A stretch of DNA of 64,000 nt from positions 6,448,001-6,512,000 of the forward strand of contig NZ_JAFBCM010000001.1 of NCBI RefSeq assembly GCF_016907715.1, in the 5' to 3' direction. The translations under genes were made by a program, and so were the position numbers. Source of the stretch: Tenggerimyces flavus. GTDB lineage: Bacteria > Actinomycetota > Actinomycetes > Propionibacteriales > Actinopolymorphaceae. A model generated the notes under the pieces. It did no database searches, had not been told where the DNA came from, and saw only the letters and a list, made by a program, of their open reading frames with translations. This document shows, one piece after another, positions 1-64,000 of the stretch (position 1 is the stretch's first letter; each line of letters begins with the position of its first letter).

Positions 1-1
1 A

Positions 2-331
2 GGCCTGCACGCGGTCGGCGGCACGATCAAGGGCTTCACCGGGAACCTGTCGGCGCAGAACTCGCTGACGGTGACCTTGAGCGGCGCCTGCCCCACGCCG
101 TCGACGCTGGTGGGGTCGTACGTGTACGCGCAGACCGATGGGGTGCGGAACGCGGTGTACGCAATCAAGGGCGCCAAGCTGCTCGACGCGAAGACACTGT
201 GGCTGGACATCGGGGACGCGACGCCGATCCGCGGCTACAAGGACGCTGACGAGCCCTCGCTGGGGTTCCGCTTCGATCCGGTGATCGGGAAGTCCGTGCG
301 GATCCCGCTGACCCGCCAGTGGAGTGCCTGA
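2..331 (+). CDS. C-terminal fragment of a heparinase II/III-like protein (cut by window edge)
   Basis: The reading frame is open from the first bases to the TGA at 329-331, so only the last 109 codons of a longer gene are present. The tail is clearly related to the last ~110 residues of the complete protein at 1582-4662: both carry a G(F)TxxLxxxNxLTV segment, a SYVY/AYVY strand, a NAVYxIK strand and end in RIPLTxxWxA. The tail is rich in beta-strand-like sequence, so it is probably the C-terminal sandwich domain of the same polysaccharide-lyase-like family. The catalytic part lies outside the window, so activity cannot be judged. A perfect 27-bp hairpin follows 9 bp after the stop. Confidence 0.75.
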   Translation, partial: GLHAVGGTIKGFTGNLSAQNSLTVTLSGACPTPSTLVGSYVYAQTDGVRNAVYAIKGAKLLDAKTLWLDIGDATPIRGYKDADEPSLGFRFDPVIGKSVRIPLTRQWSA

Positions 332-340
332 CCCACGCCG

Positions 341-399
341 GTTTGGATGAAGGGCACCTTCATCCAAACCTATTGGATGAAGGTGCCCTTCATCCAAAC
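341..399 (+). terminator. Perfect 27-bp stem-loop built from two palindromes
   Basis: Bases 341-367 and 373-399 are exact reverse complements with a 5-nt loop. Each arm is itself palindromic (TTGGATGAAGG, 3 nt, CCTTCATCCAA), so two small hairpins or one long one can form. It starts 9 bp after the stop of the upstream gene. There is no T-run, which fits an actinobacterial I-shaped terminator. Related paired palindromes occur at 8512-8562 and 49233-49305. Confidence 0.7.
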
Positions 400-951
400 A
401 GTGGGAGGGTGGCGAAGGGGATGGGGTGCGGCGAGAGCTGGCGCGAGCTGGACAGCGGGGAGTGATGTCGCCAAGGAGCTGGCGGGGAGTCGATCAGGCG
501 CCACGTCGATCTCGTCCATGCGCCCTTCTGGTCGCGGCAGAGCTAGTCAAGGGCCGCAAAGCGGTCGCGAAGCGACGCCGCCCATCTGCGAAGCCGCCGC
601 GGCGCCCTTTACTCGCTCCGCCGCGACCGGACACTGGCGGACGAGAATGACGAGGCGGAGCACCACTCCCCGGAGAGCCGCCGACGAACCCGCGAGCCGG
701 ACAGCTCGATCGCGCCAAGACAGCTCGTCGGGAAGCGGCGGCAGCTGAGCGACGGGGAGGGATGTCGGCAGGTGGTGGGGACGTGCAGCCGACGCGCACT
801 GGTCCTGGTGGAGTGATGTCGTCAGGTGGGGGTCAGCGGGCGCTGGTGGGTGTCCCTGCGGATGGCGGGCGACGGCAGCGGGCGGCAGCTGCTCGTGGTG
901 GAGTGAGGTCGAGATGGAGCTCCCACTCCCCGAGAGCGCGGGGCGGATAGC
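400..951. other. 550-bp intergenic region without a credible gene
   Basis: The open frames here are short, arginine/serine-rich and overlap in several frames, the usual shadow pattern of very GC-rich DNA. None has a plausible start or family match. The region holds a 67-bp inverted-repeat element at 546-612 and four imperfect copies of GGKGRRKGAKGTCG-like sequence (about 457-472, 754-772, 806-827 and 895-915), read here as degenerate direct repeats. No promoter stands out. Confidence 0.5.
546..612 (-). repeat. 67-bp dispersed inverted-repeat element, copy A
   Basis: The element is bounded by GTCAAGGGC at the left and a slightly decayed GCCCTTTAC at the right. Its reverse complement aligns along its whole length with 8279-8345, including the shared cores GCGGTCGCGAAGCGACG and GCGAAGCCGCCGCGGCGCCC. 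The two copies lie in opposite orientations in different intergenic regions. No transposase is nearby. Confidence 0.7.
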
Positions 952-1455
952 GTGCGGCGGGTGAGTCGTTGCGAGGAATGTGGATACCACTGGGACGGCC
1001 GCCCCGCCGAGGCGATCGCGACGATCCGCGAGCTCCCGGCCGCGCTGTCAAAGGTGATCGGCGAGCGAGGTGACCGAGACGAACGGCTCAGGGCACGGCC
1101 AGCGCCGGAGGTGTGGTCGCCGCTCGAGTACGTGGCGCACACCGGGGATGCGATCGGCTGGTACGAACAACGGATCCACCGCGTGCTGACCGAGGACCAG
1201 CCGAAGCTCGAGCCGTTCGACTGGGACGCCTACACAGAGGGTCAGCAATATCGCGAGCGACGGCTTGATGAGGTGCTCGCGAGCGTGGGCTGGAGGTGCG
1301 CGACGTTCGTGGAGTTGCTGGAAAATCTGCCCGCGGCAACCTGGCAGCGGGAGGGCGTCGGGTCCGGTGGGCAGCCGCGGACGGTGGAACAGCTCGCCCA
1401 CCGTGCCGCCCACGAGGCGTGCCACCACCTGCAGGACGTTCGCCAGCAGCTGTGA
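952..1455 (+). CDS. DinB-superfamily protein with N-terminal CxxC
   Basis: A 167-residue protein of the DinB/YfiT-like four-helix bundle type. The metal-site histidines expected of the family are visible in YVAHTGD (helix 1-2) and in RAAHEACHHLQDV near the C-terminus. The N-terminus adds CEECGYHW, a CxxC knuckle seen in some actinobacterial DinB proteins. Family members include metal-dependent thiol S-transferases using mycothiol or bacillithiol; the substrate here is unknown. The GTG at 961 is an equally possible start and would remove three residues. It sits alone between two heparinase-like genes, and nothing links it to them except position. Confidence 0.8.
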   Translation: MRRVSRCEECGYHWDGRPAEAIATIRELPAALSKVIGERGDRDERLRARPAPEVWSPLEYVAHTGDAIGWYEQRIHRVLTEDQPKLEPFDWDAYTEGQQYRERRLDEVLASVGWRCATFVELLENLPAATWQREGVGSGGQPRTVEQLAHRAAHEACHHLQDVRQQL

Positions 1456-1581
1456 CGGGTGAGGTCGGTGGGGCTGATGTGAGGGCGAATCATGACCCCG
1501 AATGCCCGAAAAGTCCAGTCTTGAACTCTTTGCCCGAGAGGAGGAGTCTCCGGGAGAGTCCGGCCGGCAAGGAGGCTGACC

Positions 1582-4500
1582 ATGGGGGCATGGGCACCGG
1601 GACGACGTGAGGTCCTCTGGGGCGCCGGCGCGCTCCTGGCCGGATCAGCGGCGGCAGGCCAACACCAGGCGCAGGCGGGGCCGCCCGTAACCAGCAAGAC
1701 GAGCAAGACCAGGCCGACCTTCTACACCCACGACAAGGTCAAGGCGGCCAGGCGCAACATCGCCCAGTTCGAGTGGGCCGCCCAACTCCTCGAGAAGGCG
1801 CAAGAGAGAGCACAACCGTTCCTCGACCAAGGCGACGAATGGCTCTGGCGCCTCCCCACCAGCCAATGCGTCCCGAGGAGCTACGCTGTGAACCAGGCAC
1901 TCGGCTCCCCGATCACCGGCACCGCGATCAACAAGTTCGGCAACTACCCCTGGCGCGCCGACCCGATCAAGAACCCGTGGAAGCTCGTCGACCCGTCCAG
2001 CGGCTACACGTTCCCCACCAACGACTTCGCCTCCTACTACGCCAGCGGCCTGGACAAGCAAGGCTGCTTCCAACCCGAGCGCGCCAACCCCGCCTACCTC
2101 GTCAACCGCCTCTACCCCGCCCGCGGCAGGTCCTGGGGCGTCGACGACGGCACCGGGTGGGTCGACCGGAACGGCAACCGCTGGACGTTTGTCGCCTACT
2201 ACAACCACTGGCACGTCTGGCACACCGGCCAGATCGTCCAAGCCCTGAACGCGTTCCGCGACTGCTACCTCTACACCGGCGACGTCAAGTACGCCCGCGC
2301 CGGGCTCATCCTTCTCGACCGAGTCGCGGACCTCTACCCGGACATGGACATCTCCGAGTACCCCGCCGACCAGGGCTTCCTCAACTCAGACGGCAACATG
2401 AAGAAGGGCAAGACCGTCGGCGCGATCTGGGAGCCGCAGCTCGTCGCCGACCTCATCCTCGCGTACGACGCGTTCTTCCCCGCCATCTCCAACAAGGACC
2501 GCGGCAACGTCGTCGACTTCCTCAAGAACAAGGCAACAACGAAGAACACGCCAGCCGCGATCCGCGCCAACCTCGAGAACAACCTGCTGAGACAGGTCTT
2601 TCCCGCCGTCCAGGACGCCCAGATCGCCGGCAACTTCGGCATGCACCAACGCGCCCTCGCGCTCGCCGCCGTCGTGCTCGACGCACCGGGCGAGTCCAAG
2701 CGCTGGATCGACTTCGTCCTCGACAACGGCGGCCTCATCCAGACGCCCGCCTGGAAGATCACCGGCGGTGGCGTACGGGCCGCGCTGATCGACCGCGTGG
2801 ACCGCGACGGCATGGGCGACGAGGGCGCGCCCGGCTACAACTACCTGTGGACCGAGTACATCCGCGGCATCGCCGACGTGCTCGCCGGGTACGACCGCTA
2901 CCCCACCGCCGACCTCTACCGGCACCCGAAGGTGCGCAAGCTGCTCGCCGGCTGCCTGCCGCTGATCATGCTCAACCGCTACACCCCCTCGATCGGCGAC
3001 ACCGGCACGACCGGCGAGCCCGCGATCATCGGCAGCCTGAACGCGTACGTCCGCTCCTTCGAACGGTACGGAAACAAGGAGTACGCCCAGCTCGCCAACC
3101 ACATCGCGCGAGGCCGGATCGACCTGCTGTACGGCGACATCTTCAGCCCCGATCCGGCCAAGACGCAGGAGCGCATCCAGCAGATCGTCAACCAGTACGG
3201 CGATTTCAAGCTCGAGAGCGACAACCTCACCGGGTACGGGTTCGCCGCCCTCCGCACCGGCGACAAGGAGAACCTGCGTGGCCTCTGGACGTACTACGGC
3301 CGCACCACCGGGCACGGCGACTACGACGCGCTCAACCTCGGCCTGTACGCGTTCGGCGTCGATCTCATGCCCGACCTCGGCTACCCCGAATACGCCGACA
3401 AGAGCATCCGCACCCGCGAGTGGAACGAGAACACCGTTGCCCACAACACCGTCGTGGTCGACGCGAGCAAGCAGCAACCGCACTGGGTCGGTGAGCCGCA
3501 CGGCTTCGCCAGTGGCGAACGGGTTCGCGTCGTCGACACGTCGGCACCGAACGTCTACCAGCAGACCTCGGTCTATCGCCGCGTCAGCGCGATGGTCGAC
3601 GTTGACGAGCAGAACTCCTACGTGGTCGACATCTTCCGCGTCGTCGGCGGCTCCGACCACCACCTGAGCTTCCACGCCGCAGCCGGTGACCTCACGGCCG
3701 ACGGCATCGGGTTCAGCCACCAGTCGCGCGGCACGTACGCCGGCCGCAACGTCCCCCGCCCCGCCGACACCGCGAAGGCGAGGCCGGACGCGAACGGCTT
3801 CGACTGGCTCACGAACGTCTTCCGCGCCGAACGTCCGCGCCGGGGTTTCGCGCTGGAGTGGAAGATCAAGGACACCTGGCGCGTCCTCGACCCCGATCCC
3901 GACCTGCGGCTGCGCTACACGATGCTGACCGACGTCGACGAGGTCGCGGTCTGCGACGGCACGCCACCGCGCAACAAGCCGGGCAACCCGAAGCGGCTGC
4001 GGTACGTGGTCGCGCACCGGCACGGCGAGGACGGCAACCTGGCCAGCCAGTTCGTGTCGGTGATCGAGCCGTACGTCGACTCGCGATTCGTACGAGATGC
4101 CCGGCTGGTCGACGTCGAGGCGAGCGGCCTCGATCCGAACGAAGCGGTGGCTGTCAAGGTTACGTTGACAAACGGCCGGGTGGACTACATCGTCAGCTCA
4201 CTGAGAACGGACCTCGTGCTGACCGTGGACGGGCAGCACCGGTTCGAGGGCGCCTTCGGAGTCATGAGCTTCGAGGGCGGCGAGCAGACGTACGCGTTCG
4301 GGCACGACGCCGCGCAGGCAGGGATCCGCAAGGCAGACAGGGCGATCGAGGGTGTGCTCGTCGGGTTCACCAGAGAGCTCACCGGCAAGAACACGTTGAC
4401 AGTGCGCGTACCCAACCCGGTCGACGACTTCGAGGCGCTCGCCGGGGCGTACGTGTACGTCGCGAACGACGGCGAGCGCAACGCGGTCTACCGGATCAAG

Positions 4501-4662
4501 CGGGTACGCAAGCTCAGCAACCGCAAACTCGCGCTCGACCTCGGCGACCAGACGACGATCAGGCGCTTCGCGGATCCGGACGACACCGGCCAGGGCTTCG
4601 TCTACGACGTCGCCAAGGGCGCCGCCGTCCGGATCCCCCTCACGCTCGAGTGGCAGGCCTAG
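1582..4662 (+). CDS. Secreted heparinase II/III-like polysaccharide lyase family protein
   Basis: A 1026-residue exported protein. The N-terminus has a Tat-like GRREVLWGAG followed by a short hydrophobic stretch. Residues ~40-540 are helix-rich, as in the alpha/alpha toroid of heparinase II, PL15/17 and PL21 lyases. GHGDYDALNLGLYAFG (~573-588) and AHNTVVVD (~616-623) are the hallmarks of the Heparinase_II/III beta domain, and the C-terminus is beta-rich and matches the fragment at the left edge. AAGGAGG lies 6 bp before the ATG. Family enzymes cleave uronic-acid polysaccharides by beta-elimination; the substrate is not predictable here. Neighbouring oxidoreductases, an aminotransferase and an importer suggest a saccharide-use locus. 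It overlaps the convergent oxidoreductase gene by 4 bp. Confidence 0.85.
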   Translation: MGAWAPGRREVLWGAGALLAGSAAAGQHQAQAGPPVTSKTSKTRPTFYTHDKVKAARRNIAQFEWAAQLLEKAQERAQPFLDQGDEWLWRLPTSQCVPRSYAVNQALGSPITGTAINKFGNYPWRADPIKNPWKLVDPSSGYTFPTNDFASYYASGLDKQGCFQPERANPAYLVNRLYPARGRSWGVDDGTGWVDRNGNRWTFVAYYNHWHVWHTGQIVQALNAFRDCYLYTGDVKYARAGLILLDRVADLYPDMDISEYPADQGFLNSDGNMKKGKTVGAIWEPQLVADLILAYDAFFPAISNKDRGNVVDFLKNKATTKNTPAAIRANLENNLLRQVFPAVQDAQIAGNFGMHQRALALAAVVLDAPGESKRWIDFVLDNGGLIQTPAWKITGGGVRAALIDRVDRDGMGDEGAPGYNYLWTEYIRGIADVLAGYDRYPTADLYRHPKVRKLLAGCLPLIMLNRYTPSIGDTGTTGEPAIIGSLNAYVRSFERYGNKEYAQLANHIARGRIDLLYGDIFSPDPAKTQERIQQIVNQYGDFKLESDNLTGYGFAALRTGDKENLRGLWTYYGRTTGHGDYDALNLGLYAFGVDLMPDLGYPEYADKSIRTREWNENTVAHNTVVVDASKQQPHWVGEPHGFASGERVRVVDTSAPNVYQQTSVYRRVSAMVDVDEQNSYVVDIFRVVGGSDHHLSFHAAAGDLTADGIGFSHQSRGTYAGRNVPRPADTAKARPDANGFDWLTNVFRAERPRRGFALEWKIKDTWRVLDPDPDLRLRYTMLTDVDEVAVCDGTPPRNKPGNPKRLRYVVAHRHGEDGNLASQFVSVIEPYVDSRFVRDARLVDVEASGLDPNEAVAVKVTLTNGRVDYIVSSLRTDLVLTVDGQHRFEGAFGVMSFEGGEQTYAFGHDAAQAGIRKADRAIEGVLVGFTRELTGKNTLTVRVPNPVDDFEALAGAYVYVANDGERNAVYRIKRVRKLSNRKLALDLGDQTTIRRFADPDDTGQGFVYDVAKGAAVRIPLTLEWQA

Positions 4663-5678
4663 ACGGCGAGCGGCAACGCGATCGGCTGGCCGGACTCGAC
4701 GGACTTGTAGCCGCCCATCGCGATCTCGGTCGCCCGGTAGCCGTCCCAGCCACTCGGAGCCGGCGCGCGGCCTTCGCGGATCGACGAGATGAACTCGTCG
4801 AGCATGCCCGCGTCGGCGTTCGAGCCCCAACCGTTCCAGCGCACCTCGTGCGGCCCCTGGCGGCCGGGACCGTCGGAGAACGAGGCGTACGTCTGCCGGA
4901 ACGCGTCCATCGACGCGATCCCGTTCTCGCCCACGAGCTCCAGCGTCACGCCACCCCAGGTCGGGTACGACTCCGGCCGGCTCCAGCTGCAGTCGATCGT
5001 CGCGACCGTGCCGTTCTCGAACGTCACCGCCAGCGTGCCCGCGGTCTCGACCGGCAGGTCCGGGTACATCAGCTTGTTCGTCTGCGCGTAGACCGAGGTT
5101 GCCTCGCTGCCGAGGATCCAGCGCAGCAGATCGGCGACGTGCACGGTGTGGTCCATCATCGAACCGCCGCCGGCGAGCTCGGGGTCGACGAACCACGGGT
5201 GCGCCTTGCCCGGCATCTGGCCCGGGTTGGTGCCGGCGACGCCGTAGATCTTGCCCAGCCGCCCGTCCCGGACGACGGACTCGACACCGCACACCGGCGC
5301 GGAGAACCGCATCGGGAACGCCGTCATCAGGTTGACGCCGGCCGCCTCGCAGGCCTTGATCATCGCCTGGCCGTCGGCCAGGGACGTCGCCAACGGCTTC
5401 TCGCACAGCACGTGCGCGCCCGCGGCGGCGGCCTTCTCGGTGAGCGAACGGTGCACGGAGTTCTCCGAGCACACGATCGCGCCCGCCGGCTCCCAGGCGA
5501 GCAGTTCGTCGTACGTCGGCACGAACTCCACGCCGAACGTCGACGCGATCTTCTGCCCGCGCGACGGGTCGACGTCCGACACCCGGACCTCGACGTCGGA
5601 TCGCCCAGCCAGCAAGGACAGATAGCCCGCGCCGTGCAGGTGAGCGAACGACAGGATCCCCAGCTTCAGCTTGCTCAT
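4659..5678 (-). CDS. Gfo/Idh/MocA family oxidoreductase
   Basis: A 339-residue NAD(P)-dependent sugar or cyclitol dehydrogenase-type protein. The N-terminal Rossmann start is GILSFAHLHG rather than the classic GxGxxG, a variant seen in a subset of the family. The HVLCEKPL motif (catalytic lysine, ~residue 94) and GGGSMMDHTVHVADLLRW in the C-terminal substrate domain are clear. It is the second gene of a two-gene leftward operon, with its ATG overlapping the TGA of the upstream oxidoreductase. Two such enzymes side by side with a DegT aminotransferase upstream suggest keto-sugar or amino-sugar chemistry; the substrate is inferred only loosely. Confidence 0.9.
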   Translation of the reverse strand: MSKLKLGILSFAHLHGAGYLSLLAGRSDVEVRVSDVDPSRGQKIASTFGVEFVPTYDELLAWEPAGAIVCSENSVHRSLTEKAAAAGAHVLCEKPLATSLADGQAMIKACEAAGVNLMTAFPMRFSAPVCGVESVVRDGRLGKIYGVAGTNPGQMPGKAHPWFVDPELAGGGSMMDHTVHVADLLRWILGSEATSVYAQTNKLMYPDLPVETAGTLAVTFENGTVATIDCSWSRPESYPTWGGVTLELVGENGIASMDAFRQTYASFSDGPGRQGPHEVRWNGWGSNADAGMLDEFISSIREGRAPAPSGWDGYRATEIAMGGYKSVESGQPIALPLAV

Positions 5679-6727
5679 GATGCGGTCTCCAAGGCCGGCG
5701 CGCTGCCGAGGTAGGGCTGGTCCGGAACGGGCAGCTCGACGGCCCGCCCGGTCTCCGACGACTCGATCGCGGCGAGCGAGATCGCCACCGCGGCCGCGCC
5801 GTCCTCGGCCGTCACGCGCGGCGTCGGGCCGCCGGCGATCGCGGGCAGGAACTCCCTGAGCTCCGTGGTGTACGGGTCCTCGTCCAGCGTGATCGGCGGC
5901 AGGCCGCTCCCGGAGACGGCGAGCTCCGGCGGCGCGAACCGTACCGGCACGTGCTCGTCGGTCGCGTACGACAGCAGGCCCTCTGAGCCAGCGATCTCGA
6001 AGCTGGTCCGGAAGCCCGCGCCCTCACGCGCCCAGGAGGCGGTGATGTGGCTGATCGCGCCGTCGACGTGGGTGAGGATCGCGTACGCGTGCGACAGCAC
6101 CTGGTCGTCGCCGGTGGGCCGGAACTGCTTGGCCCAGACGCGAACGACGTCGCCGGCGATCCAGCGCGCGTAGTCGATGTCGTGGATCATCACGTCGAGG
6201 ATGAGCCCACCGGAGCGGGTGGCGTTGGTGAGCCAGGTGCTCCACTTCGGCACCCCGCCCTCGCGGGTCAGGCGGACCACCGACGTACGTCCGATCTTCC
6301 CCGCGGCGATCGTGCGCTGCGCGGCGGCGTACTCCGGGAAGAACCGCACGACCTGCGCGACATGCAGCGGCAGGCCGGCCTCGCGGAATGTGCGGACGAT
6401 CTGCTCGGCCTGGTCGTTCGTCCGCGCGAGCGGCTTCTCGCTGATCACCGGCTTGCCCACCGCGGCCGCGGCGAACGCGATCTCCGCGTGCGTGTCGGTC
6501 GGCGTGCAGATGTCGACGACGTCCACCGCGCCGAGGATCGACTCGAGCGAGGTGTGCTCGGTGGCGCCGTACTCCTCGACCGCTCGGGTCCGCAGGTCGG
6601 GCAGCACGTCGTACGCGTGCACCTCGACACCGATGTTCCTTAACCCTGCCAGGTGGACCCGGCCGATGAAGCCGAGTCCGATCACTCCGACCCGGCGGAC
6701 CGGATCGCCCTGTTGCCCTTCGCCCAC
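5675..6727 (-). CDS. Gfo/Idh/MocA family oxidoreductase
   Basis: A 350-residue oxidoreductase with a canonical nucleotide-binding start, RVGVIGLGFIGRVH, a VISEKPLA motif holding the catalytic lysine, and GGLILDVMIHDIDYARW in the C-terminal domain. I placed the start at the GTG at 6727 because AAGGAG lies 6 bp upstream and the Rossmann fold begins ten residues later; an ATG at 6796 would add 23 unlikely residues. It is divergent from the DegT aminotransferase gene across 116 bp and overlaps the next oxidoreductase by 4 bp. Role: oxidation or reduction of a sugar hydroxyl/keto group, specificity unknown. Confidence 0.9.
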   Translation of the reverse strand: MGEGQQGDPVRRVGVIGLGFIGRVHLAGLRNIGVEVHAYDVLPDLRTRAVEEYGATEHTSLESILGAVDVVDICTPTDTHAEIAFAAAAVGKPVISEKPLARTNDQAEQIVRTFREAGLPLHVAQVVRFFPEYAAAQRTIAAGKIGRTSVVRLTREGGVPKWSTWLTNATRSGGLILDVMIHDIDYARWIAGDVVRVWAKQFRPTGDDQVLSHAYAILTHVDGAISHITASWAREGAGFRTSFEIAGSEGLLSYATDEHVPVRFAPPELAVSGSGLPPITLDEDPYTTELREFLPAIAGGPTPRVTAEDGAAAVAISLAAIESSETGRAVELPVPDQPYLGSAPALETAS

Positions 6728-6843
6728 GCCCCACTCCTTAAGCTCGATCTGGTGCGCACCCGTATGGGACGCTAGCGCAAGAACGTGCCTCGACACTGCT
6801 CGGGGCGGGCACTAATGGACAACTCTCCAAGGGGGAAAAGCGC

Positions 6844-8043
6844 ATGTCGTCGACACTCGCCGTCCGAGGTGGCGAGCCCGTCCGTACCCGGCCATACCCG
6901 ACCTGGCCGACTTCGGACAACGCCACGGCGGAAGCCGTCGGTCAGGTCCTGGCATCGGGCAAGTGGGGCAGCACGCACGGGGAGGTCGTCGCGACCTTCG
7001 AGGCCGAGTTCGCCGAGTACCAGCAGGCCGCGCACGGCATCTGCGTGTGCAACGGCACGCTCGCGTTGGCGGCCGCTCTGCGCGCGGTGGGGGTGGGTGT
7101 CGGTGACGAGGTGATCGTGCCGCCGTACACGTTCATCGCGAGCGCTGCCGCGGTGACGTTCGTCGGAGCGATCCCCGTCTTCGCCGACATCGAGGAGCAC
7201 AGCCACCTGCTGTCGCCGGCCGCTGCGGAGGCGGCGATCACTGAGCGCACGAAGGCGATCATGCCCGTGCACATCGCGGGGCGGCCTTGTGACATGGACG
7301 CGTTCGTGGAGCTCGGTCAGCGTCGCGGGCTCGCCATCATCGAAGACGCCGCGCAGGCCGCGGGCGCGGAGTGGAAGGGCCGCCGCGTCGGGGCGATCGG
7401 CGACGTCGGGACGTTCAGCTTCCAGACCAGCAAGAACATGTCCGCCGGCGAGGGTGGCGCGTGTGTGACGAACTCGCCGGACATCGCGGGGCGCCTGTAC
7501 GCCGCGGCGAACGTCGGGCGCGTACCCGGCGGCGGCTGGTACCAGCACGACCACCTCGGCTACAACCTGCGGCTCACCGAGTTCCAGGCGGCGATCCTGC
7601 GCGAGCAGCTGCGCCAGCACCCCTCGTTGCAGGCAGTACGGGCCGCGAACGGCACGCTGCTGCGGTCGCTGCTCGGGTCCGTCGAGGGCGTCGCGCTGCC
7701 GAGCGAGGACCCGTCGGTGACGGCGCACGGCTGGCACCTGTTCCTGCTGCGGCTGCCTTCGATCGGCGGGGTCGAGCGGAAGAAGGAGTTCACCTCCGCG
7801 CTCCAGGCCGAGGGCGTGCCGTGCAGCCCCGGGTACGACGGCCTGCACCGCAACCCGGCCCTGCTCGAGGAGGTCGAGGCGCTCTGCAAGCGGCTCGGGC
7901 AGCCCGTTCCGGTGGCTGAGGTACCGGTGAGCGAGCGGTTGTCGGAGGACACGATCTGGCTGCCGCAGAATGTGCTGCTCGGTTCGGAGGACGACATCCG
8001 CGACGCCGCTGCGGCTATTGAGAAGGTGGCGCGCGGTATCTGA
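6844..8043 (+). CDS. DegT/DnrJ/EryC1/StrS family PLP aminotransferase
   Basis: A 399-residue fold-type-I aminotransferase. TFSFQTSKNMSAGEGG carries the Schiff-base lysine (K197), VCNGTLAL is the phosphate-binding region and IIEDAAQAAGA supplies the aspartate that contacts the PLP nitrogen. The family aminates keto-sugars or keto-cyclitols using glutamate or glutamine; the sequence has the look of the AHBA-synthase/aminocyclitol branch. AAGGGGGAAAAG precedes the ATG. Divergent from the two Gfo/Idh genes, it could act with them in a dehydrogenase-then-transaminase route, as in kanosamine or amino-inositol synthesis, but this is inference. A 76-bp palindromic element follows 40 bp after the stop. 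Confidence 0.88.
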   Translation: MSSTLAVRGGEPVRTRPYPTWPTSDNATAEAVGQVLASGKWGSTHGEVVATFEAEFAEYQQAAHGICVCNGTLALAAALRAVGVGVGDEVIVPPYTFIASAAAVTFVGAIPVFADIEEHSHLLSPAAAEAAITERTKAIMPVHIAGRPCDMDAFVELGQRRGLAIIEDAAQAAGAEWKGRRVGAIGDVGTFSFQTSKNMSAGEGGACVTNSPDIAGRLYAAANVGRVPGGGWYQHDHLGYNLRLTEFQAAILREQLRQHPSLQAVRAANGTLLRSLLGSVEGVALPSEDPSVTAHGWHLFLLRLPSIGGVERKKEFTSALQAEGVPCSPGYDGLHRNPALLEEVEALCKRLGQPVPVAEVPVSERLSEDTIWLPQNVLLGSEDDIRDAAAAIEKVARGI

Positions 8044-8082
8044 CCTCTTGAATGGAGGGCATCCGCAGGTGCCCGCTCGGGC

Positions 8083-8158
8083 GTGATCATGTACGTGATC
8101 GTGAAGCTGGACTGGTCGGATACGACGGGTTTGGCTTCATGATCACAGACATGATCAC
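8083..8158 (+). repeat. 76-bp palindromic element, copy 1
   Basis: Arms of 24 bp (beginning GTGATCATGTACGTGATC and ending in its complement) enclose a 28-bp loop containing ACTGGTCGGATACGACGGG. This is the most diverged copy, with one A-to-G change in the left arm and two changes in the right arm. It lies 40 bp after the aminotransferase stop and is read in the same orientation as that gene. Other copies are at 29782, 31912, 35340 and 41156. Confidence 0.85.
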
Positions 8159-8278
8159 CGCGAAGCTCTTCTGGGGCTGGTGCTGTCTTGATGCGGTGTT
8201 CCTTTGAGAGCTCTCCGGCTGTTTGGTGCTCTTCGGGGACTGTGGCGGCGGTCGATTTTGGTGGCCGGTCCGGGGCGC

Positions 8279-8345
8279 GTCAAGGGCGCCGCGGCGGCTT
8301 CGCAGAGGGGCGACGTCGCTTCGCGACCGCGGAGCGGCCCTTGAC
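8279..8345 (+). repeat. 67-bp dispersed inverted-repeat element, copy B
   Basis: The copy has intact termini GTCAAGGGC and GCCCTTGAC and an interior rich in CGCGAAGCGAC-type palindromes. It is the inverse-oriented partner of 546-612. The exact 67-bp length of both copies and the terminal inverted repeats argue for a defined element rather than chance GC-rich similarity. Confidence 0.75.
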
Positions 8346-8511
8346 TCGCCCCGGTCCGGCCACCTGTTTTTCACGCGCCGCCCCTGCCCCCGGAACAGGT
8401 GTCCCGGGGGAGGTTCCTTCTTGCTGGGGTTTGTTGCCGTGCTGAGGTCGCTTGTTGGCCCCCGGTCTCTTGTTGCTCGGATGAAGCCGGGGCCGTCCGT
8501 TGCCGGTTGTT

Positions 8512-8562
8512 TTGAATGAAGGGCACCTTCATTCAATAGGTTCGAATGAAGGGACCCTTCAT
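8512..8562. terminator. Paired palindromes between convergent genes
   Basis: TTGAATGAAGG-GCA-CCTTCATTCAA (8512-8536) and ATGAAGGG-A-CCCTTCAT (8546-8562) are two adjacent hairpins of the same type as at 341-399. They lie 15 bp beyond the stop of the leftward permease gene and so probably terminate it. There is no T-run. Confidence 0.6.
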
Positions 8563-8576
8563 ACAACGGGTTTGGG

Positions 8577-9509
8577 CTAGCCGCGTTCCTCGCCGGCGGC
8601 GTCGAAGGCGTCTCGGACTCCGTCGCCGAGCCAGGTGAAAGCCAGCAGGGTGAGGGCGAAGAGGAATGCTGGGAAGACCAGCATGTGTGGGGCCGACAGC
8701 AGGTTGCGCGTTCCGTCGGTGATCATCGCGCCCCAGGACGGCGTCGGGGGTTGGACGCCGAGGCCCAGGAGGGCGAGGCCGGCCTCGGCCGCGATCGCCG
8801 CCGGGATCGCGAACGAGGTTGTCACGAGGATCGGCCCGATAGCGTTCGGCAGGATGTAGCGCACCGCGATCGTCACGCCGCCGGCTCCCATCGAGCGCGC
8901 CGCTTCGACGTACTCGCGTTCCTTCAATGTCAGCACTTGCGCCCGCACCAGCCGGGCCTGCGTCACCCAGGAGGCGATGCCGATCGCGATGATCAGGGCG
9001 AAGACCGAGCGGCCGAGCACCGTCACCATGATCACCGCGAACAGGTACGCGGGGAACGCGTACATCACGTCGGTGAAGGCCATCAGCACGGTCTCGACCC
9101 GGCCGCCTACGTACCCGGCGACGAGGCCGATCACCAACGCGAACACCAGCGCGGTCAGCTCGGCGCCGAACGCGACCGTCAACGCCGTCCGCAGCCCGAA
9201 CAGCAACCGGGACAGGATGTCCCGGCCGAGCTGGTCGGTGCCGAACAGGTGCCCGCCCTGCCCCGGAGGCGCGAGCAGGTTGGCGAAGTCGGTCTCCGCG
9301 TAGTGCTGCGGCGCCAGCACCGGCGCGAGCAACGCCAACACGATCAGCAAGCCACAGAAGATCAGGCTGCCGAGCGCGAGCTTGTTGCCGCGGAACCGTT
9401 GCCAGGCCCGGGCCCACGGCCCAATGGCCCGACGATCGGCCGTTACACCGACGGGGCCTGGGCCGCCGCCGCTGGCGTCGATATCCGTCGCGGTCGCGAT
9501 CTTCCCCAC
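8577..9509 (-). CDS. Opp/Dpp-family ABC importer permease (DppC type)
   Basis: A 310-residue inner-membrane permease with an OppC-like N-terminal helix, about six membrane segments and the cytoplasmic EAA loop (EAARSMGAG) that docks the ATPase. GTDQLGRDILSRLLFG is typical of DppC/OppC. Its start lies inside the 3' end of the dppB-type gene (67-bp overlap); a downstream start is possible. Fourth gene of a leftward unit: binding protein, oxidoreductase, DppB-type, DppC-type. No ATPase gene follows, so the pump must use ATP-binding subunits encoded elsewhere. The family imports peptides or oligosaccharides; here the linked saccharide enzymes favour a sugar ligand. Confidence 0.9.
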   Translation of the reverse strand: MGKIATATDIDASGGGPGPVGVTADRRAIGPWARAWQRFRGNKLALGSLIFCGLLIVLALLAPVLAPQHYAETDFANLLAPPGQGGHLFGTDQLGRDILSRLLFGLRTALTVAFGAELTALVFALVIGLVAGYVGGRVETVLMAFTDVMYAFPAYLFAVIMVTVLGRSVFALIIAIGIASWVTQARLVRAQVLTLKEREYVEAARSMGAGGVTIAVRYILPNAIGPILVTTSFAIPAAIAAEAGLALLGLGVQPPTPSWGAMITDGTRNLLSAPHMLVFPAFLFALTLLAFTWLGDGVRDAFDAAGEERG

Positions 9510-10465
9510 CCCCCAACCGTTCGTACGCGCGGGTCGAGAACGCCGTAGACGAGGTCGACCAGCAGGTTCGTCACCATCAGGATCAGCCCGTAGAACAAGA
9601 CCGTTCCCATCAACAGTGGCATGTCACGACTCGCCGCAGCCGAGGCGAAGTAGAGCCCGAGACCGGGGATCCGGAACAGTGTCTCGACAAAGACGGTGCC
9701 GGTCATCAGCGCCGCCAACAAGGGTCCGACGACCGTCACCAACGGGATCAACGAGTTGCGCAGCGCGTGCCGCACGATCACCGTGCTGCGGCGCCCGCCC
9801 TTCGCGAGCGCCGCCATCACGTAGTCCTCGCGCAGCGTCTCGAGCATCGAGGACCGTACGTACCTCGCCAGCACCGCCGCCGGACCGAGCGCCAACGCCA
9901 GCACCGGCATCACCAGGTGGATCGGCCGATCCCAGCCACTCGACGGCATCCAGTGCAAGGTCGCGGTGAAGAGCAGCACGAGGAACGCCGCCGTCAGGTA
10001 GCTCGGCAGCGCATGTCCCAACGTGACAAGGAACATCGTGCCCTGGTCACCGATCGAGTTTTGCCTCAGTGCCGCGAAGACGCCGATCGGCACCGCTATC
10101 AGCAACGCCAGGATCACCGCGATCAAAGCGAGCGTCGCCGACACCGGGAACGCCGTCTCGATGATGTCCTGCACGTCCATCGTCGCGTACTTGTACGACG
10201 GCCCCATGTCCCAGGTGACCGCGCCCTTCATGAACAGCAGGTACTGCTTCCACGCCGGAACATCGGGCCCGTACCGGGTCGTCAGCTCCCCGACCATCTG
10301 CTCGGTGCCGGTGCTGCCGATGTTCGTCGCGCCGCTCGCCACGCGCTGGATGTCGGCGAAGTTGCCCGGCGCCAGCTGCAGCAGCGTGAACGCGATGATC
10401 GACACCGCGGCGATCGAGATCACCAGGCGGACGAGCCGCTTGGCCAGGTAGACCGCGAGATTCAT
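9443..10465 (-). CDS. Opp/Dpp-family ABC importer permease (DppB type)
   Basis: A 340-residue permease with the DppB/OppB N-terminal segment (RLVRLVISIAAVSIIAFTLL), about six membrane helices and an EAA-type loop (YVMAALAKG). The P-A-F-P-V type periplasmic region is interrupted by a long loop, as usual for DppB. Its ATG overlaps the TGA of the upstream oxidoreductase by 4 bp, indicating translational coupling. It should form the heteromeric channel with the DppC-type protein. The last ~25 residues overlap the next gene and are low-complexity. Confidence 0.9.
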   Translation of the reverse strand: MNLAVYLAKRLVRLVISIAAVSIIAFTLLQLAPGNFADIQRVASGATNIGSTGTEQMVGELTTRYGPDVPAWKQYLLFMKGAVTWDMGPSYKYATMDVQDIIETAFPVSATLALIAVILALLIAVPIGVFAALRQNSIGDQGTMFLVTLGHALPSYLTAAFLVLLFTATLHWMPSSGWDRPIHLVMPVLALALGPAAVLARYVRSSMLETLREDYVMAALAKGGRRSTVIVRHALRNSLIPLVTVVGPLLAALMTGTVFVETLFRIPGLGLYFASAAASRDMPLLMGTVLFYGLILMVTNLLVDLVYGVLDPRVRTVGGWGRSRPRRISTPAAAAQAPSV

Positions 10466-11346
10466 CGCACCAGCTCGGCGACGGTGACGCGTTCGCCACC
10501 GCGTTCCGCGGACAGCACGCCGGCCTGCAGGACGGCGAGCAGGTTGAGGGTCTCCTCCGCCGCGATGGGAGCGACGCGCGTACGTGCCATCTCCACCGCC
10601 GCGCGGACGAGGTTGGTGTAGTAGGCGGTCGAGTCCTTCACCTGCGCGGCGTGGAAGCCCTCCTTGCCGTACGCGGTCACGTGGAACGCGTACGCCGCGT
10701 CACGCAACGTCTGCACGGTCGCGGTCGGACCGCCGTTCGCGTACGACAGCACGGCCACGTCGCGATCGGGGAAGCTGAACCGCTGCACCCACTCGACGTC
10801 GCCTCCGGCGACCGTGAACAGCTGCTCGACCGCGTGCACGCCGTAGTAGAACCACTCCCCCGGCCCGACGCTCACCACCGACGACAGGTCGCCCAGCGCC
10901 GCGAACTTCTCCCGATCCGCCTCGAGCTCGGCCGAGAACCGCAACGCCGACGCGCTGAACAGCGGCGCGTTCTTCGTTGCCGCCAAGGCGAAAAGGGCAT
11001 GCGCCTCGCCGAGCTCGAGCGTCATCGGCTTGTCGACGAACGTCGCGATCCCGGCATCGACGAACGGCCGCGCCATCGGTGCGTGGGTCGCGCCGCCGCC
11101 GGTGTCGTCGACGACCAGCACCAGGTCGGTCTGACCCAGCAGCTCGGTCGGCTCGCCGGCGACGGCGTCGATCCCGTACTTCTCGGCAAGCGTCGAGGCG
11201 TCCGGCTGGTCCGGGCGGAGCTCGCCGCCCCAGACCCAACTCAGCCGTGCGCCCGGGATTGCCTTGTTCTCGTTGAGGATTCGAGCGAACGCCCCCGCGT
11301 GTGAGGTGTTGACACCGACCAGCCCGACCCGTACGTCGTCAGACAC
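10462..11346 (-). CDS. Gfo/Idh/MocA-like oxidoreductase inside the importer operon
   Basis: A 294-residue protein, shorter than the usual 330-390. The nucleotide-binding start is VGLVGVNTSHAG, lacking the second and third canonical glycines, and the lysine motif is ATFVDKPM instead of EKP. GVHAVEQLFTVAGG resembles the helix that carries the catalytic histidine in this family. It sits between the binding-protein gene (3 bp away) and the permease gene (4-bp overlap), so it is surely co-expressed with uptake. The likely role is a first redox step on the imported compound, or sensing of it. The weak glycine motif leaves cofactor binding uncertain. Confidence 0.8.
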   Translation of the reverse strand: MSDDVRVGLVGVNTSHAGAFARILNENKAIPGARLSWVWGGELRPDQPDASTLAEKYGIDAVAGEPTELLGQTDLVLVVDDTGGGATHAPMARPFVDAGIATFVDKPMTLELGEAHALFALAATKNAPLFSASALRFSAELEADREKFAALGDLSSVVSVGPGEWFYYGVHAVEQLFTVAGGDVEWVQRFSFPDRDVAVLSYANGGPTATVQTLRDAAYAFHVTAYGKEGFHAAQVKDSTAYYTNLVRAAVEMARTRVAPIAAEETLNLLAVLQAGVLSAERGGERVTVAELVR

Positions 11347-11349
11347 TGA

Positions 11350-13170
11350 CTATCCCGCCTCCACATCGAGCGGCTTGAGGTAGAAGTAGTCCGGGTACGG
11401 CCGCAGCTGCAGACCCTTGATCGACGGCCGCACCGCGAAGTATGCCGCAGTCCACACCACGGGGATGTACAGCGCCTGCTCCTCGCGGATCTTCGCGGCC
11501 TGCTTGAACAAGTCGAGCTGCTTGGCCTCGTCGGGCTCCCTCGTGGCCTGCGCGACGAGCTCGCCCATCTGCCGGGTCTCCGGCGACGCGTCCTTGGCGA
11601 GGATCGCGTCCAGCTTCGCGGTCTTCTCGGCGGGCTTGAGGTTCTTGTCGAGCTGGAGCTCCTGGTACTCCGCCCACTTGGCGGCCGGCAGGCTGAACAT
11701 CTGGTTGTCCTTCGGCGACCATAGCGCACCGACCATCGTCGGCCAGGTGGGCAGGCCGGCGAACGTGCCGTAGTAGAAGCCGATGTAGTCGCCCTTCTGG
11801 ACCTGCCAGCGGCGTGTCGTGTAGACGCCGCTCTCGACGATGTCCGACTTCACCTTGATGCCCAGGTTGCGGATCCAGGTGTCGACGATCGCGTCGACCA
11901 TCGGCGCCTGCACACCCGCGAGGAGACGGATCTCCGGCAGCCCCTTGCCGTCGGGGAACCCGGCCTCGCCGAGCAGCTGCTTCGCCTGGGCGATGTCCTC
12001 CTTGATCGCGATGCTCTCGTCCCAGCCCTTGGTGCGGTCGGTGACCAGCGAGAGGCCGGGCCGGAGGCCGGGGGTGACCTTGGCGAGCGTGTCGCGACCG
12101 AGCGCGAGGGAGAGCGCGCGACGGACCCGCGGGTCGTCCATCGTCGGGTTCTCACTGCGCAGCTTGGCGAGGTAGACGATCGAGTACGTCGGGATCGACT
12201 GCAGCTGCTTCTTGAGCTCCGGGTCCTTCTCGAACCGCGCGACGTCGGCGTCGAAGATGTTGACCATGTCGGTCTCGCCGTTCTCGTACGGAACGGTCGC
12301 GGTGCCGCTGGTCGTCGGCTCGACGAGCTGAACCTCGATCTTGTCCAGCTTGACGTTCTTGCGGTCCCAGTACTTCTCGTTCGGGATCAGCTCGATGCTG
12401 GAGTTCTTCGTCCACTTCTGGACCGCGTACGGACCGTTGGAGACGAAGTTCGGCGGGTTCTGCCAGTCCTCCGGCTTCTCGTCGACCAGGTCCATGTTCA
12501 GCGGCAGCAGCGCCGGGTGCGTGAGCGCGAGCAGGAAGTCCGGGTTGGGGTTGGCGAGGGTGAGCACGAGCTCGCGCTCGCCGTTCGCCTTGACCCCGAC
12601 CTGCGACCAGTCGGTGAGGACGCCGGACAGGAAGTCCGTCGCGCCCTTGATGTTGGTCGACGCCTGGTAGGAGTTCGCGCCGAGCGTCGTGCCGCCGGCG
12701 GAGGTGCCGGCCGGCGTGAACAGCCGCTCGTACGTGCGCTCGAAGTCGGTGGCGAGCACGGGCTTGCCATTCGACCACATCGCGTTGGCGCGAAGCTGGA
12801 ACGTGTAGGTGAGGTTGTCCGGCGAGATCGTCCACTTCTCCGCGACCGCGGGGATGACGTCGTCACCGGCCGGGTTCTGCGCGACCAGGCCCTCGAGCAC
12901 GCCGCGGGTGAGCAGCCACATGCCGTTGGTGATGACCTGCGGGTCGAGGACCTCGACCGGGACGAAGCTCAGCCGCAGCGTGCGCTGCCCACCGGGCTTG
13001 CCGGGGTCCTCTGGAGAGTCGCCACCGAACAGGCCGCAACCGGTCAGCGACCAGCTTCCGGCGGCGAGGCCGATGAGACCGCTGACGCGAAGGAACTCGC
13101 GGCGGGTGGAGCCAGGCAGTTGAGATCGGGTGAAACGGCTGGTCGAACGCGAGCTTGCGGGCTGGTCCAT
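11350..13170 (-). CDS. Opp/Dpp-type ABC solute-binding lipoprotein
   Basis: A 606-residue SBP_bac_5 family protein. The signal peptide has a twin-arginine STRREFLRVSG followed by a hydrophobic run and the lipobox LTGC, so it is probably Tat-exported and lipid-anchored. The body has the cluster-C features: early LVAQNPAGDD region, LTYTFQLRANAMWSNG, and a FVSNGPYAVQKW strand. First gene of the importer operon. The next gene starts only 3 bp after its stop. The promoter region upstream carries a palindrome covering the -10. The ligand may be an oligosaccharide or peptide; context favours a saccharide. Confidence 0.92.
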   Translation of the reverse strand: MDQPASSRSTSRFTRSQLPGSTRREFLRVSGLIGLAAGSWSLTGCGLFGGDSPEDPGKPGGQRTLRLSFVPVEVLDPQVITNGMWLLTRGVLEGLVAQNPAGDDVIPAVAEKWTISPDNLTYTFQLRANAMWSNGKPVLATDFERTYERLFTPAGTSAGGTTLGANSYQASTNIKGATDFLSGVLTDWSQVGVKANGERELVLTLANPNPDFLLALTHPALLPLNMDLVDEKPEDWQNPPNFVSNGPYAVQKWTKNSSIELIPNEKYWDRKNVKLDKIEVQLVEPTTSGTATVPYENGETDMVNIFDADVARFEKDPELKKQLQSIPTYSIVYLAKLRSENPTMDDPRVRRALSLALGRDTLAKVTPGLRPGLSLVTDRTKGWDESIAIKEDIAQAKQLLGEAGFPDGKGLPEIRLLAGVQAPMVDAIVDTWIRNLGIKVKSDIVESGVYTTRRWQVQKGDYIGFYYGTFAGLPTWPTMVGALWSPKDNQMFSLPAAKWAEYQELQLDKNLKPAEKTAKLDAILAKDASPETRQMGELVAQATREPDEAKQLDLFKQAAKIREEQALYIPVVWTAAYFAVRPSIKGLQLRPYPDYFYLKPLDVEAG

Positions 13171-13221
13171 CGAGCGAACCTCGTCTCCAGGCGGACGGAC
13201 TGTCGTCCATACTTACGGACT

Positions 13222-13260
13222 TACGGTCCCGACCGTAGGACTGCCGTATGCCTGTGTCAA
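13222..13260 (-). promoter_or_regulatory. Promoter with palindromic operator on the -10
   Basis: Read leftward, TTGACA (13255-13260), a 17-bp spacer and TACGGT (13232-13237) form a sigma-70-like promoter 51 bp upstream of the binding-protein gene. The -10 lies within the exact palindrome TACGGTC-2-GACCGTA (13222-13237). Two direct ACTTACGG copies lie just downstream. This is the arrangement expected of a repressor-controlled uptake operon; the repressor is not in the window. Confidence 0.55.
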
Positions 13261-13416
13261 TGGACGATTCCGGCGCGTTGCACGGTCGTAACCGGAGCGA
13301 CCGGAGTCGGCAACGTGGGCCGTCCGGTTCAGGCCGTCGAATTCCTTGGTCGCGGGTGTCGAATCATGCCGGGTCCCGATCGTCGGTGGGCAACGACGAG
13401 GCGAGAGGAACCCCCG

Positions 13417-14805
13417 ATGACACCCCAGAAGCTCACCAGCAGGCAGCGGCTGACGATCTTCGTGCTGCTCGGCGCGAGCTTCATGCTCGCCGCCAACTTC
13501 TCCATCCTGAACGTCGCGCTGCCGCAGGTCGGCGAGGCCGTCGGCCTCGAGGTGTCCGGGCTCGCCTGGGTGGCGACGGCGTACGCGCTGCCCGCCGCTG
13601 GGTTCACGCTGCTGTTCGGCCGGATCGGCGACCTGTACGGACGGCGCCGGATGTTCCTCGGAGGCATCGCGGTGCTGGCGGTGGCCTCGGTCCTCGGTGG
13701 GCTCGCCGCGAACCCGGCGATGCTGCTGAGCGCCCGCGCGCTCCAGGGCGTCGCCTGCGCGATGGCGATCCCGAACGCGCTGTCGCTGCTCGTCACCTCC
13801 TTCAGCGACGAGAAGCTGCGGGCACGAGTGCTGGGCATCAACGGCGCGCTCGGCGCCGCCGGCTTCACCGTCGGCGCGCTCGTGGGCGGGACGATCGTCG
13901 GCATCCTCGGCTGGCGTGGCGCGTTCCTGATCAACGTCCCGATGGCGATCCTCGCCCTCGTCGTCACCCCGTTCGTGATCCGCGCGAGCAGGGCCACCGA
14001 ACGGGTCCGGCTGGACGTCCCCGGCGCCGTGACCGTGACGCTCGGGTTGCTGGCGATCGCGTACGGCGTGACGAACGCGAACGTCTACGCGCTGCTCGGC
14101 GGCGTCGCGATGCTGGTGGTGTTCTGGTTCGTCGAGAAGCGCGCGAAGGCACCGCTCGCCGCGGTCGACATCCTGGTCAGGCCGGGCGTGAAGTGGGGCA
14201 TCGTCGCCGGCCTGGTGCTGTTCGCGATGGAGATCTCGCTGATCTTCGTCATGACGCTCTACCTGCAGAAGGTCCTGCACCTGTCGCCGTTCCTGACCGG
14301 GCTGGCGTTCGGCGTACCCGGGCTCGCCGCCGTCGCCGGGGGTGTCCTCGCCGGCCGGTTCATCGCCAGCTTCGGGTCGCGGAAGGTGCTGGTGGCCGGG
14401 CTGCTGACCCAGACCGCGTTCACCGCGCCGATGGTCCTGCTCGGCATGTCCGAGGCCTGGGTCTGGTTGGTGGTCCCGGCCCTGTTCGTCGGCTTCTTCG
14501 GCTTCGTGGCCGGCACCGTGGCGTTCATGGTGACCGCGACGTCGAGCGTGCCGGACTCCCAGCAAGGCCTGGCGACCGGCCTCACCACCTTGGTCGACGA
14601 GGTCGGGTCGACGATCGGTGTGCCGATCTTCGCCGCGATCGTGGCGACCCAGGCTAACCTGCTCGACGGCATCCACCTGGCCGTGATCGTGAACGTCGTG
14701 GGCACCGTGGCCGCGGCGGTGGTGATCTGGTTCGGGCTGCGGCCGCGCCGCACAGCGACGGCGCCCGCCGTCGCGGAGCCGTCCTACGAGTCGGCGTCCG
14801 CCTGA
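13417..14805 (+). CDS. MFS drug exporter, DHA2-like
   Basis: A 462-residue major-facilitator protein. The open frame runs far upstream, but the ATG at 13417 has GAGAGGAA 6 bp before it and begins directly with MTPQKLTSRQRLTIFVLLG, the first membrane segment. GRIGDLYGRRRMF after helix 2 is the family motif A, and ALQGVACAMAIPNALSLL and GFTVGALVGGTIVGILGWR match DHA1/DHA2 drug:proton antiporters. About 12-14 membrane segments are visible. Its 3' end overlaps a 51-codon gene on the other strand. With an Eis-like acetyltransferase and a HelD-like helicase next door it may belong to an antibiotic-defence group; the substrate is unknown. Confidence 0.88.
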   Translation: MTPQKLTSRQRLTIFVLLGASFMLAANFSILNVALPQVGEAVGLEVSGLAWVATAYALPAAGFTLLFGRIGDLYGRRRMFLGGIAVLAVASVLGGLAANPAMLLSARALQGVACAMAIPNALSLLVTSFSDEKLRARVLGINGALGAAGFTVGALVGGTIVGILGWRGAFLINVPMAILALVVTPFVIRASRATERVRLDVPGAVTVTLGLLAIAYGVTNANVYALLGGVAMLVVFWFVEKRAKAPLAAVDILVRPGVKWGIVAGLVLFAMEISLIFVMTLYLQKVLHLSPFLTGLAFGVPGLAAVAGGVLAGRFIASFGSRKVLVAGLLTQTAFTAPMVLLGMSEAWVWLVVPALFVGFFGFVAGTVAFMVTATSSVPDSQQGLATGLTTLVDEVGSTIGVPIFAAIVATQANLLDGIHLAVIVNVVGTVAAAVVIWFGLRPRRTATAPAVAEPSYESASA

Positions 14806-14939
14806 GGCTCGACTTCCTTCGGCTTCTCGGCCAGCTCCGCTTCCGACGGAGCGGGCAGGTGTTCCGGCCGAGGGCGCGAGGCGTCCCGCGCCCGCATGGC
14901 AGCGGACAGGCCGAGCTGGGAAGGTCTGTCGATCGGCAT
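14784..14939 (-). CDS. Small 51-residue protein coupled to the eis-like gene
   Basis: The ATG at 14937-14939 overlaps the TGA of the acetyltransferase gene (TGATG), a strong coupling signal. The product begins MPIDRPSQLGLSAAMRARD and is then rich in Pro, Glu, Ala and Lys, ending at a TAG inside the convergent MFS gene (22-bp overlap). The frame shows no cysteine or membrane segment and looks like a short, partly helical, charged protein. From memory, small proteins with a similar xLGLxAAMRARDxxRP start occur in other actinomycetes, but I cannot confirm that here. Function unknown. Confidence 0.6.
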   Translation of the reverse strand: MPIDRPSQLGLSAAMRARDASRPRPEHLPAPSEAELAEKPKEVEPQADADS

Positions 14940-16165
14940 CAGTAGCCAGTGTCACAGATCGGCAGCGGCTCGCTCACGAACGCCCGCGACGCCACGGCCA
15001 GCGCACCGGCCTTCTGCTCCACGACCAGGCCGGCCAGCCCGGCCGCCGCCAGCGAGGGCCGGCCGAGGTACGCCGCGCCGAGCTCGCGGACGTCCAGCGC
15101 GAGCTCCGCCGGCGCCGTGGTCCGTTCGCAGGTCGCGCCGGTCGCGTCGCCCGCCAGCCGCCACCGGCCGGCGTTCCACGGGCAGAACGGGTCGGCGACC
15201 TCGAGCACGACGTCGATCGGCGACGCGTACCGCCGAGCGGCGAGCGCCCGGTCCACGTCGATCAGCCGCACCCAGTGCCCGTCCCAGATCCGCTTCTTTG
15301 CGGCCCGCGGGTCGATCAGCAGCGAGACCAGCGGCTCGTCCAGCGCCGCTCTCCCCCAGGTCGTCCGCGCCACCAGGTCCTGGTCGAGCAGGAACCGCCA
15401 CAGCGCGACGTACGACAGAAGGTCGGTCGCGTGCAGGCGCATGACCTCGATCCGCCGGTCGCCCCAGGGCCCCGACGCCCGGAAGTACGCGTACCCGCCG
15501 ACGGTCCCGTCGACGTCGGCCAGCACGCAGCGCAGCTCCCCCGCACCCTCGCGCAGCTCCGGCGGGTCGGCGATCAGCTTGCGCTGCCAGGCGTCGTCGT
15601 GGTGGAACATGCCCGGGCGCTCGGCCCTGGTCGCCTCGCGGATGGCCGAGCACGTCGCGAGGCTCTCCTCGAGCGACGCGTACTCGATCCGGACGTTCTC
15701 CACGTCGGCGACGGGCCGCAGCGCGCGGTCGGTGCGGTTGATCTCGACCTGGGCGTGCTCGCTCGCGAGCCCGTACCCGAAGCGACCGTAGATCGCCGGC
15801 TCCGACGCGGTCAGCGCGATGACCGGCGAGCCGCCGACCTCGTGGATCCCGGTGAGCTGGTCGCGCATCAGCGACGACAGCACGCCGCGGCGCCGGTGCG
15901 TCGGGCGGACCGCGACCAGCGTGAGCAGCTCGGTCCAGAGGTTGACGTCGCCCGGGACGGCCATCGGGCGGAAGTACGTGGTGGCGTGGCCGACCAGCTC
16001 GGAGCCGGCGTACGCGCCGATGCTGCGGTCCGGCTCGAACGCGGACCGGTCGAGCTCGCGCTCCTGTTCCGGATACGGCTGAGCGAACGCGAGCTCGACG
16101 AGGTGGACGATCTGGTCCCAGTCGTCGCCGGAGGGGCGAATTTCGATCTTTGAATGCGTCGGCAT
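14939..16165 (-). CDS. Eis-like GNAT N-acetyltransferase
   Basis: A 408-residue protein of the Eis family: an N-terminal GNAT domain with the acetyl-CoA loop VAVRPTHRRRGVLSSLM (~76-92), the ALTASEPAIYGRFGYG strand containing the active-site tyrosine region, a second GNAT-like half, and a C-terminal sterol-carrier-like domain. In Eis the C-terminal carboxylate acts in catalysis; here the chain ends PICDTGY. Eis enzymes acetylate aminoglycosides at several amines and other polyamines or peptides in the cytoplasm. I took the ATG at 16165 (MPTHSKIEIRP) because the upstream 13 codons cover a palindrome. It is divergent from the HelD-like gene and coupled to a small downstream gene. Confidence 0.88.
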   Translation of the reverse strand: MPTHSKIEIRPSGDDWDQIVHLVELAFAQPYPEQERELDRSAFEPDRSIGAYAGSELVGHATTYFRPMAVPGDVNLWTELLTLVAVRPTHRRRGVLSSLMRDQLTGIHEVGGSPVIALTASEPAIYGRFGYGLASEHAQVEINRTDRALRPVADVENVRIEYASLEESLATCSAIREATRAERPGMFHHDDAWQRKLIADPPELREGAGELRCVLADVDGTVGGYAYFRASGPWGDRRIEVMRLHATDLLSYVALWRFLLDQDLVARTTWGRAALDEPLVSLLIDPRAAKKRIWDGHWVRLIDVDRALAARRYASPIDVVLEVADPFCPWNAGRWRLAGDATGATCERTTAPAELALDVRELGAAYLGRPSLAAAGLAGLVVEQKAGALAVASRAFVSEPLPICDTGY

Positions 16166-16183
16166 AGCGAGAACTCTGCTATT

Positions 16184-16242
16184 CTTTTCGATTTGTGTCG
16201 ACACACAAAAATAGAACCTCTTTCGGAGGTTCTATCGAAAAG
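16184..16242. promoter_or_regulatory. AT-rich nested palindromes between eis-like and helD-like genes
   Basis: An outer pair CTTTTCGAT (16184-16192) / ATCGAAAAG (16234-16242) encloses TTTGTGT-CGAC-ACACAAA (16193-16210 region) and TAGAACCTC-TTTCG-GAGGTTCTA (16212-16234). As rightward RNA it would fold into a three-way junction in the helD leader. As leftward RNA the second hairpin is followed by TTTTTGTG, like an intrinsic terminator or attenuator ahead of eis. The base composition is far lower in GC than the surroundings. Alternatively the palindromes are protein operators. Confidence 0.6.
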
Positions 16243-16270
16243 TATAGCTCGGCAATGCGGGCCGCGTCAA
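16241..16270 (-). promoter_or_regulatory. Leftward promoter for the eis-like gene
   Basis: Read leftward, TTGACG (16265-16270), an 18-bp spacer and TATACT (16241-16246) make one of the best sigma-70-type promoters in the window. The predicted start point near 16234 would put the TAGAACCTC hairpin at the very 5' end of the transcript, giving a leader of about 70 nt before the ATG at 16165. Confidence 0.55.
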
Positions 16271-16289
16271 AGGGTGAGGGGACCTAGTT

Positions 16290-18599
16290 TTGACTGAAAG
16301 CACGATCAAGCACGAGATCGCCGAAGAACAAGCCCAGGTGAGCATGCTGTACGACCGTCTGGACGTGTTGCGCGAAAGGGCAGCCGCCGACCTGAAGCGT
16401 GTGCAGGGCGAGGAGAGATTGGGGCACGACCAGGGGGATTCCGAACGCGACTCGTTCTCCACGCTCTACCAGGGGCGGCACGCACAGCTCTCGTCGGTCG
16501 AACGAGGTCTGGTGTTCGGCCGCGTCGACAACACCGACGACACGAAGTTCCATATCGGCCGGATCGGGCTGTTCGACGACGACTACGAACCCGTTCTCGT
16601 CGACTGGCGCGCGCCGGTCGCCCAGTCGTTCTATCGCGCGACGCCGGCCGACCCGATGGGCGTGATCCGGCGCCGGCACATCCGGCTGCACCAACGGACG
16701 GTCGTCGCGGTCGACGACGACCTGCTCGACCTCGAGGCGCTCAGCGACCCGGACCGGTCGACGCTGACCGGTGAGGCCGCGCTGCTCGCCTCGCTCACGT
16801 CGCACCGAACCGGCCGGATGAACGAGATCGTCGCGACGATCCAGGCCGAGCAGGACGTGATCATCCGCTCCGAGCTGCCTGGTGTGCTCGTCGTGCAGGG
16901 CGGTCCCGGTACGGGCAAGACGGTCGTCGCGCTGCACCGCGCGGCGTACCTGCTCTACACGCACCGCGAGCAGCTCGCGCGGCGCGGCGTGCTCGTCGTG
17001 GGGCCGAACGCGACGTTCCTCCGCTACATCGACCAGGTGCTGCCGTCGCTCGGTGAGACCGACGTCGTGCTGTCGACGGTCGGCGAGCTCTTTCCCGGCG
17101 TGGTCGGGTCCGCACCGGAGTCGCCGCTCGCCGCGCGGGTGAAGGGCTCGCTCGAGATGGTCGAGGTGCTGGCGCGGGCCGTGCGCGACTTCCAGGCCGT
17201 GCCCGCCGAGCCGATCGCGCTCAAGGTGGACAACCGGGAGCTGACGCTCACGCCGTCGATCGTCCGGCGGGCGCGGAAGCGAGCGCGGGACGCCGACGAG
17301 CCGCACAACCGGGCGCGGCGGTTCTTCGTCAAGGCGATCCTCGACGCCTTGACCGACCAGGTCGTCGACGAGCTCGGTCGTGAGTTCATCTCCGACGACG
17401 ACATCGCCGATCTGCGGAAGGAGTTGCGGGAGGACCCTGTGGTCCGGGACCTGCTGCGGCAGCTCTGGCCGGAGCTCACGCCGCAGCTGTTCGTGACGAT
17501 CCTGCTGTCCTCGGACTCGCGGCTCGCCGCGGCGGCGCCGGACCTGAGCGAGTCGGAGCGGGCCGCCCTCGTACGGGCGAACGACGCCCCGTGGACCGCG
17601 TCGGACGTGGCGCTGCTGGACGAGGCGGCGGAGCTGTTGGGCGACCTCGACTCCGACGTGTACGCGCGCAAGCAGGGCGCGGTGAACCAGGCCGTCGGGG
17701 CGGAGGAACACTTGGACTACATCCGCGGCGTGATCGAGCTCGAGTCGACCGCGCATCGGATCGTCCTGATGCCGTGGGAGGTCGAGCAGTTCACCGGCAT
17801 GTTGGCGCAGTGGACGACGCAGACCGACGCTGTCGGGACCCTGGCGGAACGGGCCGCTGCCGATCGGACGTGGCAGTTCGGGCACGTGATCGTCGACGAG
17901 GCGCAGGAACTGTCGGCGATGGACTGGCGGCTGCTGATGCGGCGGGTGCCGCGGCGTTCGATGACGCTGGTCGGCGACATCGCGCAGACCGGTTCGGCGG
18001 CCGGCACCCGGTCGTGGGCGGAGGTGCTGGACCGGTACGCGCCGCGGCGGTGGCGTACCGCGGAGCTGTCGGTGAACTACCGGACGCCCGCCGAGATCAT
18101 GGCCGTGGCCGCCGACGTGCTGGCGGCCATCGACCCGTCGGCGACCCCTCCGACGTCGGTCCGCGACACGGGGGTGAAGCCGTGGAGCTCGAGCGTCCCG
18201 GCTGCTTCGTTCGGCTCCGCGTTGGTGGCCGCGGTGCGGTCAGAGCAGGCGGAGGTGGGTGACGGGCGGCTGGCGGTGCTCGTTCCCTCGTCGCGGTACG
18301 CCGAACTGACGTCGCTGTTGGCGTCGCAGGTCGAGGGCGTGGCGTTCGGAACCCATCCGGGGGTGCTGGACTCGACCATCGCTGTGCTCGACGTCGGGCA
18401 GGCGAAGGGCCTGGAGTTCGACTCGGTGCTCATCGCCGACCCCTCGGCCATCGTGGCTTCCTCGGTGCGGGGTCTGTCCGACCTGTACGTCGCGGTGACG
18501 CGGGCGACGAAGCGGCTCGGGGTCGTCTGCCCGGGACCGATCCCGGAGATGCTGACCCAGACCGTTCAGACGGGTGGGATGACGCCCGAGGACTCGTAG
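16290..18599 (+). CDS. HelD/HelR-like RNA polymerase-associated helicase
   Basis: A 769-residue SF1 protein. It starts at TTG with GGTGAGGGGA upstream. The N-terminal ~70 residues are a charged helical hairpin as in HelD, followed by the HelD-specific FGRVDNTDDTKFHIGRIGLFDDD block. Walker A is GGPGTGKT (204-211), Walker B VDEAQE (~535-540), then VGDIAQT, NYRTPAEI and the UvrD-like C-terminal VAVTRATKRLGVV. HelD proteins bind RNA polymerase and release stalled or nucleic-acid-bound complexes; the actinobacterial HelR subgroup also protects from rifamycins. The divergent Eis-like gene makes a resistance role plausible, but HelD versus HelR cannot be settled by eye. It overlaps rpiB at its 3' end. 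Confidence 0.88.
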   Translation: MTESTIKHEIAEEQAQVSMLYDRLDVLRERAAADLKRVQGEERLGHDQGDSERDSFSTLYQGRHAQLSSVERGLVFGRVDNTDDTKFHIGRIGLFDDDYEPVLVDWRAPVAQSFYRATPADPMGVIRRRHIRLHQRTVVAVDDDLLDLEALSDPDRSTLTGEAALLASLTSHRTGRMNEIVATIQAEQDVIIRSELPGVLVVQGGPGTGKTVVALHRAAYLLYTHREQLARRGVLVVGPNATFLRYIDQVLPSLGETDVVLSTVGELFPGVVGSAPESPLAARVKGSLEMVEVLARAVRDFQAVPAEPIALKVDNRELTLTPSIVRRARKRARDADEPHNRARRFFVKAILDALTDQVVDELGREFISDDDIADLRKELREDPVVRDLLRQLWPELTPQLFVTILLSSDSRLAAAAPDLSESERAALVRANDAPWTASDVALLDEAAELLGDLDSDVYARKQGAVNQAVGAEEHLDYIRGVIELESTAHRIVLMPWEVEQFTGMLAQWTTQTDAVGTLAERAAADRTWQFGHVIVDEAQELSAMDWRLLMRRVPRRSMTLVGDIAQTGSAAGTRSWAEVLDRYAPRRWRTAELSVNYRTPAEIMAVAADVLAAIDPSATPPTSVRDTGVKPWSSSVPAASFGSALVAAVRSEQAEVGDGRLAVLVPSSRYAELTSLLASQVEGVAFGTHPGVLDSTIAVLDVGQAKGLEFDSVLIADPSAIVASSVRGLSDLYVAVTRATKRLGVVCPGPIPEMLTQTVQTGGMTPEDS

Positions 18600-19030
18600 C
18601 TGGCGAGCATCTCGATCCGCCGGACGTGGCGGGCCTCGTTCGTGAAGTCGGTGCTGAGGAACGTCTCCACGAACGCGGCCGCCTCGTCGACGGTGTGCAT
18701 GCGCGCGCCGATCGAGCAGACGTTGGCGTTGTTGTGCAGGCGGCCGAGCTGGGCGGTCTCGGTGCTCCAGGCGAGGGCGGCGCGGACGCCGGCGACCTTG
18801 TTGGCGGCGATCTGCTCACCGTTCCCGCTGCCGCCGATGACGATGCCGAGGCTGCCCTCGTCGGCGACCACCGCGGCGGCGGTCGCGAGGCAGAACGGCG
18901 GGTAGTCGTCGTCGGGGTCGTACGCCTCGGGACCGTGGTCGACGACGTCGTGGCCGCGGCCGGCGAGCCACGCGACGAGGTGTTGCTTCAGCTCGTAGCC
19001 GGCGTGGTCGGAACCCAGATGCACTCGCAC
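18566..19030 (-). CDS. rpiB: Ribose-5-phosphate isomerase B
   Basis: A 154-residue LacAB/RpiB protein interconverting ribose-5-phosphate and ribulose-5-phosphate in the pentose phosphate pathway. MRVHLGSDHAGYELK, the GGSGNGEQIAANKVAGVRAALAW block and RLHNNANVCSIGARMH are diagnostic. Like other actinobacterial RpiB proteins it has GGSGNGEQ, in which a glutamate is the catalytic base, instead of the cysteine used by the E. coli type. It starts 13 bp after the stop of the upstream P-loop gene and its 3' end overlaps helD by 34 bp. Confidence 0.95.
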   Translation of the reverse strand: MRVHLGSDHAGYELKQHLVAWLAGRGHDVVDHGPEAYDPDDDYPPFCLATAAAVVADEGSLGIVIGGSGNGEQIAANKVAGVRAALAWSTETAQLGRLHNNANVCSIGARMHTVDEAAAFVETFLSTDFTNEARHVRRIEMLASYESSGVIPPV

Positions 19031-19043
19031 GCGGCAGAGTCTT

Positions 19044-19658
19044 TCACCTCAGGTGAGAACGCACCCAGCGCGCCACGCTCGCCGCCGCCTCCTCCGGCGT
19101 GCCCTCGTCGGTGCTGACGACCGTGTCGAGGCGTTTGCGGAGCTCGGCGGCGAACTCGAGGTGCTGCTCGATGTTGCGTTCGCGCCAGGCCGGTCTCGCT
19201 TCCAGCCTCGCTCGGCGGACGTCGTCGTTGCAGTCGAGGGCCGCGAAGTGGGTGTCGCCGACCCACTCCCGGAGGGGCAGCTCGTCGAGCTGCTCGGGAA
19301 CGAACGGGCAGAGCAGAACGGTCGACCGTCCGCCCTGCGCGAGGCCGTGCGCGACGGCCAGCCAGGCGTCGCGGAAGCCGGCCCAGTCCATCGGGTCGGG
19401 CAGACACATCCGGCCGAGCGGGTCGATCAGCCAGTCGACGTCGAAGACCGCGCACTCGGGGAGGGCGTCGATGAGCGGTTGGGTGATCGCGGTCTTGCCC
19501 GAGGCGGACGCTCCGGCCACGACGAAGAGCGGGAGCCGCTTGGCGGGGACGTCGTTCCCACACTGCGTACACCGCGCGACCTGCCGCCCGTCCTCGGTGA
19601 CGGCGGGCTTCATCGGGATCGGGTCGTCGCAGTTCTGGCAGTAGTGCATCTGGCTCAT
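19044..19658 (-). CDS. Zinc-ribbon P-loop ATPase/kinase-like protein
   Basis: A 204-residue protein with an unusual order of parts: an N-terminal zinc ribbon (C7xxC10 and C30xxC33), then a P-loop GASASGKT (49-56) and a nucleoside/shikimate-kinase-like alpha-beta fold. VFDVDWLIDP could supply the substrate or Mg2+ aspartates and RARLEARPAWRERNI a lid-like arginine-rich helix. The start MSQMHYC at 19658 is chosen because the ribbon begins there; the longer open frame upstream has no such feature. It is probably a small-molecule kinase or a nucleotide-dependent regulator. Being 13 bp upstream of rpiB may hint at pentose or nucleoside metabolism, but no substrate can be named. Confidence 0.75.
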   Translation of the reverse strand: MSQMHYCQNCDDPIPMKPAVTEDGRQVARCTQCGNDVPAKRLPLFVVAGASASGKTAITQPLIDALPECAVFDVDWLIDPLGRMCLPDPMDWAGFRDAWLAVAHGLAQGGRSTVLLCPFVPEQLDELPLREWVGDTHFAALDCNDDVRRARLEARPAWRERNIEQHLEFAAELRKRLDTVVSTDEGTPEEAAASVARWVRSHLR

Positions 19659-19793
19659 TGTCGCGCTCCGCGCGACGAACCGGGTGCTTGAACGCGGTCC
19701 CTTCCACCGCGGCCCAAAGTTTCGGTCGCCTGCCCGGTGCCGGGCGGCAGGCCGCGGAGGAAAGGACCGCGGCACCCGGCTGCGATCCTGCCT

Positions 19794-20465
19794 CTACCCG
19801 TTGAGGTACGCGAGGACGGCGAGCACGCGGCGGTGCCCGTCCTCGACCTCGGACAGGTCGAGCTTGGCGAAGATGTTGCCGATGTGCTTGGCCACCGCGG
19901 CCTCGCTGACGACCAGCGAACGGGCGATCGCGGCGTTCGCGTGGCCCTCGGCCATGAGCGCGAGCACCTCCCGTTCGCGCGCCGTGAGCCGCGTCAACGG
20001 GCCGGTGTCGCGGCGCTGGACGAGCAGCTGGCGTACGACGTCGGGGTCGATCACGGTCTGCCCGTCGGCGACCCGTTCGATCGCGCCGACGAACTCGGTG
20101 ATCTCGCTGACCCTGTCCTTCAGCAGGTAGCCGAGCCCCGCGGTGCCCGGGGACTCGAGCAGGTCGGCGGCGTACGCGGACGCGACGTACTGGGAGAGCA
20201 CGAGGACCGCGAGCGTCGGGTACTTCTCCCGCAGCCGAACCGCCGCGCGGAGGCCCTCGTCGGTATGGGTCGGGGGCATCCGGATGTCGGTGATCACGAT
20301 GTCCGGCCGGTGCTCGTCGACCGCGGCGACCAATCCCACCGCGTCGCCGACCGCCGCGGGCACGCGGTGGCCGAGGCGTTCGAGCAGGCTGACCACGCCT
20401 TCGCGGAGCAGGACGGCGTCCTCGGCGATCACGATCGTGAGGGAACGGGTCCCATCGTCGGGCAC
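19794..20465 (-). CDS. NarL/LuxR-family response regulator
   Basis: A 223-residue two-component regulator. The receiver begins LTIVIAEDAVLLREG, with the phospho-acceptor D60 in VITDIRMPP and the conserved lysine in YLLKDRV. The C-terminal HTH reads LTAREREVLALMAEG...VSEAAVAKHIGNIFAKL. The GTG at 20465 is taken as start because the receiver begins ten codons later; the open frame upstream is the kinase in another frame. It overlaps the kinase gene by 37 bp, so the two are translated together. Its targets are unknown. About 135 bp separate it from the next leftward gene. Confidence 0.93.
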   Translation of the reverse strand: MPDDGTRSLTIVIAEDAVLLREGVVSLLERLGHRVPAAVGDAVGLVAAVDEHRPDIVITDIRMPPTHTDEGLRAAVRLREKYPTLAVLVLSQYVASAYAADLLESPGTAGLGYLLKDRVSEITEFVGAIERVADGQTVIDPDVVRQLLVQRRDTGPLTRLTAREREVLALMAEGHANAAIARSLVVSEAAVAKHIGNIFAKLDLSEVEDGHRRVLAVLAYLNG

Positions 20466-21808
20466 GGAATCTCCAGGGTCAGCACGGTGGGTCCGCCGGG
20501 CGGGCTGGACAGGATGAGTCTGCCGGCTACGACCGCGAGCCGGTCCGCGAGGCCCTGCAGCCCGCTGCCGTTCGCGGGGTCGGCGCCGCCCACGCCGTTG
20601 TCGGTGATGCCGACCACGAGCTGGCGGCCGTCGTGCCGGGCGTGGACGAACGCGACCGACGCCTGCGAGTGGCGGGCGACGTTCGTGAGCGCTTCGGTGA
20701 CGACGAAGTACGCGGCGCTCTCCACCGCGGGTGGGAGCCGCTGGTCGAGCCTGAGGTCGAGCTGGACCGGCACCGCCGACCGCCCGGCGACCTCCGCGAC
20801 GGCGGCGGCCAGACCGCGGTCGGTGAGGACCTGCGGGTGGATGCCGCGGATCAGGTCGCGGAGCTCCTGCAGGGCGACCTTCGCCTCCCGGTGGGCGTCC
20901 TTGACGAGCGCGCGGGCCTCTTGGTTGTCGGGGTTCTCGCGGCCGAGCTCGAGCTCCGCGACGCCGAGCCGGAACGCGAGCGAGACGAGGTGGGCCTGCG
21001 TACCGTCGTGCAGATCTCGTTCGATCCGCCTTCTTTCCGCCTCGAACGCGTCGACGAGGCGGGCCCGCGAGGTGACGGCCTCGACGTACTGCGGCGCGTC
21101 GACCGAGCCGACCAGCATCACCCGCGCGATCTTCGCCCGGGCACCGACGACCACGCAGGCGAGGTAGGCGGCGAACGCGTACGCGATCGGCAGGATGCCG
21201 AGGAACAGCGCGCTCTCGCCCCAGCTGTCGATCTGCCAGTCGAAGAACGCGACCGAGTCGTCGCCGAGCGTCGGCATGATGATCGCGGCGAGCGGGAAGC
21301 CGATGAGGTTGAGGCAGAGGAAGACGCCGAGCAGGTCGCCGATCAAGACGGCCGAGACGACGACGAACGCGTACGCGAGCTCGCGCCAGGTGGCGCCCTC
21401 TTTGAGGCGCTCCTTCAGCCAGAGCCTCATTGGTTTTGCTGGGAGCTGCTTGTGCGGGCTGGGGGCGGGCTCGCGGTCGACGAGGCCCAGGCGTCGGCGT
21501 TCGAACGCGGCCACCGGGATCGCGAAGAGCGGGATCGCGACGAGGACCGCGGCGCCGATGACCGTGATCGAGGCGAGCAGGCCGAACCCGACCATGCCGA
21601 TCAGGACGAGCAGTAGCACCAGGCCGAAGACGCTGCTGGTGACGAGGTAGCCGAACGCGCGCCACGGCCAGGACGAGGTGAGGAACCTCAGCGGTGGCAG
21701 GCGGATCGCGTCCCAGGCGGTGACCGGCTCTTTCTTGGCCTTCTGTGCCGTCTGGTCCGTCTGGTTCGCCGCTTGGGGTGGGACGGCCGGGGCGTACTGC
21801 GGGGTCAC
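20429..21808 (-). CDS. Membrane histidine kinase (HisKA_3/DesK-like)
   Basis: A 459-residue sensor kinase. The first ~210 residues contain about four membrane segments in two pairs, matching the Sensor domain found in many actinobacterial NarL-type kinases, with little extracellular sequence. The dimerisation helix carries ERRRIERDLHDGTQ with the phospho-histidine at about H267; the ATPase domain has an N-box region (ALTNVARHSQA) and the G-box VGGADPANGSGLQGLADR. The small loops suggest it senses the membrane or an integral partner. Partner regulator is the overlapping downstream gene; an SRPBCC protein gene lies 42 bp upstream. Confidence 0.92.
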   Translation of the reverse strand: MTPQYAPAVPPQAANQTDQTAQKAKKEPVTAWDAIRLPPLRFLTSSWPWRAFGYLVTSSVFGLVLLLVLIGMVGFGLLASITVIGAAVLVAIPLFAIPVAAFERRRLGLVDREPAPSPHKQLPAKPMRLWLKERLKEGATWRELAYAFVVVSAVLIGDLLGVFLCLNLIGFPLAAIIMPTLGDDSVAFFDWQIDSWGESALFLGILPIAYAFAAYLACVVVGARAKIARVMLVGSVDAPQYVEAVTSRARLVDAFEAERRRIERDLHDGTQAHLVSLAFRLGVAELELGRENPDNQEARALVKDAHREAKVALQELRDLIRGIHPQVLTDRGLAAAVAEVAGRSAVPVQLDLRLDQRLPPAVESAAYFVVTEALTNVARHSQASVAFVHARHDGRQLVVGITDNGVGGADPANGSGLQGLADRLAVVAGRLILSSPPGGPTVLTLEIPCPTMGPVPSRS

Positions 21809-21850
21809 CTGCCCGACGTTACGGCTTCGCGGCCGTCCCGGTCGGTAGCG

Positions 21851-22288
21851 CTAGGTGGAGTCGCGGGTTCCAGCCCGCTCCAGTACCTCGCGGAGGTTCT
21901 GGAGCTGGCCCGAGTCGGTGCGTTTGATGGCCGTGCGGATGACGGGGCCGAGGAGGACGGTCGGGAACCCGCTGATCTGCAGGTCGGCGGTGAGGGTGGC
22001 TCGGGTGCGTTCGCCTTCTTGGCTGAGCTTGTAGACGTACTGGGCCGTCACGCCGCCTTGCTTGTTCACGATGGTGACGGAGCGGCCGGGCTCGATGGCG
22101 GTGATCTCGGCTTGGATCGTCTTGCCGCGGGCCTCGTACGTGACGGTGGTGCCGTCGACGCGCATGGTGTCGACGCCGTTCATCCAGCGGGGGGCGCGGT
22201 CCCAGGCGGTGAGCTCGGTCCAGACCTCGGCGACGGGACGGTCGATCACGGTGTCGACCTGGAACAGTCTTCGCATGCCGGCGAGCAT
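21851..22288 (-). CDS. SRPBCC (START-like) family protein
   Basis: A 145-residue helix-grip fold protein. FQVDTVIDRPVAEVWTELTAW is the usual first strand and helix of polyketide-cyclase/Bet v1-like proteins, and VTAQYVYKLSQEGERTRATLT the central sheet. The family makes hydrophobic ligand pockets; no catalytic residue can be assigned. The start could instead be the ATG at 22276 (MRRLFQV). It lies between an AraC regulator (33 bp upstream) and the kinase gene (42 bp downstream), suggesting one leftward transcript. Confidence 0.82.
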   Translation of the reverse strand: MLAGMRRLFQVDTVIDRPVAEVWTELTAWDRAPRWMNGVDTMRVDGTTVTYEARGKTIQAEITAIEPGRSVTIVNKQGGVTAQYVYKLSQEGERTRATLTADLQISGFPTVLLGPVIRTAIKRTDSGQLQNLREVLERAGTRDST

Positions 22289-22321
22289 CTTGGTTTGTTG
22301 CTCGTGGCGCTTGGACGGAAT

Positions 22322-23152
22322 TCACATCACGGGGACGAAGCCGGGCTCCTGCTGGCCGACGTCGTACGCGGCGCGCTGGGCTTGCCTGTAGGCGGACGGC
22401 GTGACGCCGGTGTGGCGGCGGAAGTCGCGGATGAAGTGGCTCTGGTCGAACCAGCCCCACTCGGCCGCGATGCCTGTCCACGTGGTGCCTTCGTTGAGGT
22501 CGAGGGCTTGGAGGACTCTTCTCAGGCGGAGGATGCGGGCGAGGACGCGTGGGGTGAGGCCGACGACGCGGACGAACTCGCGGTCGAGGTGGGCGTGGGT
22601 GATGCCTAGCTCTGTGGCGAGCTCATGGATCGGGCGTCGCGGGTCCTGCTCGAGGTTGGCGATGGCTTTCGCGGCGCGTTGCCAGTTTGGTGGTGGTCGC
22701 AGGCCCTCGCTGAGGGTGGCCTCGACGGCGTCGAGGCAGTCGTGCGGCGACTTGTCGTGGAGGGCGTCGCGGAGCGCTGTGGCGGCGGGCCAGGCGTGCT
22801 CGAGGTCTTCGACGCGTCCGCGTAGTGGTGACGGGTCGACGCCGAACAGGGCCCGGCAACCGACTGGTGTGGAGACGATGCCGACCGCGTGCGTCTCTGC
22901 CGTCGGGGCGTTGAGCACGGGACCGTCGTGCGGTCCGGCGAGCCAGCCCCGTTCGGCGAGGAACGGCTCGCCTTCGCCGTTGCGTGGGGTCTCGAGGATG
23001 GGGGAACCGAGGACGAAGACGGCGACGGTGGATCCCGTCGGCGCGATCCGCTCGCTGTTGTGCATGAGCTGGCCGCGGGCGTACCAGATCGACTCGACGA
23101 ACGGCTCCAACGGCTCGGGCGGCCGGCGCGTCACGTACTCGAACTCCGCCAC
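22322..23152 (-). CDS. AraC-family transcriptional regulator
   Basis: A 276-residue regulator. The N-terminal half (FVESIWYARGQL, PTGSTVAVFVLGSP) resembles the DUF6597-type sensor domain common in actinobacterial AraC proteins. The C-terminal half holds two HTH motifs: ELATELGITHAHLDREFV and GIAAEWGWFDQSHFIRDF followed by GVTPSAYR. I start at the GTG at 23152 (VAEFEYVTRR). An array of small palindromes begins only 43 bp upstream of this start and could be its promoter control region. Ligand and targets unknown; the downstream SRPBCC and two-component genes are candidates. Confidence 0.87.
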   Translation of the reverse strand: MAEFEYVTRRPPEPLEPFVESIWYARGQLMHNSERIAPTGSTVAVFVLGSPILETPRNGEGEPFLAERGWLAGPHDGPVLNAPTAETHAVGIVSTPVGCRALFGVDPSPLRGRVEDLEHAWPAATALRDALHDKSPHDCLDAVEATLSEGLRPPPNWQRAAKAIANLEQDPRRPIHELATELGITHAHLDREFVRVVGLTPRVLARILRLRRVLQALDLNEGTTWTGIAAEWGWFDQSHFIRDFRRHTGVTPSAYRQAQRAAYDVGQQEPGFVPVM

Positions 23153-23194
23153 CCCTCGGACGCTACCGCCGAACCGCCTTCGCGATACGCCCAA

Positions 23195-23530
23195 CGATAC
23201 GGACGTCACAAGTCCACCTTTGCTACTACAGGCGTAAAACATCCCAGCGCCCGCGCGGTTGCTGATACGGACGTAAAACGTCCGCTCTTGGTGTTACCGG
23301 CGTAACAGATCCCGGTGTGGTGATACGGACATAAGACGTCCACCTTCCGCGATGCGAGCACAGACCTCCCGCGCCCGCCCTTGGTGATACGGCCGTAAGA
23401 CATCCCGCCCACCGATACGGACGTAACAAGTCCACCTTTGCTACTACAGGCGTAAGACAACCCAGCACCCGCCCGCTTGCTGATACGGACGTAAAACGTC
23501 CGTTCATGGTGTTACCGGCGTAACAGATCC
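23195..23530 (-). repeat. Tandem array of eleven ~21-bp palindromic units
   Basis: Units follow TGATACGGACGTAAAACGTCC with variants such as TGTTACCGGCGTAACAGATCC and CTACTACAGGCGTAAAACATCC. Starts are at 23195, 23223, 23263, 23292, 23321, 23349 (degenerate), 23385, 23413, 23441, 23481 and 23510, so the period is 28-29 bp with three longer steps of 36-40 bp. Units 1-4 with their spacers recur as units 8-11 as a ~120-bp direct repeat offset by 218 bp. The array lies between the ROK stop (23545) and the AraC start (23152). Confidence 0.85.
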
Positions 23531-23544
23531 CGGCATGGTCCGGA

Positions 23545-24663
23545 TCAGGCAGGCCCGAAGGTCTCGGCGTGCAGGAGGTCGAGCGCGACCAGGACCGCTC
23601 CGCGCAGGACGGGGGCGCCGCTGACGGTGCCGGCGACGACTTCGGTCGGCAGCGGGACCCGTTCGGCCACCCCAGTCGCGACGCGCGAGGCCAACGCCGT
23701 GCCCCCGGCGCGGCCGACGGTGCCGGCGAGGACGACGGTGCCCGGGTCGAGGATCGAGCAGATCCCCGCCACACCCACCGCCACCCGGTCGGCGAGCTCG
23801 TCGAGGAAAGCCTCCGACCCGGCGATAACGACACCCTCCAGCCCGCCAGACGAATCCACCCCATGCGCACGGGCAAGGGCCAGCACAGACGCCCCACCCA
23901 CGAGCTCCTGGAACGTCCCCGTACCCACCGGCAGATAGGCCGTCTCCCCCGCACCACCAGAAGCGCCCCGATAAAGCTGCCCGCCCAACACGACGGCCAT
24001 CCCGATCCCCGACCCCAACGACAACAGCGCGAACGAGGACCGCCCCATCATCGCGCCCAGCCGGTGCTCGGCGAGCCCGACCAGGTTCACCTCGTTCTCC
24101 AACAGCACCGGCACATCGAGCCGAGAACGCAACCCAGGCAGCAGATTCGCGTGCCACGTCGGCAAGAACGCCGCGAAGCTCAAATCGCCCGTTGAAGGAT
24201 CGACCAGCCCCGGCGTCCCCACGACCACCGTCCGCAGCGCAGACACCGACGCCGAGGCAGAAGCCGCAACCACAGCAGCGTGCACCACCTCAACCGGCGA
24301 AGAAGAAGCGTCGAAAGGCACCTGCGCCGACCCGACTGTCCGCCCCGTCACGTCGGAAACGACAGCCAGCACAACGCGAGGCCGCACCTCCACCCCGGCG
24401 ACGAAGGCCCGATCCGCCACCACCCCGTACAGCGCCGCGTTCGGCCCGCGCCGGTCCGTCCCCGACTCCCCCACGACAGCGACCAGCCCGGCGGCCTCCA
24501 TCCGATCGACCAGGTCCCCGACCGTCGGCCGCGACAGCCCAGTCAAGGAACGCAGCTGCGGCCGAGTCAGAGGCCCACGGGAGAGCAACAGGTCGAACGC
24601 CTTCCGGTCGTTCAGCTGGCGCACCAGCGCGGGCGACGCCGGGCCTTCGCGCTCGGAACCCAC
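23545..24663 (-). CDS. ROK-family transcriptional regulator
   Basis: A 372-residue NagC/XylR-type repressor: N-terminal winged helix (PLTRPQLRSLTGLSRPTVGD, ~33-52) and a C-terminal sugar-kinase-like domain. The zinc-binding CxCGxxGCxE signature normally found in ROK proteins is absent; the region after GETAYLPVG contains no cysteines. It is divergent from an MFS transporter plus GH20 hexosaminidase operon, so it probably represses that operon and responds to N-acetylglucosamine or a chitobiose-like sugar. A ROK-like operator half-site GTTAGTTTC lies in the 71-bp gap. Confidence 0.88.
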   Translation of the reverse strand: MGSEREGPASPALVRQLNDRKAFDLLLSRGPLTRPQLRSLTGLSRPTVGDLVDRMEAAGLVAVVGESGTDRRGPNAALYGVVADRAFVAGVEVRPRVVLAVVSDVTGRTVGSAQVPFDASSSPVEVVHAAVVAASASASVSALRTVVVGTPGLVDPSTGDLSFAAFLPTWHANLLPGLRSRLDVPVLLENEVNLVGLAEHRLGAMMGRSSFALLSLGSGIGMAVVLGGQLYRGASGGAGETAYLPVGTGTFQELVGGASVLALARAHGVDSSGGLEGVVIAGSEAFLDELADRVAVGVAGICSILDPGTVVLAGTVGRAGGTALASRVATGVAERVPLPTEVVAGTVSGAPVLRGAVLVALDLLHAETFGPA

Positions 24664-24693
24664 CGGAACCTCTTTTCATCAGGAACCCTGCCT

Positions 24694-24711
24694 GTTAGTT
24701 TCGGAACATAC
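24694..24711. promoter_or_regulatory. Candidate ROK operator
   Basis: GTTAGTTTC-GGAACATAC is an imperfect inverted repeat (6 of 9 positions) in the gap between the ROK gene and the MFS gene. GTTAGTTT matches the half-site known for XylR/NagC-type ROK repressors. Its position would let one dimer control both directions. Confidence 0.4.
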
Positions 24712-24734
24712 ACCGACTCGGGAGGGCAACGCAC

Positions 24735-25961
24735 GTGCTTGCACAGTGGCGGACGCCGGTGCGACGCCGGTTCCCCCTAGCCGTCTACTTCTTCCTCGTC
24801 GGGTTCGTCCCGGCGAACTGGCTGGTCCGCATCCCCGACGTCAAGGAGCAGGTCGGCGCGTCCGCCGCGTCACTCGGCCTCGCGCTGCTCGCCGGGTCGG
24901 TCGGCGGCCTGCTGATGACGCCGCTCGGCGGCCGGCTCGCGATGCGGATCGGTACGCGGCCGCCGATCGCGTTCGGCGCGGTCCTGCTCTCGCTCGCGAT
25001 CGTGCTGCCGGCCCTCGCCACGAACGTCCGCTGGCTCGGCGCCGCGCTCATCGTGCTGACCGTGATCCACTCGATGTTCAACGTCTCGCTGAACTCCGCC
25101 GCGGTCGAGGTCGAGGCCGCGTACGGGCGCTCGATCATGCCGACGCTGCACGGCACGTACAGCGTCGGCGGGCTCGTCGGCGCGGTCGTCGGCGGGTTCG
25201 CGGCGGGACGCGTCAGCCCGACCGTCCACCTCGCCGTGATCGGTGCGCTGAGCCTGGTCGTGGTCGCCCTCTTCGCACCGAGGATGCTGCGGGCGGACGC
25301 CGGCGGCACCACTCCCGCAGCGCACACCGACCCGAAGCAGGCGACGCCAGCGAGGACCAAGCACCTCGGCATCATCGTGCTGTTCGGCGTGATCGGACTC
25401 TGCACCGCCTGGGGCGAGTTCGCCGCGAACAACTGGGCCAACCTGCACCTGCGCGAGAACCTCGGTGCCTCCGCCTCGGTCGCAGCGTACGTCTTCGCCG
25501 CGTACTCCTGCGCGATCGCCGCCGGCCGTCTCCTCGGCAGCCCGGTGATCCGGAGGATCGGCGCGACGGCCGTGCTCACTGGCGGCTTCCTGGTCGCCGC
25601 CGTCGGCATGGTCAACGCCGCCTGGGCCAGCCACATCGACGGCGGCGGCCTACCGCTCGCGATCGCCGGGTACGTGCTGCTGGGCCTCGGCCTCGCGAAC
25701 GTCTACCCGATCGCCATCGCCAGAGCCGGAGCGATCGGCGGCCCGCGCGGCGTCAGCCGCGTCGTGCTCCTCGCCGGCGCGGGCATCCTCGGCCAGGGCC
25801 CGATCATCGGCTTCCTCGCCGACCAGTTCGGGCTCCCCTGGGCGCTCACCACCGTCCCGATCCTGGCCGTGATCGCCGCCGGCATCGGGCTCTCGCTACG
25901 TCGCTACAACAACTACGCGGCCGTCCTGCCGGCCGTCGAAACCGAACGGAGCCAGGCGTGA
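24735..25961 (+). CDS. MFS sugar transporter
   Basis: A 408-residue major-facilitator protein with about 12 membrane segments, starting at GTG with GGGAGGG upstream. GGRLAMRIGTRPPIAFG is the loop-2 motif. LHGTYSVGGLVGAVVGG and GILGQGPIIGFLADQ are typical of helices 5 and 11 in the FucP/NarK-like branch. Its TGA overlaps the GTG of the GH20 gene, so the two are translationally coupled. Probable role: uptake of N-acetylhexosamine, or a breakdown product of its glycoside, under ROK control. The specificity is inferred from the neighbours only. Confidence 0.85.
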   Translation: MLAQWRTPVRRRFPLAVYFFLVGFVPANWLVRIPDVKEQVGASAASLGLALLAGSVGGLLMTPLGGRLAMRIGTRPPIAFGAVLLSLAIVLPALATNVRWLGAALIVLTVIHSMFNVSLNSAAVEVEAAYGRSIMPTLHGTYSVGGLVGAVVGGFAAGRVSPTVHLAVIGALSLVVVALFAPRMLRADAGGTTPAAHTDPKQATPARTKHLGIIVLFGVIGLCTAWGEFAANNWANLHLRENLGASASVAAYVFAAYSCAIAAGRLLGSPVIRRIGATAVLTGGFLVAAVGMVNAAWASHIDGGGLPLAIAGYVLLGLGLANVYPIAIARAGAIGGPRGVSRVVLLAGAGILGQGPIIGFLADQFGLPWALTTVPILAVIAAGIGLSLRRYNNYAAVLPAVETERSQA

Positions 25962-27604
25962 CCGACCGCTACGAGACGCTCGTCCCCAAGCCCAACGAGG
26001 CGCGAGCCGCCGCGGGCGAGTTCGAGCTCGGGCCGGACACGGTCCTCGTCGCCGACGACCTCGCGGCCGCGGATGCCGTACGGCTGCTGCTCACCACGCT
26101 GCGGCTCCCCCTGCGGCCCGCGAGCCAGGCCGCCAGAAACGCCGTCACCGTCCGCATCGACCGCACCGTCGGCGGACCCGAGACGTTCCAGCTGAAGGTC
26201 ACCACCGACGGCGTCACGATCGTCGGCGCCGACCTGGACGGCGTATGGCACGCCACCCAGGTCCTCAAGCAGCTGCTGCCCGACGACGCCTGGCGCGCGG
26301 TCGGCCGCCGCGGCACCGCCTGGCGCGTCCCGGCCGGCGAGGTCGCCGACTCGCCGGCGCTGTGGTGGCGCGGCGGCATGCTCGACGTCAGCCGCCACTT
26401 CTTCCCGAAGCGGACGCTCCTGCGGTACGTCGACCTGCTCGCCATGCACCGCATGAACCACCTGCACCTGCATCTCACCGACGACCAGGGCTGGCGGATC
26501 GAGAGCCGGCTGCACCCCGAGGTCCACGAGCAGGGCAGCCACCGCCCGTACACCCAGGCCGGCCGCGACCGCTCCGCCGGACGGAACGACGGCACGCCAC
26601 ACGGCGGCTTCTACACCCTCGACGACCTGTCCGAGGTCACGACGTACGCTGCCGAGCGCGGCGTCACGATCGTGCCGGAGATCGACCTGCCCGGACACTC
26701 CTCCGCGCTGCTCGCGTCCCATCCGGAGTTCGGCATCGGCGACCACCAGGTGCTGACCGGCTGGGGCATCTCCTCCGGCGTACTGAAGCCGACGCCGCCA
26801 ACCTTCGAGTTCGTCGCCGAGCTGGTGGGCGAGCTCGTCGAGGCGATCCCCACCGGGTACGTGCATCTGGGCGGGGACGAGTGCGTGATGAAGGACTGGG
26901 CGACCGACCCCGAGGTGACCGCGTACCTCGCCGAGGTCGGCCTCAGCCAACACGAGGAGCTGCACGGCCACTTCCTCCGAGCGCTGGGCGGCCGGCTGAC
27001 CGAGCTCGGCACCCGGATGGTCGTCTGGGACGAGGCGTTCGTCACCGGCGGGCTGCTCGAGGACTCGATCGTGATGGCCTGGCGCGGCGACGGCGTCGCG
27101 CGGCGGGCCGCGGCGGCCGGGTACGACGTGGTGCGGGCGCCGGTGTTCCCGACGTACCTCAACTACGACCAGTCCGACAGCCCGGACGAGCCGCTGTCGC
27201 AGGGCGGGCCGATCCTGCTGTCGGAGGTGGCGGAGTGGGAGCCGCTGCCGTCGGAGTGGTCAGAGGCCGAACGGGCTCACGTTCTCGGTGGCCAGTTCCA
27301 GGCGTGGTCGGAGTACATCCCGAACGAGCGGCACCTCGACTACCTGATGTTCCCGCGGGCATCCGTGCTCGCCGACGTCGTGTGGCGCGGTGGACCGGCG
27401 GTCGACCTGCGCCTCGACGCACACCTGGGCCGGCTCGCAGCGGCGGGCGTGGAGTTCCGGCCGTTCGAGGGCAGCCACCCCTGGCAGCGCGGCGGAACGG
27501 GCGACCGGCGGCGGCAGACCGGTTCGACGATGGACGCCGAACGTGCCCACCACGAAGAGATCTCGGTCGTCGCCGACGTCGTGACGACGACGGGCGCGCA
27601 TTAG
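25958..27604 (+). CDS. GH20 beta-N-acetylhexosaminidase
   Basis: A 548-residue glycoside hydrolase. Residues ~1-130 form the GH20b domain, then the TIM barrel with RGGMLDVSRHFFPK, HRMNHLHLHLTDDQGWRIE and the catalytic pair D307-E308 in HLGGDECVMKDW, the acid and the oxazoline-assisting aspartate. The enzyme removes terminal GlcNAc/GalNAc through a substrate-assisted mechanism. No signal peptide is seen, so it probably acts inside the cell on imported oligosaccharides. The GTG at 25958, overlapping the transporter stop, is preferred over the much longer open frame, which runs through the transporter in another frame. Confidence 0.93.
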   Translation: MTDRYETLVPKPNEARAAAGEFELGPDTVLVADDLAAADAVRLLLTTLRLPLRPASQAARNAVTVRIDRTVGGPETFQLKVTTDGVTIVGADLDGVWHATQVLKQLLPDDAWRAVGRRGTAWRVPAGEVADSPALWWRGGMLDVSRHFFPKRTLLRYVDLLAMHRMNHLHLHLTDDQGWRIESRLHPEVHEQGSHRPYTQAGRDRSAGRNDGTPHGGFYTLDDLSEVTTYAAERGVTIVPEIDLPGHSSALLASHPEFGIGDHQVLTGWGISSGVLKPTPPTFEFVAELVGELVEAIPTGYVHLGGDECVMKDWATDPEVTAYLAEVGLSQHEELHGHFLRALGGRLTELGTRMVVWDEAFVTGGLLEDSIVMAWRGDGVARRAAAAGYDVVRAPVFPTYLNYDQSDSPDEPLSQGGPILLSEVAEWEPLPSEWSEAERAHVLGGQFQAWSEYIPNERHLDYLMFPRASVLADVVWRGGPAVDLRLDAHLGRLAAAGVEFRPFEGSHPWQRGGTGDRRRQTGSTMDAERAHHEEISVVADVVTTTGAH

Positions 27605-27614
27605 TCGCAAACCC

Positions 27615-27689
27615 ACCGGACCGGCCTCGTCGGCCCTTGGACTCGTTCAGTGGCCTGAGCTGCCCGAGGGCCGTCGCGGCCGGTCCGGT
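27615..27689 (+). terminator. Large stem-loop after the GH20 gene
   Basis: ACCGGACCGGCC (27615-27626) pairs exactly with GGCCGGTCCGGT (27678-27689), and inside it CGGCCCT pairs with AGGGCCG. The stem starts 10 bp after the hexosaminidase stop and should separate that transcript from the fabH-like gene. Confidence 0.6.
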
Positions 27690-27800
27690 ACTTCGTACTC
27701 CCACAACCCGGGAGGCGGGATGTTGTCCTCGCCGTCCTCGGCGGACGGCCGGCGGCGACCTAGGCTTGATCGGTACGCCGCCCGCCTGAAGGAGCCTCCC

Positions 27801-28736
27801 GTGCCTGGATCCCGCATCGTCGCCCTCGGCCACTATCAGCCCGCTCGCGTGCTCACCAACGAAGAGCTCGCGCAGATGGTCGAGACTTCCGACGAGTGGA
27901 TCCAGAGTCGCGTCGGGATCAAGACGCGGCGCATCGCCGACGACGAGACGGTCGCGGACATGGCCGCCGCGGCGGCCGGCAAAGCGCTGGCGAACAGCGA
28001 GCTCTCCCCGTCCGACATCGACCTGGTCGTGGTCGCGACGTTGACCGCCGAGGACCGCTGCCCGAACGTCGCGGCGCGCGTCGCCGAGACGCTGGGCATC
28101 AAGGCGGTCGCGGCGTACGACCTCAACACCGCCTGCTCAGGCTTCGTGTACGCGCTCGCGACCGTCGACCACGCGATCCAGGCCGGCGTGGCGCGGAACG
28201 CGTTGGTGATCGGCGCCGAGCGGCTGTCCAAGTTCGTCGACTGGACCGACCGTTCGACCTGCGTCCTGCTCGGCGACGGCGCGGGCGCGGCGGTCGTGTC
28301 GGCGTCGGACGAGCCGGCGATCAGCCCCGTGCTGTGGGGATCGGTACCCGAGATGGGACACACGATCACGATCGACGGCGAGCCGCAGGTCTTCAAGCAG
28401 GAAGGCCAGGCGGTGTTCCGCTGGGCCACCACCGAGCTGCCGAAGCTGGCGCGCGCGGCGTGCGAGAAGGCGGGCATCTCGCCGTCGGAGCTGGCGGCTT
28501 TCGTTCCACACCAGGCCAACCTGCGGATCATCGAGCCGCTGGCGAAGAAGCTCGGCGCGGAGAACGCGATCGTCGCGCGAGACGTCGTGGACTCCGGCAA
28601 CACCTCGGCGGCGAGCGTGCCGCTCGCGCTCGCGAAGCTGGTCGAACGCCGCGAGGTGCCGTCCGGAGCCCCCGTCCTGCTGCTCGGCTTCGGTGGCGGC
28701 GTGACCTACGCCGGCCTCGTCATCCGTTGTCCGTGA
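27801..28736 (+). CDS. Beta-ketoacyl-ACP synthase III (FabH-like)
   Basis: A 311-residue thiolase-fold condensing enzyme with the complete triad: C112 in NTACSGF, H237 in VPHQAN and N267 in DSGNTSAASVP. GAAGGAGCC precedes the GTG start. FabH joins acyl-CoA with malonyl-ACP to begin fatty-acid chains. The usual fabD-acpP-fabF neighbours are missing, so this is an orphan copy that may prime a special lipid or take an unusual starter. Its 3' end overlaps the convergent cupin gene by 17 bp. A gene symbol is withheld because the housekeeping fabH probably lies elsewhere. Confidence 0.9.
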   Translation: MPGSRIVALGHYQPARVLTNEELAQMVETSDEWIQSRVGIKTRRIADDETVADMAAAAAGKALANSELSPSDIDLVVVATLTAEDRCPNVAARVAETLGIKAVAAYDLNTACSGFVYALATVDHAIQAGVARNALVIGAERLSKFVDWTDRSTCVLLGDGAGAAVVSASDEPAISPVLWGSVPEMGHTITIDGEPQVFKQEGQAVFRWATTELPKLARAACEKAGISPSELAAFVPHQANLRIIEPLAKKLGAENAIVARDVVDSGNTSAASVPLALAKLVERREVPSGAPVLLLGFGGGVTYAGLVIRCP

Positions 28737-29136
28737 CCGGCTGATACTCGTCGAGCTTGGCCGCGTGCGCGGCCTGCTCGGTGGCGCGGAGCCAGTGCGG
28801 GTACGTCACGTAGACGACCTCGGTCGCCTCGTGCTCGGCGTGATAGGTCAGCTCGGTCCCGGCATAGAGGTAGATGATCTCGCCCGGGCCGGCCGTGTAG
28901 TCGCCGTCCTTGGTGTGCACCGTGAAGCGGCCCTTGGTGACGATCAGCGCCTCGTCGTACGCCACGATCCACTCGTTGGACTCGCCCGCGCCGTGGTGGA
29001 CGAAGCCGACGCTCATCTTGGCGTCCGACGTGTGGTCGAGCGCGTCGGCGAGCCGGAGGTCCTGGTCGCCGCGCCGGAACCAGGTCAGAGCCTTGTCGCT
29101 GCTGGTGAAGTGCTCCACTCGTGTCATGACCATCAC
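28720..29136 (-). CDS. EutQ-like cupin protein
   Basis: A 138-residue single-domain cupin (MTRVEHFTSSDKAL start at 29127 is likely). The barrel strands NEWIVAYDEALIVTKGRFTV, YTAGPGEIIYLYAG and TEVVYVTYPHW are clear. The usual HxH...E metal ligands are degenerate (VHHGAGESN), as in EutQ-type cupins, so a catalytic metal is doubtful. It is divergent from a TetR gene with only ~30 bp between, so it is very probably that repressor's target. Function unknown. Confidence 0.78.
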   Translation of the reverse strand: MMVMTRVEHFTSSDKALTWFRRGDQDLRLADALDHTSDAKMSVGFVHHGAGESNEWIVAYDEALIVTKGRFTVHTKDGDYTAGPGEIIYLYAGTELTYHAEHEATEVVYVTYPHWLRATEQAAHAAKLDEYQPVTDNG

Positions 29137-29144
29137 CCTCTCGT

Positions 29145-29157
29145 AACTGGAGTAGTT
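29145..29157. promoter_or_regulatory. Candidate TetR operator between cupin and TetR genes
   Basis: AACT-GGAGT-AGTT is a short inverted repeat in the 28-bp gap between the divergent starts. The tight spacing means a bound dimer would block both genes. Confidence 0.4.
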
Positions 29158-29164
29158 TCCACTT

Positions 29165-29785
29165 ATGCCTGAACGCGAGGGTAACCGGAAACCATTCCAG
29201 TTGACTGGGTCGGGTTCGCCCGAGCGGGCGGACGCCGCCCGGAACCGGGCGAAGATCCTGGCCGCGGCCGCGTCGGTCTACGCCGAGCGCGGCGTGGACG
29301 GGCTCGCGTTGGACCAGGTCGCGGCGGTCGCCGGGGTCGGTGTCGGAACGGTGTACCGGCGCTTCGCCGACCGAGGGCAGCTCGCCCAGGGACTGATGGA
29401 CGCGCACGAGCAGGCGTTCCAGGCCTCGTTCATGACTGGTCCGCCGCCGCTTGGTCCCGGCGCTCCGGCAGGGGACCGGCTGCGAGCGTTCCTGCACGCG
29501 TTCGTCGACCGGCTGTCGACCCAGGCCGACCTGCTTGTGGTGGCGGAGACGGCCACGCCGACCGCCCGCTACGAGAGTGGGGCGTACCGCCTGCACCACG
29601 TCCACGTCGTCGCGCTGCTCGACGAGCTGCGCCCGGGCGCCGACACCCACTACCTCGCCGACGCGCTGCTGGCGCAGGTCGCGGCCGCCCAGTTCGTCCG
29701 CCAGCACCGCGACGAGGGCCTGTCCGTCGAGCGCATCAAGTCCGGCCTCGACGACCTCCTCACCGCCCTCACCCGAGTCCCGTGA
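29165..29785 (+). CDS. TetR-family transcriptional regulator
   Basis: A 206-residue repressor. After a ~20-residue polar leader comes the HTH domain: ARNRAKILAAAASVYAERG, then VAAVAGVGVGTVYRRFADR. The C-terminal ligand domain is typical of the SbtR-like type (LRAFLHAFVDRLSTQADLLV). It probably controls the divergent cupin gene and itself. The TGA stop lies inside the left arm of a 76-bp palindromic element, which therefore begins inside the last codons. Confidence 0.88.
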   Translation: MPEREGNRKPFQLTGSGSPERADAARNRAKILAAAASVYAERGVDGLALDQVAAVAGVGVGTVYRRFADRGQLAQGLMDAHEQAFQASFMTGPPPLGPGAPAGDRLRAFLHAFVDRLSTQADLLVVAETATPTARYESGAYRLHHVHVVALLDELRPGADTHYLADALLAQVAAAQFVRQHRDEGLSVERIKSGLDDLLTALTRVP

Positions 29786-29857
29786 TCATGTGCGTGATCA
29801 TGAAGGCGAACTGGTCGTATACGCCGGGTTTGCCTTCATGATCACGTACATGATCAC
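29782..29857 (+). repeat. 76-bp palindromic element, copy 2
   Basis: Arms of 24 bp differ at only one position (A to G at arm base 11, which would be a G-U pair in RNA). The loop contains AACTGGTCGTATACGCCGGG. The element starts at the last base before the TetR stop codon and ends 14 bp before the end of the convergent aldo-keto reductase gene. Confidence 0.9.
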
Positions 29858-29871
29858 CGGCTGGGGCGGGG

Positions 29872-30897
<1,026 letters not shown>

Positions 30898-30961
30898 TCA
30901 CGTCGTTCCAGGTCCTGACAGAACCCCCTTCGCGGCCCACGGCCGTCGTAGCGTGGAACCC

Positions 30962-31834
30962 ATGGACAACAGGGCCGAGGTGCGGGAGTTCCTCTCGACC
31001 CGTCGCGCCCGGCTGACCCCGGAGCTCGCGGGCGTGCCGGTGTACGGCGCCGGCAAGCGCCGCGTCCCCGGGCTGCGCCGCGAGGAGGTCGCGCTGCTGG
31101 CGGGCGTGAGCGTCGACTACTACGCGCGGTTGGAGAAGGGCAACCTCGGCGGCGTCTCGGAGTCCGTTCTCGACGCGATCGCGCGGGCGCTGCAGCTCAA
31201 CGAGGCGGAGCGCGAGCACCTGTACGACCTCGCCCGCGCCGCGCAGGCGCCGGCCAGCCGACCACGGCGGCGGGCCGCGCAGGTACGGCCGAGCATCCTG
31301 CGGATCCTCGACGCGCTGACCACCGCGGTGGCGGTCGTCCGCTCGCGGCGGCTCGACGTCCTCGCCGCGAACCGGCTCGGCCGCGCGATGTACTCGTCGA
31401 TGTTCGACAACCCGGCGAACGGCGCCAACCTCGCCCGCTTCACGTTCCTCGACCCGCGCGCCACGGACTTCTTCCCGGACTGGGACCTGTCCGCGAACAA
31501 CACGGTCGCGCTGCTGCGGACCGAGGCCGGGCGCGATCCGCACGACCGCGCGCTGACCGACCTGGTCCGCGAGCTCGTGACCAGGAGCGACGTGTTCCGC
31601 ACGTTGTGGGCCGCGCACAACGTGCGGCTGCACCGGACCGGCATCAAGCAGTTCCACCACCCGGTCGTCGGCGACCTCGAGCTGTCCTTCGAAGCGCTCG
31701 CGCTGCCGGCCGATCCCGGGCTCACGCTGACGATCTACACGGCCGCCGCCGGCTCCCCGACCGAGGACGCCCTCAGCCTGCTCGGCAGCTGGTCCACGAC
31801 CATCGACGAACCCGCGCAGCAGAGCCGCACCTGA
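30962..31834 (+). CDS. XRE-type regulator with MmyB-like ligand domain
   Basis: A 290-residue regulator. GLRREEVALLAGVSVDYYA and LEKGNLGGVSESVLDAIARAL form the HTH (~36-75). From ~105 on, the sequence matches the MmyB-like PAS-type ligand domain (LDVLAANRLGRAMYSSM, LARFTFLDPRATDFFPDWD), which in related proteins binds a fatty acid. Divergent from the aldo-keto reductase across 103 bp and most likely controls it. A 76-bp palindromic element lies 77 bp downstream of the stop. Confidence 0.9.
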   Translation: MDNRAEVREFLSTRRARLTPELAGVPVYGAGKRRVPGLRREEVALLAGVSVDYYARLEKGNLGGVSESVLDAIARALQLNEAEREHLYDLARAAQAPASRPRRRAAQVRPSILRILDALTTAVAVVRSRRLDVLAANRLGRAMYSSMFDNPANGANLARFTFLDPRATDFFPDWDLSANNTVALLRTEAGRDPHDRALTDLVRELVTRSDVFRTLWAAHNVRLHRTGIKQFHHPVVGDLELSFEALALPADPGLTLTIYTAAAGSPTEDALSLLGSWSTTIDEPAQQSRT

Positions 31835-32247
31835 TCTCCGGCGGACGCGCCCTCGGTCGGGGGCACCCCTGTCCCATCGGCCGGCCCCTCCGCCAAGCGC
31901 CGCCAACGCCCGTGATCATGTACGTGATCATGAAGCCGAACTGGTCATATACGCCGGGTTTGCCTTCATGATCACGTACATGATCACGGGGCAGGTCACG
32001 GGGAGGTTGGGGTGAGGGGCACCCTGGTCCCCTAGGTTCGGACGTGGGTGCCCCCGACCCAGCCAGCACCGCCCAGCTCGGGATGATCACGCAGGGCTAT
32101 CGGTGACGCTGCGTACCATTTCGTTCACTTTCGTATCGGTGCGTAACCTTCTGCCCCGGGCTGTCGTTCATTCCACCGAGGCCTTGCACCACCACAACTT
32201 CCCCACCACCGCCTAATCGGGTTGGCCCCACCCGAACGGGTTGGCAC
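31835..32247. other. Intergenic region upstream of the M36 protease
   Basis: Holds the 76-bp element at 31912-31987 and, nearer the protease start, a GGGTTGG / CCCACCCGAACGGGTTGG stretch with short inverted repeats. I see no gene and no convincing promoter hexamers. Confidence 0.45.
31912..31987 (+). repeat. 76-bp palindromic element, copy 3
   Basis: The 24-bp arms are exact reverse complements. The loop contains AACTGGTCATATACGCCGGG, one base different from copy 2. This copy lies between two genes in tandem orientation and points the same way as the upstream one. Confidence 0.92.
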
Positions 32248-35200
32248 GTGAGGAGTGTCATGCGCGCCCCGCGCACCCGCTGTACCGATGTGCTTCGTCG
32301 TGCGCCGATCCTCGCGCTCGCGACCGCGGCGCTGGTCGTCTCCGTACACCAGCCCGCCCAGGCCGACGGAGCCAGCACCAACCGGCCAGGGACGCTGCTG
32401 AATTCCAGCGGCGTCCCGGCCGCAGACTCCCTCAGCACCGACCACCGCGAGGGCCGGATCGGCCCGACCGACGCCCAGCGCGCGCGGGTCACCGAGCTGG
32501 GCGCGACGGCCCGGTGGACCAAGTTCGGTACGGTCGCGACCCTCTCGCCAACGACGCCTGACAAGCCCCTCGCGCAGGGCCGCGAAGGGGACCCGGCAGC
32601 CGTCGCCCGCGGCTTCGTCGACGCCAACCGCGTCCTGTTCCGGCAGAACGCGCAGAGCGTCGACCAGCTCGAGGTCGTCACCAACGCCCCGCTCCCCGGC
32701 ACCACGACCCCGGCCAGCGTCGTGGTGCTGAGAGAACGTTTCGGCGGCATCCCCGCCGGCGCGGGCGGTCTGATCACGATCGCCGTCGCCGGCAACCGGG
32801 TCGAGTACGCCAGCTCCTCCGCGTACGGCGCCGCGTCCACCCCCGCGAAGCCCACGCTGACCGCGATCACCGCCTGGCGCGCGGCCGCGAGGAGCCTCGG
32901 CCGGCAGCTCCCCGGCAACGCCGTGCGTCCGCTGCAGACGCCGACGGACCCGAGGCAGTGGGCCACGTTCACCGTCGCCGGTCTCGCGCAGGTCCAGCAG
33001 GTCCGGCTCACCGCGGTCGGCGTGCCCGGGCAGGGCGTGCGGCCGGCGTACGAGACGAACGTCGTCGACGTCCAGAACGGCACCGCGCTCGCCGCGACCT
33101 CGTTCGTGGACGCGGTCACCGGCGCCATCCTGGTCCGCGCCAACCGGGTCGACGCCCTGACCGGCAAGGTGCAGAAGGCACCGCCCAGCGGCTTCGACGC
33201 CCTGACCGGCAAGGTGCAGAAGGCACCGCCCAGCGGCTGCGACGCCACGCTGACCGGCTGCGGCGTGCGGCTGAGCTCCGGACCCGTCAACGCGATCTCG
33301 AGCATGCTCGCCGGCGGTCCGCAGGGCGACAACGGCCTGGGCGGTCTCGGCGGCAGCCAGGGCGAGAACGCGATCACGACCGAGGCCTGGAGCAGCCCAC
33401 TGAGCGCGGCCGGCGCGAGCTCGCCGCCCTACGGGAGCCCCGCGCCGAGCCGGGAGTTCGCTGACGTCTGGCGTACCTCCGGCTGCGACGTCGCCAACCT
33501 CACGCCGGGTGGCAACGACATCGACGCCGCGGTCAAAGAGGTCTTCACCCGCCACAACGCGCTGCACGACTGGACGTACGACCTGGGCTTCACCGAGCGC
33601 ACCGCCAACCTGCAGCGCGCGAGCGCGACGTCCGGCGACCCGGAGGTCGGGTACGTGCAGTCCGGCGCGCTGACCGGCGGCTACCCGACGTACCTCGGCC
33701 GGAACAACGCCAACCAGGCCACGCTGCAGGACGGCATCCCCGGCATTACGAACCTCTATCTGTTCCAGCCGGTCGCCGCGCAGTGGTACGGCCCGTGCGT
33801 GGACGGCGCGTTCGACCCGACCGTCGTCGCGCACGAGTACGCGCACGCCGTGACCGAACGGCTGGCCGCCGGCCCCGACCTCGGGCTGTCCGCGCCGAAC
33901 GCGCAGGGGCTCGGCGAGTCCTGGTCGGACCTGATCGCCGCCGAGTATCTGCTCGCGCACGGCGAGACCGGCCGCGGCGAGGCCCGCGCGACCGCGATCG
34001 GCGGGTACGTCGCGGGCAACCCCAAGCGCGGGATCCGCAACTACCCCGTCGGGTCCAGCCCGCTGAACTTCGGCAACCTCGGCTACGACCTCGCCGGCCC
34101 CGACGCGGCCGCCGACGGCGAGATCTGGTCCGCCGCGAACTGGGACGTCCGCGCCGCCCTGATCGCCAAGTACGACAAGGCGTTCCCCGTCGCCAACGCC
34201 GAACTGCAGCAGGCGTGCGCCGCCGGCGAGCGCCCCACCGCCCAGTGCCCGGGCAACCGGCGCTGGCTGCAGCTGGTTTTCGACTCGTTGCTGCTCCTGC
34301 AGCCCGACTCCGGCATGCCGACGGCGCGGGACGCGCTGCTCGCCGCCGACCGGCTGCGCTTCGGCGGCGCCAACCAGGCCGAGATCTGGCAGGCGTTCGC
34401 GCACCGCGGGCTGGGTATCGCGGCCACGCTGACGCCGCTCGGCGCCGCGCGTCCGGACTTCACCACGCCGTTCGGCGCCGAGGGCACGCTGCTCGTCAAG
34501 GCGGTCGAGGCCTCCTCGGGCCGTCCGCTGGCCGCCGCGATCCGCATCGGCCGCTACCAGGCCGGTACGTCGCCGGTGACGACCACCGACGCGCGGGCGG
34601 GCGTTCCACGCCATCTGCACTTCGTGCCGGGGACGTACGACCTCACCTGGTCGGCGCAGGGATACGGCATGGGCCGCGCGCGGGTCACGATCGTCGCCGG
34701 CCGGACGTCGTGGCTGACGCTGCACCTGTCCCGCAACGTCGCCTCCGCGACGAACGGCGCTCGCGCCGCCGCCGAGGAGCCGAGCGCGGCTGGGCTGATC
34801 GACGACTCCGAGGCGTCGGCCTGGTCGGTGACCGGCCGGACGCCGGACGCGATCGGTGCGGCAGCGACCATCGACCTGGCCGGGTCCGCGCCGCAGGCCG
34901 TGCGGTCGGTACGGGTGAGCGCGCTCCCCCGTTCGATCGCCGGAACGCCCAGCGCTGACGGCGGCATGCGCTTCGCCAGCCTGCGCAGCTTCGCGCTCGA
35001 GGCGTGCAGCGTGGCGTGCGGTACCGACGCCGGTTGGCGGCGCTTCTACACCTCGCCGGCCGACGCGTTCCCGGCCGGGCGGCCGCGACCAGTGACGCCG
35101 GACCTGGTGTTCCGCGAGTTCGACGTCCCGGACGTGTCGGCGACCCAGCTGCGTCTGGTCGTGCTCTCGACCCAGTGCACCGGGGCGCCGGCGTACGTCT

Positions 35201-35343
35201 CCGAACAAGACACCGACCCGCTGTCGACCTCGGACTGCCGGGCCTCGGCGACGGTGCAGGACGCGACCGTCGCCGAGCTCATGGCGTACGGCACCGACCC
35301 GGCATCGCGCCGGCCCAGCACCGCGTTCGACGTCTGGGAGTGA
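32248..35343 (+). CDS. Secreted M36 (fungalysin-type) zinc metalloprotease
   Basis: A 1031-residue exported protease. The N-terminus is basic followed by APILALATAALVVSVHQPAQA (signal peptide; start may be the ATG at 32260). A long FTP-like propeptide covers ~40-300. Zinc ligands are HEYAH (529-533) and E557 in GLGESWSD, and HNALHDWTYDLGFTE is the M36 signature. A C-terminal ~350 residues adds carboxypeptidase-regulatory-like and discoidin-like beta domains. Residues 302-331 are two near-identical 15-residue copies (DALTGKVQKAPPSG-F/C) from a 45-bp tandem duplication. The TGA lies in a palindromic element. Confidence 0.9.
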   Translation: MRSVMRAPRTRCTDVLRRAPILALATAALVVSVHQPAQADGASTNRPGTLLNSSGVPAADSLSTDHREGRIGPTDAQRARVTELGATARWTKFGTVATLSPTTPDKPLAQGREGDPAAVARGFVDANRVLFRQNAQSVDQLEVVTNAPLPGTTTPASVVVLRERFGGIPAGAGGLITIAVAGNRVEYASSSAYGAASTPAKPTLTAITAWRAAARSLGRQLPGNAVRPLQTPTDPRQWATFTVAGLAQVQQVRLTAVGVPGQGVRPAYETNVVDVQNGTALAATSFVDAVTGAILVRANRVDALTGKVQKAPPSGFDALTGKVQKAPPSGCDATLTGCGVRLSSGPVNAISSMLAGGPQGDNGLGGLGGSQGENAITTEAWSSPLSAAGASSPPYGSPAPSREFADVWRTSGCDVANLTPGGNDIDAAVKEVFTRHNALHDWTYDLGFTERTANLQRASATSGDPEVGYVQSGALTGGYPTYLGRNNANQATLQDGIPGITNLYLFQPVAAQWYGPCVDGAFDPTVVAHEYAHAVTERLAAGPDLGLSAPNAQGLGESWSDLIAAEYLLAHGETGRGEARATAIGGYVAGNPKRGIRNYPVGSSPLNFGNLGYDLAGPDAAADGEIWSAANWDVRAALIAKYDKAFPVANAELQQACAAGERPTAQCPGNRRWLQLVFDSLLLLQPDSGMPTARDALLAADRLRFGGANQAEIWQAFAHRGLGIAATLTPLGAARPDFTTPFGAEGTLLVKAVEASSGRPLAAAIRIGRYQAGTSPVTTTDARAGVPRHLHFVPGTYDLTWSAQGYGMGRARVTIVAGRTSWLTLHLSRNVASATNGARAAAEEPSAAGLIDDSEASAWSVTGRTPDAIGAAATIDLAGSAPQAVRSVRVSALPRSIAGTPSADGGMRFASLRSFALEACSVACGTDAGWRRFYTSPADAFPAGRPRPVTPDLVFREFDVPDVSATQLRLVVLSTQCTGAPAYVSEQDTDPLSTSDCRASATVQDATVAELMAYGTDPASRRPSTAFDVWE
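33151..33240 (+). repeat. In-frame 45-bp tandem duplication inside the M36 gene
   Basis: Bases 33151-33195 and 33196-33240 are identical except for one base (TTC versus TGC), encoding DALTGKVQKAPPSGF then DALTGKVQKAPPSGC. It lies at the end of the propeptide, close to where maturation would be expected. Confidence 0.95.
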
Positions 35344-35403
35344 TCATGAAGGGAAATTGGTCGTATACGACGGGTACGCCTTCATGATCACGTACATGAT
35401 CAC
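35340..35403 (+). repeat. 76-bp palindromic element, copy 4 (left arm shortened)
   Basis: A 64-bp version lacking the first 12 bp of the left arm. It begins GTGATCATGAAG at the protease stop codon and has the full right arm. The loop contains AATTGGTCGTATACGACGGG. It ends 5 bp before the stop of the convergent DsbA-family gene. Confidence 0.88.
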
Positions 35404-35408
35404 GGGGC

Positions 35409-36023
35409 TCAGGCGGGCGGGAGCGGCGTCCAGGACGGGTCGGCGTTGACGGTCCGGGTGCGCTTCAGCTCGAAGAAGCCCTCGGTGTTGGCGACCAGCA
35501 GGACGCCGTCCCAGAGCTTGCCCGCCGCCTCGCCCCGCGGGACGGGCGTCACGACCGGGCCGAAGAACGCCGAGCCGTTGACGCTGATCACCGGCGTACC
35601 CACGTCGGTGCCGACCTGGTCCATGCCCTCGTCGTGGCTCTTCCGCAGCGCCTCGTCCCACTCGTCCGTCTCGACGGCGGCGGCGAGGGACCGGTCGAAG
35701 CCGGCGGCCTCGAGCGCGTCCTCGTACGTCGCCTGCTCGCGCGGCTTCTTGTCCAGGTGGAACGCCGTTCCGAACGCCGTGTAGAGCCTCAGCAGCGCGT
35801 CCGAGCGGTCCTCGCCTGCCTTCTCCGCCTCGGCGGCCGCGGCCATGATCGCCCGCACCGCGCCATGCTGCCTACCGTCGTTGAGGTAGGCGAGGCTCAT
35901 CACGTGCCAGCGCGGCGTCACGGGCCGGACCCGTTCGACCTCCAGCATCCATCGGGACGTGATCCACGCCCATGGGCAACCCGGGTCGAACCAGAAATCG
36001 GCTACCTGACGGTCGTCCGACAT
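35409..36023 (-). CDS. DsbA/FrnE-family protein, Rv2466c-like, with CPWA site
   Basis: A 204-residue thioredoxin-fold protein similar throughout to the mycobacterial mycothiol-dependent reductase Rv2466c: VADFWFDPGCPWAWITSRW, RKSHDEGMDQVGTDVGTP, GSAFFGPVVTPVPRGEAAGKLWD and FFELKRTRT. Rv2466c has a CPWC redox pair; here the second cysteine is alanine (C16-P-W-A19), leaving one thiol. A single-cysteine mechanism with mycothiol is possible. The ATG at 36023 has GGAG 5 bp upstream. The protein is cytoplasmic (no signal). Convergent with the M36 gene. Confidence 0.87.
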   Translation of the reverse strand: MSDDRQVADFWFDPGCPWAWITSRWMLEVERVRPVTPRWHVMSLAYLNDGRQHGAVRAIMAAAAEAEKAGEDRSDALLRLYTAFGTAFHLDKKPREQATYEDALEAAGFDRSLAAAVETDEWDEALRKSHDEGMDQVGTDVGTPVISVNGSAFFGPVVTPVPRGEAAGKLWDGVLLVANTEGFFELKRTRTVNADPSWTPLPPA

Positions 36024-36138
36024 TGTCGCTCCTCCATACGTACGTGCCCTCACGTCTGACCCCTACCTCCAGCGCAACTCGGCGAACCCTTCCGGGCATT
36101 CCTCCGGCGTCCGGAACTGACCGTGCGAGGATGGACTA

Positions 36139-38697
36139 ATGCCAGGAAGCAACCTCACCCGCGCCGAGGCTGCGGAGCGAGCCCGTCTGATCTCCGTCGA
36201 CGGATACGACGTCGAGCTCGACCTCACCAGCGCCCCTGACAAGTCGTACGCGACGTACCCGTCCACCACGGTCGTCCGCTTCCGCTGCACCGAGCCGGGC
36301 GGGGGGACGTTCGCCGATCTCGTCGCGCCGAACGTCCGCGAGCTCACGCTCAACGGGCGGCAGCTGGACCCGGCGCAGGCCTACGACGGAACGCGCATCC
36401 AGCTCTCCGGGCTGGAGGAGACGAACGAGCTCCGGGTCGTCGCCGACGCCGCGTACATGACGACCGGCGAGGGCATCCACCGCTTCGTCGACCCGGTCGA
36501 CGGTTTGACCTACCTGTACTCGCAGTTCGAGGTCCCCGATGCCCGCCGCGTCTACACGACGTTCGAGCAGCCCGACCTCAAGGGCACGTTCCAGCTCACC
36601 GTGACCGCGCCGGAGGACTGGCAGATCGTCTCGAACTCCGCCACGCCCGCGCCGACTTCGCTCGGCGACGGCGTCGCGCGCTGGGAGTTCGAGCCGACGG
36701 TGCGCGTCTCGACGTACATCACCGCGCTCGTCGCCGGCCCGTACCACGGCGTCCACGGCACGGTGCAGGCCCGCAACGGCGAGATCCCACTCGGCGTCTA
36801 CTGCCGGCAGTCGATCGCCGCGCACCTCGACGCGGACGAGATCCTCGACGTCACGCGGCGCGGTTTCGCCTTCTACGAGGAGCTTTTCGACTACCCGTAC
36901 CCGTTCGCGAAGTACGACCAGCTGTTCGTGCCCGAGTACAACATGGGCGCGATGGAGAACGCCGGCTGCGTGACGATCCGCGACGAGTACGTGTTCCGCA
37001 GCCGGATGACCGACGCGGCGTACGAGGTGCGCGCGACGACGATCCTGCACGAGCTCGCGCACATGTGGTTCGGCGATCTGGTCACGATGCGTTGGTGGGA
37101 CGACCTGTGGCTGAACGAGTCGTTCGCCACGTACGCGAGCACGCTCTGCCAGGCCGAGGCGACGCGGTGGACGAACTCGTGGACGACGTTCGCGAACACC
37201 GACAAGGTGTGGGCGTACCGGCAGGACCAGCTGCCGACCACGCACCCGATCTCGGCGGACATCGGCGACCTCGAGGACGTCGAGACGAACTTCGACGGCA
37301 TCACGTACGCCAAGGGCGCGAGTGTGCTCAAGCAGCTCGTCGCATGGGTCGGTCGCGAGGAGTTCTTCGCGGGACTGCGGCACTACTTCAAGACCTACGA
37401 GTGGGGGAACGCCTCGCTCGCGGACCTGCGCGAGTGCCTGGAGGCGACGAGCGGGCGCGACCTCGACGCGTGGAGCCGGGAGTGGCTCGAGACGGCGGGC
37501 GTGAGCACGATGTCGGCCGAGTTCGAGGTCGGCTCCGACGGGCGGTTCACCTCGTTCTTCGTCCGGCAGACCGCGGTCCCCGAGTACCCGACGCTTCGCT
37601 CGCACCGGTTGGCGATCGGGCTCTACTCGCTGACCTCCGACGGGCTGGTGCGGCAGTCGCGGGTCGAACGGGACGTGGTCGGCGAGCGCACCGCTGTGCC
37701 TGAGCTGATCGGTGCCGCGCAGCCGGATCTGCTGCTGCTGAACGACGACGACCTCGCGTTCACGAAGATCCGTCTGGACGCGCGTTCGCTCGACACCTTG
37801 GTGTCGCACATCGGGTCGCTGGACAACTCCCTCGCGCGGTCCCTGTGCTGGATGTCGGCGTGGGACGCCTGTCGCGACGCCGAGCTGGCGGGTCGCGACT
37901 ACGTCCAGCTGGTGCTGAACGGTGTCGCCGCGGAGCCCGACATCAACACCGTGCAGATGCTGGTGCGGACGGCGAACTTCGCGTCGAAGCTCTACAGCGC
38001 TCCGGCGCGTCGGGACGAGGCTTTGGCCTTGTGGGCTTCGGGATTGCGGAGTCTGGCGGAGTCTGCTGAGCCTGGTTCGGACAAGCAGCTGACGTTCGTG
38101 CGGATGTTCGCGGCGTCGGCTCAGTCGTCCGAGGACGCCGCGTTCTTGGCCGGTCTGCTGGACGGATCGGTGACGTTGCCGGAACTCGCGGTCGACGCCG
38201 AGGTGCGGTGGCTGCTGGTGCAGGAGCTGGCGCGGCTCGGTGCGATCGGCACGGTCGAGATCGACGCCGAGCTGTCGCGGGACGGGACGATCCGCGGCCA
38301 GGAAGAGGCGGCCGCGGCTCGGGCCGCTCGTCCTTCCGGTGACGCGAAGGAGCAAGCCTGGGTTGACGCCGTCGAGCGCGACGACGTCCCGAACCAGACG
38401 CAGGCCAAGACGATCCGCGGGTTCTGGCAGTTCGGGCAGGAGTCGTTGCTGGCTCCGTACGTGGACCGCTACCTCGAGGCAGCGACCTGGGTGTGGGAGC
38501 GGAAGACGACGGAGATGGCGACGAACTTCCTCGTGGGCTTGTTCCCGCGGGCGTTGCCGACGCCGGAGGCCGCCGCGAAGGTGCGCACGTGGCTGGAGAC
38601 GCACCAGCCCTCGGGCGCGGTGCGGCGACTGGTGTCGGAGGGTCTGGCGGACCTGGAACGTACGTTGAAGGCGCAGGAGCGCGACGCTCAGAGCTGA
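36139..38697 (+). CDS. pepN: Aminopeptidase N (M1 zinc metallopeptidase)
   Basis: An 852-residue cytoplasmic exopeptidase of the usual actinobacterial length. GAMENAG is the substrate-amine motif and HELAHMWFGDLVTMRWWDDL with E327 gives the HExxH-x18-E zinc site (H304, E305, H308, E327). DNSLARSLCWMSAWDACRDAEL and ETHQPSGAVRRLVSEGLADLER form the C-terminal ERAP1-like helical domain. It removes N-terminal residues during peptide recycling. Its last 10 bp overlap the convergent nucleotidyltransferase gene. Confidence 0.95.
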   Translation: MPGSNLTRAEAAERARLISVDGYDVELDLTSAPDKSYATYPSTTVVRFRCTEPGGGTFADLVAPNVRELTLNGRQLDPAQAYDGTRIQLSGLEETNELRVVADAAYMTTGEGIHRFVDPVDGLTYLYSQFEVPDARRVYTTFEQPDLKGTFQLTVTAPEDWQIVSNSATPAPTSLGDGVARWEFEPTVRVSTYITALVAGPYHGVHGTVQARNGEIPLGVYCRQSIAAHLDADEILDVTRRGFAFYEELFDYPYPFAKYDQLFVPEYNMGAMENAGCVTIRDEYVFRSRMTDAAYEVRATTILHELAHMWFGDLVTMRWWDDLWLNESFATYASTLCQAEATRWTNSWTTFANTDKVWAYRQDQLPTTHPISADIGDLEDVETNFDGITYAKGASVLKQLVAWVGREEFFAGLRHYFKTYEWGNASLADLRECLEATSGRDLDAWSREWLETAGVSTMSAEFEVGSDGRFTSFFVRQTAVPEYPTLRSHRLAIGLYSLTSDGLVRQSRVERDVVGERTAVPELIGAAQPDLLLLNDDDLAFTKIRLDARSLDTLVSHIGSLDNSLARSLCWMSAWDACRDAELAGRDYVQLVLNGVAAEPDINTVQMLVRTANFASKLYSAPARRDEALALWASGLRSLAESAEPGSDKQLTFVRMFAASAQSSEDAAFLAGLLDGSVTLPELAVDAEVRWLLVQELARLGAIGTVEIDAELSRDGTIRGQEEAAAARAARPSGDAKEQAWVDAVERDDVPNQTQAKTIRGFWQFGQESLLAPYVDRYLEAATWVWERKTTEMATNFLVGLFPRALPTPEAAAKVRTWLETHQPSGAVRRLVSEGLADLERTLKAQERDAQS

Positions 38698-39524
38698 ACG
38701 AGTGCGGCCGTGACGTGAGCGCTCACGGTGTGGTCGAGGTCCTCGGGCCAGGGAATGCCCTGCGCTTCGAGGGCCTCGCGGCCCGCCGTACGAAACGCCT
38801 CGGCGGTGGCGAGCATCGCCGGCACGAGAGACTCCCGGGTCGCGTCGAGCGGCGGGAGTGACTCCATCAGCGCTCGCTGGGCGGGTGTGAGCTTCGAGCT
38901 CCACTGCTTCACGCCGGTCGCGGGCAGGGGTTGGTTGGCGTTGACGAACAGCTCGTGCAGCATCTGCCGCGTGCCCTGGACGCCAACGACGCCGAGGAGA
39001 TAGTCCTTCCGGACGAGGTTGACCGGGACGAAGATCGCCAGCAGCCGGAAGAACTCCTCGACGATCCACTCCATGCGCTCGCGGTCGGGCAGCTTGGGCG
39101 GCTCTGGGTCGGGGAGGTCCTCGTGCAGGCCGTCGCGGTCGAGGACGACGAGCCTGGTGCGGAACGGGGTCGTCGTTCTCGCGGTGGTCACCGTCTCGAC
39201 GACGACGTCGAGGCGTTCGCAGTCCCTGGTCAGGGAGTAGAAGCTGCCGGGCGCGAACGTGAGCGGTCTGGCGATCAGCGTCGGGGTGATGGTCGCGAGC
39301 CACTCGCGCCAGTTCTCGGCGAACCCGTCGCGGTCGTCGTCGGCCACCGCGAGCAGGACGTCGAGATCGGAGCCGGCGTCGGCGTCTCCTCTGGCGAGCG
39401 AGCCGGAGAGCCAGAGCGCGCGGATCCGTTCGTCGTGCTCCACCACGGTGAGCAGCCGGTCGAACAGGGTGCGGTAGCCCTCGGGCAGCGGGGCGAGGGC
39501 TCGTTCGACCGCTTCCGGGCGCAC
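38688..39524 (-). CDS. Nucleotidyltransferase-fold protein
   Basis: A 278-residue protein with the polymerase-beta-like core: GS (41-42), then D53 and D55 in GSLARGDADAGSDLDVLLAV, followed by a third-aspartate candidate in CERLDVVVE. The C-terminal ~120 residues are helical, as in aminoglycoside adenylyltransferases and related antibiotic or tRNA nucleotidyltransferases. The substrate is unknown and resistance activity cannot be assumed. Its ATG overlaps the stop of the DUF5130 gene, so it is co-translated with it. Confidence 0.82.
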   Translation of the reverse strand: MRPEAVERALAPLPEGYRTLFDRLLTVVEHDERIRALWLSGSLARGDADAGSDLDVLLAVADDDRDGFAENWREWLATITPTLIARPLTFAPGSFYSLTRDCERLDVVVETVTTARTTTPFRTRLVVLDRDGLHEDLPDPEPPKLPDRERMEWIVEEFFRLLAIFVPVNLVRKDYLLGVVGVQGTRQMLHELFVNANQPLPATGVKQWSSKLTPAQRALMESLPPLDATRESLVPAMLATAEAFRTAGREALEAQGIPWPEDLDHTVSAHVTAALVQL

Positions 39525-39919
39525 TACGGCGTGTCGGTGTGGACCGTCGTCGGGCGGCGGGCGTGCTCGGCGAGCTGCAGAACGCCGGACGTCGTACCGC
39601 CGACCAGGTCGCCGACGGCGAACGCGGACTGCATGGTCAGCGCGACCAGGGCGCAGTCGTCGTCGCTCAGCACGCGGCGTGCCTCGGTGCCGGTGACGAT
39701 CTCCAGGCGGTTCGCGCCGGGGTCGATGAACACGAGCACCGCGCGGTCGCTGTCAGGCAGCCCGGCGTGCAGGGTCTCGGCGTACGGGCGAGTCTCCTCG
39801 TCCGCGCCGCTGATGTGCACGGTGAACGGGTAGCCGCAGAGCTCGGTCGCGGTGCGTACGGCATGCGCGATGTCGCCGCGTTCGCGTGGGCTCAGGCCCT
39901 CACCAGCTGGCACCGGCAC
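39524..39919 (-). CDS. DUF5130 family protein
   Basis: A 131-residue soluble protein of the actinobacterial DUF5130 group, related to the TPM fold. LSPRERGDIAHAVRTATELCGYPFTV, DRAVLVFIDPGANRLEIVTG and CALVALTMQSAFAVGDLVGG are its recognisable blocks. Function is not known. It overlaps the 3' end of the upstream small membrane-protein gene by 20 bp and the start of the nucleotidyltransferase gene, so the three are one leftward unit. Confidence 0.8.
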   Translation of the reverse strand: MPVPAGEGLSPRERGDIAHAVRTATELCGYPFTVHISGADEETRPYAETLHAGLPDSDRAVLVFIDPGANRLEIVTGTEARRVLSDDDCALVALTMQSAFAVGDLVGGTTSGVLQLAEHARRPTTVHTDTP

Positions 39920-40247
39920 CTCCTCGTCGCTTCGCGGCGGCTGCCGTCTCGGCCTCGGCGGTCACCGGCTTGGACTCGGGACCGAACGAGAGCGGCTCGG
40001 AATACCACGACCCGCCGGGCCGGTAGCCGGAGCCGCGGACCAGCGAGGGGGCGATGACGAGCACGGAGATGAGCAGGAAGAGGCCGACCGGGATGCCGAC
40101 GTAGATGCCGATGACCTCGACCCACGGCATCGGTCCGTTCTCGGTCCAGGACGACGGCGTCTCCGCGGCGGCGATGCCCGGCACCGCCAAGGTGGCGGCG
40201 GTGGCTGCCCCAACGGTGGCCCAGCGCAGAGCCTTCCGGATCTTCAC
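39900..40247 (-). CDS. Small exported or membrane protein next to DUF5130
   Basis: A 115-residue protein with a signal-like N-terminus (RWATVGAATAATLAVPGIAAA), a short extracytoplasmic stretch and one membrane segment (VIGIYVGIPVGLFLLISVLVI), then a polar tail with PGGSWYSEPLS. The tail is probably cytoplasmic. I recognise no functional family. The 20-bp overlap with DUF5130 suggests the two proteins work together at the membrane. It starts 9 bp after the stop of the pentapeptide-DinB gene. Confidence 0.75.
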   Translation of the reverse strand: MKIRKALRWATVGAATAATLAVPGIAAAETPSSWTENGPMPWVEVIGIYVGIPVGLFLLISVLVIAPSLVRGSGYRPGGSWYSEPLSFGPESKPVTAEAETAAAAKRRGGAGASW

Positions 40248-40256
40248 GAGTCCACG

Positions 40257-41030
40257 TTATCGACTCTCTCGGGCCTCGTGGTGATCGACCCGCGCCTCGA
40301 GGGCGGCGAGGTCCCGTTCGGCGTAGAGGCGGTGCTGCCACTCCTCGTTGAGGAGGAGGTGGAGGACCTCTTTGACGGAGAAGCTCTCGCTCCTCGGCCA
40401 GGCCGGCTCTTCGACCGGCTCGGTGCTGCTGGCGAGCTGTTCTTCGGTGAGGTTGTCGATGACCTCGCGCAGGCTGGCTTGCCGGTCTGCGCGGACGGTG
40501 AGGATCTCGTCCAGGCTCGGCTTGGCGTCGCGGTCGCGGGGGATGCCTTGGATGTCGGGCATGCCGTCGAACGGCAGGTCGAGCTCGTGCCACGGGTGGG
40601 GGTTGCCTCGGATGACGCGGTTGACCCAGGCGTCGATGGCGAAGTTGAGGTGGCGGAGCGTCTGGACGAACGACCACTCGCCGTCGACGTTCTCGTGGTG
40701 CAGCTCGGGTGGCAGCTGCCTGGCCCTGGCGACCGTCTCTTTCCAGAGCTGCTCGACGAGCTCTCGTGCCTCGCGGAACCCTTGGGGGTCGGTGGGCCGC
40801 ATCTTGACCCGGTCGGGGTTCTGCCTGTCGAGCTCCGCGACGATGAGCGGAGCCACCTCCACGCCGTTGATGACGAGGCCCTCGATGTCGCCGTCGATCG
40901 TGACGTCCACCAGCTCCACGCCGCGCATGACCACGCGCTGGAACGAAGCCCGCTCGAACCTGGCGTCGCTCAGATCCACCTCCCGAAACACGGCCCCGCT
41001 GAGGTCGGCACCCTCGAACAGCTCGCTCAT
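40257..41030 (-). CDS. Pentapeptide-repeat plus DinB-domain protein
   Basis: A 257-residue fusion. The first ~45 residues are pentapeptide-like repeats (FEGADLSGAVFREVDLSDARFERASF). The rest is a DinB bundle with its histidines in QTLRHLNFAID and LLLNEEWQHRLYAERDL. The ATG at 41030 (MSELFEG) is chosen because the repeats begin there. Similar fusions are common in actinomycetes; a thiol-transferase or metal-binding role is inferred from the DinB fold alone. First gene of the leftward unit that continues with the small membrane protein, DUF5130 and nucleotidyltransferase genes. Confidence 0.82.
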   Translation of the reverse strand: MSELFEGADLSGAVFREVDLSDARFERASFQRVVMRGVELVDVTIDGDIEGLVINGVEVAPLIVAELDRQNPDRVKMRPTDPQGFREARELVEQLWKETVARARQLPPELHHENVDGEWSFVQTLRHLNFAIDAWVNRVIRGNPHPWHELDLPFDGMPDIQGIPRDRDAKPSLDEILTVRADRQASLREVIDNLTEEQLASSTEPVEEPAWPRSESFSVKEVLHLLLNEEWQHRLYAERDLAALEARVDHHEARESR

Positions 41031-41155
41031 GCCGGTCACCGTAGACCGTGTTCCGGACGATCCTCGTCCGGAACAGCGATCCGCCAGGCCCAGCTCGCCT
41101 CGCGACTTCACCGGACCCCGTCGGATCGCACGATCGGCTCGGAGCACCCCGCACC

Positions 41156-41231
41156 ATGATCATGTGCGTGATCATGAAGCCAAACCCGGCGTATATGACA
41201 GCTCCGGCTTCATGATCACGTACATGATCAC
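41156..41231 (-). repeat. 76-bp palindromic element, copy 5 (reversed)
   Basis: Read leftward the loop contains TCATATACGCCGGGTTTG, matching the loop orientation of copies 1-4, so this copy is inverted in the window. It begins 10 bp after the stop of malQ, which is itself leftward. The arms differ from perfect complementarity at two positions, one of which is a G-U-compatible change. Confidence 0.9.
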
Positions 41232-41241
41232 CGCAGGGTGG

Positions 41242-43389
41242 TCAGCGCAGTGTGGCCAACGTGGCGGCGAGGGCGCGGAGGCGTTCGAGGGTGGGTAGGT
41301 CGTCCAGCAGGACGGGTTCGCCGTCGGGGCCACAGAGGGGTTGCTGCCAGTTCGCGTACTCCTTGTTCGTCCCCGGCTGGTTCTGGGTCCGCCGATCACC
41401 CACCGCGTCCGTCAGCGACACCCCCACCAGCCGCGAAGGCGTCAAAGCCACGTAGCGGTGCAAAGCCTCGATGACCTCCTGCTCCCCCGCCCCCGGCCGC
41501 AACAGCCCCCGCGCCGTGAGGGTCGACTGCCACAAAGCCTGCTCCGACTGGAAAGCAGCCAGCTCCTCCTCCACCGACCGCGTCAACAACCCCAACGAAG
41601 CCCGCAACCGCACATGCGCCCCCGACAGGTACGCAGCCGAAGGCGGCAGGTCGTGCACGGTCACCGTTGCCAAACAGAGCTCCCGCCACACCTCAGGCGG
41701 CAGCGGCGACCCATCCGACTGCCGCTCGAACCACAGCACGCTCGTCCCCAGGATCCCCCGCTCCCGCAGCACGTCCCGCACCCAAGGCTCGACCGTCCCC
41801 AAGTCCTCCCCCACCAAGACAGCCCCAGCCCGCGCGGCCTCCAACGAAAGGATCCCGACCAGAGCCTCGTGGTCGTACCGCACATAAGTCCCCTGATGAG
41901 CCGGCATCCCCGCCGGCACCCACCACAGCCGGAACATCCCGATCACGTGGTCCACCCGCAGCCCACCCGCGTGCCGGAAAACACCCGAGGCCAACGAACG
42001 CCAGGCCGCGTAGCCGGTCGCGGCCAACCGGTCGGGACGCCACGGGGGCAGCGACCAGTCCTGGCCCTGCTGGTTGAACTCGTCCGCCGGCGCCCCCACC
42101 CCGATGCCATTGGCCAGAACGTCCGACAGCGCCCAGGCGTCCGCCCCGTCCGGATGTACGCCGACCGGCAGGTCGTGCACGACCCCCAGCCCCATCCCGG
42201 CGGCGACAGCCCGGGCCTGAACGGAGGCCAGCTGCTCGTCCAGCCACCACTGCGCCAGGCAGTACAGCGACACCCGCGAAGCAGACGCCGAACGCACCGC
42301 GGCGACCTCCGGCGAGGACGGCGAACGCAAGGCCACCGGCCACTCGTGCCAGTCGTCGCCGTGCAACTCCGCCAACACACACCAGGTAGCGAAGTCCGTC
42401 AGCGCCGAGCCCTCCCGCGCCAAGAACTCCCGATACTCCCCCGCCCGCCCCGGCGACAACGGCACGGCCTGCAGAGCCTCGAGAGCGGCGAGCTTCGCGG
42501 CCCACACAGCGTCCCGATCGAGCAGAGCAGGAGAGGTGTTCATCGCCTTACAGGGTTGAGCAATAGCCTCCAATGAAGCCAAAGCAGCAGGAGACAGATA
42601 CCCGTACTCAGGAACGTCCTCGACCCGCAGATACAGCGGGCTGATGAACCGCCGGCTTGTCGGCAGGTACGGCGAAGGCTCGACCGGCACCGTCGGATCC
42701 GACGCGAACAACGGGTTCGGCAGCACGAAACCCGCACCCAGCTCCCGACCACTCCACGACACCAGGTCGGCGAGATCGGCCAGATCGCCGAGCCCCCACG
42801 AGCGCCGCGACCGCGCGCTGTAGAGCTGCACCGCGTACCCCCACGACCGGTGCGCCGCCACACTCGAAGGCATCGGGATCCGCGCGGGCGTCACGACCAA
42901 TGGGACGTCCGCCGACCGCCCGTCCGAGCGGGCCAGCAGCCGGTGGTACCCCGTCGGCAGGTCCGGCGGCAGCGAGAACGTCGCCTCGCCGATCAGCCGG
43001 TCGTCGATCCATTGCGGCGCGACCAGGTGATGCACCTGCGTCACGTCGCCGCGGCGCGTGCCGTCCTCGAGCTCGACCCACACCGTGACGTGCGCGCCAT
43101 GGGGAACGTGCACGGCGAACCGAGTCGCCACGTCCTCCCGCGTCGCGACGCAGGGCGGCAGGAGGTGCCGCCACTTCTGCTGCGCTGCGGCGGTCAGCTC
43201 GCGTCGAATCACCGCGGGCGAGGACGCGTCGACGTCGAGCGCCGCGAGGACGGCGACGATCGTCGCGCGGGCCACCTCGACATGGTTGCCGCGCCAGTCC
43301 CAGTACTCCGTCGCGACGCCGTACGCCGCGGCCAGCTCAGCCAGCTCCGGCCCCAGTCGGTCCGCTCGGTCCGCGCTCTCATCACCCAC
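41242..43389 (-). CDS. malQ: 4-alpha-glucanotransferase
   Basis: A 715-residue GH77 amylomaltase of normal actinobacterial length. An N-terminal MalQ beta-sandwich (~60-150) precedes the barrel. LRVDHVIGMFRLWWVP holds the nucleophile aspartate, LVGEDLGTVEPWVRDVL the acid/base glutamate and VTVHDLPPSAAYLSG the third aspartate region. The enzyme disproportionates maltodextrins in the cytoplasm. It is divergent from a carbohydrate importer operon with LacI-type operator candidates between, so joint control by a sugar repressor is plausible. A palindromic element follows its stop. Confidence 0.94.
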   Translation of the reverse strand: MGDESADRADRLGPELAELAAAYGVATEYWDWRGNHVEVARATIVAVLAALDVDASSPAVIRRELTAAAQQKWRHLLPPCVATREDVATRFAVHVPHGAHVTVWVELEDGTRRGDVTQVHHLVAPQWIDDRLIGEATFSLPPDLPTGYHRLLARSDGRSADVPLVVTPARIPMPSSVAAHRSWGYAVQLYSARSRRSWGLGDLADLADLVSWSGRELGAGFVLPNPLFASDPTVPVEPSPYLPTSRRFISPLYLRVEDVPEYGYLSPAALASLEAIAQPCKAMNTSPALLDRDAVWAAKLAALEALQAVPLSPGRAGEYREFLAREGSALTDFATWCVLAELHGDDWHEWPVALRSPSSPEVAAVRSASASRVSLYCLAQWWLDEQLASVQARAVAAGMGLGVVHDLPVGVHPDGADAWALSDVLANGIGVGAPADEFNQQGQDWSLPPWRPDRLAATGYAAWRSLASGVFRHAGGLRVDHVIGMFRLWWVPAGMPAHQGTYVRYDHEALVGILSLEAARAGAVLVGEDLGTVEPWVRDVLRERGILGTSVLWFERQSDGSPLPPEVWRELCLATVTVHDLPPSAAYLSGAHVRLRASLGLLTRSVEEELAAFQSEQALWQSTLTARGLLRPGAGEQEVIEALHRYVALTPSRLVGVSLTDAVGDRRTQNQPGTNKEYANWQQPLCGPDGEPVLLDDLPTLERLRALAATLATLR

Positions 43390-43523
43390 GGGCCAAAGAT
43401 AGGGGGCGGCGACCGCAGCTCTCCGTCGCCCGCGCCCACCGAAAGAAGCAGTCCGTTCCCGGACACTTCACGACCACAGAAAATGCCTCTGTGACAGATG
43501 GATAACAACGGCCCGGGTCCAGG

Positions 43524-43538
43524 GGGAAACGCTTTCCC
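43524..43538. promoter_or_regulatory. LacI-type operator candidate 1
   Basis: GGGAAA-CGC-TTTCCC is an inverted repeat with exact 6-bp arms around AAACGCTT, the core seen in many LacI/CcpA-type operators. It lies 135 bp upstream of malQ. Confidence 0.5.
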
Positions 43539-43593
43539 AGCTGCCCGATTCTGGCCCAATGATCCGACCCGGTCAACACCTGGCAACGAGTTG

Positions 43594-43638
43594 GCAACCG
43601 GTTGCGGTACTTGACGAAGCGAACCACACTGGTAGTAG
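43594..43638 (+). promoter_or_regulatory. Operator candidate 2 and adjacent promoter
   Basis: The exact palindrome GCAACCGGTTGC (43594-43605), preceded by a second TGGCAAC half-site, lies directly before TTGACG (43611-43616), a 16-bp spacer and TAGTAG (43633-43638). The CCGG-centred palindrome next to a -35 suits repression by a LacI-family protein. The leader to the permease start would be about 290 nt, so a closer promoter is not excluded. Confidence 0.42.
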
Positions 43639-43817
43639 CCTCCGGGCAATCTCGCGGTTGTCTCGGCGTAACACGCGCTCGAGCGCAGCCGATGAGATGG
43701 GACGCGATCGACGACGGACGTACGGCCACACGGTTCGAGTAAGCGCGCGGGGGTGCCGCGATCTCGGAAGGGCCACGAGGGCGCAACATTGTTCGGCAGA
43801 TGGCAGAAGGTTGGCTT

Positions 43818-43833
43818 GGGAAAACGCTTCCCC
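43818..43833. promoter_or_regulatory. LacI-type operator candidate 3
   Basis: GGGAAAACGCTTCCCC repeats the AAACGCTT core of candidate 1 with an extra A on the left arm. The two sites are 294 bp apart, about 28 helical turns, which would permit looping. It lies 100 bp before the importer start. Confidence 0.45.
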
Positions 43834-43931
43834 ATCGCGAAGCTCCCGGCTCGACCATCGCAGCGGGACGCCGAGGGACTGCCTCGGCGTAGCACGAGAC
43901 TCCGACCGCACGACAGGGAGGAACCGGCCGA

Positions 43932-44933
43932 ATGGCCCAGACCAACCAGGGGCTGCTCACGCGTTCGCGTGGGAAGGCTGACGGAGGTTCCCGCCGGGCG
44001 GGTGGACGTCCGCGGTCGAACAGCACGTTGGGCTCGCGGTTCCGCCGCGACTGGCTCCTGCTGTTCCTCGCGATACCGGGCGTCCTGATCCTGCTGACGT
44101 TCCGCTACGTTCCGCTGCTCGGCAACGTCATCGCCTTCCAGGACTACCAACCGTTCCTCGGGTTCAGCGAGAGCGAGTGGGTCGGCTTCACCAACTTCGC
44201 CGTGATCTTCAGCGGCGACCCGGCTTTCATCACGGCTTTGATCAACACCTTGATCATCACCGTGCTGCAGGTCGTCTTCGTCTTCCCGGTCCCGATCGCC
44301 CTCGCCCTGCTGCTGAACAGCCTCCTGTCAGACAGGATCAAGCGGACCGTCCAGTCGATCCTCTACCTGCCGCACTTCCTGTCCTGGGTGATCGTGGTCG
44401 CGCTGTTCCAGGAGATGCTCGGGAACGCGGGCATGCTCAACACGTTCCTCCGCGAGAGCGACCTGGGCGTGTTCCAGATCATCGGCGTACCCGAGGTGTT
44501 CAAGGTCCTGATCACCTCGCAGGTGATCTGGAAGGACGCCGGCTGGGGCACGATCATCTTCCTGGCCGCGATCTCCCGCGTCGACCAGAACCTCTACGAG
44601 GCCGCCGCAGTGGACGGCGCCGGAGGCTGGCGACGGATCTGGCACATCACGTTGCCCGCACTGAAGAGCCTCATCATCCTGCTGCTGATCCTGCGCCTCG
44701 GCAACGCGCTGGACGTGGGCTTCGAGCAGATCATCCTGCAGCAGGGTCCCGTCGGTAAGGATGCGAGCGAGGTGCTGGATACGTACGTGTACAACAACGG
44801 CATCGTCGGCGGTAACTGGGGAATCTCCGCTGCCGTCGGATTAGTGAAGGGCGTCGTGGGCGTCGCGCTGGTCGTGGGCGCCAACAAGGTCGCCCACATC
44901 TTCGGGGAGCCGGGGGTGTACACCAAGCGATGA
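43932..44933 (+). CDS. Carbohydrate ABC permease, LplB/UgpA type
   Basis: A 333-residue inner-membrane permease. After a ~35-residue basic leader, six membrane helices follow, starting WLLLFLAIPGVLILLTFRYVP. The FQDYQPFLGF segment is typical of LplB proteins, and EAAAVDGAG is the EAA loop that contacts the ATPase. It is the first gene of a four-gene operon and overlaps the second permease by 4 bp. The LplB/YtcP group imports uronic-acid or other plant oligosaccharides in other bacteria; here the ligand is unknown. The ATPase must come from elsewhere (MsiK-like sharing is usual). Confidence 0.93.
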   Translation: MAQTNQGLLTRSRGKADGGSRRAGGRPRSNSTLGSRFRRDWLLLFLAIPGVLILLTFRYVPLLGNVIAFQDYQPFLGFSESEWVGFTNFAVIFSGDPAFITALINTLIITVLQVVFVFPVPIALALLLNSLLSDRIKRTVQSILYLPHFLSWVIVVALFQEMLGNAGMLNTFLRESDLGVFQIIGVPEVFKVLITSQVIWKDAGWGTIIFLAAISRVDQNLYEAAAVDGAGGWRRIWHITLPALKSLIILLLILRLGNALDVGFEQIILQQGPVGKDASEVLDTYVYNNGIVGGNWGISAAVGLVKGVVGVALVVGANKVAHIFGEPGVYTKR

Positions 44934-45823
44934 GCACTCTCAGGCCCGTATGGATGGAGAAGCCGTCTCTGCTGACGACGGCGGCCAAGGCCGTCGTCCT
45001 GTTGATCTGCTGCTTGCTGGTGCTGATCCCGTTCCTCGCGGTGATCTCGACCAGCCTGGCCAGCCAACAGGCGCTCAACGAGGCCGGCGGCTTCCTGCTC
45101 CTGCCCAAGGACCCCTCGCTCGACGCGTATCGCGCGATCTTCGCGGGCGGCGTCGTCACCCGGGCGACGCTGGTGAGCGTCGGTGTGACGGTGGTCGGAA
45201 CGTTCCTCAGCCTCGCCTGCACCGCAGCCCTGGCGTACGGACTGTCCCGGCCGGGCAGCCTGCTGCACCGTCCGATGATCTTCCTGCTGTTGGGCAGCCT
45301 GCTGTTCAGCCCGGGTCTGATCCCGACGTACCTGATGGTCAAGCAGCTCGGCCTGCTCGACTCGTACTGGTCGCTGATCCTGCCGGTGTTGGTGAACGGC
45401 TTCAACGTGATCGTCATGCGGGCGTTCTTCATGGAGCTGCCCGAAGAACTGCTGGAGAGCGCGCGGCTGGACGGCGCGAGCGAGCTCCGGATCCTGCTGC
45501 AGATCGTGCTACCGCTGTCGAAGGCCGTCATGGCGGTCATCGGCCTGTTCTACGCGGTGGCGTACTGGAACGCGTTCTTCAACGCGCTGCTCTATATGAG
45601 CACTCCAGAGAAATGGCCGATGTCATTGGTGCTACGAACGTACGTGGTCAACCAGTCTCCGCTCGGCACCGACCAGCTGGCGATCGGCGCGGAGGCGCTG
45701 CCTCCGCAACAGTCGATCCAGATGGCCATCCTCGTGGTGTCGATCGTGCCGATCCTGCTGGTCTATCCCTTCCTGCAAAGGCACTTCGCCAAGGGCGTCC
45801 TCATCGGTGCGGTCAAGGGTTGA
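44930..45823 (+). CDS. Carbohydrate ABC permease, YtcP/UgpE type
   Basis: A 297-residue permease with six helices and the EAA loop ESARLDGAS. VVLLICCLLVLIPFLAVISTS is helix 1 and PLGTDQLAIGAEALPPQQSIQMA the C-terminal periplasmic loop characteristic of the YtcP group. It pairs with the LplB-type protein to form the channel. Translation is coupled through an ATGA overlap with the upstream gene, and the first binding-protein gene follows 25 bp later. Confidence 0.93.
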   Translation: MSTLRPVWMEKPSLLTTAAKAVVLLICCLLVLIPFLAVISTSLASQQALNEAGGFLLLPKDPSLDAYRAIFAGGVVTRATLVSVGVTVVGTFLSLACTAALAYGLSRPGSLLHRPMIFLLLGSLLFSPGLIPTYLMVKQLGLLDSYWSLILPVLVNGFNVIVMRAFFMELPEELLESARLDGASELRILLQIVLPLSKAVMAVIGLFYAVAYWNAFFNALLYMSTPEKWPMSLVLRTYVVNQSPLGTDQLAIGAEALPPQQSIQMAILVVSIVPILLVYPFLQRHFAKGVLIGAVKG

Positions 45824-45848
45824 CGGCAATTCGAGAGAGAAGGAAGTC

Positions 45849-47516
45849 ATGACAGATCGTCAGCTCAACCGGAGGTTCTTCCTCAAGGGAGCCAGCGGTG
45901 CGGCCGTGCTCGCGTCGGGCGGCGGGGCGCTCCTCGCGGCATGCGGCTCGGACGACAAGGGCGGCGCGGACACGCCGGAGGCCAACACCGCGGTGAAGCT
46001 TCCGACGCTTGTCGAGTACACCGCCGTCAAGCCCGATCTCGAGGGCTCGCCGGGCGGGATCCGCGCCGGGTTCTTCAGCTATCCGAAGGAACGGCCGAAG
46101 GCGGTCCCGGAGCCCCCGGGTGCCGGCAACACGTTCAAGGCGATGGCGATCCTCTACTACCCGCTGCCTCCGGGGCCGGACAAGAACAAGTACTGGCAGG
46201 CGTTGAACAAGCGGCTCAACGCGAAGCTCGACATGGTGATGGTTCCGAACCAGGAGTACAACACCAAGCTGGCAACGACGTTCGCCAGCGACGACCTGCC
46301 GGACTACGTGATGCTGACGCGCAACACGGGCGCGCCGCAGCGACTTCCGCAGATCCTCAAGGCGAAGTTCGCCGACCTCAGCGAGCACCTGGCGGGCGAC
46401 GCGATCAAGGAGTACCCCAACCTCGCGAACATTCCCGAGCGCGCGTGGAAGTCCTGCGTCTACAACGGCGGCATCTACGGTCTGCCCGTGCCGCGGGACG
46501 CGGTGGGCGCGTTCCCGTTCGTCCGGAACGACATCATCAAGAAGGCCGGCTTCACGACCAAGCCCGAGAACTTCGAGGAGTTCTACGAGCTGGTGAAGGC
46601 GGTCACGGACCCGAAGAAGAACCGCTACGCCTTCGCTCAGGTCAGCTACCCGATCGACATCGTTCGCATCATGCAGAACACGCCGTCCGGTTGGCGGAAC
46701 GACGGCGGCAAGCTGACGGCGGCGAACGAGACCGACGAGCACAAGAAGGCGCTCGAGACCGCGGCGAAGTTCTGGAAGGAAGGGCTGATCCACCCGGACG
46801 CGTTCGCGGACTCGATCCCGTTCAAGCAGTGGTTCAACGCGGGCCAGGTGGTGATCCAGCCGGACGGCTATCAGGGCTGGACGCAGTACATCGCCGACAA
46901 CGTGACGAACCCGGACTTCGACCTCGCACTGCTGTACGTCCCGGCCTATGAGGGCGGCAAGGCGCGGATCCCGCAGGGTGGATCGACGTTCCTCAACGGC
47001 GTCACGGCGCTGAAGAAGGCCGACCCGGAGCGGATCAAGGAGCAGCTGCGGATCGCGGACTGGCTGGCGGCCCCGTTCGGCTCCGAGGAGTACTTCTTCC
47101 GTCTCTACGGCGAGGAGGGGACGCACTACACGCTGGACAAGAACGGCGACCCGCAGCTGACCGCTGTCGGGCGCTCGGAGACGGTGATCCCGGTCCGCTA
47201 CATCACCGAGAACCCGTCGGTGATCTACCAGCCGGGACGCCCGCAGGACGTGAAGATCCAACACGAGTACGAGTCGGCGACGGTCCCGGACGCGATTCCG
47301 AACCCGGTCCTCGGCATGTACTCCAACGTCGAAGCCAGCAAGGGTGGACAGCTCTCGCAGGCGCTCGACGACGCACGCGACGAGATCATTCAGGGCCGGA
47401 AGCCGCTGGCGACCTGGGACGAGGCGATGGACGCCTGGCGCAAGGGCGGCGGCGACGAGATCCGGGCCGAGTTCGAGGAGCAGCTGCAGAAGCAGGGTGG
47501 TCCGACCTCTAAGTAG
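45849..47516 (+). CDS. Sugar-binding lipoprotein 1 of the importer
   Basis: A 555-residue SBP_bac_1 family protein. The signal has NRRFFLKGASG (twin arginine) and the lipobox LAAC, so it is probably Tat-exported and lipid-modified. YWQALNKRLNAKLDMVMVP, the GDAIKEYPNLANIPE block and WFNAGQVVIQPDGYQGW are the recognisable ligand-domain segments of LipO-like binding proteins. AGAGAAGGAAGTC precedes the ATG. A second, related binding protein is encoded 58 bp downstream, which suggests ligand variety for one channel. Confidence 0.92.
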   Translation: MTDRQLNRRFFLKGASGAAVLASGGGALLAACGSDDKGGADTPEANTAVKLPTLVEYTAVKPDLEGSPGGIRAGFFSYPKERPKAVPEPPGAGNTFKAMAILYYPLPPGPDKNKYWQALNKRLNAKLDMVMVPNQEYNTKLATTFASDDLPDYVMLTRNTGAPQRLPQILKAKFADLSEHLAGDAIKEYPNLANIPERAWKSCVYNGGIYGLPVPRDAVGAFPFVRNDIIKKAGFTTKPENFEEFYELVKAVTDPKKNRYAFAQVSYPIDIVRIMQNTPSGWRNDGGKLTAANETDEHKKALETAAKFWKEGLIHPDAFADSIPFKQWFNAGQVVIQPDGYQGWTQYIADNVTNPDFDLALLYVPAYEGGKARIPQGGSTFLNGVTALKKADPERIKEQLRIADWLAAPFGSEEYFFRLYGEEGTHYTLDKNGDPQLTAVGRSETVIPVRYITENPSVIYQPGRPQDVKIQHEYESATVPDAIPNPVLGMYSNVEASKGGQLSQALDDARDEIIQGRKPLATWDEAMDAWRKGGGDEIRAEFEEQLQKQGGPTSK

Positions 47517-47574
47517 CTTCGGCGCGGCCGCAGCGCTGCGCACCATCGCATAGCCGCGGGGAGGAGTGATTGGC

Positions 47575-49218
47575 ATGCCCAGATCCGAGCTGAGCCGGCG
47601 CGCATTCCTGGGAGGTGCGGGTGGTGCCGCACTCCTCCTGGCAGGGGCCGCCTGCGGTGAGTCCGGTGGTGCTGGCGCGAAGAAGGCGGTGAGCCGGGAG
47701 AGCGTCGAACTCCCCACGTACGCTGCCTACACCGGCGTCAAGCCGGACTTGCCTGGGACCGAGGCCGGTGTACGGCCTGGGTTCGTGCACTACCCGAAGG
47801 ACAAGCCGAAGTCCGTCACCGGTGACATCGGGGCGGGAAGTACCGTTCTGGCGTTCGCGAACATCTACTTCCCGCTGCCGCCGAGCGCGGACAAGAACAA
47901 GTACTGGGCGACGCTGAACGAGCGGCTCGGCGTCACGTTCAACATGATCATGACGCCGTCGGGCGGGGACTTCGACGCGAAGTTCGCGACGTTGATCGCC
48001 GGCAACGCCGACTCGCTGCCGGACCTCATGCAGGTGCGCGGGACGAAGCCGCAGATGCCGCGGATGCTGTCGTCGAAGTTCGCGGACCTGTCGGAGTACC
48101 TCGCCGGCGACGCGATCAAGGAGTACCCGAACCTCGCGGCGATTCCCACGCGGGCTTGGAAGAACTCCGTCTTCAACGGCGGCATCTACGGCATCCCGAT
48201 CCCGCGCGAGCCGGTGGGCTCGCCGGTGTTCACCCGGTTCGACGTGGTGAAGAAGCTCGGCCTGTCGACATCGTTGTCGAACGCGGACGACCTGTCCGCG
48301 TTGGCGAAGGAGCTAACGGACGGCAAGTCGCGGTGGGCGTACGGCTCGGCGACGCGCATCGTCAACATGGCGGCGCAGATGCTGAAGGCGCCCAACTCGT
48401 GGCGTTCCGAGGGCGGGAAGCTGACGCACGCGCGGGAGACCGAGGAGTGGAAGCAGGCTCTGGACTACGCGCTCTCGCAGTGGAAGGCGGGCGTCGTTCA
48501 TCCCGATGCGTTCGGCGTGGAGAACGTGGTCGTCAAGCAGTGGTTCAACTCGGGCAAGATCGTGCTGCACTACGACGGGTATCCGGGGTGGCGGCAGTAC
48601 GTGTCGGACTCGTCGAACAACCCCTCGTTCGACCTGGACTGGACGGTGCTGCCCGGCTTCTCGGGCGGCGCGGGCGCTGTCCACGCGGGTGGGTCGATCT
48701 TCTCGATCACGTCGTTGAAGAAGGCTTCGCCGGATCGGCTGAAGGAGCTGCTGCGGATCTGCGACTACTTCGCGGCGCCGTTCGGGACGGAGGAGTACTT
48801 CTTCAACGTGTACGGGTTGGAGGGCCTGCACCACACCCTCTCGCCGGAGGGCGACCCGAAGCTGACACCGAACGGGCAGTCGCAGACTGTGCTGCCGATC
48901 CGCTATATCGCGGAGCCGTCGACGCCGATCTACGAGCCGGGGCGGCCGACGGACGTGGAGCGGCAGCACGCGTACGAGTCGAAGGTGATCCCGACGGCGA
49001 TCGTCAACCCGTGCTCGGGTCTGTACTCCGAGACCGAGGCGACGAAGGGCGCGGTGCTGACGACGGCGCTGGACGACCTGACCGAGGAGATCATCCAGGG
49101 CCGCAAGCCGCTGTCGGCCTGGGACGACGCGGTGGCGACGTGGCGTGCGGGCGGCGGCGACAAGATCCGGGCGGAGCTGGAGGAGCAGCTGCAGAAGCAG
49201 GGCTCCTCTGGTGGGTGA
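47575..49218 (+). CDS. Sugar-binding lipoprotein 2, paralogue of the first
   Basis: A 547-residue protein with the same layout as its neighbour: twin-arginine LSRRAFLGGAGG, lipobox AGAAC, then matching blocks YTGVKPDL, YWATLNERLGVTFNMIM, GDAIKEYPNLAAIPTRAW and WFNSGKIVLHYDGYPGW. The two genes are evidently an old tandem duplication. GAGGAG lies 8 bp before the ATG chosen (the GTG 9 bp upstream is less likely). The operon ends in a strong branched hairpin 15 bp downstream. Confidence 0.92.
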   Translation: MPRSELSRRAFLGGAGGAALLLAGAACGESGGAGAKKAVSRESVELPTYAAYTGVKPDLPGTEAGVRPGFVHYPKDKPKSVTGDIGAGSTVLAFANIYFPLPPSADKNKYWATLNERLGVTFNMIMTPSGGDFDAKFATLIAGNADSLPDLMQVRGTKPQMPRMLSSKFADLSEYLAGDAIKEYPNLAAIPTRAWKNSVFNGGIYGIPIPREPVGSPVFTRFDVVKKLGLSTSLSNADDLSALAKELTDGKSRWAYGSATRIVNMAAQMLKAPNSWRSEGGKLTHARETEEWKQALDYALSQWKAGVVHPDAFGVENVVVKQWFNSGKIVLHYDGYPGWRQYVSDSSNNPSFDLDWTVLPGFSGGAGAVHAGGSIFSITSLKKASPDRLKELLRICDYFAAPFGTEEYFFNVYGLEGLHHTLSPEGDPKLTPNGQSQTVLPIRYIAEPSTPIYEPGRPTDVERQHAYESKVIPTAIVNPCSGLYSETEATKGAVLTTALDDLTEEIIQGRKPLSAWDDAVATWRAGGGDKIRAELEEQLQKQGSSGG

Positions 49219-49232
49219 CGGCTGACCGTGGA

Positions 49233-49305
49233 GGCGACCGTTTCGAATGAGGGCGTCCCTCTGTCGAATAGATGGATAGAGGGCGTCCCTGATTCGAAAC
49301 GTCGC
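49233..49305 (+). terminator. Branched stem-loop ending the importer operon
   Basis: GCGAC(C)GTTTCGAAT (49233-49248) pairs with ATTCGAAACGTCGC (49292-49305) with one bulged base. Inside lie two copies of AGGGCGTCCCT, each a small hairpin. The whole folds into a three-way junction 15 bp after the stop and 44 bp before the next gene. No T-run follows. Confidence 0.7.
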
Positions 49306-49348
49306 CGCGATCAGCTGTGATCGGCCGTGGACAGTAAGGTTCAGGGTC

Positions 49349-51457
49349 GTGACGAACTCCACGCCCTATCCCGAGGCCGAACGAGACGAGCGCACCGACA
49401 CTCTGCATGGGCAGGTGGTCGCTGATCCGTACCGCTGGCTGGAGGACGCGGAGTCCAAGCACACCGAGCGATGGCTCGAGGGCCAGGAGGACCTGTTCCG
49501 CGAGCGCCGCAAGGACTGGGACCAGCACGACGGGTTCAAGCAGCGCCTCGGCCAGCTGCTCGCCTCCGGCGCGATCGGCGCTCCGGTCTGGCGCGGCGAG
49601 CGGCAGTTCTTCCTGCGGCGCACCGCCGACCAGGAGCACTCCGTTCTGCACACTATCGACCTGGACGGCACCGAACGCGTCCTCGTCGACCCGATCGAGC
49701 TCGACCTGTCCGGCACCACCACGCTCGACGCCTGGCAGCCCTCGAAGGAGGGCGACCTGCTCGCGTACCAGGTCTCCCGCGGCGGCACCGAGGAGTCCGA
49801 GATCGTCGTCCTCGACGTCGCCACCGGCCGCCAGGTCGACGGACCCATCGACCGCACCAGGTCCTCCCCAATCGCCTGGCTGCCCGATGGCAAGGCCTTC
49901 TACTACGTCCGCAGGCTGCACCCGGACGACGTGCCGAAGGACGAACGCCAGTACCACCGCCGCATCTGGCTGCACCAGGTCGGCACGAACCCCCACGACG
50001 ACGTGATCGTCTTCGGCGCGGACCTGGACAAGACCACGTTCTACGGCGTCACGGTCAGCCGCGACGGCCGCTGGCTGATGGTCAGCGCCGCGCTGGGTAC
50101 GGCGCCGCGCAACGACGTCTGGCTGGCCGACCTCACCAGCAGCGCGCTCGACGCGCCCACGTTCGCTCCCCTGCAGGTCGGCGTCGACGCCCGCGTCGGC
50201 GCCCGGGTCGGGAGAGACGGCAAGCTCTACGCCTGGACCGACCGCGACGCGCCGCGCGGACAGCTGAAGGTCGCCGACCTCGACAACGGGGTGCCGCCGT
50301 ACGAGCAGTGGCGCACGCTCGTCGCTCAGGACGACGACGCCGTTCTGGAGGACTACGCGATCCTCGACGGCCCCGAGCTCCCGGCACCGCTGCTCGTGAC
50401 CTCGTGGACCGAGCACGCCGTGTCCAAGCTCACCGTCCACGACCTCGCCACCGGCGAGCAGCGCGGCGACGTCGAGCTGCCCGGCGTCGGCTCGGTCGGC
50501 GGCGTCGGCGAACGTCCCGAGGGCGGCCACGAGTGCTGGTTCGGCTACACCGACTACGGCACTCCGTCGAGCATCTGGCGCTTCGACGCCCGCACCGGCG
50601 AGTGCACGATCTGGGCCACCCCGCCCGGCACCGTCGACAACCTGCCCGACATCGCCACCCGGCAGATCACCTACCCGTCGCCCGACGGCACCGAGATCCG
50701 CATGTTCGTGATCTCACCCGCCGACGGCGATCCGGACAAGCCGCGGCCGACGATCCTCTACGGGTACGGCGGATTCGGCATCTCGCTGACCCCAGCGTTC
50801 TCCGCCGGCATCCTCTCCTGGGTCGAGGCCGGCGGCGTGTACGCGATCGCCAACCTCCGCGGCGGCGGCGAGGAGGGCGAGGAGTGGCACCGCGCCGGCA
50901 TGCGCGACCAGAAGCAGCGCGTGTTCGACGACTTCCTGGCCGCCGGCGACTGGCTGACCCAGCACGGCTGGACCACGCCCGACCTGCTCGCGATCTCCGG
51001 TGGCTCGAACGGCGGCCTGCTCGTCGGCGCGGCGCTGACCCAGCGCCCGCAGGCGTTCCGCGCGGTCGTCTGCTCCGCGCCGCTGCTCGACATGGTCCGG
51101 TACGAACGCTCCGGCCTGGGGCAGCTGTGGACGGACGAGTACGGCACGGTGTCGAACGAGGAGGAGTTCGGCTGGCTGCTCGCCTACTCGCCGTACCACC
51201 GCGTGACCGACGGCCTGCCGTACCCGGCGGTGCTGTTCACGGTCTTCGACGGCGACACCCGCGTCGACACGCTGCACGCCCGCAAGATGGCGGCCGCGCT
51301 GCAGCACTCCTCGGCGTCCCACCCGGCGACGCACCCGATCCTGCTCCGGAACGAGCGGGAGGTCGGGCACAGCAACCGCGCTCTGTCCCGCACTGTGGAA
51401 CTCTCCACCGACACGCTGGCCTTCCTCGCCTGGGCGACCGGCTTGCGGAAAAAATAA
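49349..51457 (+). CDS. Prolyl oligopeptidase family serine peptidase
   Basis: A 702-residue S9A protease of normal length, starting at GTG. The N-terminal ~400 residues form the beta-propeller (DPYRWLED start; repeated LDVATGR-, DLTSSAL-like blades). The alpha/beta hydrolase triad is S553 in SGGSNGG, D636 in DGDTRVD and H674 in [18 protein letters not shown] precedes the nucleophile as usual. No signal peptide is seen, so it acts inside the cell, cutting short peptides after proline. It stands alone after the importer terminator. Confidence 0.94.
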
Positions 51458-51604
51458 GGATCACCAAGCTATGGCGGCACCAGTCGGAGAGCGCGGTGAA
51501 CGCCCTGCTTGGCTTGTAGCTCCGGCAGGAGTCCTTCCGGTCGAGGCAACTCTCAAAAGAGGGGCTAGGTCGAGGCTCTCAGGTTCGCTGGAAAGAATGA
51601 ACCG

Positions 51605-52510
51605 ATGAACGCCGCTCTGGACTGGCAATTCTGGGCCAACTCCCTCGAGGTGCCGGGCAAGATCGCCTTGGTGATCGTGCTCGGCGTCGTGATCCGGTTG
51701 CTCGTGCACCGCGCGATCCGCCGCCTGGTCCGCCGTACGGTCGGCCTGACGGCGCCCGATCGGCTGCTCGGCAGCAAGACCGCCGCCGCGATCGTCAACC
51801 ACGCGGGCCTCGCGAACGAGCGTCGCCGGCAGCGCGCCGAGGCGCTCGGCTCGCTGTTCGAGAGCATCACCACCGTCGTCGTCAGCACCGTGGTGGTGCT
51901 GATGGTGCTCGGCCTGCTCCAGTTCGACCTCGCCCCGCTGCTCGCCAGTGCCGGCGTGGTCGGCGTCGCCCTCGGGTTCGGCGCGCAGAACCTGGTGAAG
52001 GATTTCCTGTCCGGCGTCTTCATGCTGCTGGAGGACCAGTACGGCATCGGCGACGTGATCGACATGGGCGAGGCCGTCGGTACGGTCGAGGGCGTCGGGC
52101 TGCGGACCACGAGACTCCGTGACGGCGACGGCGTCCTGTGGCACGTACGCAACGGCGAGGTGCTCCGCGTCGGCAACAAGAGCCAGGGCTGGTCGACTCT
52201 CCTACTGGACGTCGACGTCGCGTACGACGAGAACACCGAACGCGTCGAGGACCTGATCAACACCGTCGCGGCGGCACTGGCCACCGAAGAGGACTGGGCC
52301 GGCAAGGTGATCGAGGCGCCGAAGGTCGTCGGCATCGAGGGCGTGAGCGGACTCGCGGTCACGCTGAGGGTGATCGGAAAATGCACGGCGAACGAACACT
52401 TCTCGGTGCAGCGCGAGCTCCGGCAGCGGCTCAAGGACGCGTTCGCCGTGGAGGGAATCCGCGTTCCGCAGCCCGTTCCGTGGTCTGGCCCGGGCCAACC
52501 ACCAGCCTGA
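51605..52510 (+). CDS. MscS-family mechanosensitive channel
   Basis: A 301-residue membrane protein. A first helix (IALVIVLGVVIRLLVH), a charged linker, a second helix (TTVVVSTVVVLMVLGLL) and the pore helix LLASAGVVGVALGFGAQNLVKDFLSG, which continues into the MscS beta domain (GDVIDMGEAVGTVEGVGLRTTRLR). This is the short YggB-like form used to release solutes on osmotic downshock. It may share no transcript with the large polysaccharide gene downstream, because 360 bp with their own promoter intervene. Confidence 0.9.
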   Translation: MNAALDWQFWANSLEVPGKIALVIVLGVVIRLLVHRAIRRLVRRTVGLTAPDRLLGSKTAAAIVNHAGLANERRRQRAEALGSLFESITTVVVSTVVVLMVLGLLQFDLAPLLASAGVVGVALGFGAQNLVKDFLSGVFMLLEDQYGIGDVIDMGEAVGTVEGVGLRTTRLRDGDGVLWHVRNGEVLRVGNKSQGWSTLLLDVDVAYDENTERVEDLINTVAAALATEEDWAGKVIEAPKVVGIEGVSGLAVTLRVIGKCTANEHFSVQRELRQRLKDAFAVEGIRVPQPVPWSGPGQPPA

Positions 52511-52872
52511 ACCCGCGTCTTGCACCCATCCGCGAGGGATCTTCCCAAGCTCACGGAAAGCATGGTTTAGACCGTTTTCCGAAACCGTGAAAACGCGTGC
52601 GAGGGCAATTCGTTAGACGCTGAGTAACGGCACCGTCCGGATCAGAGACGACTCTCCGAAATTCTGACATTTAACATACTTACCTAGCCATTTGGAACCA
52701 CGTTCCGGATAGTCACGCTAACGTCTTGACAGGCACGCACCCACGCTCGATATTGCGTCTGCAAACGAAATGTCCGCGCCGTGGGAGCGCGCAGGGGTAC
52801 AGGGGTTTGGGCCGGACTGCCAAAGCTAGGAGCGACGGCACCCGGTGGTCATGCTGAGGCAATTATCACGGC
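52511..52872. other. AT-richer upstream region of the polysaccharide fusion gene
   Basis: Clearly less GC-rich than the surroundings, especially 52640-52760. It holds a possible hairpin after mscS (CGTTTTC at 52573-52579 with GAAAACG at 52589-52595), an inverted repeat and a promoter, listed next. No gene is seen. Confidence 0.55.
52693..52754 (+). promoter_or_regulatory. Promoter with upstream inverted repeat
   Basis: TTGACA (52726-52731), a 17-bp spacer and GATATT (52749-52754) form a good sigma-70-like promoter about 110 bp ahead of the coding start. GGAAC-CAC-GTTCC (52693-52705) lies 20 bp before the -35 and could bind an activator or repressor. Confidence 0.55.
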
Positions 52873-55800
52873 GTGGGGGTCGTCGCTGTGGCTTCGCAGG
52901 ATGTGCGTACCGGCGTGTCCGGAATCGCCTCCACCGAGAAGCCCGACCGGGTCATGTTCTTCGACCCGACCGGGCGGCGTTGGCGTGTGGTGCGGATGGC
53001 TCTGCTTGTCGCGGCCGCGCTCCTCGTCACCGCCCTCGCGATCGTGGTGCCTCAGATCAGTCAACCCACGGCACTCGAAGCCGGCGTCAGGTATCCAGCC
53101 ATCACTGCGGACGAGGTCGGAACGGCGCCCCTGTTCGGCACCGGCCCGCTGCTGCGCGTCGTCCGCCTCGAGCGGCACGGCGCCCACCTGATCGCGATGG
53201 ACCCGTTCGCCGACACTCCCCTGCACGTCGTGAGTGCCGCCGACAGTTCGCGGCTGGGCAAGAGCACGTACGCGATCGAACGGTACGGCTACGAACCGTC
53301 CAGGACGCACACGATGTCGCTCACCTTCGACGACGGCCCGAATCCCACCTACACGCCGAAAATCCTCGATCTCCTTTCCCGCGAACACGTCCCCGCGACT
53401 TTCTGCATCATGGGACGGAACGCGGCGAAATACCCGAACATCGTGGCGCGAATCGTGCGTGAAGGACATGCGCTTTGCAACCATTCGTACAGCCACGCCG
53501 ACCTCAGTACGGTCAGCGCATTTCAGACGCGCGAGGAATTGATTCTCACCGATCGCATTCTTCGCGTCACCGGTGGTGTTCGGGTCGACTATGTCCGGCC
53601 GCCCTACAACGGCGCGGACGACAAGTCGGTCCGGGAAAGCACCGAGGCGCTGCTGCGCACCCAGCAATGGGGCTACCAGATCGCGAACTACGACTTCGAC
53701 ACCGCCGACTGGGAGCACGCCCTCGACCACAAGGCGATCCCGATGCCGGACCTGTCTGGCGACAACCTCACCGTGCTGCTGCACGACGCGGGCGGCAAGC
53801 GCGAGAACAGCGTCGCCTACACGAAGAAGCTGATCGACTCGGCCCGAGCGCGCGGCTACACGTTCCACACCATGCCCGACGTCAACCCCGAGCTCGCCAC
53901 GGCGACCTCGAAGGTGACGCCCACGACGTGGGACAAGCTCACGTTCGGCGGCGCCGTCGTGATCTCCGCGTGGAGCGGGCAGCTGCTGCGCTACCTGCTC
54001 TACCTCGCGGTGTTCCTCGTCGTCACGGTCGGCCTGGTCAACATCACCCTCGCGATCATCCGCCGCCTCCTGCGCAAGCGACGGATCCGTTCGTACGCAC
54101 CACACTTCGACGCTCCCCTGATCAGCGTGGTGATCGCCGCGTTCAACGAGGAGAAGGTGATCGAGCGGACGCTCGACACCCTCCGCCGCACCACGTACCC
54201 GTACCTCGACATCGTCGTGGTCGACGACGGGTCCACCGACCGGACCGCGGAGATCGTCGACCGGATCAAGGCGACCGACGACCGGGTCCGTCTCGTCCGG
54301 CAGGCGAACACCGGCAAGGCGGTCGCGCTCAACAACGGCTTCGAGGCCGCGGCGGGCGAGATCGTGGTGACCGGAGACGCCGACACGATCTTCATGCCGG
54401 ACGCGATCACCAACCTGGTAAGGCATTTCGTCCGTCCCGGCGCCGAACGCCTCGCCGCCGTCGCCGGCGTGGTCAAGGTCGGCAACGTCCGCAACCTGCT
54501 GACCCGCTGGCAGGCTCTGGAGTACCTGACCCAGGTCGGGGTCGAACGGGCCGCGCACGCCGCGATGGGCGCGATCATGACCGTCCCCGGCGCCTGCGCG
54601 GCCTGGCGCCGCTCGGCGGTGCTCGCCGTCGGCGGCTTCTCGCAGGCGACGCTCGCCGAGGACTGCGACCTCGCGTTGACGCTGCAACAGCACGGCTACC
54701 TCGTCACGCAGGACGACGAGGCGATCGCCTACACCGAGGTGCCGGAGACGATGGCCGCGCTGCTCCGGCAGCGGCTGCGTTGGACGTTCGGCAACCTGCA
54801 GTCGCTGTGGAAGCACCGCGGCATGCTGCTGCGCCCGCGGTTCGGCTGCCTCGGACTCGTCGTGCTCCCGTTCGCCGCGCTCTCGCTCGCGACGTCGGTC
54901 GCGTTCATGCCGTTCATCTACCTGATGGTGTTCCTCGCGCTGCGCGACCAGGGCGTCTCGACCGTGCTGTTCTACTTACTGGTCTTCCTCGGCATCCATC
55001 TGGTGTTCGCGACGATCGGCGTGATCCTGCAGAAGGAACGCCCGTCCCATCTGTTGATCCTGCCGCTCTATCCGGCGATCCAGGAGCCGCTCCGCGCGTA
55101 CCTGGTGTTCAAGTCGCTCGTCTCCGCGCTGCGCGGCGCGCACCTCGGGTGGAACAAGCTCAGCAGGACGGGCACGATCGCGTCCGATCCGGTACGTCCG
55201 ACGCGCGTGGCGTCCGCCGTCGCGGCTCCGGTGACCGTGGCCAAACGTGAACGCTGGTTGGACTTCCTGCGTTCGATAGCGCTGGTCCGGATCGTCACGT
55301 ACCACACGATGGGGCTCGCCTGGTTCAGCCTGATCTTCCCGTCGATGGGGATCATGTTCGGCCTCGCTGGCTCGCTGATGGCGCGGTCGCTGGACCGCTC
55401 GTCCGGCGGCGTGATCATGTCCCGGCTGCGCCGCCTGCTGCCCGCGCTGTGGCTGCTGGCGATCGTCTGGGTGCCGGTGATGATCTGGCAGGGCTGGACG
55501 TCGAACGGCGACGCCTCGCGGGCGCTGAACGGGCCCGAGCTGCTGCTGTGGCTGTTCCCTATTCTCGACCCGCCGACCAGCGACTGGGGCGGCGACGTCA
55601 GCGCGGTGCTGTGGTACCTGCGTACGTACCTGTGGTTCGTGCTGCTCTCCCCACTCGCGCTCGCCGCGTTCCGCCGCTGGCCGGTCCGCACGATGCTGGT
55701 GCCGCTCGGCATGATCGCGCTGACGGCGGTCGGCGTGTTCACCTTCGAGGGAAGCCTGCTGAACTCGGCGCTGCTGGACGTCGCGACGTACGGCGCCTGC

Positions 55801-57270
55801 TGGCTGCTCGGTTTCGCCCACCACGACGGCATGATCAAGCGGGCGAGGCGGTCGACGCTGGCGCTGCTCGCCGTGCCCACGTTGGCGATCGGCGGCTGGT
55901 GGGCGTGGAACCAGTACGGCGTCCTCGGTACGTACGACCTGAACGAGATCCCGTTCGCCCAAGCCATGTGGTCGTTCGGCTTCGTCATCCTGCTGCTGCG
56001 CTTCTCGCCGTCGATGGGCTGGCTCGAACGGATTCCCATACTCCGCAGGCTCGTCGAGGTCCTGAACAACCGAGCGGTCACGGTGTACCTGTGGCACGAG
56101 GTCGCGATCCTGCTCAGCGTCGGCGTGCTGATCTTCGTCGCGGTCGACAACGTCGCGGTGCAGCTCGCGATCGTCTGGGCGCTGGTCGCCGTCGCTGTCG
56201 TGCTGTTCGGCTGGGTCGAGGACCTGGCGGCGCGCCGCGCTCCGCAGCTCGTACCGGGCGTGCCGATCCCGATCCCGGCGCTGGTCCGGATCGCCCAGAC
56301 CCCCGTACGCGGGTTCGCCTGGATCCGTGCGCCGCGCCGCGCGATTCCGGCGCTCGCGTCGCTCGGGGTGGCCGCTGCCGCGATCCTGCTCGTGACCACG
56401 GTGATCTCGCCGCCCCAGTTTGGCGGTGGGGTGCCGATCACCCAGGCGGCGCCGACCGCGGGTCCGGACGAGAGCCAGAACGCGCGGGCGGCCTCGTTCA
56501 GCGCTGCAGCCGTCCAGTGGATCGAGCGCAACGTCGCGTCCGGCAGCCGGGTCATCGCCGGCGAGACGATGATGCGACGCCTCGTCTCGGCGGGCTTCTC
56601 CACGACGTACCTCATCCCGTTCGACCTGGTCGACTCCGTCGTCGGCGCCGCCGACACCAAGGCGCTCACGCCGACGGCGCTCGCCGAGTCCGGCCTCGAC
56701 TACGTGGTGGAGACCTCGTTCACGCGCACCTCCCCCAAGCCGTCGCCCGCGACGCGGCAGCGGCTCGGCCAGGCGCCGGCCATCGCGACGTTCGGGACCG
56801 GCAACGACCGGATCGAGATCCGGCTCGTCCTGCCCAAGCAGTCCGTCCCGACCGACGCGGACGCCGCGGCCGACGCCCAAGCGCGGCAGTTCGCCGGGAC
56901 CGAGCTCGCGACGAACGACCGGCTCGAGCTGACCCCGGCCGCGCGGGCGTCGCTGGAGTCCGGACAGGTGGACTCGCGGCTGCTGAGCGTCCTGTCCCTG
57001 CTGACCGGCGAGCACCGGCTGGGCGTCGCCGGGTTCGCCCAGGAGCCCGGCGAGAGCAGCGCCTCGCCGCGCCGCAACCTCCGCATCACCTCGATCGACG
57101 GCCGCCCGGTCACCAGTACGGCGGACGTAGCCCGGCTCAGCCGGGTGCTCAACCTGCAGCGCTCGACGTTCCGGCCCACCGAGTTCGGTGTGGTCGGCGA
57201 CCAGAGCGCACCTGCGTTCGAAGTGCACTTCGCCGCGCCGAGTCCGGTGGGCCTGCTTCCGGGCGGCTGA
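52873..57270 (+). CDS. Polysaccharide deacetylase - GT2 synthase - acyltransferase fusion
   Basis: A 1465-residue membrane protein combining three enzymes. A helix at ~37-57 precedes an outward NodB deacetylase: TFDDGPN with D153/D154, zinc histidines H204 and H208 in NHSYSH, RPPYNG and LLHDAGG. Two helices (~360-400) lead to a processive GT2 domain: DDGSTD (451-456), D502AD504, ED (596-597) and QRLRW (633-637), then transport helices. From ~795 comes an acyltransferase-3 domain (LDFLRSIALVRIVTYH, H811) with about ten helices. The last ~250 residues are soluble and unassigned. Probable role: synthesis, de-N-acetylation and O-acylation of an exported poly-N-acetylhexosamine. An alternative GTG start is at 52888. 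Confidence 0.85.
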   Translation: MGVVAVASQDVRTGVSGIASTEKPDRVMFFDPTGRRWRVVRMALLVAAALLVTALAIVVPQISQPTALEAGVRYPAITADEVGTAPLFGTGPLLRVVRLERHGAHLIAMDPFADTPLHVVSAADSSRLGKSTYAIERYGYEPSRTHTMSLTFDDGPNPTYTPKILDLLSREHVPATFCIMGRNAAKYPNIVARIVREGHALCNHSYSHADLSTVSAFQTREELILTDRILRVTGGVRVDYVRPPYNGADDKSVRESTEALLRTQQWGYQIANYDFDTADWEHALDHKAIPMPDLSGDNLTVLLHDAGGKRENSVAYTKKLIDSARARGYTFHTMPDVNPELATATSKVTPTTWDKLTFGGAVVISAWSGQLLRYLLYLAVFLVVTVGLVNITLAIIRRLLRKRRIRSYAPHFDAPLISVVIAAFNEEKVIERTLDTLRRTTYPYLDIVVVDDGSTDRTAEIVDRIKATDDRVRLVRQANTGKAVALNNGFEAAAGEIVVTGDADTIFMPDAITNLVRHFVRPGAERLAAVAGVVKVGNVRNLLTRWQALEYLTQVGVERAAHAAMGAIMTVPGACAAWRRSAVLAVGGFSQATLAEDCDLALTLQQHGYLVTQDDEAIAYTEVPETMAALLRQRLRWTFGNLQSLWKHRGMLLRPRFGCLGLVVLPFAALSLATSVAFMPFIYLMVFLALRDQGVSTVLFYLLVFLGIHLVFATIGVILQKERPSHLLILPLYPAIQEPLRAYLVFKSLVSALRGAHLGWNKLSRTGTIASDPVRPTRVASAVAAPVTVAKRERWLDFLRSIALVRIVTYHTMGLAWFSLIFPSMGIMFGLAGSLMARSLDRSSGGVIMSRLRRLLPALWLLAIVWVPVMIWQGWTSNGDASRALNGPELLLWLFPILDPPTSDWGGDVSAVLWYLRTYLWFVLLSPLALAAFRRWPVRTMLVPLGMIALTAVGVFTFEGSLLNSALLDVATYGACWLLGFAHHDGMIKRARRSTLALLAVPTLAIGGWWAWNQYGVLGTYDLNEIPFAQAMWSFGFVILLLRFSPSMGWLERIPILRRLVEVLNNRAVTVYLWHEVAILLSVGVLIFVAVDNVAVQLAIVWALVAVAVVLFGWVEDLAARRAPQLVPGVPIPIPALVRIAQTPVRGFAWIRAPRRAIPALASLGVAAAAILLVTTVISPPQFGGGVPITQAAPTAGPDESQNARAASFSAAAVQWIERNVASGSRVIAGETMMRRLVSAGFSTTYLIPFDLVDSVVGAADTKALTPTALAESGLDYVVETSFTRTSPKPSPATRQRLGQAPAIATFGTGNDRIEIRLVLPKQSVPTDADAAADAQARQFAGTELATNDRLELTPAARASLESGQVDSRLLSVLSLLTGEHRLGVAGFAQEPGESSASPRRNLRITSIDGRPVTSTADVARLSRVLNLQRSTFRPTEFGVVGDQSAPAFEVHFAAPSPVGLLPGG

Positions 57271-57292
57271 GTGCGACCCAAGAGGAGGAACC

Positions 57293-58159
57293 GTGAAGAC
57301 AGCAACACTGCTCGTGCCACGCAAGACCATGGTCGCCCTCGTGGTGGCCCTGGTCGCGCTCGGCGGGTTGCTCGCGTTCGCGCGGCCCGCCGCGGCCGCG
57401 ACGTCGACGTACCTGCGACTCGCCCACCTGTCGCCCGACACGCCGCAGGTGGACGTCTACCTGTCGCCGTTCGGGCGTACGAGTGAGCAGAAGCTCGTAC
57501 TCGACCACGTGGGCTACGGCGCGATGTCGCCGTACCAGACGCTGCAGACCGGGTACTACACGGTCGCGATGCGAGCGACCGGTGCCGACCCGAGCACACC
57601 GGCGGTCATCTCGACCGACATCCGGCTGTCGACGTCGAAGGCGTACACACTGGCCGGAACGGGGCTGAACAAGCAGCTCAGCCTGCGGCTGTTCGAGGAC
57701 GACCTGACCCCGCCGGCGGCGAACGAGTCGCGCGTCCGGGTCATCCAGGCCGCCAACTCGGCCCCGTCGATCAACGTGAAAACCGCGGCCGGCGGGATGC
57801 TGGCGTCGGACACGAAGTTCGCGACGACGACCGGGTACGCCGCGGTGCCGGCGGGCGAGACCTCGCTGGAGATCGAGCCGATCGGTGGCACGGCGAAGGC
57901 GTCGAGCGTCCCGGTCAACCTGCGCGGCGGCACGGTGCTGTCGGTGCTGGTGGTGAACGGGGCGAACGGCGGGCTCACCGTGCGTACGGTGCTCGACGCC
58001 GAGGGCATGAAGCAGATGCCGGTCGGTGCCGTGGACACCGGTGACGGCTTCGGGGCCTGGGCCTCGAAGGCGTACTGGCTGGGTGCCGGCGCGCTGGTGC
58101 TGGCTCTCGCCTTCCTGCTGCTGCGGCGCCGTCGTCCTCAGGTCGGTCAGGTCGTCTGA
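57293..58159 (+). CDS. DUF4397 cell-surface protein
   Basis: A 288-residue exported protein: basic start, hydrophobic signal ending PAAAA, two DUF4397 beta domains (TYLRLAHLSPDTPQVDVYLS and SRVRVIQAANSAPSINVKT), then a C-terminal membrane anchor (AYWLGAGALVLALAFLLLRRRR). No LPxTG motif is seen, so it is probably held by the helix. AGGAGGAACC precedes the GTG, 22 bp after the polysaccharide fusion gene, implying one transcript. It may bind or organise the polysaccharide at the envelope; this is inference from position. Confidence 0.85.
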   Translation: MKTATLLVPRKTMVALVVALVALGGLLAFARPAAAATSTYLRLAHLSPDTPQVDVYLSPFGRTSEQKLVLDHVGYGAMSPYQTLQTGYYTVAMRATGADPSTPAVISTDIRLSTSKAYTLAGTGLNKQLSLRLFEDDLTPPAANESRVRVIQAANSAPSINVKTAAGGMLASDTKFATTTGYAAVPAGETSLEIEPIGGTAKASSVPVNLRGGTVLSVLVVNGANGGLTVRTVLDAEGMKQMPVGAVDTGDGFGAWASKAYWLGAGALVLALAFLLLRRRRPQVGQVV

Positions 58160-58176
58160 CGCGGCTGATCGATCGG

Positions 58177-58211
58177 CCTCGCCGCCCGGGACTCAGGCCT
58201 GGGCGGCGAGG
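58177..58211. terminator. Hairpin between convergent genes, inside the ydeI-like 3' end
   Basis: CCTCGCCGCCC (58177-58187) pairs exactly with GGGCGGCGAGG (58201-58211) around a 13-nt loop. It begins 17 bp after the DUF4397 stop, and its right arm is the last codons of the leftward gene, so it could end both transcripts. Confidence 0.5.
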
Positions 58212-58750
58212 TCCTTGACGGTGCGCTCGACCAGCGTCGCCCGGCGCTCGGGCGTGCGCGCCTTGAGCAGCGGGAGGATCAGCAGGTAGCGGCCGGTCTT
58301 GTCGAGGTTGTCGTACGCCTTGGCGGCCTGCTCGTTCCGCCCCAGCGCCTCGGCGAGGTCGTCGGGGGTGGTCGCGGTGCTCTGGCGTTCGTACGCCTGG
58401 TCCCAGCGCCCGTCCGCCTTGGCGGCCTCGATCTCGGCGAAGCCCGGGGCGCGCATCCGGCCTTCGGCGATCAGCTCGCCGGCACGTTCGACGTTGACCT
58501 GCGACCAGGCCCCGGTCGGGCGGCGCCTGGAGTAGCGCTGCAGGTAGAACGAGTCGTCCAAGCCCTTGCGCTGGCTGTCGATCCAGCCGTAGCAGAGCGC
58601 ACCGTCGAGCGTCTCGCGGATGGTGACCGACTCGACGCCGGCACCCTTCTTCGCGATCTTGACCCAGACCCCGCTGGCGTGGGTCTCGTGGTGGTCGGCG
58701 AGCCACGCGTCCCACTCCGCGCCGGAGCGGAAGGTGAGGAACTCGGTCAT
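58193..58750 (-). CDS. YdeI/OmpD-associated family protein
   Basis: A 185-residue soluble protein. FRSGAEWDAWLADHH, VWVKIAKKGAG, ALCYGWIDSQRKGLDDSFYLQRYSRRRP and the C-terminal YDNLDKTGRYLLILPLLKARTPERR are the family blocks. The ATG at 58750 has GGAGGA 6-7 bp upstream. The group has been linked to bacteriocin protection in some bacteria, but its biochemical role is unclear. Gene stands alone, convergent with the DUF4397 gene. Confidence 0.85.
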   Translation of the reverse strand: MTEFLTFRSGAEWDAWLADHHETHASGVWVKIAKKGAGVESVTIRETLDGALCYGWIDSQRKGLDDSFYLQRYSRRRPTGAWSQVNVERAGELIAEGRMRAPGFAEIEAAKADGRWDQAYERQSTATTPDDLAEALGRNEQAAKAYDNLDKTGRYLLILPLLKARTPERRATLVERTVKDLAAQA

Positions 58751-58839
58751 GGTTCGGTCCTCCGGTGCGGTCGGAAACTGGCGCTGTCCGTCCAGTCTGG
58801 CGGGCATTCCGGCCAGTTTCCGACCTCTATCGAACCGGT

Positions 58840-59268
58840 CTAAGCGTCGAGCGTGGCGTCCAGCGTGATCGTGGTGCCGGTGAGCGCCTGCGAGACCGGG
58901 CAGTTCTCCTTGGCGGACTGCGCGGCGGCCGCGAAGCCCTCGGCGTCCAGGCCGGGGACCGACGCGTGCACGGTCAGGTGGATGCCGGTGATGCCCTGAC
59001 CCGGCTGGAACGTCACGTCCGCCTTGGTGTCGACGGTCGTCGGAGGCGTACCGGCCTGCGCGAGGCCGTGCGACAGTGCCATCGAGTAGCAGGTCGAGTG
59101 CGCCGCGGCGATCAGCTCCTCCGGGCTGGTCTTGCCGTTCGCCGCCTCGGCCCGGCTCGGCCAGCTGACCTCGTAGGTGCCGATCCCGGACGAGTCGAGC
59201 GACACCCGGCCGGCGCCCTCCATGAGGGAGCCCTCCCAGTGCGCGTTGGCCGTACGTGTGGTGGCCAT
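58840..59268 (-). CDS. OsmC-family peroxiredoxin
   Basis: A 142-residue OsmC/Ohr-fold protein with both redox cysteines: C60 in AAAHSTCYSMAL and C123 in KENCPVSQAL. The pattern and the WEGSLMEGAG start fit the OsmC branch rather than Ohr. It reduces organic hydroperoxides in the cytoplasm using thiols. No linked regulator is seen. It is divergent from the DrrAB exporter genes with 132 bp between. Confidence 0.92.
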   Translation of the reverse strand: MATTRTANAHWEGSLMEGAGRVSLDSSGIGTYEVSWPSRAEAANGKTSPEELIAAAHSTCYSMALSHGLAQAGTPPTTVDTKADVTFQPGQGITGIHLTVHASVPGLDAEGFAAAAQSAKENCPVSQALTGTTITLDATLDA

Positions 59269-59400
59269 ACCGAATCTCCTCGATGAAAGTCAGATGCAGC
59301 GCTAACGATCACATCCTGCCGCACCTGGTCGAGGGCGTGTCAGGAGCCGTGTCAGGAGCGTGTCAGCCGGGTGGCGGGGCGGCCGCCGAGGCTGGGACAC

Positions 59401-60348
59401 ATGACGAGTTCAGCGATCGCGGCTTCGGGCCTGCGGAAAGCGTTCAAGGACAAGGTCGTGCTCGACGGCATCGACCTCGAGGTCGCCGCGGGAACGGTCT
59501 TCTCCCTGCTCGGCCCAAACGGGGCCGGCAAGACGACGACGGTCAACCTGCTGACCACCCTGTTGAAGGCCGACGGCGGCACGGCCCGCGTCGACGGCCA
59601 CGACGTGGCGACCGAGACCAAGGCCGTACGCGCGGCCATCGGCGTCACCGGACAGTTCGCGGCGGTCGACGAGCTGCTGTCCGGCCAGGAGAACCTCCAA
59701 CTGATGGCGGATCTCAAGGCCCTGGACTCCCGCGAGGCCAAGCGGGTCATCGCCGATCTGCTGGACCGGTTCGAGCTGACGGAGGCGGCGCCGAAGCTGG
59801 CGTCGACGTACTCCGGCGGCATGCGCCGGAAGCTGGATCTGGCGATGACGTTGGTCGGCAAGCCCCGGATCATCTTCCTGGACGAGCCGACGACGGGGCT
59901 GGACCCGCGCAGCCGCCGGGCGATGTGGGACATCATCCGCCAGCTGGTGTCCGAGGGCGTCACGATCTTCCTCACCACCCAGTACCTGGAGGAAGCCGAC
60001 CGGCTCGCGGACAAGATCGCGGTCCTCGACCAGGGCAAGGTCGTGGCGCAGGGCACTCCGGCCGAGCTCAAGCGGCAGATCCCCGGCAGCCACGTACGGC
60101 TCCAGTTCGCCAGCGACCTCGACCTCGAGTCCGCGACGCGCGTCCTGACCGACGCGACCCGCGACGAGGAGGACGACCTCGTCCTGCGCGTTCCCAACGA
60201 CGGCAAGTCGAAGTCGGTTCGAGCCCTGCTCGACCTGCTCGACACCCATTCCCTCAAGGTCGAGGAGTTCTCGGTACACACCCCGGATCTCGACGACGTC
60301 TTCCTGGCCCTCACCGGCCGTACCAGCGCAGAGGTGGCAGCACGATGA
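59401..60348 (+). CDS. ABC exporter ATPase, DrrA type
   Basis: A 315-residue ATPase. Walker A is GPNGAGKT (38-45), the signature YSGGM (137-141) and Walker B IIFLDEPTTGLD (~157-168), followed by TTQYLEEADRLADKIAVLDQG. The ~90-residue C-terminal extension is the DrrA-specific domain. The ATG at 59401 is preferred to an upstream alternative because the ABC core starts 8 residues later. DrrA proteins power export of daunorubicin-like drugs, lipids or other hydrophobic compounds. It overlaps the permease gene by 4 bp. Confidence 0.93.
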   Translation: MTSSAIAASGLRKAFKDKVVLDGIDLEVAAGTVFSLLGPNGAGKTTTVNLLTTLLKADGGTARVDGHDVATETKAVRAAIGVTGQFAAVDELLSGQENLQLMADLKALDSREAKRVIADLLDRFELTEAAPKLASTYSGGMRRKLDLAMTLVGKPRIIFLDEPTTGLDPRSRRAMWDIIRQLVSEGVTIFLTTQYLEEADRLADKIAVLDQGKVVAQGTPAELKRQIPGSHVRLQFASDLDLESATRVLTDATRDEEDDLVLRVPNDGKSKSVRALLDLLDTHSLKVEEFSVHTPDLDDVFLALTGRTSAEVAAR

Positions 60349-61085
60349 GCACCGCGACAGCCATGTTGGGCCGCACGTTCAAGCACACGATCCGTTACCC
60401 GTTCACCCTGTTCAACGGGGTCCTGATGCCGGTCATCATGCTGCTGTTGTTCACGTTCGTCGTCGGCGGCGCGTTCGACATCCCCGGCAACTACATCGAC
60501 TACATCACCCCCGGGATGATCGTCCTGACGATCAGCTACGGGCTGAGCGCGACCGCGTTGGCGGTCAACAACGACATGACGAAGGGGATCATCAACCGGT
60601 TCAAGGTGATGGACGTCTCCCGCAGCGCGATCCTCAGCGCCCACGTCGTGTCGAGCATGTTCCGCAGCCTGATCGGCATCGCGGTCCTCGTCGGGGTGGC
60701 GTTCGTCGCGGGGTTCCGGCCGGCGGCTGGCCCTGTGGAGTGGCTCGGCGTCGCCGGTCTCGTCGTGCTGGTGACGTTCGCGACCAGCTGGTTCACCGTC
60801 GCGCTGGGGCTGTTCGCGAAGACCCCGGAGTCGGCGGGCATGGTGACCGTTCCGCTGATCATGCTGCCGTTCCTGAGCAGCGCGATCGTCCCGTCCGGCA
60901 CGATGGGCGCGGGGATCAAGCAGTTCGCCGAGTACCAGCCGTTCACGCCGATCAACGAGGCCGTACGCGGGCTGCTGAACGGCGAGCTCAACACCAGCAG
61001 CACGCTCGTGGCCATCGCCTGGTGCGTCGGTATCGCCCTGGTCGGCTACCTGTGGTCGCTGTCCACCTTCCAGAAGCGAGCCTGA
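60345..61085 (+). CDS. ABC-2 exporter permease, DrrB type
   Basis: A 246-residue permease with six membrane segments. RTFKHTIRYPFTLFNGVLMPVIMLLLF is the N-terminal elbow and first helix, DYITPGMIVLTISYGLSATALAVNNDMTKGIINRFKVMDVSRSAIL the central ABC-2 block and FLSSAIVPSGTM the conserved late loop. It forms a 2:2 exporter with the upstream ATPase. The substrate is unknown. It ends 3 bp before the convergent AfsR-type regulator gene, with no room for a separate terminator. Confidence 0.93.
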   Translation: MSTATAMLGRTFKHTIRYPFTLFNGVLMPVIMLLLFTFVVGGAFDIPGNYIDYITPGMIVLTISYGLSATALAVNNDMTKGIINRFKVMDVSRSAILSAHVVSSMFRSLIGIAVLVGVAFVAGFRPAAGPVEWLGVAGLVVLVTFATSWFTVALGLFAKTPESAGMVTVPLIMLPFLSSAIVPSGTMGAGIKQFAEYQPFTPINEAVRGLLNGELNTSSTLVAIAWCVGIALVGYLWSLSTFQKRA

Positions 61086-61088
61086 GCC

Positions 61089-64000
61089 TCACGTCGCGAG
61101 CGTGGCCTCGATCAGGTCGGACCAGCTCGTGCCCGTACTCTCCCGCGTCACCTCGGCGAACCGTTCCTCGCCGAGGTGACGTCGTACGTCCTGCTCGAGC
61201 CTGGTCTCGTCCGGGTTGGTGCGGTCCGGCGTTCCCCGGGCTTGGATGCCGGCGGCGAGCAACCGTGCCGCCTGCTCGTACTGGTCGAGCCGCACGGCGA
61301 GGTCCGCGGTGCCGACCATGATCTGGGCGACGACCTGGGGGGCTTCTGCCTCCGACGCCGCCTGCCAGGCGGCCACCCGGTGGGTGCGGGACTCCCGGAG
61401 ATCGTCGGCCAGGTAGCCGAGCGTGTCGTGGATCTGGGCGCGGACGTACGCGCGTTCGGCGACATCGCCCAGGTGCATGGTCGCGCGGCCGAGCTGGTGG
61501 CGGGCCTCCTCCTTGTCACCGCGGAGACGTGCGAGGGTCGCACTGGCCAGCGCCAGGTCGACCAGGGCGTACGGCCAGGTGACGCCGTCGGCGCTCCGTA
61601 CGGCGTCGGCCATGGCTTCCGCGCTGCGCTCCTCGTCGCCGTTCAGCAGGTACAGCACGGCTTGTTGGGTCCGCAGCTCGATGACGTCCTCGACGGCGCC
61701 GACCTCGGTGACGACCGCGGTGGCCTGCTCGAGGTACTCGCAGGCGCGGCCGAACTCGCCCCGCACGGCGAGCTGGCTCGCCAGCATCGACAGCGCCGTC
61801 GAGATCCCGAACCGTTCGCCGATCGCCCGGAACTCCGCGACCGCCTGCTCCAGCAGGGCTTCCGCCTCAGGTCCGCCGTGGCCGAGGACGATCCGCATCT
61901 TCCCCGACTGCATCCTGGCGAGGGCTCGTACCCACGGGTCCTTGCTGTCCAGCAGCGCCTCGAACGCGGACGACGCGGAGCCGGGGTCACGCAGCAGGGT
62001 CTCGAGCGGAACGACCAGCTCCAGCATCGGGTTGGTGTGCCCTCCGCGCTGGTAGAGCTCGTACGCCTTGTGGATCCACTCCGCGCCGAGGTGCTCGTCG
62101 CCGCGCCCGGAGGTCACGAAGAAGACGACCATCCCGTACGTCATGGCCCGGATCTCGTTGGGCACCTCACCGGGCAGGTTGGCGGCCGCGATGATCAGGT
62201 CGATGCCCTCGGCCCGGCGACCGCTGACCCACCAGTACCACCCCGCGGCCGCGGTGAGCCGCATCGCCGCCTCCGCGTCCCCGGCCGCGATCGCCGCCCG
62301 CATCGCGGCGCTGAGGTTGTCGTGGTCGGCCTTGAGCTTGGCGACCCATTCCAGTTGCTCGGCGCGGCGCAGGTGGGGCTCCGCCGTCTCGGCGAGCTCG
62401 GTGAAGTAGGCGATGTGCGCTTGTCTCAGCCGGTCCTGCTCTTGCGCTTCTTCGAGCCGGTCTGCGGCGTACTCCTTGATGGTGGTGAGCATCCGGAAGC
62501 GCTGTTGGTCGCCGTCGTCGACGGTGACGAGCAGCGACTTCTCGGCCAGGGAGGTGAGCAGCTCCAGAACGTCTTCGGCGTCTGCGGCGCAGACCTTCTC
62601 GGCGGCTTCGAGGCTGGCGCCGCCGCTGAAGACGGAGAGCCTGCGGAGGACCGTACGCTCGGCGTCGGTGAGGAGCTCCCAGCTCCAGTCGACCACTGCG
62701 CGCAACGTGCGGTGCCGTTGCTCTGCTGTGCGGCTTCCGCCGGTGAGGAGGCGGAACCGGTCGTCGAGCCTGTTGGCCAGCTGCTCGAGCGTCATCGTGC
62801 GCAGCCGGGCGGCGGCGAGCTCGATCGCGAGCGGCATCCCGTCGAGCGCTCGGCAGATCCGTACCATCGTCGCCACGGTGGCGTCGTCGGTGCCGAGGTC
62901 GGTGCGTACGGCGCTGGCCCGGTCCCTGAGCAGCTGGACGCCTGTCTGTGTTGCCAGCGGCTCGACGTGCCAGAGCGCCTCGCCGGTGATGCCGAGCGGC
63001 TCCCGGCTGGTCGCCATGATCCGCAGCCGGCGGCACTCGCCGAGGACGCGATCGGCGAACGCCGCGGCCGCCTCGATCACGTGCTCGCAGTTGTCGAGGA
63101 TCAGCAGCACCTCGCGGTCGCGGATCGCGGCGATGAACCCCTCGATCGGGTCCGCGGTCGGTGCCTCGCCGAGGAAAGCCTCCCGCAGCCCGAGCCCACT
63201 GAGCGCCGCCTGCGCCACCTCGTTGCCGCCCGCGCTGGCGGCGCTGGCGGCGAGCTCGACCAGCCAGACGCCGTCGGGGAGGTCGTCCACCATCGTGCGG
63301 GCAGTCTCCCTGGCGAGGCGTGTCTTACCCGAGCCGCCGGGGCCGATCAGGGTGGTCAGCCGGTGCTTCTCGACGAGCTGCTTGACCGCTGCCACGTCTT
63401 CGTCTCGTCCGACGAAGGTGGTGAGCTCGGCACGTACGTTGGTGCGCTTTGTCTCTGCTCTTCTTGGCTTGCTGAGCTCGCCTCTGAGGAGCTTGAGGTG
63501 GAGCTCGGCCAGCTCTTGAGAGGGGTCGGCGCCCAGCTCGTCGGCGAGGGCTTCTCTGGTTTTCTCGTACGTTCGGAGGGCCTCGGAGTTGTTGCCAGCC
63601 GCCACGAGCGCCCGCATCTTCGCGGCAACCAACCGCTCCCTGAGCGGATGCGCGGCGACGGCATCGGTGAGCTCAGTGAGCACGTCGGTGCCGTTCCCCT
63701 GGCTGACCTCTGCTTCGTACCGTTCCTCCATCGCCGTGAGGCGGAGGCCCTCGAGCCGAGTGACGGCAGCGGCGAACGCCTCGCTGTCCTCGAGCCCGAC
63801 ATCCTGCATCGCGGCGCCACGCCAGAGCTTCGTGGCTTCGCGCAACAGGGCAAGCCTCTTCGGCCCCTCAGCCTGGCGCGCCTTGGCAAGGAGGTGCTCG
63901 AACCTGCTGGCATCCACGTCATCGGGTGCGACGGCCAGCCGGTAGCCACCGGTCTGCCCCTCAACCGCGCCAGCGGGAAGCACCTTCCGCAGCCGAGACG
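61089..64000 (-). CDS. AfsR/SARP-type regulator (5' end outside window)
   Basis: About 970 codons of a large regulator; the frame continues past the right edge. The first visible residues, SRLRKVLPAG, are the end of the SARP winged helix. Then come the BTAD helices (GYRLAVAPDDVDASRFEHLLA), an NB-ARC/STAND ATPase with Walker A LIGPGGSGKTRLA and DNCEHV (Walker B), and ~450 residues of TPR-like helices. Such proteins are ATP-dependent transcription activators of secondary metabolism, often with phosphorylation control in AfsR itself. The convergent DrrAB exporter is a possible but unproven target. Kinase or STAND switch behaviour cannot be read from sequence. Confidence 0.9.
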   Translation of the reverse strand, partial: SRLRKVLPAGAVEGQTGGYRLAVAPDDVDASRFEHLLAKARQAEGPKRLALLREATKLWRGAAMQDVGLEDSEAFAAAVTRLEGLRLTAMEERYEAEVSQGNGTDVLTELTDAVAAHPLRERLVAAKMRALVAAGNNSEALRTYEKTREALADELGADPSQELAELHLKLLRGELSKPRRAETKRTNVRAELTTFVGRDEDVAAVKQLVEKHRLTTLIGPGGSGKTRLARETARTMVDDLPDGVWLVELAASAASAGGNEVAQAALSGLGLREAFLGEAPTADPIEGFIAAIRDREVLLILDNCEHVIEAAAAFADRVLGECRRLRIMATSREPLGITGEALWHVEPLATQTGVQLLRDRASAVRTDLGTDDATVATMVRICRALDGMPLAIELAAARLRTMTLEQLANRLDDRFRLLTGGSRTAEQRHRTLRAVVDWSWELLTDAERTVLRRLSVFSGGASLEAAEKVCAADAEDVLELLTSLAEKSLLVTVDDGDQQRFRMLTTIKEYAADRLEEAQEQDRLRQAHIAYFTELAETAEPHLRRAEQLEWVAKLKADHDNLSAAMRAAIAAGDAEAAMRLTAAAGWYWWVSGRRAEGIDLIIAAANLPGEVPNEIRAMTYGMVVFFVTSGRGDEHLGAEWIHKAYELYQRGGHTNPMLELVVPLETLLRDPGSASSAFEALLDSKDPWVRALARMQSGKMRIVLGHGGPEAEALLEQAVAEFRAIGERFGISTALSMLASQLAVRGEFGRACEYLEQATAVVTEVGAVEDVIELRTQQAVLYLLNGDEERSAEAMADAVRSADGVTWPYALVDLALASATLARLRGDKEEARHQLGRATMHLGDVAERAYVRAQIHDTLGYLADDLRESRTHRVAAWQAASEAEAPQVVAQIMVGTADLAVRLDQYEQAARLLAAGIQARGTPDRTNPDETRLEQDVRRHLGEERFAEVTRESTGTSWSDLIEATLAT

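Follow-up and report, generated by a model that had tools for sequence, protein, structure and literature searches.

A putative homotypic operator cluster in Tenggerimyces flavus and a TetR-family repressor as its candidate binder

Introduction

Palindromes in the promoter of a tetR gene itself are the usual layout of autorepression. Clusters of protein-binding sites are also found in bacterial chromosomes; for example, datA of E. coli is a chromosomal cluster of DnaA boxes that titrates a protein. Short palindromic units of the REP and BIME kind are likewise clustered, lie soon after stop codons, and occur in many copies over the genome, while CRISPR arrays are defined by near-identical repeats with unrelated spacers. 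Operator clusters have also been engineered. In E. coli, both an autorepressed gene and its target were expressed more strongly when decoy sites were present, as the accessible part of that report describes (PMC7505660), and natural decoys are already in print as an idea in a 2016 paper that the same report cites. In the accessible portions of the literature on decoy, titration, and clustered operators, we found no natural bacterial TetR operator array; many matches were off topic, making this weak evidence of absence.

Here, we describe a tandem array of palindromic units (array 1) between a ROK-family gene and an araC-type gene of Tenggerimyces flavus. It was found in a 64-kb stretch of DNA, which we call the window. 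Together with a second array in the same genome, it may serve as a natural sink for a repressor or represent a repeat of repressor sites that has spread.

Results

Array 1 is a real feature, made of ten clear units and one decayed unit. The units are 18 bp each and all face the same way, and the clear ones start (T of TAC) at 23198, 23227, 23266, 23295, 23324, 23388, 23416, 23445, 23484, and 23513. They score 29.0–35.5 bits with a unit matrix that was trained on these same ten units, and the best match elsewhere in the window scores 12.5 bits. The features of the region are listed by window position, strand, description, and basis.

19031–23544, no strand: 4.5-kb segment between ROK and rpiB (comparison with relatives)
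21851–22288, minus: SRPBCC/Polyketide_cyc2 protein behind araC (ORF, Pfam)
22322–23152, minus: AraC-type regulator (HTH_18, DUF6597) directly downstream of array 1, likely GTG start (ORF, Pfam)
23188–23321, plus: 134-nt duplication, first copy (self-comparison)
23194–23534, plus: array 1, ten clear units and one decayed (sequence, unit matrix)
23198–23215, plus: W1A, A unit, GGA-n9-TCC intact (unit matrix, operator matrix, steps)
23227–23244, plus: W1B, B unit (unit matrix)
23266–23283, plus: W2A, A unit, GGA-n9-TCC intact (unit matrix, operator matrix, steps)
23295–23312, plus: W2B, B unit (unit matrix)
23324–23341, plus: W3A, A unit, GGA-n9-TCC intact (unit matrix, operator matrix, steps)
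23353–23370, plus: decayed unit in a B position (29 bp after W3A; row W3 of the A+B alignment)
23388–23405, plus: W4A, A unit, left GGA changed to GGC, fails the operator matrix (unit and operator matrices)
23406–23539, plus: 134-nt duplication, second copy, 92% (self-comparison)
23416–23433, plus: W5A, A unit, GGA-n9-TCC intact (unit matrix, operator matrix, steps)
23445–23462, plus: W5B, B unit (unit matrix)
23484–23501, plus: W6A, A unit, GGA-n9-TCC intact (unit matrix, operator matrix, steps)
23513–23530, plus: W6B, B unit (unit matrix)
23545–24663, minus: ROK-family regulator (ORF, Pfam)

The units are of two alternating types, with B starting 29 bp after A. A units read TACGGACGTAARRCGTCC with small changes and B units approximately TACnGGyGTAAnAnATCCC; the two differ in the left half-site, B units having lost the left GGA and mostly retained the right TCC. 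The original prediction counted eleven units with self-complementary cores. Ten of these are clear, but the eleventh is only a decayed remnant at ~23353, and self-complementarity is right for some units, but two types with different left half-sites had been merged into one. In order, the steps between clear units are 29, 39, 29, 29, 64, 28, 29, 39, and 29 bp. The 64-bp step is made up of 29 + 35 and passes through the decayed unit, which is absent from the unit-matrix matches at ≥8 bits; a 56-nt A+B model spans it (23320–23374) at 42 bits, that stretch being among the model's own training rows. The 29- and 39-bp steps differ by about one helical turn, a comparison with few spacings behind it. 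As predicted, units 1–4 are duplicated as units 8–11, in an internal duplication of 134 nt with 92% identity and copies 218 bp apart. Changes between the copies affect 3 of 72 unit positions vs. 8 of 62 linker positions, a difference that points to selection and is not significant (Fisher p 0.11). Tandem Repeats Finder at score 50 did not return array 1. Elsewhere in the window, a 30-bp tandem unit, TTGGATGAAGGTGCCCTTCATCCAAACCTA, itself largely palindromic, occurs in about two copies at 343–399, and a 45-bp repeat (98% matches, 2.2 copies), its unit a multiple of three, lies at 33149–33246 within long open frames of both strands.

The original prediction set the array 43 bp upstream of the AraC start and 15 bp past the ROK stop; by our measurement, the first TAC is 45 bp from the likely AraC GTG start (23152), and 14 bp separate the last TCC (23530) from the ROK stop codon (23545–23547). 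This AraC start is a provisional choice because three other in-frame starts (23194, 23209, and 23242) lie at or within the edge of the array. The AraC query for the Pfam, family, and NCBIfam searches began one codon before the GTG. Judged by their spacing, araC and the SRPBCC gene probably form one operon. Within the 4.5-kb segment, array 1 lies at the ROK edge and is followed by araC, the SRPBCC gene, and an apparent two-component pair; a kinase-like gene was also seen in 19031–23544. A sigma-70 scan of 22900–23700 gave no promoter, including near the AraC start, and this counts against reading the array as an operator.

The original prediction proposed looking for further units in the genome, and these were found in a second array at a gene end and in an inverted pair in a tetR promoter. 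With a 358-bp array 1 query, one other region of the 8.5-Mb genome was matched, twice (C1:8432746–8432939; E 1.8e-8 and 9.4e-6); since this array 2 was found by DNA similarity 2 Mb away, array 1 is more than a chance arrangement. Array 2 (L016 2183–2430, minus strand) has three A and two B units at steps of 29, 102, 29, and 62. It begins 22 bp past the conserved stop codon of disA, in the convergent gap between disA and a Gfo/Idh gene, where no promoter is expected. Past array 2 in this gap, L016 2563–2594 is a perfect palindrome with 14-bp arms (GGCAAATGATCATG-TTTA-CATGATCATTTGCC). The A-spacer-B module, the 29-bp A–B step, and part of the next linker (CGCGCGGTTG) recur in both arrays. As the A–B module and spacer are common to both, the arrays are probably of common origin. 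The A–B gaps are 11 bp long and partly conserved between the arrays, and this, together with diverged units of two types, led us to reject a CRISPR.

Searching with the A pattern at up to three mismatches gave 21 places genome-wide. All nine places with two mismatches or fewer fall at three loci, namely array 1, array 2, and a tetR-SDR operon whose promoter holds the units as an inverted pair. The 12 places at three mismatches comprise three in array 1 and nine scattered ones (L019–L026 and L029), which were taken as chance, given four places for the reversed-pattern control. The A+B model, trained on seven modules from both arrays, had at least 13 matches at E up to 10, with 11 at the three loci; 150 of 840 genome candidates were scored, and weak units may escape. 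One match to a looser pattern, at C1:5301121, reached 12.3 bits with the unit matrix. Single units scattered at random, which the original prediction named as evidence against itself, are not what the genome holds: copies sit at three loci.

This distribution also bears on whether the array serves partition, as an iteron, or for a nucleoid protein, the second option of the original prediction. Direct repeats of ~20 bp, mostly at 28–39-bp steps, would suit such a role. However, there are only three loci, one of them an inverted pair in a regulator promoter; Pfam found no par or rep family in the ten genes beside them, and a distant blastn search of plasmids and phages found no match to the array. 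We therefore disfavor this option and regard it as the least probable of those considered. Eight viral contigs carry TACGGACGTAAATCGTCC once each, with no array in the stretches examined.

The inverted A pair, T1 and T2, lies at C1:181967–181984 and 182006–182023, with GGA-n9-TCC cores at L015 1968–1982 and 2010–2024. The ATG of tetR, which encodes 213 aa and is followed by a short-chain dehydrogenase gene, lies 22 bp past the end of T2. T1 is 54 bp before the probable ATG (L015 1913) of a divergent ArsR-type (HTH_20) gene, behind which lies an AHSA1/SRPBCC gene. The TetR has TetR_N (54.8 bits; cut-off 24) and, above its curated cut-off, the C-terminal domain TetR_C_43 (42.1 bits; cut-off 27), which makes it a member of the SbtR-like family PF21597. 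In NCBIfam, it is below every curated cut-off shown, and a structure search placed TetR-family chains with unspecific names on top. Judged by their letters, this pair and the A unit represent one and the same 18-bp site; the tetR gene at 182 kb has the arrayed site in its own promoter.

The tetR promoter is also relevant to the idea that the units act as RNA, as tandem hairpins behind the rok and disA stops that serve as terminators or mRNA-end structures. We consider this very improbable. In both arrays, the units do follow closely on a stop codon and are oriented alike with respect to the preceding gene, and several A units can form GGACG/CGTCC hairpins. However, the fold z-score is only −1.4, no pairs and no consensus structure were predicted across 17 units, Rfam gave no match at E up to 1 (21700–24900), a terminator scan of 22900–23700 found no site, and the same unit occurs in a promoter.

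To find out whether the site goes with this TetR, we relied on its homologues. TetR relatives at E 1e-25 or better were present in at least 14 of the 391 genomes of the order, own genome included; at most seven candidates per genome were scored, and homologues may escape. The 160 bp before the matched stretch were taken for 17 relatives, 13 from the order (35–43% identical) and 4 from Amycolatopsis, and homologues without GGA-n7–9-TCC remained in the counts. GGA-n8-TCC occurred 13 times and GGA-n9-TCC 5 times vs. 1.3 and 1.4 expected from shuffles, all within the regions of the order homologues, 10 of 13 of which carry such a site. Regions with an n7–9 site numbered 10 of 17, where 500 shuffles gave a mean of 3.6 and a maximum of 9. 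Spacings of 7, 10, 11, and 12 did not occur in these regions. Some results count against the association. Spacings of 4, 5, 6, and 14 were somewhat raised (4, 4, 3, and 3 vs. 1.1–1.4 in shuffles), and no GGA-n7–9-TCC was found upstream in 3 of the 13 order homologues or in any of the 4 distant Amycolatopsis relatives, whose loci carry a different palindrome. As a control, 22 upstream regions of ROK, AraC, and disA homologues had n8 once and n9 three times; spacing 5 occurred seven times there, which again counts against it.

The foreign sites approximate AASYGGA-n8/9-TCCRSTT, and A units are mostly ATACGGA or TTACGGA-n9-TCC; from this resemblance, the A unit is a member of the same putative operator class, in its n9 form. 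An operator matrix was built from 18 foreign sites, with no sequence from this genome. L050, L052, and L056 had no site for it, and the four Amycolatopsis loci lay outside its 13 inputs. The background of 90,409 positions consisted of the window outside array 1 and nine loci around the scattered three-mismatch places. T1, T2, W2A, W6A, and D1A outranked every background position, W1A, W3A, W5A, and D0A were beaten by two, and D2A by three. The matrix therefore fits both tetR-promoter sites and eight of nine arrayed A units (rank 0–3). W4A fails at rank 583, as do all six B units scored (ranks 1384–23851), and because of these failures, the operator claim is limited to A units. When only the flanks were scored, none of the 33 chance GGA-n9-TCC sites scored as high as T1 or T2, and 0–3 of them scored above each of the eight arrayed sites. 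GGA and TCC are kept in eight of the nine arrayed A units (intact in 5/6 in array 1 and 3/3 in array 2), and the n9 middle varies.

The inverted pair lies in a divergent gap shared with the ArsR-type gene, whose probable start is close to T1, and this protein, or another regulator, could bind the units with TetR uninvolved. We regard this as improbable. At the 10 order loci with sites, the divergent partner, defined as the longest divergent ORF, was MFS at six, a zinc-binding dehydrogenase at two, and a MarR-type protein and a sub-threshold cupin at one each, and GGA-n8/9-TCC tracks TetR homologues across these different neighbors. The MarR-type partner passes the Pfam arsR model weakly (24.1; cut-off 22), which counts against this argument. 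Because divergent partners differ among homologue loci, we assign the site to the TetR, and the palindrome most likely goes with it rather than with the ArsR-type neighbor gene.

Our genus-level genome set was this genome alone. Among 393 other genomes of the class, the A+B model had no match at E 0.001 (strict filters; 14 candidates scored per genome), and the tight A pattern was absent from the seven other family genomes; the looser A pattern occurred in 2 of 391 genomes of the order, own genome being one. The original prediction had named absence from close relatives, with no effect on neighbors, as evidence against it; in line with the first half of this, none of the relatives searched yielded an array. 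In all seven family relatives, a Gfo/Idh gene 72–74% identical to the one here faces disA, across a gap of 71–133 bp in six and 375 in one, compared with 526 here with array 2. The 375-bp gap, in relative G003, holds a ~108-bp tandem repeat (L081 1222–1493); since it is unrelated to array 2, the disA gap seems to gain repeats independently. An rpiB relative (69–75% identical) is found in the flank after the ROK match in all seven relatives; at the five loci measured, 35–79 bp separate it from the ROK stop, vs. 4.5 kb here. Because AraC relatives in the family are only 27–34% identical, AraC is probably not an ancestral neighbor. Each array lies just past the stop codon of a conserved gene, and the gap around it is wider here than in the relatives.

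This history gives weight to a selfish origin, the third option of the original prediction. A neutral or selfish repeat may have captured the TetR operator, moved by copying from one locus to another, and expanded through slippage and unequal exchange, leaving sites that bind TetR without use. We lean against this, while taking it to be a real possibility. The shared module, step, and linker, starts at 14 and 22 bp past conserved stop codons in widened gaps, growth of array 1 through the 134-nt duplication, and the unrelated repeat in the same disA gap of another family genome would all be expected of it. For the shared spacer, the internal duplication, and the post-stop positions, neutral spread is as good an explanation as function; for the A–B spacer, descent alone accounts for its presence in both arrays, which counts against a functional reading. 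However, only two arrays and no dispersed single copies were found in 8.5 Mb, GGA and TCC are retained despite the variable n9 middle, and one array abuts a gene start.

Discussion

Our preferred reading, to which we give a probability of about 50%, is that array 1 is a homotypic operator cluster for the TetR-family repressor (TetR_N plus PF21597) at 182 kb on the same chromosome. A multi-site operator is the best of the three options in the original prediction, and the TetR with the same site in its own promoter is the candidate binder; the A units are most likely its operators. In such a cluster, TetR dimers would bind the intact A units of both arrays, and at array 1, they would repress the AraC-SRPBCC operon that starts ~45 bp past it. 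The eight arrayed sites, above all those of promoterless array 2, would draw repressor away from the two sites in the tetR promoter, so that more of it is needed to shut the tetR-SDR operon. With a scarce repressor, eight additional sites against the two in the promoter could make a difference. B units may be weak sites or spacers. That B is conserved between the arrays yet is no operator by the matrix is the weak point of the operator reading. Because the genes flanking array 2 are convergent, it is no ordinary promoter operator for its neighbors, and there, titration has to be weighed, as does the idle, neutral spread of a repeat that carries operators.

A bolder proposal, which we rate as unlikely, is that both arrays form a natural chromosomal sponge of eight strong TetR operator copies, three of them in the promoterless convergent gap. 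Duplication of the A–B module would have set the free repressor level, the tetR-SDR switch would have become steeper or leakier, and AraC-SRPBCC would have joined the regulon.

Judging from DNA sequence, array 1 is real and appears to be a homotypic operator cluster of an unusual kind, with a good candidate for its binder; it may serve regulation, act as a sponge, or be a neutral repeat. With one promoter-side array, one promoterless array, and a candidate repressor, the system asks whether bacteria evolve decoy arrays or whether operator repeats spread neutrally. It also illustrates that the promoters of homologues in other genomes can suffice to assign a likely binder to a cryptic intergenic repeat.

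Like REP and BIME elements, the units are palindromic and clustered after stop codons, but there are two arrays and a regulator-promoter site, at three loci in all, with no dispersed copies found, in place of many copies over the genome. Like datA, array 1 is a chromosomal cluster of protein sites; the protein and the sequence are different, and no link to replication was seen here. The synthetic E. coli decoy arrays, as the accessible parts of those reports describe them (PMC7505660 and PMC7826281), resemble this case in having several operators away from the regulated promoter; those were engineered on plasmids, whereas the arrays here are natural and chromosomal and their titration is putative. 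The SbtR operator, TGACYRNNYRGTCA in the accessible part of PMC4948773, differs from the A unit, whose site class is CGGA-n9-TCC, and this sets the regulator apart from SbtR itself. The likeness to autoregulated SbtR-like (PF21597) TetR repressors as a group lies in the TetR_N and TetR_C_43 domains, the two palindromic sites in the gene's own promoter, and the dehydrogenase neighbor. Unlike in those systems, the sites here have been multiplied into arrays at two remote loci.
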